A DNA stretch of 34,607 nucleotides, from positions 1 to 34,607 of the forward strand of contig JADGCO010000046.1 of assembly GCA_015228935.1 (NCBI GenBank). The letters run 5' to 3'. Of the stretch, positions 1-34,607 are shown piece after piece. Source of the DNA: Magnetococcales bacterium. GTDB lineage: Bacteria > Pseudomonadota > Magnetococcia > Magnetococcales > DC0425bin3. Positions within the stretch are counted from its first letter, which is position 1, and each line of letters begins with the position of its first letter. The notes under the pieces were generated by a model, which was not told the DNA's origin, searched no databases, and saw only the letters and a program-made list of their open reading frames with translations. Both the position numbers and the translations under genes were made by a program.

Positions 1-128
1 CGGGAAGCCCCCCTCGAGATGAATTCTCCCTACGAGACACGTGGCAGACTACCACGTTGATAGGCCGGAGGTGTAAGCGCAGTAATGTGTTGAGCTGACC
101 GGTACTAATCAGTCCATTGGCTTTATAT
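1..128 (+). rRNA. 23S ribosomal RNA, 3' end (partial)
   Basis: This is the 3' terminal part of a large-subunit rRNA gene that begins left of the window. The conserved stretches TTGATAGGCCGGAGGTGTAA and GAGCTGACCGGTACTAATCA are recognisable as the last helices of 23S rRNA. The exact 3' end cannot be fixed by eye; it should lie just after GGCTTTAT. 5S rRNA follows after about 70 bases. Confidence 0.93.
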
Positions 129-200
129 CCAAGAACCAAAGAACACCCCATGCCCATTCCACCCAGTTGTCCAGGAACAGACCAAAATTCAATCAGCATT

Positions 201-320
201 CTTCCTGGTGGCCATTGCGAGGGGGTCACACCCGATACCATTCCGAACTCGGAAGTTAAGTCCCTCAGCGCCGATGATACTGCATCTTAAGGTGTGGGAA
301 AGTAGGTCACTGCCAGGAAG
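201..320 (+). rRNA. 5S ribosomal RNA
   Basis: A complete 5S rRNA of about 120 bases. The terminal helix pairs CTTCCTGG at 201-208 with CCAGGAAG at 313-320. The conserved internal loop sequence CCGAACTCGGAAGTTAAG is present in the middle. It lies between the 23S end and an initiator tRNA, completing the distal part of an rRNA operon. The ends may be off by one or two bases. Confidence 0.95.
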
Positions 321-370
321 TTAATCAGACACTGGGATTGCCCCCAAAGCGGTCCCAGTGTTCTGTTTGT

Positions 371-447
<77 letters not shown>

Positions 448-457
448 AACCGATCCC

Positions 458-494
458 AAAAAAAACCCTGCAATGTCCTGTTGCAGGGTTTTTT
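458..494 (+). terminator. Rho-independent terminator of the rRNA operon
   Basis: The arm AACCCTGCAA pairs perfectly with TTGCAGGGTT around a 7-base loop. It is preceded by an A-run and followed by TTTT, so the A/T flanks extend the stem. It lies 10 bases after the tRNA and ends 21 bases before the next gene's start. It should end the rRNA transcript, and the mirrored A-run could let it work in both directions. Confidence 0.9.
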
Positions 495-515
495 GTTGGT
501 GTGGAAGAGATCCCC

Positions 516-1403
516 ATGAAATTTGCCGCCATCGATATCGGTTCCAACGCCGTCCGCCTGTTGATCTCCAACGTATTTGAAATAGACAAGAACACACCCG
601 TGTTCCGCAAGGCGGATTTGTATCGGGTTCCCGTGCGGTTGGGGGATGATGCGTTTCGGCTGGGATACATTTCCCCGGAATTGGCCGACAGTCTGCTTCA
701 TGCCATGACGGGCTTCAATAGTATTATCCAGGCAGTGGGGGCCGACGACACCATGGCCTGTGCCACATCGGCGTTACGCTCCGCAGCCAACGGTCCCAAC
801 CTGGTGGAACAAATTCGGGAAAAAACCGGCATCGCCATCGATATCATCGATGGCACCCGCGAAGCGGAACTGATCGCCCTGAATCGACTCGATGGCAGTT
901 GCAGCGCCGGGTATTATCTCTATATCGATGTCGGCGGAGGCAGTACGGAATTGACCCTGCTGGAAAACAATCGTCCCGTTGCTTCCCGTTCGTTCAATAT
1001 CGGCACCGTTCGTCTCAAGGAACAATTGGTGACTGCGGAAGTCTGGCAGGAGATGCAAAACTGGACTCGGGAACATTGCCAGGGTATTTCCGGATTGCAG
1101 GGGATCGGCTCGGGAGGTAACATCAACAAATTGTTCAAGATGACGCGCCAACGCCAGGATTTACCGCTCTCACGCAACAAACTCAGAAAACTTCACAAGG
1201 ATTTGTCGGTCCTGACCCATGAACAACGCATGATCCAGTTGGGCCTGAAACCGGACCGGGCGGATGTCATTGTCTTGGCAAGTGAAATTTTTCTGAAAGT
1301 GACCAAATGGGCAGGTGTTGAAAAAATATGCGTGCCACAAATTGGCCTGGCGGATGGCATTATTCATGAATTGTATCGTCGTTGGCCACAGAAGAGTTCG
1401 TAA
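516..1403 (+). CDS. Ppx/GppA family phosphatase
   Basis: A 295-residue protein of the exopolyphosphatase/guanosine pentaphosphate phosphatase family (ASKHA fold). Family members hydrolyse terminal phosphates of polyphosphate or pppGpp; which one is used here cannot be told. The phosphate-1 loop is visible at the N-terminus (AAIDIGSNAVRLLI), then ATSALRSA, the catalytic-Glu region DGTREAELIAL, the phosphate-2 loop IDVGGGSTEL, and the adenosine-side motif GIGSGGNINKL. The length fits the short, single-domain form without the C-terminal HD-like part of E. coli Ppx (over 500 residues). I chose ATG at 516 over GTG at 501 because GGAAGAGA lies 7 bases upstream of the ATG and the GTG has no ribosome site. 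It follows the rRNA terminator and converges on the pseudopilin genes. Confidence 0.9.
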   Translation: MKFAAIDIGSNAVRLLISNVFEIDKNTPVFRKADLYRVPVRLGDDAFRLGYISPELADSLLHAMTGFNSIIQAVGADDTMACATSALRSAANGPNLVEQIREKTGIAIDIIDGTREAELIALNRLDGSCSAGYYLYIDVGGGSTELTLLENNRPVASRSFNIGTVRLKEQLVTAEVWQEMQNWTREHCQGISGLQGIGSGGNINKLFKMTRQRQDLPLSRNKLRKLHKDLSVLTHEQRMIQLGLKPDRADVIVLASEIFLKVTKWAGVEKICVPQIGLADGIIHELYRRWPQKSS

Positions 1404-1420
1404 CGGACCATTTTCAAGAA

Positions 1421-1876
1421 TCAATAATTGACCAAAAGCAATGTTCCTTGCGCCATATTGCGGGCATTGCGGGTGATGGTGACGGTGACTCGTTTGCAAT
1501 CGCCAACCACGGCGGAAGGGCAGGCAGCGGATGTATCATCGGCCACGGTGATGGTACGCACAAAACTGTCTGCCAGGTTGGTCGTACTGCTGGTTGGAAT
1601 GGCGGCAAAGCCGGTGCGCCGCCGCAGGGAAGTGATCGATTCCAGAGAGGCTTGCATCAACTCCGAGCCTTGCTGGATGCGCAGCATGTGGCTTGGATCT
1701 TCCAGGCTCTGGCCGATGGCCCCGGTCAGACCTGACAAGAGGATACCAACGGTCAGGATCAAAATGAGTACTTCCATATAGGAAGTGCCTGCCATTCCTC
1801 CTGAATTTCTGGAATGTTTCCCGGAGGCAGGAGGGATATTGGACAGATTCATGAAATATAAACAGGTGGCGTTCAT
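1421..1876 (-). CDS. MshD-like minor pseudopilin
   Basis: A 151-residue type IV pilin-like protein. A prepilin peptidase site is visible as MAG before TSYMEVLI, with the conserved Glu at mature position 5 and a hydrophobic stretch (VLILILTVGILLSGL) that would anchor it and pack into the pilus core. The leader is long (about 30 residues from this ATG); an alternative start lies at 1852. The C-terminal half is Ser/Thr-rich with two cysteines (AACPSAVVGDCKR) that may form a disulfide. The start overlaps the stop of the preceding mshC-like gene by 4 bases (ATGA), implying translational coupling. The order pilin-mshC-mshD matches the left end of MSHA pilus loci. MshD rather than PilV is inferred from context. 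Confidence 0.75.
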   Translation of the reverse strand: MNATCLYFMNLSNIPPASGKHSRNSGGMAGTSYMEVLILILTVGILLSGLTGAIGQSLEDPSHMLRIQQGSELMQASLESITSLRRRTGFAAIPTSSTTNLADSFVRTITVADDTSAACPSAVVGDCKRVTVTITRNARNMAQGTLLLVNY

Positions 1877-2286
1877 TGGACGATCACCGAGCCGGTTTCC
1901 GAGCGTATATTGACGGTGACGGTCTGGCCGCCGGTGGTCAGGACTTTGGCCCCGGCATTGCTGGTGGGACGACCCAGACCGTTAAAGACAACAGGAAAAT
2001 TTCCTCCAAACGTGATACCGTCCAGGGTGGATCCGGAAATGGTGGCAGTGGTGTCAGTGCTGGTGGTGACCGAATAGGTACTGCCGGTCACGTTGACCTG
2101 ATGCGGCACCCCGCGATTCATGGCGAGGGTTTGGGCAAAGCGTACATCCTGGGCAAACTGCTCAGCGGCAGAGCGCAAGGCAACGTTACCCTCCGGGAAA
2201 GAGACATATCCTGTCGATGCAACGATACCGATAATCAGTATTGTGACAAGGACTTCAATGAGCGAATAGCCAGCCTGGGTGCGCAT
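1873..2286 (-). CDS. GspH/MshC-like minor pseudopilin
   Basis: A 137-residue pseudopilin. The short leader MRTQAG is followed by the mature N-terminus YSLIEVLVTILIIGIVAST, with Glu5 and a roughly 20-residue hydrophobic helix. The rest resembles GspH/FimT proteins: a body beginning AAEQFAQDVRFAQTLAMNRG and then beta-rich sequence. The open frame extends upstream to 2319, but ATG at 2286 is preferred because AGGAAG lies about 7 bases upstream and it gives a normal leader. It overlaps the downstream mshD-like gene by 4 bases. In MSHA or type IV pili such proteins help form the tip complex that primes assembly. Confidence 0.82.
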   Translation of the reverse strand: MRTQAGYSLIEVLVTILIIGIVASTGYVSFPEGNVALRSAAEQFAQDVRFAQTLAMNRGVPHQVNVTGSTYSVTTSTDTTATISGSTLDGITFGGNFPVVFNGLGRPTSNAGAKVLTTGGQTVTVNIRSETGSVIVQ

Positions 2287-2338
2287 GGTCGTCTTCCTGG
2301 TCAAACCCCTGCCCGACAAAAAACAAGCCCGGTTCAGG

Positions 2339-2725
2339 TCAGGTGCAGGTTGCCGTGGTACTCCGCACGTTGACAGAAATTGTCGTGGATCCCCTCGAAT
2401 GCCGCACTGTGCAGTTCATGTAACCGGCGGGAGGTGTCGCGGCTCCGGTGGCCACGGTAAAATCACTCGCAGAGACATTTTGCAGCAGGGATTGAGCCAG
2501 GGCACAGGTGGTGACGACCGTGAAGGCATCGCCCATTTCACATTTGGCCCGATTATTGGCAGCGGCGGCGACCAAAGCACCGGCAACACTGTTGGCGGCA
2601 GCGTCTCCGGAAGAGGGAGACAAGTTACCAAATGTCGTAAAGGATATGCCGCTCAGGATTCCAATCACCAGAACCACGATGAGCATTTCAATCATGCTGT
2701 AGCCCCTGCATATTTTTTTGTTCAT
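2339..2725 (-). CDS. Type IV pilin-like protein (MshA/MshB-like)
   Basis: A 128-residue prepilin. The leader MNKKICRG is processed before YSMIEMLIVVLVIGILSG, with Glu5 present. Several cysteines follow (KCEMGD, TTCALA, MNCTVR, ATCT) and may form disulfide loops. ATG at 2725 was chosen because AGGAGAA sits 8 bases upstream; the frame stays open to 2800 without a better start. It is the first gene of a leftward trio with mshC- and mshD-like pseudopilins, 52 bases from the next start. It may be a minor pilin or an alternative major subunit; two further MshA-like pilins are at 15943 and 18462. Confidence 0.82.
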   Translation of the reverse strand: MNKKICRGYSMIEMLIVVLVIGILSGISFTTFGNLSPSSGDAAANSVAGALVAAAANNRAKCEMGDAFTVVTTCALAQSLLQNVSASDFTVATGAATPPAGYMNCTVRHSRGSTTISVNVRSTTATCT

Positions 2726-2962
2726 GGCAGTTCTCCTGCATTTTCTGGCATGCGGTTTGACGCATGGGTATTGTTCATCCATGGTATACATGACATCCAA
2801 TGATCATGCCATGATTCTCCTCCTTGTTCAACATGATGTTTTTTAAAATATTTTTCTGAAATGGTCCTGGCCTGTTCCAGAGGGGAATAAGCCTGATTCG
2901 GTGGCCAATGAAAATGATCGTTTACATTTGATGGAAACGGTCGTAGACATCAGGGAATTGAA

Positions 2963-3766
2963 ATGGACTGTTGCCAGTCGAGATCATCATCAGGAAAGGA
3001 ATTCATTACGGTGTCCGACACAATACAGAAAAAAATGGATCCGGTTGCTGCCCGCGACTTGCGTGCGGCGCAATTGTTGAAAATGTATGCCGTTTACGGA
3101 CATTTTTATCAATTGTCCTGGAATGGGAGCGATGGGTTGGGATGCCGGTCGGTCCTGGAACTGGTGGCCCATGACCGGTTACCGAAGAACAGACAGGAAT
3201 TGTTGCTGCGGCAGGCTGATCTGGTGGCGGTGATGATGAATCCGGGTTCGTCGCATCCCATCGACAGGGGGTATGCTCCCCCCCTGGTGACCCAGGATGG
3301 GCAGTCCGTGGCCGATTATCGGTTGACTCCGACCCGGCCAGACAATACCCAGTACCAGATTTTGCGCATCCTGGCCGCCCGGGGTTGGCATCATGCACGG
3401 ATCTTGAATTTATCGGACCTGCGCGAACCTAAAAGTCCACTTTTTTTGCAGCAGGTGGCCAGGCTGGAGCGGGAAGGGCAGGTGGGAGGCAGACACTCGA
3501 TTTTTTGTCCGGAACGGCAGGCGGAACTGTTGCCCTTGTTGGGGCAGCCGGGTGCCGCACCGGTTCTGGTGGGTTGGGGACGACATGCGGGGTTGATTCC
3601 CCTGGCGGAACAGTGTCTGGATCGGTTGCGAAACCATTTTCTGGTCGGGGTACCGGTGGCTGGGGAGAGCCGACTTTATGCCCACCCCAGCCCGATGTTG
3701 CAGCGCATGAAGGATGCCTGGTTGGATGCCGTGTTAGAACAGTTGTCGAAAAACAAGGACGTATAA
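2963..3766 (+). CDS. DUF1643-like protein
   Basis: A 267-residue predicted cytosolic protein with features I associate with DUF1643: an early MMNPGSS segment (like the family's LNPS motif), then DNTQYQILRILAARGW, ARILNLSDLREPKSP, a central VLVGWG, and a late AHPSP. The function of the family is unknown. There is no signal peptide or membrane helix. The start is uncertain: ATG 2963 has only a weak AGGG upstream, while GTG 3011 is preceded by AGGAAAGGA at a usable distance and would begin with SDTIQKKMDP. It stands alone on the plus strand between leftward pilus blocks and converges on msrA. Pilus involvement cannot be inferred. Confidence 0.7.
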   Translation: MDCCQSRSSSGKEFITVSDTIQKKMDPVAARDLRAAQLLKMYAVYGHFYQLSWNGSDGLGCRSVLELVAHDRLPKNRQELLLRQADLVAVMMNPGSSHPIDRGYAPPLVTQDGQSVADYRLTPTRPDNTQYQILRILAARGWHHARILNLSDLREPKSPLFLQQVARLEREGQVGGRHSIFCPERQAELLPLLGQPGAAPVLVGWGRHAGLIPLAEQCLDRLRNHFLVGVPVAGESRLYAHPSPMLQRMKDAWLDAVLEQLSKNKDV

Positions 3767-3865
3767 CCTTGATCTTCTCCTGTCAAGCCGGTATGGAGAA
3801 CCCGGTCGGATGCAGATGCCCGTCCGTTGCCACGCAACAAGATATATGACTTTTGATGGTTTCCG

Positions 3866-4555
3866 TCAAGCCGGATCCGGGTAGGGGACTCCCGTTCCCC
3901 CCAATCCGCAGTAACCCTGCTGATTTTTGGCCAGATATTGCTGATGATAACCCTCGGCAAAGAAAAACTCAGGTGCTTCCTGGATTTCCGTGGTGATGGT
4001 ACCATGGCCGGCCTGCTCCAGGTATGACTGATAAATTTCCCTGGAGGCCTGGGCCATGGCCATTTGACTGGCTGTGGTGGTATAGATGCCGGAGCGGTAT
4101 TGTGTGCCGAGATCGTTCCCCTGGCGCATGCCCTGGGTCGGGTCGTGTGACTCCCAGAAGATTTTCAACAGACGGTAATAGGATATGACTCTGGGATCAT
4201 ACACCACCTGGACCACCTCGTTGTGACCGGTCATGCCGGTGCAGACTTCATGGTAGGTCGGGTTGGGGGTGAAGCCACCTGCATAACCGGCAGCAGTGAC
4301 ATGGATGGCACCGGTTTCCCAGAAACGTCGCTCGGCACCCCAAAAACATCCCATGCCAAACAAGGCAATTTCCATATGGGCGGGATAGGGTGGCAGCAGA
4401 CCATGGCCGGTCACATAATGACGGGATGGTATGGGCATGGATTGATCCCGGCCAGGAAGGGCGGCATGGGGGGATGGCAGCACCATCTTCGTCTTCCAGT
4501 ACATGTGACACCTCATTCTTTTCAAAAATCCAAAGAGTCGATCCAATAACGACAT
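3866..4555 (-). CDS. msrA: Peptide methionine (S)-S-oxide reductase MsrA
   Basis: A 229-residue MsrA, which reduces the S-epimer of methionine sulfoxide in proteins. The active-site motif GCFWGAE is present with the nucleophilic Cys at about residue 70. It is followed by the family stretches [52 protein letters not shown] and [10 protein letters not shown]-terminal Cys in GYCGLGGTG could resolve the disulfide. About 60 residues precede the catalytic domain, as in longer MsrA forms; no clear signal peptide is seen. It starts 2 bases after the stop of the cyclic-nucleotide-binding gene and is the last gene of the MSHA-like operon. A repair role for pilus or envelope proteins is possible but is an inference from position. 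Confidence 0.95.
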
Positions 4556-4557
4556 GA

Positions 4558-5160
4558 TTACGGCACAATCGACTGGGCGATCCGGTCGTTGTTGCGGGTG
4601 CGGGCAAAGGTGTTCAAACTGTCCTGAATGGCGATGGATTCCGGATTGATCACAGTCGTCGTCTCGGAAATGTCATGATCGCGATCCTCGTCAGGTTTGC
4701 CGGGCATTTGCCGCAGCTCCTGGAGCAGAATGGCATTGGTACGGCGAATTTTGCGAGCCAGGATGACGGTCAGGTTGCGCATGATGTCCAATCCCAGGGA
4801 TGGGTGACGGGAAAAATAGTCCTGGGTTGGGTTGCGTTCCAGGCCATAGAGTTCGAGGTATTCCTCAGCAATCGCTGTGCCACTTCGTGGACCCTGGTCC
4901 AGAAAGGCCATTTCACCGAAAATATCAGGCCCCCGGATGGGAATTTCTTTCTGATTGCTCGTATCTTTGGACAAAATGATCCGGATGCGACCTGCCGGGA
5001 GGATAAAAATTTCACTGCCAAGTGTGCCCTCGGCAAAAATTTCCTCTCCGGGCTGGTAACTGGTATGGGTGGCACAAGCCTGCAGGAGATTGTCGATCTC
5101 CTCGCGGTTGATACCCCGGAACAAACGGATTTCCTGGACTTTGTTCAGATTGAAATGCAT
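4558..5160 (-). CDS. Cyclic-nucleotide-binding-domain protein
   Basis: A 200-residue protein with one cNMP-binding (CAP-type beta-barrel) domain at about residues 12-130. Recognisable parts are [34 protein letters not shown], and the phosphate-binding-cassette region [24 protein letters not shown] with the Glu and Arg used to hold a cyclic nucleotide. A helix follows ([21 protein letters not shown]). There is no C-terminal winged helix, so it is probably not a DNA-binding CRP protein but a stand-alone ligand sensor or a partner of another protein. It lies 4 bases after mshG and 2 bases before msrA. Control of the pilus motor by a cyclic nucleotide is an attractive inference, unproven. Confidence 0.85.
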
Positions 5161-5164
5161 GACG

Positions 5165-6379
5165 TCACCCGCTTTTGATGCCCATGGCCTTGCTCATGCC
5201 CCACATGGGCATGAAAATGCCAAGAGCCAGGAGCAAAATGATTCCCCCCATGGTCCCCATGAGAATGGGTTCAATGGCGGCACTTAAATTTTTAACGGAA
5301 TAGTCCACTTCCCGTTCGTAGTAGATGGCGACGGATTGCATCATTTCATCGGTACGTCCGGTTTCATCGCCAACGGAGAGCATTTGCAGGACCAGACGGG
5401 TAAACATGCCGCTGGAACGGGCGGCCTGTAGAATGCTTTCACCGCGATTGATGCGACGTTGCATCTCCTGGATGCCTGTTTCGAGGAGGGCATTGTCCAT
5501 GGAGCCGCCGACGATGCTCAGGGATTGGTCGGCGGGCATGCCCGAGCGCAGACACATGGCAAAAGTGCGTGCAAAACGTGCCAGCGTGGCTTTCTGGATG
5601 ATGCTGCCCACAAGCGGGATGCGCAACTTGTTGCGATCCCACCAGAGTCGTCCGCCTGGAGTCTGAATGAATTTAATGAAACCGAAGACCATCAAAAAAA
5701 TTCCGGCCAGCATGGCCGGACCGTGATTGATCGTAAAATTGGACGTGGTCATGAGCAGACGGGTTTGCCAGGGAAGCTCTGCGCCCAGTTTTTTGAACAG
5801 GGTGTCGAAAGAGGGGATGACAAAATAATTGAGCAGATAGACCACGACAAACATGACGCCCACCACGATGGCCGGGTATCGCAGGGCGCTTTTGATTTGC
5901 TGGCGGGTTTGTTTGTCCACTTCCAGAAATTCGTACAATTGCTTGATGGCTTCCGCCAGGCGTCCCGAGGTTTCGCCGATACGGACAATGTTGACGAAAA
6001 GCCGGGTAAAAACCTTTGGATGGGCGGCCATGGACGAGGCGATATCCTTGCCGGATTCCAGGTCATTGGCGATGGCTTCCAGGGCGTCCTTGAAACGCTG
6101 GTTGGCGGTCGCTTCCCGCAAATTCTGGATGGCGCGGACGACCGGGATACCGGCATCCAGCAGGGTATAGATCTGGCGGCAAAACTGGATCCGGTCGTCG
6201 TCGTTTGGCCAGCCACCGCCGAGAACCAGGCCGGATTTGACGACCACTTCCTTGATTTCAATCGGGGCGATTCCCTGTCCGATCAGTTGTTCCACCACCC
6301 GGTTGCGATCGGGACCGGACAATTCACCCCGCACCATTTCGCCACTGGCGTTGCGCCCCGCGAAAGTGAAGCGTGGCAT
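5165..6379 (-). CDS. mshG: Pilus inner-membrane platform protein (GspF/PilC/MshG family)
   Basis: A 404-residue polytopic platform protein that couples the cytosolic ATPase to pilin insertion. It has two T2SSF repeats (roughly residues 70-195 and 275-395), each starting with a CRQIYTLLDAGIPVVRAIQNL-like or FARTFAMCLRSGMPADQSL-like segment. Membrane helices lie near IVVGVMFVVVYLLNYFV, AMLAGIFLMVFGFI and the C-terminal MGTMGGIILLLALGIF. The ATG overlaps the stop of the upstream mini-ORF as TGATG, with AAAGGAG 7 bases before it, so translation is coupled. Family assignment is firm; the symbol mshG rests on operon order. Confidence 0.92.
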   Translation of the reverse strand: MPRFTFAGRNASGEMVRGELSGPDRNRVVEQLIGQGIAPIEIKEVVVKSGLVLGGGWPNDDDRIQFCRQIYTLLDAGIPVVRAIQNLREATANQRFKDALEAIANDLESGKDIASSMAAHPKVFTRLFVNIVRIGETSGRLAEAIKQLYEFLEVDKQTRQQIKSALRYPAIVVGVMFVVVYLLNYFVIPSFDTLFKKLGAELPWQTRLLMTTSNFTINHGPAMLAGIFLMVFGFIKFIQTPGGRLWWDRNKLRIPLVGSIIQKATLARFARTFAMCLRSGMPADQSLSIVGGSMDNALLETGIQEMQRRINRGESILQAARSSGMFTRLVLQMLSVGDETGRTDEMMQSVAIYYEREVDYSVKNLSAAIEPILMGTMGGIILLLALGIFMPMWGMSKAMGIKSG

Positions 6380-6567
6380 CAGGCGGCTCCTTTCATCATG
6401 GTGGCCAGAGATTGAAGACCACTCTGTGGATGCCTGGATTCCGGTTCCGGGAATCCGCCACTGGTGTTGCGCCCCGTGAAAGTGAAGCGTGGCATCATGC
6501 GGCTCCTTTCATCATGGTGGCCGAGGTTTGAGAACCACTCTGTGGATGATTGGGTACCAGTTCCGGG
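6341..6567. repeat. 116-bp tandem duplication at the mshE/mshG junction
   Basis: The segment 6341-6451 is repeated at 6457-6567 with an offset of exactly 116 bases and about nine in ten positions conserved. Matching landmarks are GCCACTGG at 6341 and 6457, GAAAGTGAAGCGTGGCATCA at 6362 and 6478, and ACTCTGTGGA at 6421 and 6537. Each copy spans the last codons of mshE and the first codons of mshG. The scattered differences show the event is not very recent. Confidence 0.92.
6379..6495 (-). CDS. Chimeric 38-codon mini-ORF made by tandem duplication
   Basis: An open frame of 38 codons plus stop lies exactly between mshE and mshG. Its first 13 residues (MPRFTFTGRNTSG) copy the MshG N-terminus, and its last 17 (HPQSGLQSLATMMKGAA) copy the MshE C-terminus. 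The start overlaps the mshE stop as TGATG and its stop overlaps the mshG start in the same way. AAAGGAG sits about 7 bases upstream of the start, as it does for mshG. The frame survives because the duplication period (116 bases) plus the 1-base overlap gives 117 = 39 codons. It should be translatable; whether the peptide does anything is unknown. It may simply keep mshE-mshG coupling intact after the duplication. Confidence 0.45.
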   Translation of the reverse strand: MPRFTFTGRNTSGGFPEPESRHPQSGLQSLATMMKGAA

Positions 6568-8411
6568 GAGGGGCAGAGCCGGATGGCCTCCGAGAGGGTT
6601 GTGCGTCCGGCATAGGCATAGTGGGTGGCGACGATATGCAGGGGTTCAAAATCGGGCTGGATTTTGGTGGCCTCCAGAAAGCCCCGCGTATCGCCGGAGC
6701 GCAGAAAGTTGGCCAGGTTTGTGTTCATTTCGAGAAGCTCAATGACGGCGACACGGCCCCGGAAACCGGATTCATTGCATTTGGCGCACCCTTTGCCCTC
6801 AATCAGGTTGTTTCCCAGGTTTGGCATCTGGGGGAGGCGTGCCAGCCAGGCCTGCTCTTTTTTGTCTGGCTGATGCGGTTCGGCACAATCCGGGCAGACA
6901 CGGCGTACCAGACGCTGGGAAAGAATGGCCAGGAGGGAGTCTGCCACGGCATACCCTTCGATGCCCATGTCGATCATGCGCACCGGGGTGCGGGCGGCAT
7001 CGTTGGTGTGGAGGGTGGAGAGGACCATGTGTCCGGTCAGGGCGGCGCGCACGGCGATTTCCGCTGTTTCCTTGTCGCGCATTTCTCCCACCAGGATGAC
7101 ATCCGGATCCTGACGCAGGGCGGTGCGCAAGACCGTGGCAAAGTTCCAGCCAATCTTGCTCATCACCTGGACCTGATTGACGCGCGGCAGGCGGTATTCG
7201 ACAGGATCTTCCACGGTGATCAATTTGCGATCCGGGGTGTTGAGTTCATTCAGCGCCCCGTACAGGGTGGTGGTTTTCCCGGATCCTGTGGGTCCCGTCA
7301 CCAGGATCATGCCATGCGGGTGTGACAACAGGCGCTGCAATCGTTCCAGATATTCATTGGGCAGGCCGATGGCTTTCAGACTCAGATTGTTATGGGACTG
7401 ATCGAGGAGACGCATCACCACGGATTCGCCACCCTGGGTGGGCATGGTGGATACGCGCACATCCATGTGTTTGTCGCGCACCGTCATGTGAAAGCGCCCG
7501 TCCTGAGCCAGGCGGCGTTCGGAAATTTCCATGCCGCCCATCAACTTGATTTTGGAGATCAAGGCGGGGGCGATGCGCTTCATGTTGAGGATGCGTTCCA
7601 GCAGGCTGCCATCGACGCGCTGCCGGATGCGCAGGACATGCTGGTCTGGCTCGATATGAATGTCCGAGGCTCCCATCCGCACGGCGTCATCAAACAGGGA
7701 TTGAATGATCTTGACCACGGGGGCATCGGAACTGACGCCCATGGAACCATCGGCATTGGCATCCAGACCCGATTCCGCCACCTCTTCCGCCAGCTCTTCG
7801 GCAAAGTTTTGCAGGGCAGCCTCATTGCGGTAATGTTGATTGAGGCTGCGTTGGAGGTCGTCGTGGTTGACAACGGCCAGGACCACGGGGCGGCGCAACA
7901 AATCGGAAATTTCGTCCGAGGCGTACAGATCCGTGGGATCGGACATGCCGACCAGGACGCCCCAGGGGGTGTCCATCAGGACGATGACACTGAAACGGCG
8001 GGCCACTTCTTCGGGTATCAGGCGAACGGTTTCCGTGTTCAGGTGGAAGGTTTTCAGATCCACGACCAGCAGTTCAAAGCGCATGGTGAGAAAACGAAAC
8101 AGGCTTTCCTCCCAGACCTGTCCCAGGTCGGCAACGTTTGCTGTGGCTTTGTTGCTTCCTGGCGGGCAATTTTGCAGGAGTTTTTCTGTCAGGGATCCGA
8201 CCGGAAAGCTGCTCTCGTTTTCGACGAGCAGATCGCCCACCCGCAAGGTATCCAGTTCCCGGAATGCCAGCGAGGTTTCCGGAGAACGCAGCAATCCCGG
8301 CAAGCTCTCTTCCGAGGTGAAGCCCAGCATCAGGACCGAGCGACCATCCGTGGTGGCACCGTGATCGCGGAGGACCAGAATCTGCCGCAATTGTTCCTGG
8401 GTTACACTCAT
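6495..8411 (-). CDS. mshE: Pilus assembly ATPase (GspE/PilB/MshE family)
   Basis: A 638-residue extension-type secretion ATPase. The N-terminal T2SSE_N/MshEN-like region (about 100-200) includes LIPEEVARRF and VGMSDPTDLYASDEI. The motor core has Walker A GPTGSGKT (373-380), the Walker B region DPDVILVGEMRDKETAE, the His box TGHMVLSTLHTNDA, and a zinc tetracysteine CPDC...CAKC as in MshE/GspE. The first 90 residues do not show a clear canonical MshEN c-di-GMP-binding repeat, so nucleotide control may differ. The gene follows the secretin by 34 bases and ends at TGATG overlapping the chimeric mini-ORF. The C-terminal tail HPQSGSQTSATMMKGAA is the segment duplicated downstream. Confidence 0.94.
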   Translation of the reverse strand: MSVTQEQLRQILVLRDHGATTDGRSVLMLGFTSEESLPGLLRSPETSLAFRELDTLRVGDLLVENESSFPVGSLTEKLLQNCPPGSNKATANVADLGQVWEESLFRFLTMRFELLVVDLKTFHLNTETVRLIPEEVARRFSVIVLMDTPWGVLVGMSDPTDLYASDEISDLLRRPVVLAVVNHDDLQRSLNQHYRNEAALQNFAEELAEEVAESGLDANADGSMGVSSDAPVVKIIQSLFDDAVRMGASDIHIEPDQHVLRIRQRVDGSLLERILNMKRIAPALISKIKLMGGMEISERRLAQDGRFHMTVRDKHMDVRVSTMPTQGGESVVMRLLDQSHNNLSLKAIGLPNEYLERLQRLLSHPHGMILVTGPTGSGKTTTLYGALNELNTPDRKLITVEDPVEYRLPRVNQVQVMSKIGWNFATVLRTALRQDPDVILVGEMRDKETAEIAVRAALTGHMVLSTLHTNDAARTPVRMIDMGIEGYAVADSLLAILSQRLVRRVCPDCAEPHQPDKKEQAWLARLPQMPNLGNNLIEGKGCAKCNESGFRGRVAVIELLEMNTNLANFLRSGDTRGFLEATKIQPDFEPLHIVATHYAYAGRTTLSEAIRLCPSPELVPNHPQSGSQTSATMMKGAA

Positions 8412-8445
8412 CGCCTACAGGGTCGTTTGGACATGGGGTATTGTG

Positions 8446-10434
8446 TCAGTTCCACTCGGGTGTGATGACGCTGGATGGAGCGACCGGACTCTCTATTATA
8501 GTGGGCTTGATCAGAATGACCAGTTCTGTTTTGACCTTCTGGTCACGATTCTGGCCGAAAAAACTACCGATCACCGGCAGATTGCCCAGTATGGGAACCT
8601 GGGCGCGTTCCTGGCGATTTTCCTCGGTCATGAGGCCGCCGATCACGACAATTTCCCCACTGCGTGCCCGCACGATGCTGTCGGATTCCCGGGTGGCGCT
8701 GTTGGCCAGGGGAAAATTCTGGCCACCGATCTGTCTCTCCCGGGTCGTTGCCCGGGCGATGGTGGGATGGATGTGCATGGTGACCACGTTGTCTTCGCCG
8801 ATGCGGGGGACGACATCCAGGGCCACACCGGAGAAAAACTGGGACAGAATAAAATTGGTGGATCCTGCCGAATTGGCGGTTGCGGCTTCTCTCTGGATAC
8901 CGGTCACAAAAAAATCGTCCGCGCCGACCCGGATGACCGCTTTTTGGCTGTTGAGGGTCGCAATACGGGGACTCGAGATGACATGAACCTTGCCCTGGCT
9001 CTCCAGCAACTCTAAAAATCCCTGGAAATCACGCAGTTGAATTCCGACACCCAGGACGCCGCCAAATGCCGAATAGGGTATCTGGAAACCGGGAGTTCCT
9101 TGTGGCAGCGTGCCGTGGTTGTTCCAGTTTGTCGCTGTAACAGTTCCCGGAGGAGGGAGCATCGTGATCATATCCGAGGGTCTTTCCATGGGGGTCAACA
9201 GGGATCCGCCACCGGTTTGTCCTACGGTGATGCTTTTGCCTGATCCTGTACGGACGAGAGAAGACCAGTTGATACCGCTTTCAAATCCGGAGTTCAATTC
9301 CACTTCGATGAACTTGGCCTCCAGGACAACCTGGCGTTCCAGGGTATTTTTCATGCGATTGATAATGCTCTCCACCCTGAGCAATTCGGACGGCAGGGCA
9401 CGTACCATGACCAGACCGGTTTGTCGGCTGATACTGACGTTGCGCTCCAGTCCGTCGTTGGAACCGGAACAGGAATATTTGCCACCGGAGCCACTGCCTG
9501 TACTTGCGGAGGTTGATCCGCCACCTTGGGTGGAAGTTGTCGTTGCCCCGGCACCTTGACCTGAGGCCAGGGAGGTTCCGGAGCCTTGTCCTGTTGTCGA
9601 GGTTCCGGACTTGTTGATGCCAAGGGTCATGCACAATACATCGGTCAACTCCTGCCAGAAATCGCTGGAAAATGTGGTATCCAACTGGGTGCCGGAGGCA
9701 TTCTGGGCTGAAGAATTTTGTTGTTGAGAGGTTTGCGATGTGGAGGAGGATGACGATGATGAAGAGCTTGAATTCTGCCCCGAACTGACCCGCAGGGACG
9801 AGGAGCCTTTGCGATCCATGTCCGGATAGTGAACCTGAAATACCTTTGAGGTCAGTTGATTGGCGAAGATCATGTATCCCTGACGCATGAGCCGACAATC
9901 AAAATTTTGCAGCCGGCAAATGGCCTGGACTGTTTCGGAGATGGTGACCTGTTTCAGATTGAGGGAGATGGTGCCACTGACTTTGGGGTCCAGGACCAGG
10001 CTGTAGGGTGTTCCGGCGACCACCCCTTCCAGAACCGAGCGGACCGGTGCCTCTGTGACCTGAATATCAAAGAGTGGTTCCGGCTCGGGAATCACGGCAG
10101 GGGGAGGGGCGGTACGGGATGTCTGATGGGTTGGTGTGGCAGGTATTGTTGCTTCCGGAGGTTGAGCCTGTTGGCGGGAGATATCCCGGGACTCTTGAAC
10201 TTCCTTGTTGATGGATTCCGGTGGTTGGACCTGTTGGCGGGCCATGTTTCGGGCTTCCTGGATCTCTTTTTCAAGTTCCGGGGAGGGGAGGATGCTTTGA
10301 CAGCCATGGAGCCAAAGGGCCAGAGTACCACAGAGCAATCTGGTCATGGTTCTGTGTGCGTTGCCACAGAGTGATATTTTTGCGCTGGGTCTCTTCATGG
10401 TCCGGCTTTCTTGGCTATCATTGTATTTGTTCAT
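8446..10434 (-). CDS. mshL: Secretin, outer-membrane pilus channel (PilQ/MshL type)
   Basis: A 662-residue secretin. A lipoprotein signal lies inside the N-terminus with lipobox LHGC (Cys45), suggesting self-targeting to the outer membrane. Then follow a duplicated Glu/Gln-rich segment (57-98), an STN-type periplasmic domain near 120-190 (SLVLDPKVSGTISLNLKQV), a long Ser/Gln and Gly/Ser/Thr low-complexity stretch of over 100 residues, and the secretin core with HVISSPRIATLNSQKAVIRVG, VALDVVPRIGEDNVVTMHI and GEIVVIGGLMTEENRQE...VPILGNLPVIGSFFG. The low-complexity insert is larger than I expect for MshL. The start overlaps mshK by 4 bases; internal ATGs nearer the lipobox (residues 13 and 30) are possible starts. 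Confidence 0.92.
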   Translation of the reverse strand: MNKYNDSQESRTMKRPSAKISLCGNAHRTMTRLLCGTLALWLHGCQSILPSPELEKEIQEARNMARQQVQPPESINKEVQESRDISRQQAQPPEATIPATPTHQTSRTAPPPAVIPEPEPLFDIQVTEAPVRSVLEGVVAGTPYSLVLDPKVSGTISLNLKQVTISETVQAICRLQNFDCRLMRQGYMIFANQLTSKVFQVHYPDMDRKGSSSLRVSSGQNSSSSSSSSSSTSQTSQQQNSSAQNASGTQLDTTFSSDFWQELTDVLCMTLGINKSGTSTTGQGSGTSLASGQGAGATTTSTQGGGSTSASTGSGSGGKYSCSGSNDGLERNVSISRQTGLVMVRALPSELLRVESIINRMKNTLERQVVLEAKFIEVELNSGFESGINWSSLVRTGSGKSITVGQTGGGSLLTPMERPSDMITMLPPPGTVTATNWNNHGTLPQGTPGFQIPYSAFGGVLGVGIQLRDFQGFLELLESQGKVHVISSPRIATLNSQKAVIRVGADDFFVTGIQREAATANSAGSTNFILSQFFSGVALDVVPRIGEDNVVTMHIHPTIARATTRERQIGGQNFPLANSATRESDSIVRARSGEIVVIGGLMTEENRQERAQVPILGNLPVIGSFFGQNRDQKVKTELVILIKPTIIESPVAPSSVITPEWN
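10141..10266 (-). repeat. 63-bp in-frame tandem repeat in the secretin gene
   Basis: Two 21-codon units encode EIQEARNMARQQVQPPESINK and then EVQESRDISRQQAQPPEATIP. They lie just after the lipobox, where a short periplasmic helix or linker is expected. The units have diverged at several codons, so the copy number has probably been stable for some time. Confidence 0.8.
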
Positions 10435-10784
10435 GGTTCATCGCTCAGATCAACATATTTCTTGGGATCATCCACCTGGATGGGGGGGGGAAGACGGATC
10501 TTGCGTCCTTTGTGGAGTAACAAGACTCCTGCCGGGGTGATGGATTTGACCATGGCTTCTTCGACCCGGTCACCAATTTTGACCAGGGAGCCGTTGATCA
10601 TGGCCAATTGCCGCTCGGGGCTGACCAGAAGCAGGGAGAGAGCAAACCCGGTTTCCGCATGGGGGTTCTCTTTTTTGGTTTGACCGTGGGGGGCGGTTGG
10701 ATCACGCCACGCATTGGCAGCGTTCGCGGAGGCGGATGGCAGGATGAACAGTCCAATGACCAGGATGGTACGCAGATCAGGCAC
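10431..10784 (-). CDS. mshK: MshK-like periplasmic pilus assembly protein
   Basis: A 117-residue exported protein. A signal peptide is visible (MPDLRTILVIGLFILPSASA, probably cut after ANA). The mature part begins AWRDPTAPHG and holds one small beta domain (LLVSPERQLAMINGSLVKIGDRVEEAMVKSITPAGVLLLHKGRKIRL) like the GspC/PilP homology region that contacts the secretin. The start is GTG at 10784, with GAGGAG about 7 bases upstream. It overlaps the mshJ-like gene by 8 bases and the secretin gene by 4, placing it as the J-to-L bridge. PilP would be the functional equivalent in other pili. Confidence 0.8.
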   Translation of the reverse strand: MPDLRTILVIGLFILPSASANAANAWRDPTAPHGQTKKENPHAETGFALSLLLVSPERQLAMINGSLVKIGDRVEEAMVKSITPAGVLLLHKGRKIRLPPPIQVDDPKKYVDLSDEP

Positions 10785-11559
10785 CGATCAGCTCCTCTTC
10801 GAGGCTCAAGGTAAAGATGATCAAGGTGACCTGGGCCTGGGGGTGATTCTTGATTTGCAGATCCAGGGTGTCCCAATAAAAGGTCCATGCCATGTTGCGC
10901 AGGGATTGCAACAGAGTCATGGTGCTTAAATAATCACCCGTAAAGGACAATTTAATGGTATGTCGCCAGATGATCAGGGGTGGGGCTTCGGGTGGTTTTT
11001 CTTCGCCTTTATCCGGGGTGGCTGCGGTTTTGCTTTTATCGGTATTTTTGGTGGTATCCCTGCTTTTTCCGGCATCTGTCGGCAGGGTACCTTTTTCAAT
11101 GGGCGGGGAAGCGTGATCTTTTTTTGAATGGATGACGATGGGTTGGACCGGCATGTTTCTGAGTTCGGTCAGGGTGATCCCTGGGCTGTTGCGCAGCAGG
11201 GTGCCCAGGGCGATGGTCATTTCCTGGGGGGCGACCAATTTTTTCATGGCTTTGGATACATCGTTTTCCAAAGCTTCCAGCTCTTTTCGATAGCCTCCCA
11301 GACGGACATTCTCCTGTGTCAGGGGATCGGTCCGGGTGCCTTTCAGGCGTTCCAGTCGCGTGGTCAGATCCAGGATTGATTTTGACAATACAGAAGTATT
11401 TTCAATAGTTTGTATGCGTTCAATCAGCAAAGGACGCAGGATGATCTTGAAAGCGACCACCCAGGGAATGAGTATCAGGACGCCCAATATCATGATGCGT
11501 TCCCGTTGCGAGAGGGCATCGATGCGTCCTGCCAGGGAGGAGTTTTGAGGGGTACTCAT
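10777..11559 (-). CDS. mshJ: MshJ-like (PilO/GspM-type) pilus alignment protein
   Basis: A 260-residue bitopic inner-membrane protein. A short cytosolic N-terminus is followed by one helix near residues 22-42 (IMILGVLILIPWVVAFKIIL), then a predicted coiled coil (about 45-110), then a periplasmic ferredoxin-like domain ending SFTGDYLSTMTLLQSLRNMAW...LTLEEE-like. A Lys/Pro-rich low-complexity linker interrupts the periplasmic part (about 150-185). The start overlaps the mshI stop by 4 bases (ATGA). PilO-type proteins pair with PilN to connect the motor to the secretin; here the PilN part is fused into MshI. Confidence 0.8.
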   Translation of the reverse strand: MSTPQNSSLAGRIDALSQRERIMILGVLILIPWVVAFKIILRPLLIERIQTIENTSVLSKSILDLTTRLERLKGTRTDPLTQENVRLGGYRKELEALENDVSKAMKKLVAPQEMTIALGTLLRNSPGITLTELRNMPVQPIVIHSKKDHASPPIEKGTLPTDAGKSRDTTKNTDKSKTAATPDKGEEKPPEAPPLIIWRHTIKLSFTGDYLSTMTLLQSLRNMAWTFYWDTLDLQIKNHPQAQVTLIIFTLSLEEELIGA

Positions 11560-13187
11560 GGTTTTTTCATATCCGGGATATGCTTGGTGCGCAACAGGAA
11601 GCTGACAGGCTCCCCATCATCGGCATTCTTGTTCATTATTTGCAGAATATCAAAACGCTTGTTGCGAAAATGTGCGGTACGTCCCAGGGATTCAATAAAG
11701 CGCGGGACAAGTTCCATGGACTCTCCCTTGCCGGAAAATCCCATATCCTGCCCCCCGTTCTGGAGGGTGATGCCTGTCAACCAGACCCCGGGGATGACGC
11801 ATTGGGAGAGATCCTCCAAATGTCCGGCAAATCCTTCCTGCTGGCCCAGTTTGTTGCCGCTCAGGAATTCCATGAGTCGCTTGTTGATGGATATTTTTTC
11901 CATGAGTTGTTGCGCCATATTTTCCAGACGTATGTTCAGGGCTTTGTCCGTGGCGCTGTCAACCAGTTGCTGAACTTCCGCCTGGAGGGTGGCTTCCCGG
12001 CTGCTGACCTGGGCAAACTCTGCCCGTATGCGTCCCATGTGCCATTGCAGCGTTCCCAAAAGCAGACCCAGAATGAGGGTGGAGAGGAGTCCCATTCCCA
12101 GGATCGGTTTGCCTGACAGCAGATTTGTTTTGGGGCGGAGGCGTTCTTCGAGCAGATTGACCTGGGTATGGGAACTTCTGATCTGGCCCAAGACTGCTCC
12201 CAGGACCGGCAAGGCCATGGCCAGGTTGCGTTCTTCAGGTATCCCGTTGACAAAGTTGAATATTTTTGCAAGATCAAGCGGAGAGACAACCACGCCGGGC
12301 AACAGTCTGCCCAGAGTTTCGGAAAGACCGGCCACCGGATTTTCCAGGGGAGCCAGGTATATTTTTCCGACTGTCATCTGCATCCGGGTTCGGATGTACT
12401 CCAGTGTGCGCTGCAACTCCATGGCCAGGGGTTCCACGGCAGAGGTCAGTGCCTTTTCCCGGCCGGTTGTTTCGACGCGCAGCAGTTCCTGGAGGCGTTC
12501 GGTTCCAACCTTGATGCGGCGCGAAAAAACGATTTCCGTCTCGCGGATGGCCATGACCTGGGTATCCTGGACGCCGACATGCAGAAGGATCATGCCGCCG
12601 GCCGTGCTGTCATCCAGGTGGGATGCCACATGGCGGAGTGCCGATTCATGTGCATCCACAGCCAGGAGGGTCATGTGCAGCCTGGTGGCCAGGGTGCTGA
12701 GCCGGATGATCTCATCCTGGTTGGCGATAAACACGTTCACCATGGATTTTTCGGCGGTATCATCCTTTTTGCGAATCGCAACGGGTTGCACGGAGATGAC
12801 TGCATTTTCCACCGGGAAATCCAGTCGGTCCCGCACCCGCCAGCGCATGATGGATCCCAACTCTTCCGGCGGGGCATTGACGGACTCTTCCAGAAAGGTT
12901 CGGTATTGGCCCGGTGTCAGGACACCAACTCCCTGACTTTTTTCAATATTTCTTTGCTGGAGGATTGACAGAAGACGTGCCGGTCCATCTCCTTCGACAG
13001 GGATGAACTCGCAGATTCCGACCGTCAAGGGACCCTTGGCATGCTCTTCAACCTGGACCAGAACCCAAAAATCCGACCAGAGTCCCACACCGAGCAGTCC
13101 CCCTTTGGCGCGGCCGGGATTCCCTTTATTGCCAAATAGAAACAAAGATTTACGCATGTTCCTGGTCTTTTCGGTCCCTTTTGCCAT
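11556..13187 (-). CDS. mshI: MshI-like PilM-PilN fusion
   Basis: A 543-residue protein. The first 330 residues look like an actin-like PilM/GspL domain (GLLGVGLWSDFWVLVQVE, APPEELGSIMRWRVRDRLDFPVENAVI, LAVDAHESALRHVASHL). One membrane helix near residues 375-400 (GMGLLSTLILGLLLGTLQW) is followed by a coiled coil and a PilN-like periplasmic domain (ECVIPGVWLTGITLQNGG-type region). The fusion replaces separate PilM and PilN genes. It is the first gene of the leftward operon, divergent from the sigma-54 activator. The start is uncertain: ATG 13187 lacks a good ribosome site, and ATG 13157 (MRKSLFLFG) is an alternative. Confidence 0.8.
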   Translation of the reverse strand: MAKGTEKTRNMRKSLFLFGNKGNPGRAKGGLLGVGLWSDFWVLVQVEEHAKGPLTVGICEFIPVEGDGPARLLSILQQRNIEKSQGVGVLTPGQYRTFLEESVNAPPEELGSIMRWRVRDRLDFPVENAVISVQPVAIRKKDDTAEKSMVNVFIANQDEIIRLSTLATRLHMTLLAVDAHESALRHVASHLDDSTAGGMILLHVGVQDTQVMAIRETEIVFSRRIKVGTERLQELLRVETTGREKALTSAVEPLAMELQRTLEYIRTRMQMTVGKIYLAPLENPVAGLSETLGRLLPGVVVSPLDLAKIFNFVNGIPEERNLAMALPVLGAVLGQIRSSHTQVNLLEERLRPKTNLLSGKPILGMGLLSTLILGLLLGTLQWHMGRIRAEFAQVSSREATLQAEVQQLVDSATDKALNIRLENMAQQLMEKISINKRLMEFLSGNKLGQQEGFAGHLEDLSQCVIPGVWLTGITLQNGGQDMGFSGKGESMELVPRFIESLGRTAHFRNKRFDILQIMNKNADDGEPVSFLLRTKHIPDMKKP

Positions 13188-13235
13188 TGTCGAGTTTCGC
13201 AGCGTAAAACAGTTTCCTCGCTGCTGTCATTGTAC

Positions 13236-13251
13236 GCAATTTTTTGTGCCA
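13236..13251 (-). promoter_or_regulatory. Candidate sigma-54 promoter of the mshI operon (non-ideal spacing)
   Basis: Read leftwards this is TGGCAC, six A's, TTGC. Both half-sites match the sigma-54 consensus perfectly, but the gap gives GG-N11-GC instead of GG-N10-GC. It lies about 49 bases upstream of the mshI start, in the divergent region next to a sigma-54 activator gene. The extra base may weaken or abolish it, so this is only a candidate. Confidence 0.4.
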
Positions 13252-13378
13252 TTACAAGGTGTAACCTCGTATCAAGGAATAGCGGCTCTTCCGGCCACGG
13301 CGTGGCACCTGGATGATGGTTCAGGATGGATGGTATCATGCGGCACCATCGGTGCCTCTTCCTGCAAGCGGGAGTATC

Positions 13379-14995
13379 ATGTCGGACCTCCATGATCTGC
13401 AACGCGAATTGCATCAACTCGAAAATTGTCTGGAACAGGTTCAAAACTCCTGGACCATCGACGATCATGAATCCTTGTTGCAATTTTATGTCGAAATTCT
13501 TCCAGGTCTGATCGGGGCGGAACGGTGTTCCATTTTTTTTGTGGATCTGCGGCAAAACAATGTTTGGCTCAAGGTGGGCACCGGGTTGAAATTTCGCCAG
13601 ATCGAGGCTCCCCTGGAAGGGAGTGTCGTGGGGCGGGCGGTCTCTTCCGGGGCCTGCATCGTGGAAAATGGCCTGGATCAGCGCCCGGGCTTTCATACCA
13701 GTACCGATGCCAGGACCGGTTTTGTCACCCGCAACCTCATTTGTGTGCCGGTACAGAGTCGTGTCAATTCAGCCGTGACTGCGGTGGTGGAACTTCTCAA
13801 CAAGGTCCATCCCGGCGGGTTTACCCTCGACGATCAGGAACGACTCCTGAAGATCATGCGCCAGCTTTCCATGATCATCGACAATATACGTATTCAAGGT
13901 GATATCCTCTCTGTTTCCAAACAGATCAATGACACCCTGCGGGGCATGAATCCGGCTTTCCTTGCCAGCAGGAATATCATTGCCGAGAGCCGGGCCATGC
14001 AGGAGGTGTTGGCCTTTGTCCGCTCGGTGGCAGGAACGCCGGTCAATATTTTTGTCAGCGGGGAAAATGGTACCGGCAAGGAGGTCATCTCCCGCCTGAT
14101 TCACGACCTCAGCCAAGCCAGAGACAAGCCTTTCGTGGCGGTCAATTGTGCCTCCATCCCGGAAAATTTGATGGAAAGCGAATTTTTTGGTTATGAAAAG
14201 GGGGCTTTTACGGGTGCGGTTCTTGCCCGCAAGGGGCGGTTTGAAGAGGCCGATGGGGGAACCTTGTTTCTGGATGAAATTGCTGATCTCCCTCTGGCCA
14301 TCCAGCCCAAATTTTTGCGGGTTCTTCAGGAAGGGGAGGGGAGTCGGCTGGGCAGCAACAAGGTGAATAAATTCCAGTTTCGCATCATCAGTGCCACCAA
14401 CAAGGATATTCGCCGCGAAGTGGCCGAAGGTCGGTTTCGCGAGGATCTCTATTACCGTCTTTTTTCCGTGGAGGTGCATATTCCCCCCCTGCGGGAACGA
14501 CCGGAAGAGATTCTGCCCCTGGCGCAGGCGTTTCTGCGGGAGACCTGTCGTCGGTTCCAGAAGCAGGTCAATGGATTTTCTGCTGAAGTGATGCACTTGT
14601 TTGAGAGTTACGCTTGGCCAGGCAATGTCCGCCAATTACGCCGGGAGGTCGAACGTCTGGTGACCTTGACCCCGGAACATGGGGTGATGACTCCGGAAAA
14701 CTGTTCCCTGGAGTTGCGCCAGAAAGCCCTTGTTCCCCAGGAAACAAAGAGTCTTTTGCCGGGAGATGCCACAGGGCTGTCGGTTGCCCCCTCCGACTTG
14801 CCTGACCAGTCCTGTTTGCCAGCCTATCCACTTCCCCCCGGGGATGCTCCCCTGAAAGTCCATTTACAGGCCCTGGAACGCCACTGCATTGCCACGGCCC
14901 TTCAGGCCAGCCATGGCAGCAAACAGGAAACAGCTCGCCGGCTTGGCATTACCCGCCAGTGGCTGCACCGGAAGATGATTCAGTATCAGATGTGA
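13379..14995 (+). CDS. Sigma-54-dependent transcriptional activator, GAF-AAA+-Fis
   Basis: A 538-residue activator of RpoN promoters. An N-terminal GAF domain (about 25-170) would bind a small ligand or sense redox; there is no receiver domain, so it is not a typical PilR. The AAA+ domain has Walker A GENGTGKE near residue 225, the sigma-54 contact motif GAFTGA, Walker [14 protein letters not shown], and [15 protein letters not shown] in the sensor-2 region. A Fis-type helix-turn-helix ends the protein ([17 protein letters not shown]). ATG 13379 follows GGGAG at short spacing; an upstream ATG at 13313 is less likely. It lies between the two MSHA blocks, with sigma-54-like sequences on both sides, so control of the pilus genes is a reasonable inference. 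Confidence 0.93.
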
Positions 14996-15011
14996 ACGAA
15001 ACTCACGCGCA

Positions 15012-15088
15012 GGCCTGATTTGCTCATTGGCCTGACCTGCCAGTTGGTCTGATCTGTTCAGTTGGCCTGCTCGGCATTGCAGTCGGTT
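15012..15088. repeat. Degenerate 17-18 bp tandem repeat, about four units
   Basis: Units start at 15012, 15029, 15046 and 15064 with GGCCTG or GGTCTG and mostly end CATT or CAGTT. The middle of each unit is CTGATTTG, CTGACCTG, CTGATCTG or CTGCTCGG. They fill the gap between the activator stop and the end of the convergent small gene at 15105. No function is visible; it may be a variable-number tandem repeat. Confidence 0.65.
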
Positions 15089-15104
15089 CATGCCTGCTCT
15101 GTGG

Positions 15105-15542
15105 CTACGTCCCTTTGCACAGGACTTGAGCCTCTTCCAGGGCTTTCCTGGCATTTTGCAAATATTTTTTGGCCAGCTTCGCCTTGTCCTTGTCCTGATC
15201 GCGCATCTGAATTTTGTTCAGTTGGTTCATGATCTCGGCAATCTTGTCCCGTCCCTCGGATTTTTTACAGATATCATGAATTTCGGCGATGGATTTGTAG
15301 ATGCTGGCGGTGGTCTCCATGGCCTCGATCCGGAGGGATTCATACTGGTGCAGATCTTCAAATTCCTTTTTTTTCTGAGCCTGATCTGTTTTACGTTTGC
15401 GGGCCAGGATGTCGATTTCAGTAGCCTGTTTCTGGAAGCATTCGGAGCTTTCGCAAGCTGTACCACCCTTGGCCGGGGTCAGAAGAACCAACAATGACAG
15501 CGCACAGGCAACTCCAGAGAAAGTAAGACTCTGCTTCAGCAT
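15105..15542 (-). CDS. Small exported coiled-coil protein of unknown function
   Basis: A 145-residue protein I do not recognise. The N-terminus MLKQSLTFSGVACALSLLVLLTPAKGG is a likely signal peptide. The mature part begins with CESSEC, then forms a long charged helical region rich in Lys, Glu and Gln (coiled coil, about 40-140) with further cysteines at DICKK and near the C-terminus (VLCKGT). ATG 15542 is preferred over the longer frame to 15659 because GGTGGAAG lies just upstream and it exposes the signal peptide. Its location between pilus blocks suggests an envelope role, but this is only context. Confidence 0.7.
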   Translation of the reverse strand: MLKQSLTFSGVACALSLLVLLTPAKGGTACESSECFQKQATEIDILARKRKTDQAQKKKEFEDLHQYESLRIEAMETTASIYKSIAEIHDICKKSEGRDKIAEIMNQLNKIQMRDQDKDKAKLAKKYLQNARKALEEAQVLCKGT

Positions 15543-15589
15543 TTCTTCCACCTCATGATCTGGAAAATTCCTTGCAATGGACTGAAAGG

Positions 15590-15610
15590 CTGGCAGCCTC
15601 CGGCTGCCAG
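15590..15610. promoter_or_regulatory. Perfect inverted repeat, possible operator or RNA hairpin
   Basis: CTGGCAGCC and GGCTGCCAG are separated by TCC. There is no T-run on either side, so it is not a standard terminator. It lies 48 bases upstream of the small exported-protein gene and about 220 bases upstream of the sigma-54-like promoter, at a distance where an enhancer-binding protein could act. The role is unknown. Confidence 0.45.
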
Positions 15611-15827
15611 AATTTCCAAAATTATATATCCATTGCTTCAGACACCACAACGTCAACAATCGTTACCATCGATTGGGCAGTCTGGTTTGTGATGTCAATG
15701 AACGTTTCCCTATTAATGGAAAGCTTCATTTCCTTTGTTCATCGCCACGGGGGTTGTTTTTCCAAAAAAAGGCCGGTCCGGGGAAAAGTTCCTTTTTATA
15801 TGTTGAATTTAATGGTAATTCTAAACA

Positions 15828-15843
15828 TGGCACGCGAATTGAA
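15828..15843 (+). promoter_or_regulatory. Sigma-54-type promoter upstream of the mshA-like pilin
   Basis: TGGCACGCGAATTGAA matches the -24 element perfectly (TGGCAC) at the right distance from a -12 element that reads TTGA rather than TTGC. It lies 100 bases upstream of the pilin ATG, oriented toward it, 0.8 kb from the end of a sigma-54 activator gene. RpoN control of pilin genes is well known in other bacteria. The altered -12 base lowers confidence. Confidence 0.55.
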
Positions 15844-15942
15844 ACATGGTAGGCGACGCCCAAGTGGGCCAGCCGGTCCCGGGAGTGGTTCCCGGACCGA
15901 AGTTTCTTGCATATGAAACCTTACAAATAAAGGGGAACGAAC

Positions 15943-16245
15943 ATGAAAACCGCCAATCGCAAATCCGGCCAAGGCCAAGAAGGTTTTACCCTGATCGAGT
16001 TGTTGATCGTGATTCTGGTGATCGGTATCCTGGGTGGTGTAGCCGTGTCACAGTTTGGTGATGTGACCGGAACAGCGACGACGAACGCCAACACCATGTC
16101 GGATAAGAATATGACAACATGGAATTCCTGCATCACCAAAGGAAAGGCGGCAGGCCAAACGTTCGCAAACCTGTCCGCTGCGAACGGGCTTTGTGGGGCA
16201 GCTCCTACGGGTGGAGGGGGTTCTGTGGCAGCCTTGACAGAATAA
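15943..16245 (+). CDS. MshA-like major pilin, copy 1
   Basis: A 100-residue prepilin. The leader MKTANRKSGQGQEG is cut before FTLIELLIVILVIGILGG, with Phe1 and Glu5 of the mature protein. The small globular part holds two cysteines (WNSCITKGK and GLCGAAPTG) that probably form the usual C-terminal disulfide loop. AAGGGGAA lies about 7 bases upstream of the ATG. It is very short for a pilin but similar to the second copy at 18462. A terminator follows, so it may be made from its own strong transcript, as expected for a major subunit. Confidence 0.9.
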   Translation: MKTANRKSGQGQEGFTLIELLIVILVIGILGGVAVSQFGDVTGTATTNANTMSDKNMTTWNSCITKGKAAGQTFANLSAANGLCGAAPTGGGGSVAALTE

Positions 16246-16314
16246 TCGCGGTTGCAAAAGCCCGGTATCTGTTTGTCCTGGGTGTGGTCGGATAGACAGT
16301 TCAAAGTGGGATGA

Positions 16315-16359
16315 GGGGAGTGTCCTGTTCGAGACAAGGACATTCCCCCTTTCTGTTTT
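16315..16359 (+). terminator. Rho-independent terminator after pilin copy 1
   Basis: GGGGAGTGTCC pairs with GGACATTCCCC (one G-T wobble) around a loop of about 12 bases, followed by the T-rich tail CTTTCTGTTTT. It lies 70 bases after the pilin stop and separates this gene from the mshO-like gene. Confidence 0.8.
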
Positions 16360-16517
16360 GGCGTGTACGCACATTAGAATTTTTGAGTTTTGCAATTTAT
16401 AATAATGTTATTAATCATGTATGCTTTGATTTATTTGCAAATCATGGACTCGACAAAAGGGTATGCGAAATCTGCTGCGCCAATGTTTCAGCAACATCAA
16501 TCCCTGCTTGGTGATTT

Positions 16518-17024
16518 ATGAAATCCGTAAGGATGGCACGACCAGAGAACAGGGTTCAGGCAAGGCGAAAGAACGGTTTCACGTTTGTGGAAATGCTCAT
16601 CGTGATCCTGATCATGGGTATCCTCACCAGCATGACGGCACCTCTGATCGATAATTTTCTCGATGCCTACATGCAGGAGCGTGACCTGAATGGAGTCACC
16701 AGCCAGGGGCGTCTGGCCATGGCCCGGATGACCCGGGAACTGCGTGGTTCTACCGGCTTTGTCAACCCGCCCTACAACAACAGTACCCAGATCCAGTTTA
16801 CTCCGCCGGGCGGTGGGTCCACCGTCACCTATTCCGTGACTGGCAGTACGCTGGTCAGAACCCAGGATGGGGTTGCGGTGGTTCTGGCGGATCAGGTGGC
16901 GTCGGTGCAGTTCACTTCCAATGGGAATGCCCCGCCGGTGACCTTGCTGGATATCGCGCTTTCCCTCACCCGGCGGCAGGGTGGAAATATTCTGTTTTCG
17001 ACCAGTGTCAATCCGAGGAATTAG
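16518..17024 (+). CDS. MshO-like (GspJ/PilW-type) pseudopilin
   Basis: A 168-residue prepilin-like protein. The long basic leader (about 20 residues) ends in RRKNG before FTFVEMLIVILIMGILTS; Glu5 is present. The body includes MARMTRELRGSTGF, the conserved MshO/PilW/GspJ region after the N-terminal helix, and then beta-rich sequence (TYSVTGSTLVRTQDGVAVVL). It ends 2 bases before the start of the PilX/MshP-like gene, so the two are co-translated. Upstream, a perfect TATAAT at 16398 may serve as the promoter. GspJ-type proteins sit in the pilus tip complex. Confidence 0.8.
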   Translation: MKSVRMARPENRVQARRKNGFTFVEMLIVILIMGILTSMTAPLIDNFLDAYMQERDLNGVTSQGRLAMARMTRELRGSTGFVNPPYNNSTQIQFTPPGGGSTVTYSVTGSTLVRTQDGVAVVLADQVASVQFTSNGNAPPVTLLDIALSLTRRQGGNILFSTSVNPRN

Positions 17025-17026
17025 CG

Positions 17027-18397
17027 ATGAACGCGCCTGCGAAAGAGTCCGGTTCCATGTTGCTGGTGGCCTTGTTTTTGATTCTGGGAGTCGGGGCCAT
17101 GGTGGCGGCTGCCGTGCGGATGGCCGGGGTGGATACCCTGGCAACCATCGAGGAAACCCAGGGAGGACGTGCCCTGTTCCTGGCCGAGTCCGGTCTGGAA
17201 AACGCCAAATATCGCCTGAAAGCCAACCAATGTGTCACCACCGGCCTCACCCTGCCTCTGACGGGTTCGTTGGCCACCGGCGAGGATTTTTCCGTCAACG
17301 TGACCAGCCTGGGCAGCAATCAGTTTCAGTTGAATGCAACAGGTACTGCCAAAACGGCCCAACGCACCATACAGGAAGTCATGAATTGTACGGTTTCGGG
17401 ATTGTGGGATACCGGCATGGTCGGTTGTGAAGGGGTGGTCATGGGTGGTGACATGGAAACCAACAGTATCAATTCAACGACCGGCGGGACCAATCTCTAC
17501 AATGGTGATGTGAAAACCATCAATCCTGCCGCCCATATTTCTCTTTCCGGAAGTGTGGATTTGAGGGGCGATGCCTTGACCACCGGAGCCGGCAGCAATC
17601 TCACTGTGGGTGGCAGTTCAATTGTGCGTGGTGATGCGTCAGTGACCGGGACCATCACCGGTTCGGTTGTCGGGGCACACAATGCCGGACAGGCACCCAC
17701 GACCACAGCGGCGGATTGTGATCCCCTGAATGTTGTCTCTTTGGTGTCAGACAGCATGTCTGCGTATCTGACCAGCAAATATGGTGGGACCTTGCCCGTT
17801 GCATCCAGTTGCACCCCGGCAAGCGATGCGACTATTTCTGTTGCAACGGATTATTATTGCACTTCTTACGATCCAAATAATAATGTTGACTTGATTTTTA
17901 CCGGACCTGCAACAGGAACCAGGGAGTTCAATATTTATATAACGGGCGGGGGAAACTTTACAATCAGCAATACCACGTCTCTTTCCCTGGTCAGTGGAGC
18001 CAACCTCACCATTTATATGGCCGGTGGTGGAACCCTCAACGTAACCGGGCAAATATTGATTGACAGCAGTTCATCCGTAACTGTCTATTCAACAGGCCCG
18101 GTCGATATCGGTGCCCAGGGTATCATGAACAGCGGTACAGCGAGTCAGTTCAGAATCTATAGCAGCGGCAGTGGTACAATCAATCTGAATGGGGGTGCCT
18201 CGGCCAAGAGTGTGACTTATGCGCCTCTGGCATCCATAACGATGAATGGCAATGCCGATTTCACGGGTGCCGTGCGCGGTCGAATTGTTTCCAAAGCCAA
18301 TGGTACCGCCGATTTTTATTATGACGAAGCCTTGAGAAATCTGAACGAAGGGAGACGAGTCACCATGAGTGCTGTATCCTGGCAGGAAAATTTTTAA
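17027..18397 (+). CDS. PilX/MshP-like pilus protein with beta-solenoid-like C-terminus
   Basis: A 456-residue protein. The N-terminus (SGSMLLVALFLILGVGAMVAAAV) is a PilX/MshP-type pilin helix lacking Glu5, followed by the family's ALFLAESGLENAKYRLK. From about residue 125 a long Gly/Ser/Thr/Asn-rich beta region follows (repeated SGSVDLRGDALTTGAGSN, TNTSI-type rungs). It ends in TYAPLASITMNGNADFTGAVRGR...FYYDEAL, which resembles the DUF7305 region of large pilus-associated proteins. GAGGAA precedes the ATG. It is much larger than MshP (about 150 residues) and may combine MshP- and MshQ-like roles, placing an adhesin-like domain at the tip. That role is inferred. Confidence 0.75.
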   Translation: MNAPAKESGSMLLVALFLILGVGAMVAAAVRMAGVDTLATIEETQGGRALFLAESGLENAKYRLKANQCVTTGLTLPLTGSLATGEDFSVNVTSLGSNQFQLNATGTAKTAQRTIQEVMNCTVSGLWDTGMVGCEGVVMGGDMETNSINSTTGGTNLYNGDVKTINPAAHISLSGSVDLRGDALTTGAGSNLTVGGSSIVRGDASVTGTITGSVVGAHNAGQAPTTTAADCDPLNVVSLVSDSMSAYLTSKYGGTLPVASSCTPASDATISVATDYYCTSYDPNNNVDLIFTGPATGTREFNIYITGGGNFTISNTTSLSLVSGANLTIYMAGGGTLNVTGQILIDSSSSVTVYSTGPVDIGAQGIMNSGTASQFRIYSSGSGTINLNGGASAKSVTYAPLASITMNGNADFTGAVRGRIVSKANGTADFYYDEALRNLNEGRRVTMSAVSWQENF

Positions 18398-18461
18398 TTC
18401 CATCAACCAAAGTGCTGGCAGCCTGCGGAACCAGTACAGCACGCCATCATGGTGAAAAATC

Positions 18462-18743
18462 ATGAAAACCACCCGTTGCAAAGCAGGCAAGGGTCAAACC
18501 GGTTTCACTCTGATTGAAATCTTGATCGTGATTTTGGTGATTGGCATTCTGGGCGGCATTGCTGTTACACAGTTTGGTGATGTGACCCGTCAAGCCCGGA
18601 CGAATACGGCCGCATTGACCGCCAGAAGTACGGCAACCTGGAATGCATGCAGGGCGAAAATTGCCCTCTCTTTTGTTGACACTGCGAACCCAACGGTTGC
18701 GGAGACGGCTTCCCTCGCTACCATGTGTGGTGCGACCCCTTGA
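18462..18743 (+). CDS. MshA-like pilin, copy 2
   Basis: A 93-residue prepilin closely related to copy 1. The leader MKTTRCKAGKGQTG is followed by FTLIEILIVILVIGILGGIAVTQFGDVT, nearly the same as copy 1, and the body is divergent (RQARTNTAALTARSTATWNACRAK). The cysteine pair (NACRAK, TMCGATP) is kept. A weak ribosome site (GGTGAAAA) precedes the ATG, 64 bases after the large PilX-like gene. The pair may provide alternative major subunits, or one may be a minor pilin. No clear terminator follows; a near-palindrome (CGATTGGAAAATTTTCAATCG) lies at 18775-18795. Confidence 0.88.
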   Translation: MKTTRCKAGKGQTGFTLIEILIVILVIGILGGIAVTQFGDVTRQARTNTAALTARSTATWNACRAKIALSFVDTANPTVAETASLATMCGATP

Positions 18744-18888
18744 AATTAAATCTTGATGTGAACTTTCGGTTAAACGATTGGAAAATTTTCAATCGCAACC
18801 TGCTCATGAAAATGAATATGTCCTGGTATACGCCAAACCGTGTTCACTTCGAAATGTGTGTATTTCCGAAAAAACGAAAGGAACTGGT

Positions 18889-19788
18889 TTAAATGGTGCC
18901 AAACAATTTTTTAAATTCCGCAAATTTTGAAATAAAATCAGCAAATTCTTTTACGCTTGGCAAGGCGTTTAATGCATTGCCAGTGATCAAGCCAGTCTGA
19001 TCAATCATGACATTCATGGATGATCCGGGCCTTTTTCTTTGCCCTGCCAAGGTGATGATCGCCTTCTGCTTTTTTGATTTTTCGGCTATGGCAATTTCTT
19101 TTACCGGGTCTTGTATTTTCCAATCAAACATGTTTGTGACGGCATCATTCGACTTCTCTATCAATTGCGCATGATCTTTTTGCAGTAAAGGAATAAGAAT
19201 ATCTTCCAATGTTCCTCCTTTTTTTGGATCTCCCCATATATAAATACCCTTATCTCCATCAACAATTCCTGCCATGTTGTTTTTATCAACCACAATATTT
19301 CCAGATATCCACTGCTCTTTTCCATAAATGTCGCTGATTTCAGAAAAATCCCTCATGAATTCATCAAAAATTATATCAAAACTTCTTGAATCTGCATCAT
19401 ATATAAATAAATAACGCGACTTTTTTATAATTTTATCAGTTTCTCCTGTCAATTCAGATGCCTCTTTTGATAAAAGCATGTACGACGAAAGAAAAGGCAT
19501 AATATTATTTTTTCTGGCATCACCGCCACTGTCAAACAGTAAGATGAGATTATTTTCCTTGTATAGCACACGATCTGGCAGAAAAAATTTATGCGCCATG
19601 GCGAGGTCGAGATCTTTCATGGCATGAAGGCTTAAAGTGTTTCTAAAAATTTGATTTAAGGGAGAGGGAAATTGACTCAACGGCCATTTGGCTCTTGAAA
19701 AACCAAAAATGTGTTTCAAGACCAATCTGGTCAAGGCTACATCATGTTTTCCTTCACAAAACACAAAAAGTGCCTTATAGTCGAGCAT
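18889..19788 (-). CDS. TOPRIM-like partner protein of the ParB-ATPase
   Basis: A 299-residue protein with TOPRIM-type landmarks: an N-terminal FCEGKHDVALTRLVLKHI with the conserved Glu12, LILLFDSGGDA (Asp86/Asp90), YLFIYDADSRS (Asp131/Asp133), and GDPKKGGTLEDILIPLL, a segment like the GTLED motif of DUF3226/OLD-related TOPRIM proteins. This suggests a metal-dependent nuclease. The C-terminal third has a Lys-rich stretch (SKKQKAIITLAGQRKR) and no clear motif. Its ATG shares one base with the ATPase stop (TAATG), so the two are translated together. The region is strongly AT-rich against its neighbours. ATPase plus separate TOPRIM protein recalls PARIS, but I cannot confirm homology to AriB. Confidence 0.7.
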   Translation of the reverse strand: MLDYKALFVFCEGKHDVALTRLVLKHIFGFSRAKWPLSQFPSPLNQIFRNTLSLHAMKDLDLAMAHKFFLPDRVLYKENNLILLFDSGGDARKNNIMPFLSSYMLLSKEASELTGETDKIIKKSRYLFIYDADSRSFDIIFDEFMRDFSEISDIYGKEQWISGNIVVDKNNMAGIVDGDKGIYIWGDPKKGGTLEDILIPLLQKDHAQLIEKSNDAVTNMFDWKIQDPVKEIAIAEKSKKQKAIITLAGQRKRPGSSMNVMIDQTGLITGNALNALPSVKEFADFISKFAEFKKLFGTI

Positions 19789-21983
19789 TATCTGGCTTTC
19801 CTTAAATCCACATTTCCTGCCTTGAGAAGCTTTTGAAATTTTTGTCCATCATAATATCTTACAATAATTTTCTCTTCATTTTCCACGAGAGCATAAAAAG
19901 AATAATATTCTGGGTTTTTAGAATTCTCTATAAAAGCATCTATGCACTCTTTGCTGTGACTCGTCATGAAGAGTTGGGCATTAAATGTGACGGCCAGTTC
20001 ATGAATAAACGGGGTGTAGCGGGCAATCAATTTTGCATGGATAGCATTTTCAAATTCATCGATGAGAACAATTCCATTTTTGGCCGCAGAGAACATCAGG
20101 GATAAGAAAAAAATACGCTGTAGACCCTCGCCATAAACTGCAATATCAACACCTCGGTCAAACTTGTTATCATCCACGATAAAACGCTGTCGGGCATCAA
20201 TCAAGCGAATGTCATTGATGCTTGGAAGCATCTCCCGGCGCAAAAATTCAATAATTTGAGGTAAGGATTTGGATTGGACGCTCTGATGATAGAATCTTGC
20301 ATAACGATGCGGTTCGTTGAGGAAAAACGGGCTACTGAATACCACCGGGCAAAGCAGTTTAATAGAATCTGCCAATGTTTCACGCTGTCGTCCCAGAAAA
20401 ATACGGGTTAACGATTCCTGCTTATGGGTGCCATGGTTTGCTGTCAATTCAACTGTCTGCATGTATCTTGTTTTATCAAATGTAGGACTTTCCTCGAAAT
20501 AGTGAAGAGTTGAAATATTTGTATCCTGATTGTCAAATTTTCCCGAAATATGGATGGAATCCGGGATTTGTTCCAGGAACCATTCAGGATCCAACCGATC
20601 TGCTGCTTCCTTGGCTCTCAAACGCATAATATTTAATAATCCGTCAAAATCGTTTTGATGAGACAGTAGATAAACCGCCTCAAGCAATGTCGTTTTTCCG
20701 GTGTTATTGATTCCAGCAAATATATTTATTCGAGACAATGTGTCAATACGAATATTTTTTAATTTTTTATAATCATGAATCATTAGAGAAGTAAAATGGG
20801 AATCAATACGATCATGGAAAATATTTTTTTGTTCGACACCGATCAAACCCGTTGATCGGGTCCGATCAATAATGCTTTGCAATTTTCCAAGAGCGTTTTC
20901 AATCGATAAAAGATTCTCCCCTCGTATGGATAATCCTCCCAAAGTATTGATGTCTCTGGAAACGGATTCAACCAAAAAATCCTGCTGTGTTTGAATGACC
21001 AGGTCGCTTGCCTGATAAGCCATTTGTAAGTTTCTGGTTTTTACCAATATATCAAAGGCTCGCCGATCTGTAAGAAGCCTGCTCAGGGTATAAATATCAT
21101 CCCGTTTATTAATGGCCGGTTCTTGATATTGTTCTCCATAAGTAACCTGACCATCGTCATCTTCCTCAGAAATTGGCTCTCTTGATATCAATGAAAAGAA
21201 AATATCGGCATGATTCGTATCGCCGGCAGAGTAAATTTCATCGTTCCAATTCAACCAATCTTTCATGGCTGAGTTTTTAATGACTTCACGAAAAATTGGA
21301 AACTTGCTCTCATCAAACTGATCGCCATAATCAGATTTTTTATACTGTTCAACAAAAGCCAATGCACGTAAGCTGCGCCGCAACTCCACCTTGCTGATCC
21401 CAATTCTCCGACAAATTTCTTCTTCACCAATAAAAAATTTAGAATGCATTCTTTGTAAAAGTTTGGCCTGGTTCCACTCTTTCCATTTTTTGTTTCCGCT
21501 GATATGTTTAAGAGCCATCAGAGTCAGATGATGCAACTCACCGGCATCATTATATAAAACAACAGGAATTCTGCTGAAAATTTCAATCCCCAACTTTCCC
21601 AAATCGATATATTTTTGTTCATGTTCATGCAAAATATGTTTCAGGGCGGCGATGCGACGATTTCCTTCGACAACAACATAACCTTTTTCAGGTAATTCGC
21701 GTACCTGAATTTGATCAACGGGTAGATAGCCATTGGCGAGAAAACTGTCAATCAAATCTTGAATATTTTGGTTGCGTTCTCCAGCAAGCATGCGAAAAGT
21801 TCGACGCGCAACCGTATCATCCTTGATGCGCTCATCAGATACTTCGACAAAATCTTTTTCGTGAATCAGTCGGTAATTGTTTGGATCAAGGTAGATGTTC
21901 TTTATGCTGATCCGCTTGACACTGGACTCGTTTCGGGTTTCCTCATCATTCATATCAAATTCATCCTGCTGTTTTTCGATCAT
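19788..21983 (-). CDS. ParB-like / HTH / ABC-type ATPase fusion, candidate defence sensor
   Basis: A 731-residue protein with an uncommon layout. Residues 24-120 form a ParB/Srx-like domain (IYLDPNNYRLI, IQDLIDSFLANGYL, VVVEGNRRIAALKHI). Residues 180-215 look like a KorB/ParB-type helix-turn-helix (EEEICRRIGISKVELRRSLR). A helical linker runs to about 400. Residues 403-700 are an OLD/AAA_15-type ABC ATPase with Walker A GINNTGKT (424-431), signature GEGLQ (618-622), Walker B IVLIDEFE (638-645) and switch TSHS (near 675). The start is 3 bases after the treZ stop; ATG 21953 (MNDEETRNE), preceded by AGGA, is an alternative. The coding DNA is AT-rich, indicating transfer. Likely role, by inference: DNA or phage sensor controlling the TOPRIM partner. 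Confidence 0.8.
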   Translation of the reverse strand: MIEKQQDEFDMNDEETRNESSVKRISIKNIYLDPNNYRLIHEKDFVEVSDERIKDDTVARRTFRMLAGERNQNIQDLIDSFLANGYLPVDQIQVRELPEKGYVVVEGNRRIAALKHILHEHEQKYIDLGKLGIEIFSRIPVVLYNDAGELHHLTLMALKHISGNKKWKEWNQAKLLQRMHSKFFIGEEEICRRIGISKVELRRSLRALAFVEQYKKSDYGDQFDESKFPIFREVIKNSAMKDWLNWNDEIYSAGDTNHADIFFSLISREPISEEDDDGQVTYGEQYQEPAINKRDDIYTLSRLLTDRRAFDILVKTRNLQMAYQASDLVIQTQQDFLVESVSRDINTLGGLSIRGENLLSIENALGKLQSIIDRTRSTGLIGVEQKNIFHDRIDSHFTSLMIHDYKKLKNIRIDTLSRINIFAGINNTGKTTLLEAVYLLSHQNDFDGLLNIMRLRAKEAADRLDPEWFLEQIPDSIHISGKFDNQDTNISTLHYFEESPTFDKTRYMQTVELTANHGTHKQESLTRIFLGRQRETLADSIKLLCPVVFSSPFFLNEPHRYARFYHQSVQSKSLPQIIEFLRREMLPSINDIRLIDARQRFIVDDNKFDRGVDIAVYGEGLQRIFFLSLMFSAAKNGIVLIDEFENAIHAKLIARYTPFIHELAVTFNAQLFMTSHSKECIDAFIENSKNPEYYSFYALVENEEKIIVRYYDGQKFQKLLKAGNVDLRKAR

Positions 21984-21986
21984 GGG

Positions 21987-23921
21987 TCAGACAACGGTCG
22001 TACCTGAAACATCTTGTATATGCCAGGCAACATACCAGGGAGGAAAATACTTTCCAACCGTGTGTGTCGCATGGAAAGGGTATCCAACATGGGGCGGTGC
22101 CGGCAAGGAGTTGGGCGACAAATTGGCCTTGACGATCAATCTGGAACCGTCCCGCAGGGACCAGAACACTTGCAAAAGGCCATCGGAACGGACAAACCAT
22201 TGTCCGGCATGCCCTCCGATCAGGGGGAGACGTGGTATGATTTCCTTGTGGCGCACGGCCAATAATTTTTGATGCAGGGTCAACCAGTATGGCCCGTTTT
22301 GGTTATTGATGGCGCGCCAATCCATGCGTGCCATGGCCATTGTTTGTGGGTACCCGGGGTGGGGCAGGGGGGGCAGTTCCTTCAGGTTGTGGAATCGGTA
22401 ATAATGCCTGAATTCCCGTTGTCGGCCTTCGACAATGGATGGGTGCAGGTCGGCGTGCAGGTCGCAAAAAAATGGAAAAGGCTGTGAACATCCCCACTCC
22501 TGTCCCATGAACAGCATGGGAATTTGGGGAGCCAGCAACAACAGGGTCGTGGCAGCCTGAACGGCCTCTGGCGGGACCAGGGAGACGATCCGTTCGGCAG
22601 CGAGTCGGTTGCCGACCTGATCGTGATTTTGCAGAAAGGACACAAAGGCTGTGGGAGGGAGATGGGCGCTTGGTTCACCGCGTGACCGGCCATCGCGGTA
22701 GGGGGAGGCCTCCCCCTGCCAGGCAAATCCCTCGGCCAGAGAGCGGCCAAGATGGTGCAGCGGCGTCTTCTGGAAATCCAGATAATATGCCTGGGTTTCT
22801 CCGGTCAGGATGTGATGCAGGGCATGATGCAGATCATCGTGCCATTGTGCCTGGCAACGGCCAGTGGCCATTTCCGGTTGGATGGTGCCGGGTGGCTGCG
22901 GCTTCGGAGCCGGATGACCTTTGGCCAGGCCTGGTTTGCCGGCCTTGGGCGCTTGTTGAATAAAACTATCTGGGCGCAAATAGTGGGCGGTATTGGCATC
23001 ATTTTCCAGAATCAGGTGGATGGGACGCTGGGCACCGGGACCATTCTGGACAGCAGCGGCCAATTCATGAATGATATCGGGTTCGGTCTCATCCACCATG
23101 GCCTGGACGGCGTCCAGACGCAAGCCATCCATATGATACTCTTCCAGCCAATACAATGCATTATGAATGAAAAACTGCCGGACCCAATGACTGTCGGTTC
23201 CGGAAAAATTCATGGCCACGCCCCAGGGGGTGTGGTGGTGGGTATGAAAAAATTGGGGGGCATACAGGTGCAGATAATTGCCCTCGGGTCCAAAGTGGTT
23301 GTATACCACGTCCAGAAACACCATGATCCCCAGGGCATGGGCTTTGGCCACCAAATTTTTCAAATCTTCCGGGCGACCATAGACCGATTCGGGGGCAAAG
23401 GGCAGCACGCCATCATAACCCCAGCCATGCTGACCGGGAAAATCGGCCAGGGGCATGAGTTCTATCGCCGTGACACCCAGTCTGTCCAGATATTCCAGGT
23501 GTTTTTCCACACCCAAATAATCGCCGCGCGGGGTAAAGGTGCCGACGTGAAGTTCGTAAATGATTGTCTCGGTCCAGGGTCGGCCTTGCCAGGAGGCATC
23601 GGGCCACTCCCAGGCCGCCGGATCGACGACGCAACTCGGGCCATGCACGTCATGAGGTTGATATCGGGAAGCCGGATCTGGGACCCGTGGGCCTTTGTCG
23701 ATGCGGAAGCGATACAGGGAGTTCGCCTTGGCCGCATCGGTAATCAGCGTAAACCAACCCCCTTCCGTTGCCTGAAGCGGAAGAATTTTTTCTTTTTTGG
23801 TCGCAGATTCCAGACAAAGATCCACCTGACGGGCGGCAGGTGCCCACAAGCGAAAGGCAACGGTGCCATCCTCTTGCAGGAAAGTTCCAAACGGCATCCC
23901 ATGGACACGGCGACTGGTCAT
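21987..23921 (-). CDS. treZ: Malto-oligosyltrehalose trehalohydrolase
   Basis: A 644-residue GH13 enzyme that releases trehalose from maltooligosyltrehalose. An N-terminal E-set/CBM48-like domain (GTVAFRLWAPAARQVDLCLE) is followed by the barrel with YELHVGTFTPRGDY, FLDVVYNHFGPEGNYL, the nucleophile region MDGLRLDAVQAM, the acid LILENDANTA, and FLQNHDQVGNR. A C-terminal domain (LLAVRHKEIIPRLP) closes it. Between barrel motifs there is a Pro/Lys-rich stretch (QQAPKAGKPGLAKGHPAPKP) of no known role. The usual partner treY is not in the window, so the first enzyme of the pathway must be encoded elsewhere. Neighbours on both sides are defence-like. Confidence 0.95.
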   Translation of the reverse strand: MTSRRVHGMPFGTFLQEDGTVAFRLWAPAARQVDLCLESATKKEKILPLQATEGGWFTLITDAAKANSLYRFRIDKGPRVPDPASRYQPHDVHGPSCVVDPAAWEWPDASWQGRPWTETIIYELHVGTFTPRGDYLGVEKHLEYLDRLGVTAIELMPLADFPGQHGWGYDGVLPFAPESVYGRPEDLKNLVAKAHALGIMVFLDVVYNHFGPEGNYLHLYAPQFFHTHHHTPWGVAMNFSGTDSHWVRQFFIHNALYWLEEYHMDGLRLDAVQAMVDETEPDIIHELAAAVQNGPGAQRPIHLILENDANTAHYLRPDSFIQQAPKAGKPGLAKGHPAPKPQPPGTIQPEMATGRCQAQWHDDLHHALHHILTGETQAYYLDFQKTPLHHLGRSLAEGFAWQGEASPYRDGRSRGEPSAHLPPTAFVSFLQNHDQVGNRLAAERIVSLVPPEAVQAATTLLLLAPQIPMLFMGQEWGCSQPFPFFCDLHADLHPSIVEGRQREFRHYYRFHNLKELPPLPHPGYPQTMAMARMDWRAINNQNGPYWLTLHQKLLAVRHKEIIPRLPLIGGHAGQWFVRSDGLLQVFWSLRDGSRLIVKANLSPNSLPAPPHVGYPFHATHTVGKYFPPWYVAWHIQDVSGTTVV

Positions 23922-24151
23922 ATGTTTTTCAGAATATGAAAGTGAGTGGATTCGGGAGCGTTCTTTTCCCGTAATTGTTCAGATTCCTCCATACATCTGA
24001 AAACCGGGATGGAGGTCCAGGAGGAAGCGGCTCTGCCTTTCTCCCTGCATATCATACCTTCATGGGCGGTTCGATGCAATCAATCAATAAAACCCTGGGT
24101 GGAGAATACCGTGATTGTTTCCCGGTTCATTCGAATGACAAGGCGTGACAA

Positions 24152-25333
24152 TCAGGCGAAGGCGGGTGCGCCGCAACGGGGACAAATGCGTGGATGACAG
24201 GCTCGACAAAAAGATTTTTCACAGCGGGTGCAGTTGGCATGGGCGGTGATGGAGAGAAAATGCAGTGCGTCGTCACACACCAGACGCGAGGGATCTGGGG
24301 TGATCAGGCCTGCCTCACAGGGCAGGGGATCCAGCCGACGGGTGACGGGATTCCAGTCCAGAAATGTTTTACGTTCGCCTTTGCGCCGGCGGATTGTCAC
24401 CTGGAGTCGGCAGACCGGCATGGTCAGGATGAGGGTTTGCACCCAGGTCGTGCGGATGGTGACGGCATGTTTTTCTTTCAGGTCGGATAATTTACTTCGA
24501 TATTCACTGCGGATGGCGGCCAGGCGGTTTTGCATATGTGCCGGATCCGGGGTGGGGGTACGTCCGGTTGTCTCCCGTCGCACGATATCCCGCGACAGGT
24601 CGGTATAATAACCATGCAAACGCTGCAAATCCCGGTCGAGACGGCGGTGGAGTCCATCCAGGAATGGTTTCAGGATCTGTCGGATCTGCATGGGCAGGGC
24701 ATGGTGCAGGCTGGCCTGGAGCTGCTCGGTGGTCCAGAGGGGGGGCAGCACATCCTCTTTTGGAATTCCTGTCGGGTCGCTGGAGGGTGTGTGGTGTGTC
24801 GTGCCGTTGTCGTCCTGAATATTGGCATCCCGCATCCGCAGGGCTGCCAGCAATCCTTCCAGGCAGGGATCGATGGGGGCATTGTTGGCCAGATTGAAGC
24901 CTTTGATCAGCAATCCTTCGCGTTTTTCATCGGCCATGGCGGTATGGCGCAGCCAGAGGATGAGGTAGCGGGTCCAGGCTTTGCTGCTGGATTCCAGCCG
25001 AAATACGGCATTGGGCAGGAGCAGGTTTTGTTCGAGGATTCGTTCCGGATCTTTGGGCAGGTCAAATTCCACCGGCCAGCAGCGATGCAGGGTTCGGCCA
25101 TCCTCTTGCAGCAGGCGAGACAGGCGGTCCATCCATTCCGGATCCGAGCCGACGCGGCGGGCGGTTTCCGGGGCATCCGCCGCGAAGCCGAGGCTGGAAA
25201 ATTCCGGCAAATCCAGTTTTTTTTGCCACTCCGGCGGCAACATCACCTCCATGACGGCTGGTTGCGGGTGATCCACAACAGCGCCCCGGCGTTGCAGCAG
25301 TTCAGCGGTGACGTGGAACAACTGTTCATTCAT
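24152..25333 (-). CDS. Unknown protein with C-terminal cysteine cluster, helicase partner
   Basis: A 393-residue protein I cannot assign to a known family. Residues 1-150 are mixed alpha/beta (VMEVMLPPEWQKKL, PVEFDLPKDPERILEQN). Residues 190-290 are helical and charged (IRQILKPFLDGLHRRLDRDLQRLHGYY; LAAIRSEYRSKLSDLKEKHAV). A beta-like section follows, and the end carries six cysteines as C-x2-C-x4-C-x2-C-x4-C-x2-C (CTRCEKSFCRACHPRICPRCG), a probable double zinc-binding ribbon. It lies downstream of the SNF2-type helicase in the same direction, after 178 bases that contain duplicated helicase tail. AGGGAA precedes the ATG. Such a protein may load the helicase or bind nucleic acid; this is inference. 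Confidence 0.75.
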   Translation of the reverse strand: MNEQLFHVTAELLQRRGAVVDHPQPAVMEVMLPPEWQKKLDLPEFSSLGFAADAPETARRVGSDPEWMDRLSRLLQEDGRTLHRCWPVEFDLPKDPERILEQNLLLPNAVFRLESSSKAWTRYLILWLRHTAMADEKREGLLIKGFNLANNAPIDPCLEGLLAALRMRDANIQDDNGTTHHTPSSDPTGIPKEDVLPPLWTTEQLQASLHHALPMQIRQILKPFLDGLHRRLDRDLQRLHGYYTDLSRDIVRRETTGRTPTPDPAHMQNRLAAIRSEYRSKLSDLKEKHAVTIRTTWVQTLILTMPVCRLQVTIRRRKGERKTFLDWNPVTRRLDPLPCEAGLITPDPSRLVCDDALHFLSITAHANCTRCEKSFCRACHPRICPRCGAPAFA

Positions 25334-25379
25334 GCTGGATTATTCCCTGCAATCATGGAGTTCAGCACCAGGCAGACCC

Positions 25380-25567
25380 GGACTTTTCTCCGAACAATTT
25401 TTCATCGAGTCGTTTGATGGCATCGTCGCGTCAACGTCAGGCTGATTCAAACTCTTCTCCGAACAATTTTTCATCGAGTCGTTTGATGGCATCGTCGTGT
25501 CAGCGTCAGCGTCAGGCTGACTCAAACTCTTCTCCGAACAACTCTTCATCGAGTTGTTTGATGGCAT
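25380..25567. repeat. Three tandem copies of the helicase gene's 3' end
   Basis: The last codons of the helicase, with its stop (25511-25567), are repeated at 25436-25510 and, partly, at 25380-25435. TCTCCGAACAA starts at 25531, 25456 and 25387, so the periods are 75 and 69 bases, both multiples of three. The first downstream copy reads AIKRLDEKLFGEEFESA and stop, close to the real tail AIKQLDEELFGEEFESA. The two outer copies resemble each other more than the in-gene copy. A run of GTCAGC/GTCAGG hexamers accounts for the 6-base difference. Confidence 0.9.
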
Positions 25568-27857
25568 TGTAGCTTTGGCGGGCTGTGGCCATGCGTTCTT
25601 CGAGTTCCAGGAAAGCGGCGTCGCGTTCGGCGTCGGTGGCCCGTACCCAGGAGGTGAATACCAGGCTGGCAAAATCCTGTTCTTCGTCGATTTCGCCCAG
25701 GATGGCATCCACTTCCCCCACCACGAGTTCGAACAGGTTCAACTTTTCATCGAGAATGCGCAACAGTCGATCTTCCACGGAGCCACGGCTGGCCAGATTG
25801 AAGATGAACACTTCGCGGGTTTGGCCGATGCGATGGATGCGGCCAATGCGTTGTTCGATGGCCATGGGATTCCAGGGAAGGTCAAAATTGATCATGGTAT
25901 TGCAAAACTGCATGTTGCGACCTTCGCCGCCGGATTCGGTGCAGAGCAGGACGGCGGCTTCGTCGCGAAACCGGACCACGGCGGCATCCTTGTCGGGGCC
26001 GCTCATGCCTCCTTCAAAGCGGGTGGCGGCGATGCCGGCTTTTTGCAAAATGGTGGCCAGACGGGTCATGGTTTCCCGGTGGTGGATGAAGACCATTTTT
26101 TTTTCATCGGGATTGCGGCGCAACAGGTCGAGGAGGGCGCGTTCCTTGGCACCGCTGGCAACGGTCTGATAACGCTTGAGCAGGGCATGCCAGGCTTGCG
26201 GCAATTGATTGTCCCGTTGCACGAGTCGTTCGATGGCGGCGATGGCGGCCTGGGGTGATGAACCGGCAGCGGCCAGAAGATGATGCAGGGTCAGGCGGTG
26301 GGTCGTGCCTTCTTTCTGGTGCATGTCCCGGACCAGAAGATCGAGTTGTGCGTAACAGGCCTGTTCATCTTCCGACCCGTCCACGCGCAGGGTCACGGCC
26401 TGGCGGGGGGGGAGCCGGACATCGACGAGCGCCCGGGTGTTGCGGATCATGACATCGCGCATCAGCTCCCGGAGTTGCAGCCGATTGGCCGGAATGCGGG
26501 GTTTGCGGGGGGTCATGTAGGTGGCGCGAAACTCCCGTTCGGTTTTGAAGATGCCGGGTTTGAGCAGGGTCAGCAGATTGTAGAGTTCCACGAGGGAATT
26601 TTGGACCGGGGTGGCCGACAGGAGCAACAGAAAACGTTTTTTCAGGCCATCGACCAGTTGCCAGTTGCGGGTGGTTCGATCCTTGAGGTGGTGGGCTTCA
26701 TCGATGATCACCAGGTCATAGGGGCGGGTCAGCAGGCGGTCGAACTGTTCGCGGCGGCGGGCGGTGGCGATGGAGGCGATGACCCTGGGTTGATCCCAGA
26801 AGGCATCGGGGTTTTCCTTCAGCAGGGGGTCATAACTCGACGTAAAGGCGATGCCGAACTTGGTGGCCATTTCTTCATGCCACTGGCCCACGAGCGAGGC
26901 CGGGGTGAGGATCAGGATGCGTTCCACCATGCCGCGCAGGAGGTACTCCTTGATGACCATGCCGGCTTCGATGGTTTTGCCCAGGCCCACTTCGTCGGCG
27001 AGCAGGACCCGGCCCCGAAAATGGCGCAGGACCTTGCGCACCGCTTCGACCTGATACCAGTAGATGGTCACATCCCGCAAATGTGGCAGGCAGAGCAGTT
27101 CGTCGAATCCTTGCAGCAGTTCCAGGCGGGCCACCTCTTCGCGCAGGCGGAACCAGGGGGACGGTTCCTGCCTTTCGGTTACTTTTCCCACCATGCGGGG
27201 GTCCAGCGTCAGGGGTTCAATGTGAATTTCCGGGGCAAAACGTTCAAAGGGGAGTGCGAATGTTTCTTTCTGGCTGCTTGTGTCGTTGTTTGGCGGCGGG
27301 GTGGCTTCGGGTGGTTTGCTGGGGGAGGGGGGGTGTGGTTCGCTGGGTGGTTTGGTGGGTTTTCGGGTTGCGGTACGTTTGATATTTGTTTTTAAAGATG
27401 GTTTTTTCGCGATGAATTTTCGGGAATCGTCCAGCCGGGCAAGGTGATGCTTTTCATAGATGCGGCGGACCCACTTGTTGACCCAGGGAAGAATCCGTTC
27501 TTGACAGGGCAGGTCTACAGCCTTGTTGCCTGGTCCGGTAAACTTGTTTTCTTCCAGGGTGCGGATGGCCAGATTCCACAGGCCTTGTTGCATCTGGGCA
27601 ATGGCCCGCAGCAATTCGCATTTTCGTTCAGGTATATATTTCTTGCTTAATCTTTTTAAATATTTAAGGCAACGGTCGGGCCGTTCTTCAATCAATGCGG
27701 CCAGTGCAGCCAGAAAAAGAAATTCCGGATCGTTCGGATATTGGGCCAGGGCCTCATTCGCCAACCGGGTCGCAGGCTGGAAACTGCATATGGCTTCGTG
27801 CAGGCGACTTTCCCAGATTGCAAGATCATCGGGAAGCGGCGGGACAGGGTCGCTCAC
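25512..27857 (-). CDS. SNF2/RapA-like helicase with TPR-like N-terminus
   Basis: A 781-residue superfamily 2 ATPase. Residues 1-140 look like TPR-type helical repeats (RLANEALAQYPNDPEFLFLAALAALIEERPDRCLKYLKRL). A Pro/Lys/Ser-rich linker (150-200) separates them from the motor: motif I DEVGLGKTIEAG (288-299), Ia LTPASLVGQW, motif II DEAH (386-389), motif III LLLSATPVQN, and motif VI QRIGRIHRIGQT. The SNF2 signature GLGKT and HRIGQ is clear. The start is GTG at 27857, overlapping the upstream gene's stop (GTGA). It lies between an Rpn nuclease gene and the cysteine-cluster gene, so it may drive a defence or repair complex. It is not the DISARM set (no drmA, drmB or drmC here). Confidence 0.9.
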   Translation of the reverse strand: MSDPVPPLPDDLAIWESRLHEAICSFQPATRLANEALAQYPNDPEFLFLAALAALIEERPDRCLKYLKRLSKKYIPERKCELLRAIAQMQQGLWNLAIRTLEENKFTGPGNKAVDLPCQERILPWVNKWVRRIYEKHHLARLDDSRKFIAKKPSLKTNIKRTATRKPTKPPSEPHPPSPSKPPEATPPPNNDTSSQKETFALPFERFAPEIHIEPLTLDPRMVGKVTERQEPSPWFRLREEVARLELLQGFDELLCLPHLRDVTIYWYQVEAVRKVLRHFRGRVLLADEVGLGKTIEAGMVIKEYLLRGMVERILILTPASLVGQWHEEMATKFGIAFTSSYDPLLKENPDAFWDQPRVIASIATARRREQFDRLLTRPYDLVIIDEAHHLKDRTTRNWQLVDGLKKRFLLLLSATPVQNSLVELYNLLTLLKPGIFKTEREFRATYMTPRKPRIPANRLQLRELMRDVMIRNTRALVDVRLPPRQAVTLRVDGSEDEQACYAQLDLLVRDMHQKEGTTHRLTLHHLLAAAGSSPQAAIAAIERLVQRDNQLPQAWHALLKRYQTVASGAKERALLDLLRRNPDEKKMVFIHHRETMTRLATILQKAGIAATRFEGGMSGPDKDAAVVRFRDEAAVLLCTESGGEGRNMQFCNTMINFDLPWNPMAIEQRIGRIHRIGQTREVFIFNLASRGSVEDRLLRILDEKLNLFELVVGEVDAILGEIDEEQDFASLVFTSWVRATDAERDAAFLELEERMATARQSYNAIKQLDEELFGEEFESA

Positions 27858-28816
27858 AGGTCACCAAAAAAAATTTCTTCCAATGTTGCCGCTTCCAGCA
27901 TGCGATCTCCCCATGCCTCCAGAGTTGGCAGCTTGGCCAGATGGATTTTTTCAGTGATCCATCCTGGTAAGGGGCCAAAGCGACGATTCAACAGGCGAAG
28001 CAAAAAAGCTTTGGCTTCTTCCTGTTGGCCTTCCTGTTTGCCTTTCCGCCGACCATCTTCATGCAGTTCCTTGCTCCATATCTGGACCATTTCGTCGAGC
28101 ATGTCTTGTTCCTCGTTCAGGTCAGTCAATTCCGGCAGGGTGATACCGGGCAGGCGTGTTGGCAGCAGTACCCGACGTAGCCAAGTGGAAAAAGCCCGTC
28201 TTACACTGGCATCTTCAGGTTTCCGCAACCATTGTTCCAGCATGCGGATCAGATGTCGAAGCCTTTCTGGTGAGCGGCTTTTTTCCATGGCGATCAGAGC
28301 GGCGGCCAGATTGCGTGTATCGAGGACATCGGATTCAATCATGGTATTGATATCGAGCAGAATATAGCGCATGCGCGGCTGATAGGGTTCCAAGCCGGGG
28401 ACTTTGGGGATACAATCGCCGATATCGAGGGGGACATTCCAGGGGGAGGAACCCCGGTACAATACGATGGGCACGACAGGAGGGAGTACTGTTCCCTTGA
28501 TGACGCCGCTTTTGCGCAGATCCCGATAGGAAGAGACCGCATAGTCCACCATGCGTTCCGGCATGGCTTCATCGACCGAGGCCTGTAATTCGAGGATCAG
28601 GAGAATGTGCAGCCAATATTTATCCAGGCGAACCCGCCACAGGAGATCACCTTCGCGTTGCCGGAGATCATCACCTATGGTGCGGACGTTGATTTTTTCC
28701 AGGGTGTTGAAATCGAGATGTTGAACCCAGGCCGCGTGGACAAAACCAATCAGCAGATCACGGATCATTTTCTGCTGGGAAAACAGATTTTTATATCCGC
28801 CGTCGTGATCGGCCAT
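27854..28816 (-). CDS. Rpn family PD-(D/E)XK nuclease with DUF4351 tail
   Basis: A 320-residue protein of the Rpn/YhgA (transposase_31-like) family. The N-terminal nuclease part shows the family's GDLLWRVRL, LILELQ (the D/E-x-Q catalytic motif, usually EHQ) and MPERMVDYAVSSYRDL. The end, with EAKAFLLRLLNRRFGPLPGW and LPTLEAWGDRMLEAATLEEIF, matches DUF4351. Rpn proteins are DNA nucleases first linked to recA-independent recombination, and some take part in phage defence. The gene begins a leftward operon with the SNF2-like helicase, overlapping it by 4 bases. That close coupling is unusual, since Rpn genes are more often solitary. It could also be an ordinary mobile-element-type passenger. Confidence 0.88.
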   Translation of the reverse strand: MADHDGGYKNLFSQQKMIRDLLIGFVHAAWVQHLDFNTLEKINVRTIGDDLRQREGDLLWRVRLDKYWLHILLILELQASVDEAMPERMVDYAVSSYRDLRKSGVIKGTVLPPVVPIVLYRGSSPWNVPLDIGDCIPKVPGLEPYQPRMRYILLDINTMIESDVLDTRNLAAALIAMEKSRSPERLRHLIRMLEQWLRKPEDASVRRAFSTWLRRVLLPTRLPGITLPELTDLNEEQDMLDEMVQIWSKELHEDGRRKGKQEGQQEEAKAFLLRLLNRRFGPLPGWITEKIHLAKLPTLEAWGDRMLEAATLEEIFFGDL

Positions 28817-29002
28817 GTTGGCAACCCATTGCGCAATTTTCTTGCCGAATTATTTTCCGACTTGCTTCTTATTGGACCATCATAAACTGAGGGTTGCTGC
28901 CAATCAAGCATTCCCTCCTTTCGATAACCATGTTGCCAAAATTTTCAATTGATGATGGGACAATTTTGGTGGCATGCACATCTTCTTGAACCAACGCAAA
29001 GT

Positions 29003-29287
29003 TCAATAGAGGGATCTGCTGCCCCCTTCACTCCCGGGGCTTTTCCGACCTGAGCCGGAACTCTGTGAACCTGGGCTGGATTTCTGATTTTCGCCGGCAT
29101 CACTTTCAGAGGAATTGAGAGAACGTTGTTCTGCGGCCAGGCACTTGTTGTATTGAGTGCGGTTTTTCTCACAAGAGCCTGGGTTTTTCTCCTCGTTGCA
29201 GCCCTGATTCAAATACCTGGAGCAGTCAGCGTCGGCATTTGCTGCCCCCACGATGAAAATTATAGTTATCATCAACAGGTTTCTCAT
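29003..29287 (-). CDS. Small exported cysteine-containing protein
   Basis: A 94-residue protein I do not recognise. The start is a signal peptide (MRNLLMITIIFIVGAANA), with probable cleavage after ANA. The mature part begins DADCSRYLNQGCNEEKNPGSCEKNRTQYNKC, with four cysteines that could form two disulfides, and ends in a Ser/Gly-rich tail (GSQSSGSGRKSPGSEGG). AGGGAGA lies about 7 bases upstream. It lies between the Rpn operon and the trailer end of the CRISPR array, transcribed in the same direction. A weak 8-bp hairpin (CCAAAATT/AATTTTGG, 28936-28969) follows the stop, without a T-run. Confidence 0.65.
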   Translation of the reverse strand: MRNLLMITIIFIVGAANADADCSRYLNQGCNEEKNPGSCEKNRTQYNKCLAAEQRSLNSSESDAGENQKSSPGSQSSGSGRKSPGSEGGSRSLY

Positions 29288-29400
29288 TGTGAATCTCCCT
29301 GGTTAATATCAAAGCCTTGCGAAGGATCGTCATCCAATTGATTTTGAAAGACGTCCGATAAGAAAAGAACATCTGTGATGACTAAAAGATTATTAAAGAT

Positions 29401-31209
29401 GTCTCAATCCCCTTAAAGGCGGGGCGATAACTGCAACACCGAATTGTGACGCGGCGGTGTATGACGGCACGTTTAGTCTCAATCCCCTTAAAGGCGGGGC
29501 GATAACTGCAACCCTGTCACTGCCACGTCGCCAGACGGGCAGGCTTCAATGTCTCAATCCCCTTAAAGGCGGGGCGATAACTGCAACAAATTTTAAGAGA
29601 TGGCAGCTTGGCGCGCTTAGGCGGAGATGTCTCAATCCCCTTAAAGGCGGGGCGATAACTGCAACGGGGAAGTCGGCGCTGGGCCAGGCCTTGAAAAAGG
29701 CCTGTCTCAATCCCCTTAAAGGCGGGGCGATAACTGCAACAAAGGAATACAGATGAACAACCCAACATTGCTTATAGACAGGTCTCAATCCCCTTAAAGG
29801 CGGGGCGATAACTGCAACAAGGAAGACTGCGCCGATGGGGCGTTCCCGCCTTTCGTGTCTCAATCCCCTTAAAGGCGGGGCGATAACTGCAACGAAATAC
29901 CAACCACACGGTTGCAAACCATGGGTGGTGAGAGTCTCAATCCCCTTAAAGGCGGGGCGATAACTACAAGGTCCCCACGACATACCAGATCCGTGGCTTG
30001 GCCATGGCCTAGTCTCAATCCCCTTAAAGGCGGGGCGATAACTACAAGATTGAAAAGTCAATAACCCTCGCTAAAGCTTCGGGTTTTAGTACGGTCTCAA
30101 TCCCCTTAAAGGCGGGGCGATAACTGCAACTGAATTGCTTGGGATGATTAAAAAAGTAGCGCCGTTCATTGGTCTCAATCCCCTTAAAGGCGGGGCGATA
30201 ACTGCAACAGACAAGTATTTTAACACAGACAGGCAATTTAATACAGATGGGTCTCAATCCCCTTAAAGGCGGGGCGATAACTGCAACTGCCTGGATGCCG
30301 GAGTTGATCCAGCCATCATCCTGAAGCGTCTCAATCCCCTTAAAGGCGGGGCGATAACTGCAACGGAAAGAGCAAAAAAATGATTCCCCTATTACGGGAA
30401 TACCAGTCTCAATCCCCTTAAAGGCGGGGCGATAACTGAAACTTTACAGAAGCTGAAGTTTTGGAAGTTGTTAACGCAAGTTTCAATCCCCTTAAAGGCG
30501 GGGCGATAACTGCAACTCAAGAGCAAATGACCTTGGGACGTACACCGTTGGAATCGGGTCTCAATCCCCTTAAAGGCGGGGCGATAACTGCAACTGATCA
30601 AATATGGCGTTACGATTGTACACGGTGTCAATATGTCTCAATCCCCTTAAAGGCGGGGCGATAACTGCAACAGACACCGTGTACAAGCATGGCGAAAGCC
30701 CGATTGAAGTTCGTCTCAATCCCCTTAAAGGCGGGGCGATAACTGCAACAACCCCTTTGACTTTTTCAAAAATTTGGCGTTTGACAGTCTCAATCCCCTT
30801 AAAGGCGGGGCGATAACTGCAACGCCTGGCAGTAGGGATGCAGATAGAGGGCTGGACCCTGGACGTCTCAATCCCCTTAAAGGCGGGGCGATAACTGCAA
30901 CAATCGGCTGGGCGATTTTGTGATTTTTGGAACAGAGGAAAGGTCTCAATCCCCTTAAAGGCGGGGCGATAACTGCAACTATGCACATGGCGAAAGTCCG
31001 ATTGAAACCCTGGCAGAAATGTCTCAATCCCCTTAAAGGCGGGGCGATAACTGCAACAAAGAAAAGTTGCAAGGCATGCTTGGAGCGCCAACCTTGGTCT
31101 CAATCCCCTTAAAGGCGGGGCGATAACTGCAACGGGAGTATTGGAAGCGGGAGGATATCCCGCGTAGGAAATGTCTCAATCCCCTTAAAGGCGGGGCGAT
31201 AACTGCAAC
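29401..31209 (-). CRISPR. CRISPR array, 24 repeats and 23 spacers
   Basis: The repeat is 37 bases; on the given strand it begins GTCTCAATCCCCTTAAAGG and ends CGATAACTGCAAC. I counted 24 repeats, from 29401 to 31173, and 23 spacers of 37-45 bases, mostly 38-41. Read on the minus strand the repeat ends ATTGAGAC, close to the common crRNA handle ATTGAAAC, so the crRNAs should be made leftwards from a leader at 31210-31415. Most repeats are identical. Variants: repeats 8 and 9 (29934, 30012) end CTACAAG, repeat 14 (30406) ends CTGAAAC, and repeat 15 (30480) begins GTTTC. Spacer 9 (30049-30093) is the longest. Adjacent cas genes and a CARF-HEPN gene point to type III. Confidence 0.97.
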
Positions 31210-31242
31210 AGCCTCATTTCCATCCTACTGTACACGCAAGCG

Positions 31243-31272
31243 ATTTTAGCATCATTTCCGTAACCTCGGCAA
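31243..31272 (-). promoter_or_regulatory. Candidate CRISPR leader promoter
   Basis: Read leftwards: -35 TTGCCG (31267-31272), 18 bases, then -10 TAAAAT (31243-31248). The -10 differs from TATAAT at one position and the -35 matches four of six. Transcription would begin about 27 bases before the first repeat, in the direction predicted from the handle sequence. Confidence 0.5.
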
Positions 31273-31350
31273 GTGGGTTTCTGGTGCCAACGGATTTTTT
31301 TGTGTCCGGGGTTGATGCTGCCGGAGAAAAAGATGTTTTTCAAGGTGTTA

Positions 31351-31405
31351 CGAATTTCCGTAACCTGCCCGGAAAAAGGCTTTCCTGGAGGTTACGGAAA
31401 TTTCG
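31351..31405. repeat. Long inverted repeat in the CRISPR leader, after cas2
   Basis: CGAATTTCCGTAACCT (31351-31366) faces AGGTTACGGAAATTTCG (31389-31405), pairing over about 16 bases with one bulge. Inner GGAAA/TTTCC can extend the stem. A third copy, ATTTCCGTAACCT, lies at 31254-31266 in the same orientation as the left arm. The hairpin starts 11 bases after the cas2 stop. It may end the cas transcript or bind an adaptation factor; there is no clear T-run. Confidence 0.75.
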
Positions 31406-31415
31406 CCGGGTGGCG

Positions 31416-31706
31416 TCAGACCACAAACACTTCTTCCACGCCAGGAACCGGGCCGGGGACGCCGATACGATGCACTTTGCCGGCACAAGTGGCGCAGAGC
31501 GGATAGATCAGGACAGAGTCCTGATCGGTGGAGATGATGGTCAGCATCTCCAGAACCATTTTGTCAAAGAGCGCGTGATCCAGGACGGCTTCAAAAACAC
31601 TTTCCTGTACTCTGTCTCCAAAGCCATCGAGGCAGATGGACAAGCGCCGTCGTCGTCGATCATTGGCGATATCGTAGCAGACAACGTAACGCAAACCTGT
31701 GTCCAT
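31416..31706 (-). CDS. cas2: CRISPR-associated protein Cas2
   Basis: A 96-residue Cas2. The ferredoxin-like start RYVVCYDIANDRRRRRL carries the conserved Asp after the first strand. RVQESVFEAVL follows, matching the family's second strand (QxSVFE). It forms the adaptation complex with Cas1. ATG 31706 (MDTGLRYVV) is chosen; the frame extends two codons to a TTG. It is 34 bases after the cas1 stop. There is a two-Cys unit near the end (YPLCATCAGKV), which some Cas2 proteins share. Confidence 0.92.
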   Translation of the reverse strand: MDTGLRYVVCYDIANDRRRRRLSICLDGFGDRVQESVFEAVLDHALFDKMVLEMLTIISTDQDSVLIYPLCATCAGKVHRIGVPGPVPGVEEVFVV

Positions 31707-31740
31707 GGTCAAGTATCCGATAATAAAGAAATGGGTACGA

Positions 31741-32796
31741 TCATTTCAGTGCAAAAGGCGCATAAGGTATCCCTCCCCGCAAGGCTGCTGCCAGACGATC
31801 CACCTGGCGGCGGATCAGGGTTGCCGGAGCCAGCTTGTTCGCATCCCCGCCATCTTCGCCGGCGGCCTCGGGCATGGGACGCTCCAGATGTTCTCCCCAT
31901 GCGCGGAAAAACACCTTGAGTCCGGCCCGGGTCAGCCGTACCCCGCCCTGGCTCTCCGTATCGGCCTCGAACATGTCTGGACGCAGGATGCGCAGATTGA
32001 CCACCCGCAAGACAAAACGATCCACGACCGGATGCCGGAACTCTTCCAACAGGTCTAATGCCAGACTGGGCCGCCCCGGACGCAGGGCATGAAAAAACCC
32101 CACTGCCGGATCCATGCCCCGCGCTTCCACCGTACCACCGATCAGATTGCCCAACAGAACATAGCCAAACGAAAGCAGGGCATTGGCCGGATCCGGTGGT
32201 GGGCGACGTTGGCGACCCGTAAAACCGATGTCGCCCCGAAAACCCGTACCAAAGGCACCAAAATAGGCCCGAGCGGCATGGCCTTCGCTCCCCAGCAAAG
32301 ACTCGGCATCCTGGCAAACGCCGACCCGTTCAACGGCGGTCTGGATGTCGCGTATGGCCGCAGCCACGGGTTCCTGTCCGGGATAGTTGGCCTGGATGCC
32401 GCGCAAGACCGCGATGGCATTGGCACATTTACCCGTGATCACCTGCCGGGCAAGACCGAGTGCGGCAACCGGGTCAATGGCAGTTCGGTACTGAGCCAGG
32501 CGCAAATCCCCGGATTTGGCCTCAGCCGGCACCATGCGCCCAAGAAAACGCCCATTCCAGGCAAACCATGCCACGCCAATGCCCCGTTCCAGACAAAGAT
32601 GCAGGGCATTGGCCGTCATGTGAACCCGCCCGACCAGCCCGATCATCTCCAAACGGTGCGGTTCCACCTCCAGGAGAATCGACCGTGTCGCCGGCAACGG
32701 TCCATCCCCATCGGGGTCCACATCCAGGGTGACGATCAGACTCGATCCGGAAAGGCGCACGGTCGCGCCCTGTTCGGTGACGTAGAGAGAGGGCAT
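31741..32796 (-). CDS. cas1: CRISPR-associated integrase Cas1
   Basis: A 351-residue Cas1, the integrase for new spacers. An N-terminal beta domain (MPSLYVTEQGATVRL) is followed by the helical catalytic domain: LLGSEGHAARAYF (Glu171), ALLSFGYVLLGNL, and AVGFFHALRPGRPSLALDLLEEFRHP, with His236 and the acidic residues Asp248/Glu251 of the metal site. ATG 32796 is preferred to GTG 32805 because AGGTGAT lies about 5 bases upstream. It follows the CARF-HEPN gene at once and precedes cas2. The sequence type fits I-C/III-like Cas1 without an RT or Cas4 fusion. Confidence 0.95.
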   Translation of the reverse strand: MPSLYVTEQGATVRLSGSSLIVTLDVDPDGDGPLPATRSILLEVEPHRLEMIGLVGRVHMTANALHLCLERGIGVAWFAWNGRFLGRMVPAEAKSGDLRLAQYRTAIDPVAALGLARQVITGKCANAIAVLRGIQANYPGQEPVAAAIRDIQTAVERVGVCQDAESLLGSEGHAARAYFGAFGTGFRGDIGFTGRQRRPPPDPANALLSFGYVLLGNLIGGTVEARGMDPAVGFFHALRPGRPSLALDLLEEFRHPVVDRFVLRVVNLRILRPDMFEADTESQGGVRLTRAGLKVFFRAWGEHLERPMPEAAGEDGGDANKLAPATLIRRQVDRLAAALRGGIPYAPFALK

Positions 32797-32801
32797 GGTG
32801 A

Positions 32802-34142
32802 TCACCTGTCAAAAAGTGGGATGGTGGCCAGTTTGAGCCAATCAAGCCTTTGTTCTCCCAGGCAGGGTTGCAATAACTCCTTTTCCAAACGAAGGTAGTA
32901 CTCGGACATGATTTGACTGTCAGGTGCCTTGGCAAAAAATCCGTGAATCAGAATACTGGTATTGCGCACCTGGGTACTCACGAGCGGATCGTTGCCCATT
33001 TTGAGCAAGGAATCACCCATAGGATCACCCATGGATCGCAACAAACCGGCAACCCGCTCGCGGCCAGCCATGCGTGTGCCATCCTTGTTGCTGCTCAAGG
33101 GAGTGTCTTTGCTTTTCTTTAATTTTTCCAAATATTTATTGATATCAGGATGGTTTGGGTCAAGCCGGGAGGAGTCATGGCCATGTTCGAACAGACGCAT
33201 CTGCCCGATCATCTCCAGGATGCGATAGGCACGGACGGCAGCATCTTCAAGTTGTCCAGCCTTGATGCGACGCAAACCGTTACCCCACAAGTCCACGGCC
33301 AGACGCAACAGATGCGGGGCTTTGCGCTGCATGCGGGTTTTTTCGTCATGAAGCTCCGGGAATGGTTCCGCGACTATTTTTACCCAATCCCTGACCGCAA
33401 GTGATGGTGCGAATTCACGCCACTTTCTGTTGGGAAGATTGTTTTCATCCAGAATATTTTTGGTGGCTTCCTGGTAATTCAACCGGTCCCATGCCGTATA
33501 AAACATGGCCAGGGATCGAATCGCACGCAAACCATGGTGATGTTCTTCAGGCCAATGCCAAGCGGCCCAGCCCGAATCAGGATCGGGAACAATATCCAGA
33601 ACGGCTGCAAAATTTCCATGCCGGAACAAACGTAAAGCATCATCCATGCGGCGGGCGGCGGTAATTCGGGTGGTGCGAAACTCGGCAATCTGTTCTGTTC
33701 CCGGTTGTACCATTCCCCGCTTATCCCGTTCACCCGTGATGTAACGCAAAGAGGAAACGTCGTGCCGCACCGCTGCCAACACCAGGGCTGCACTCATCAT
33801 TTTGGTGCCACGGGTGGGGTCCACGGCGATTTGGTGGCTTTTCCAGCCATCAGCCAGCAGATCCGTCATGACACGATCAAAATGGTCAAAACAATGGTCG
33901 GCGTTGTCTTCATCACCGGTGCGTGGCAAGGGGTGGATCCGAATGTTCAGGGGGGCCAGGTCATTGCGCACCTGCTCGGCCCACTCTTCCGAAACCAGGG
34001 AAGGCAGCATGATGACAACTGAGAATCGACCTTTTTCGATGGTCAACCGGAGTGGCTTGTACAGGGTTTCCTCACGCCGTTCTCCATCTCCGGTGCCGAC
34101 TGTCAACAACAATACCTTGTCCGGCTTATTTGACTCGTTCAT
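32802..34142 (-). CDS. CARF-HEPN ribonuclease, Cas02710/Csx1-like
   Basis: A 446-residue CRISPR ancillary protein. The N-terminal CARF domain begins VLLLTVGTGDG and has the ligand motif DPTRGTKMMSAALV (108-121). A helical middle follows, and the C-terminal HEPN part carries R393-x6-H400 in VRNTSILIHGF, the RNase motif of Csm6/Csx1-type proteins. By family knowledge, such proteins cut RNA once cyclic oligoadenylate from a type III effector binds the CARF domain. It lies between cas6 and cas1 in one operon (12 bases after cas6). It therefore supports a type III effector upstream, outside this window. TIGR02710 is my best family match, from memory. Confidence 0.85.
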   Translation of the reverse strand: MNESNKPDKVLLLTVGTGDGERREETLYKPLRLTIEKGRFSVVIMLPSLVSEEWAEQVRNDLAPLNIRIHPLPRTGDEDNADHCFDHFDRVMTDLLADGWKSHQIAVDPTRGTKMMSAALVLAAVRHDVSSLRYITGERDKRGMVQPGTEQIAEFRTTRITAARRMDDALRLFRHGNFAAVLDIVPDPDSGWAAWHWPEEHHHGLRAIRSLAMFYTAWDRLNYQEATKNILDENNLPNRKWREFAPSLAVRDWVKIVAEPFPELHDEKTRMQRKAPHLLRLAVDLWGNGLRRIKAGQLEDAAVRAYRILEMIGQMRLFEHGHDSSRLDPNHPDINKYLEKLKKSKDTPLSSNKDGTRMAGRERVAGLLRSMGDPMGDSLLKMGNDPLVSTQVRNTSILIHGFFAKAPDSQIMSEYYLRLEKELLQPCLGEQRLDWLKLATIPLFDR

Positions 34143-34154
34143 GATGGTTATACC

Positions 34155-34607
34155 TTATCTTGATTGATGGACCAGGGCATACCGACCCAACCCAAACGTG
34201 GCATTCTTGCCGACATGCAGCCACTGGCCGAGGTAGAGCAGCGGCCAGAAAGGGGCCAGATCACCCCGTAGTGTCCAACGCCCGGTGATGCCTCCCAGGG
34301 TCATGGCCTGCTGTTGCCGACCCGACCAGCGGGTCCACTCCCGCCAACCCAGGGCACCATGGGCCGTGATCGCCTCCGCCCGATGGGAGAGATCCCCAAA
34401 ATCCAGGCCCAGATGCATTCCAACGTGAAATTCGGCAAGGAGTGAAACCCGCCGCGCCAGAGTCAGCAAAAAATCCCGTGGTTGCAGACGCCCAGGCCCC
34501 AAAGGCTTGCCCTCTTTCTGGATGCGCAACGGGGTGAGCAGGTGCAGCGTAACCCATCTTCGCAGCTTTTCCCATTTTTCGAGCTGCTTTTGAGATGATT
34601 TCAAGCA
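34155..34607 (-). CDS. cas6: CRISPR pre-crRNA endonuclease Cas6, C-terminal part (partial)
   Basis: The last 150 codons of a gene that continues past the right edge. The sequence resembles the C-terminal half of RAMP-type Cas6: HLLTPLRIQKEGKPL, a helical LLTLARRVSLLAEFH, then GALGWREWTRWSGRQQQ, TLGGITGRWTLRG and the Gly-rich loop LHVGKNATFGLGRY, typical of Cas6 RNA-binding loops. Cas6 cuts the CRISPR transcript within the repeats. The frame is open to the last base; the TTG near 34604 is not taken as the start. It precedes the CARF-HEPN gene by 12 bases and leads the visible part of the cas operon. Confidence 0.82.
   Translation of the reverse strand, partial: CLKSSQKQLEKWEKLRRWVTLHLLTPLRIQKEGKPLGPGRLQPRDFLLTLARRVSLLAEFHVGMHLGLDFGDLSHRAEAITAHGALGWREWTRWSGRQQQAMTLGGITGRWTLRGDLAPFWPLLYLGQWLHVGKNATFGLGRYALVHQSR

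Follow-up and report, generated by a model that had tools for sequence, protein, structure and literature searches.

A ParB-type module fused to an OLD-type ABC ATPase and coupled to a DUF3226-type TOPRIM protein: a mobile two-gene candidate defence system

The stretch of DNA under study (hereafter the window) is 34,607 nucleotides long and comes from a Magnetococcales bacterium. It carries two overlapping genes, named here A and B (Table 1), whose neighbours are treZ (21987-23921), which adjoins gene A, and pilin genes. An earlier note on this DNA had named the two open reading frames, their TAATG overlap and a series of motifs, and all of these were found in place. On the ParB side of gene A, the motifs LDPNN and VVEGNRRIAALK are present, followed by EICRRIGISKVELRRS in the helix-turn-helix (HTH) and by GINNTGKT (Walker A), YGEGLQR (signature), VLIDEFE (Walker B) and TSHS (H-switch) in the ATPase. 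Gene B contains FCEGKHD, DSGGD, YDADS and GTLED, and its ATG is preceded at about 10 nt by AAGGAAAG. The annotated ATG of gene A lies only 3 nt past the treZ stop. The true start of gene A may be M11 (ATG 21953-21951), which is the likelier one because an AGGA stands 10 nt upstream and because the other copies in the alignment (A1) start at this position or within two residues of it.

Table 1 Features of the A/B gene pair in the window. Residue numbers refer to the annotated gene products.
Feature	Position	Strand	Description
Gene A	19788..21983	-	731 aa; ParB-type module + HTH + OLD/RecF-type ABC ATPase; PADLOC PDC-M38A
Gene B	18889..19788	-	299 aa; DUF3226-type TOPRIM protein; PADLOC PDC-M38B
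ParB/Srx-type NTP-binding module, gene A	21549..21917	-	~residues 23-145; P motif GNRR 107-110
ParB-type helix-turn-helix, gene A	21312..21485	-	~residues 167-224; helices 169-182, 187-194, 198-215
ABC ATPase domain, gene A	19788..20801	-	residues 395-731
ABC motifs, gene A			Walker A 424-431; signature 617-623; Walker B 638-643; H-switch H676
A/B stop/start overlap TAATG	19786..19790	-	1 nt; CATTA on + strand

Alignment of the relatives showed that E106-G-N-R-R110, K430, G618-E-G620 and D642-E643 are invariant in 28 of 28 A proteins, and that E12, D131, D133, E195 and K242 are invariant in 20 of 20 B proteins. Judged from the aligned sequences, motif conservation among the relatives is far above chance.

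In the structural model, the C-terminal half of A is an ABC head of the OLD/SMC type. This ATPase is the only part of A for which general libraries gave a clear match (Pfam AAA_21, 1.5e-16; AAA_15, 7.5e-15). In a fold search with the whole of A, the ATPase filled the list, and the matches were confined to residues 393-730. Residues 395-731 matched the ATPase heads of SMC, Rad50, RecF, PtuA, GajA and retron proteins, with Z scores of 15-17.

Recognition of the ParB kinship of the N-terminal half needed a profile-profile comparison with true ParB proteins. On gene A, ParB_N (Pfam) scored 13.6 bits, under its cut-off of 26.3, and TIGR00180 (parB) reached 1.4e-5, yet also remained under its curated cut-off. 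A PDB sequence match of the N-terminal half to a ParB-like nuclease domain protein (E 0.065) was not significant and was discarded. The N-terminal halves of 28 relatives (alignment A6) were then compared, using hhalign, with 11 undoubted ParB proteins from related genomes (alignment A7). This gave an E value of 5.2e-6 and a probability of 86% over 121 columns spanning both the NTP-binding part and the HTH, as compared to 0.6 and 0.1% for the negative control against the B alignment. EGNRR of A is aligned with the AGERR box of ParB, and the P motif GxxR corresponds to GNRR, which is kept in all 28 A proteins. As in ParB, the HTH directly follows the NTP-binding fold, according to hhalign and to the helices of the model, which are predicted with a mean pLDDT mostly of 86-94 over residues 170-230. 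PF17762 was matched weakly in 5 of the 28 relatives. The ENxQR (C3) box of ParB, which is a mark of clamp-forming ParBs, is not found in A; LKHISGNKKW stands there instead, and HISGNKKW is conserved in the alignment. No ParA gene was seen among the window neighbours scanned.

A survey of ParB-fold proteins (PMC12704722) reports that nucleotide binding depends on the P motif GxxR and that CTP, ATP or GTP can be bound, sequence being no reliable predictor of which. It also describes the fold as a versatile NTP-binding module that is frequently joined to further domains and carried by mobile elements. In view of these statements and of the invariant P motif, NTP binding by the ParB part of A is plausible. 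The CTP-based sensing or sliding put forward in the earlier note is a conjecture: the P motif is kept, but the ENxQR box of true ParB clamps is replaced.

Single-sequence searches with B alone gave no match in Pfam, NCBIfam or the PDB. DUF3226 surfaced only when the relatives of B were scanned (15 of the 20 members of the B alignment, best 1.6e-11), and TOPRIM only by fold. The model of B (pLDDT 86.6) is closest to PH0156 of Pyrococcus (2p62; Z 15.4, rmsd 3.4, 217 residues aligned), followed by OLD TOPRIM domains with Z scores of 7.5-8.4 (6nk8, Z 8.4). The model places B among the DUF3226-type TOPRIM proteins. The invariant E12, D131 and D133 correspond to the TOPRIM catalytic glutamate and DxD, and B is a putative nuclease. 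Overall, the profile and fold matches bear out the domains proposed in the earlier note, namely a ParB/Srx-like domain with a ParB-type HTH and an OLD-type ABC ATPase in A, and a TOPRIM-like protein in B.

An initial scan with the A sequence alone had retrieved zero relatives. A profile search of 84,980 species genomes, with an alignment of three A proteins as query, gave 29 loci, with 28 full-length A genes. Among the 25 loci with enough downstream DNA, B lies directly downstream of A in 23. L030 and L032 have an A gene without a recognisable B; B is broken at L018 and shortened at L014. Of the 18 pairs measured, 11 show an overlap of 1 or 4 nt between the two genes. A and B distances are correlated (r 0.92; 0 of 5000 permutations as high), and dN/dS between L016 and L041 (0.07 for A, 0.22 for B) indicates purifying selection on both genes.

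The hosts belong to at least six phyla (Pseudomonadota, Campylobacterota, Bacillota, Bacteroidota, Planctomycetota and Thermodesulfobacteriota), and further host bins carry the names Aminicenantes and Chlorobiaceae. In Magnetococcales, the distribution is patchy, with the N-terminal module of A in 4 of 48 genomes and B also in 4 of 48. All four of these B genes adjoin an A-type ATPase; the ParB part is present in three of these ATPases and absent from one (G043). In the tree, the other two Magnetococcales copies cluster with copies from Desulfobacteraceae, Rheinheimera and Bacteroidales on a well supported branch to which the copy of the window does not belong. Such a split is as expected for mobile genes. 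The full window-type pair was found in none of the plasmid and phage records, and a viral scan with B gave no match. A genome of the same genus (G002) has treZ but not the pair; since its pilin side is not syntenic, this comparison does not fix the insertion borders. Taken together, A and B are a real, mobile two-gene unit.

At four loci, the pair is found inside a BREX operon, in the arrangements pglX-A-B-pglZ (L012), pglZ-A-B-brxL (L038), pglX-A-B-pglZ-brxL (L023) and, at a contig end, pglZ-A (L019). It also lies inside a type III restriction-modification (R-M) operon (mod-A-B-res, L028), and phage tail genes precede it at L041. In E. coli, 34 of 5,426 complete genomes have the pair. In the two genomes inspected, a diverged copy sits behind the polarity suppression gene psu of a P4-like satellite located at tRNA-Leu; the cargo site of P4 satellites is a reservoir and hotspot of anti-phage systems (PMC9122126). 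The P4-borne E. coli pair occupies 10971-14055 of L079 and encodes WP_044189384.1 and WP_049091835.1. In the window, the pair is located 7.4 kb from a CRISPR array of 24 repeats (29396 onward), near which are cas1 and a Csx1/CARF-HEPN gene. Of the flanking neighbours that were scanned one by one, about half matched nothing in PADLOC (a DNA ligase and an acyl-CoA dehydrogenase are examples), so some copies lie outside any recognisable defence island. Reading by eye, we also noticed at L081 a variant A with a different small TOPRIM-like open reading frame, behind an HsdS-like gene.

The profile, fold and neighbourhood evidence, including the pairs inside BREX and type III R-M operons, indicates that A and B are almost certainly an anti-phage defence system, as the earlier note had suspected. 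Its view that the layout was an unrecognised one did not hold, because PADLOC-DB 2.0 (2023) already contains it as an unnamed candidate, PDC-M38, with the same two genes in the same order and no anatomical difference that we could find. The PDC-M38A model PDLC04607 matches residues 14-729 of A over positions 4-715 of its 715 (5.5e-257) and takes in the ParB part, and the PDC-M38B model PDLC04617 matches B (9.1e-93). The other four PDC-M38A models matched (362-383 positions) cover the ATPase only; hence, the form with the ParB fusion makes up one branch within PDC-M38. In the literature searched, PDC-M38 is unnamed and undescribed, and no experiment was found. The earlier note had also considered that the pair might turn out to be a catalogued PARIS or OLD subtype: catalogued it is, but by the tests made it belongs to neither PARIS nor OLD.

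PARIS shares with A/B an OLD-type ABC ATPase and a separate TOPRIM protein, as well as the P4 satellite site and the company of BREX and R-M genes. It differs by the N-terminal ParB-HTH of A, and B has no DUF4435/AriB match. AriA models match only the ABC part of A (2.8e-20), B matches only PDC-M38B models at E<=1, and DUF4435 is found in 0 of 20 B relatives. Class 1 OLD proteins and GajA have the same ABC and TOPRIM chemistry, and the OLD TOPRIM is the second-best fold match of B. However, they lack the extra ParB-HTH module. A one-gene OLD or GajA assignment was rejected, ABC and TOPRIM being separate open reading frames in the window and in the relatives; so was Gabija, the window neighbours being treZ and pilin genes, with no GajB UvrD-like helicase. 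As for AbiL, the ATPase of A matches the AbiLi model (5.2e-35) and the second gene is TOPRIM-like in both cases, but the ParB part of A is not described for AbiL, and no AbiLii/RloB match was obtained for B or its relatives.

On the ParB side, ParB and ParB-CTPase-fold fusions have the P motif GxxR and an HTH behind the NTP-binding fold, like A, but A has HISG in place of the ENxQR box; the sections of the ParB-fold survey that were searched (PMC12704722) name neither an ABC/OLD fusion nor a TOPRIM partner. A survey of BREX from 2026 reports, in general terms, that BREX loci hold OLD ATPases linked to TOPRIM (PMC12839542). The fusion of ParB and ATPase found in A is not mentioned in the passages searched of either survey.

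The ParB-HTH half also occurs as a separate protein, its gene overlapping a second gene. In a Balneolaceae genome (L040), the partner matches Mrr_cat, and the unassigned partners at L073, L083 and L084 have a GQ-type motif. At L082, inspection by eye showed a DQGIDFFG...VGQSKHY pattern similar to the L040 partner. In P2-like E. coli phages, a ParB-HTH pair is positioned between the portal gene and the phage's own gene A, that is, in the P2 hotspot region; of the window-type pair, these phages have the ParB-HTH part only. L007 has an ATPase and TOPRIM pair without ParB. In addition, the ParB-like N-terminus of A gave matches with the PD-Lambda-5_A models of PADLOC (5.7e-10). PD-lambda-5 is labelled a methyltransferase and has been described as a compacted RM+Abi system; unlike A/B, it has no ABC or TOPRIM pair, and it has been tested and gives broad phage protection (PMC9519451).

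The ParB-HTH with other partners, the ATPase and TOPRIM without ParB, and the PD-Lambda-5_A match suggest that ParB-HTH is a sensor module which can be combined with one effector or another. We tentatively extend this proposal, with less than even confidence, to a DNA sensor gated by NTP, which bacteria and mobile elements would connect to varied killing modules: OLD-type ABC with TOPRIM, Mrr/PD-(D/E)XK-like nucleases, and the PD-lambda-5 methyltransferase protein, the latter being counted among them by profile matches.

For the pair itself, we consider it probable that A and B form a defence system of two genes that spreads horizontally, with A as sensor and switch and B as the nuclease effector. 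The domains, the intact catalytic motifs, the conserved coupling of A and B and the placement in defence loci are its observed basis, from which we infer that A senses infection and gates B and that B acts as a nuclease. The ParB-HTH of A would bind a nucleotide together with DNA, or with a DNA-borne signal made by the phage, before reporting to the OLD-type ABC head. The ATPase, probably as a multimer, would keep B inactive or position it. Upon infection, an ATP- or NTP-driven change would free or activate B, which would cut nucleic acid and stop the phage, either by cleaving DNA marked by A or by crippling the cell. Caging of B would be favoured by analogy with AriA, which holds and releases the tRNA-cutting AriB (PMC12409363), and with AAA proteins that neutralise toxic TOPRIM_OLD partners (PMC10440598). 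On the other hand, DNA targeting would fit better with the ParB-HTH part and with the Mrr-type partner found elsewhere in place of B.

Two other defence mechanisms deserve consideration. In one, which we regard as possible but rather doubtful, the pair would carry out DNA-directed restriction or plasmid clearance with a Wadjet-like logic, ParB-HTH loading on invading or replicating DNA and ABC-TOPRIM cleaving it. The conserved ParB-like and HTH parts, the resemblance of the ABC head to SMC/Rad50 heads, the sister architecture of ParB-HTH with Mrr/PD-(D/E)XK-like nucleases and the link to R-M and BREX are all consistent with this idea, but the pair has no modification gene of its own and A lacks the true ParB clamp box.

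In the other, which we rate as about equally doubtful, A would mainly be a cage for B, as in a PARIS/AbiL-like Abi system. The trigger would be a phage protein, for instance an anti-restriction protein, freed B would cleave tRNA or other host RNA, and ParB-HTH would serve only for assembly or autoregulation. A pair that guards against anti-restriction proteins would be well placed within BREX and R-M operons, and AriAB and AbiL have the same layout of an ABC protein with a separate TOPRIM protein. AriB as a tRNase freed by AriA (PMC12409363) and AAA antitoxins of TOPRIM_OLD toxins (PMC10440598) would be precedents. However, no AriB or DUF4435 match was found for B, and ParB-HTH keeps its NTP- and DNA-binding features in 28 of 28 relatives and is paired elsewhere with a DNA nuclease of the Mrr type, which suggests a role directed at DNA.

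A role outside defence, as a regulator or a DNA-repair or segregation module riding on mobile elements, is very improbable: ParB and RecF/Rad50-like parts do serve segregation and repair too, and one archaeal OLD ATPase is reported to act in cell cycle progression (PMC12796447), but the patchy presence in Magnetococcales, the lack of a parA gene among the neighbours scanned and the occurrence of pairs within BREX and type III R-M operons as well as in the P4 cargo site all argue against it.

Pairs of TOPRIM and ABC proteins are widespread among the immune effectors of bacteria, and for several of them it is unclear how sensing takes place. With the sensing and switching role that we favour for A, its built-in ParB-type nucleotide switch and DNA-binding domain provide a concrete, testable candidate sensor, and the diverged copy of the E. 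coli P4 satellite offers a natural version for direct testing. A would extend the ParB fold, according to the survey cited above (PMC12704722) a versatile NTP-binding module, to the control of defence effectors. If true, ParB-HTH as a shared sensor would represent a ParB-based principle of sensing in phage defence that has had no name until now.

The pair formed by the ParB-fused ATPase gene A and the TOPRIM gene B may have been inserted at the 3' end of a treZ-like gene, because the final residues of the treZ-like product (WHIQDVSGTTVV) are unlike those of a same-genus homologue (WFRKEV). The annotated ATG of A lies 3 nt past the treZ-like stop.

Features of the window neighbouring the pair
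Feature	Position	Strand	Remark
treZ-like gene	21987-23921		malto-oligosyltrehalose trehalohydrolase-type
SNF2-type helicase gene adjoining YhgA-like Transposase_31 gene	25512-28816		in the stretch separating the pair from the CRISPR array
CRISPR array	29396-31223		24 repeat units, repeat of about 37 nt (GTCTCAATCCCCTTAAAGGCGGGGCGATAACTGCAAC)
cas1	31741-32805	-	after the CRISPR array
Csx1/CARF-HEPN gene	32802-34142	-	after the CRISPR array, with cas1

A diverged ParB-fused pair of PDC-M38, the PADLOC candidate system matched by A and B, is found in locus L079 (10971-14055). Among 5,426 complete genomes of E. coli, 34 have a pair of this type, and the two of these that were inspected carry it in a P4-like satellite. 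In another Magnetococcales genome (L018, 11175-12045), B is split into two ORFs and A is intact. In L081 (2-2631), an A-type gene adjoins a gene reading like HsdS; the partner of A-type genes may be exchangeable, since the TOPRIM-like partner here, cut by the locus end, is different and smaller.

The N-terminal ParB-helix-turn-helix module of A (ParB-HTH) also has relatives with other partners. In a two-gene sister architecture, a nuclease-like partner overlaps the ParB-HTH protein (L082, 1492-3445; L040, 8833-10891; L083; L084). The L040 partner matches Mrr_cat, and that of L082 carries a motif resembling, by eye, that of its L040 counterpart. Finally, a stand-alone ParB-HTH protein is encoded in the portal-to-gene-A hotspot of a P2-like E. 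coli phage (L069, NC_049457.1, 4878-6975). Its gene is overlapped by that of a 330-aa partner with no PADLOC or Pfam match, and together they form a candidate defence pair.
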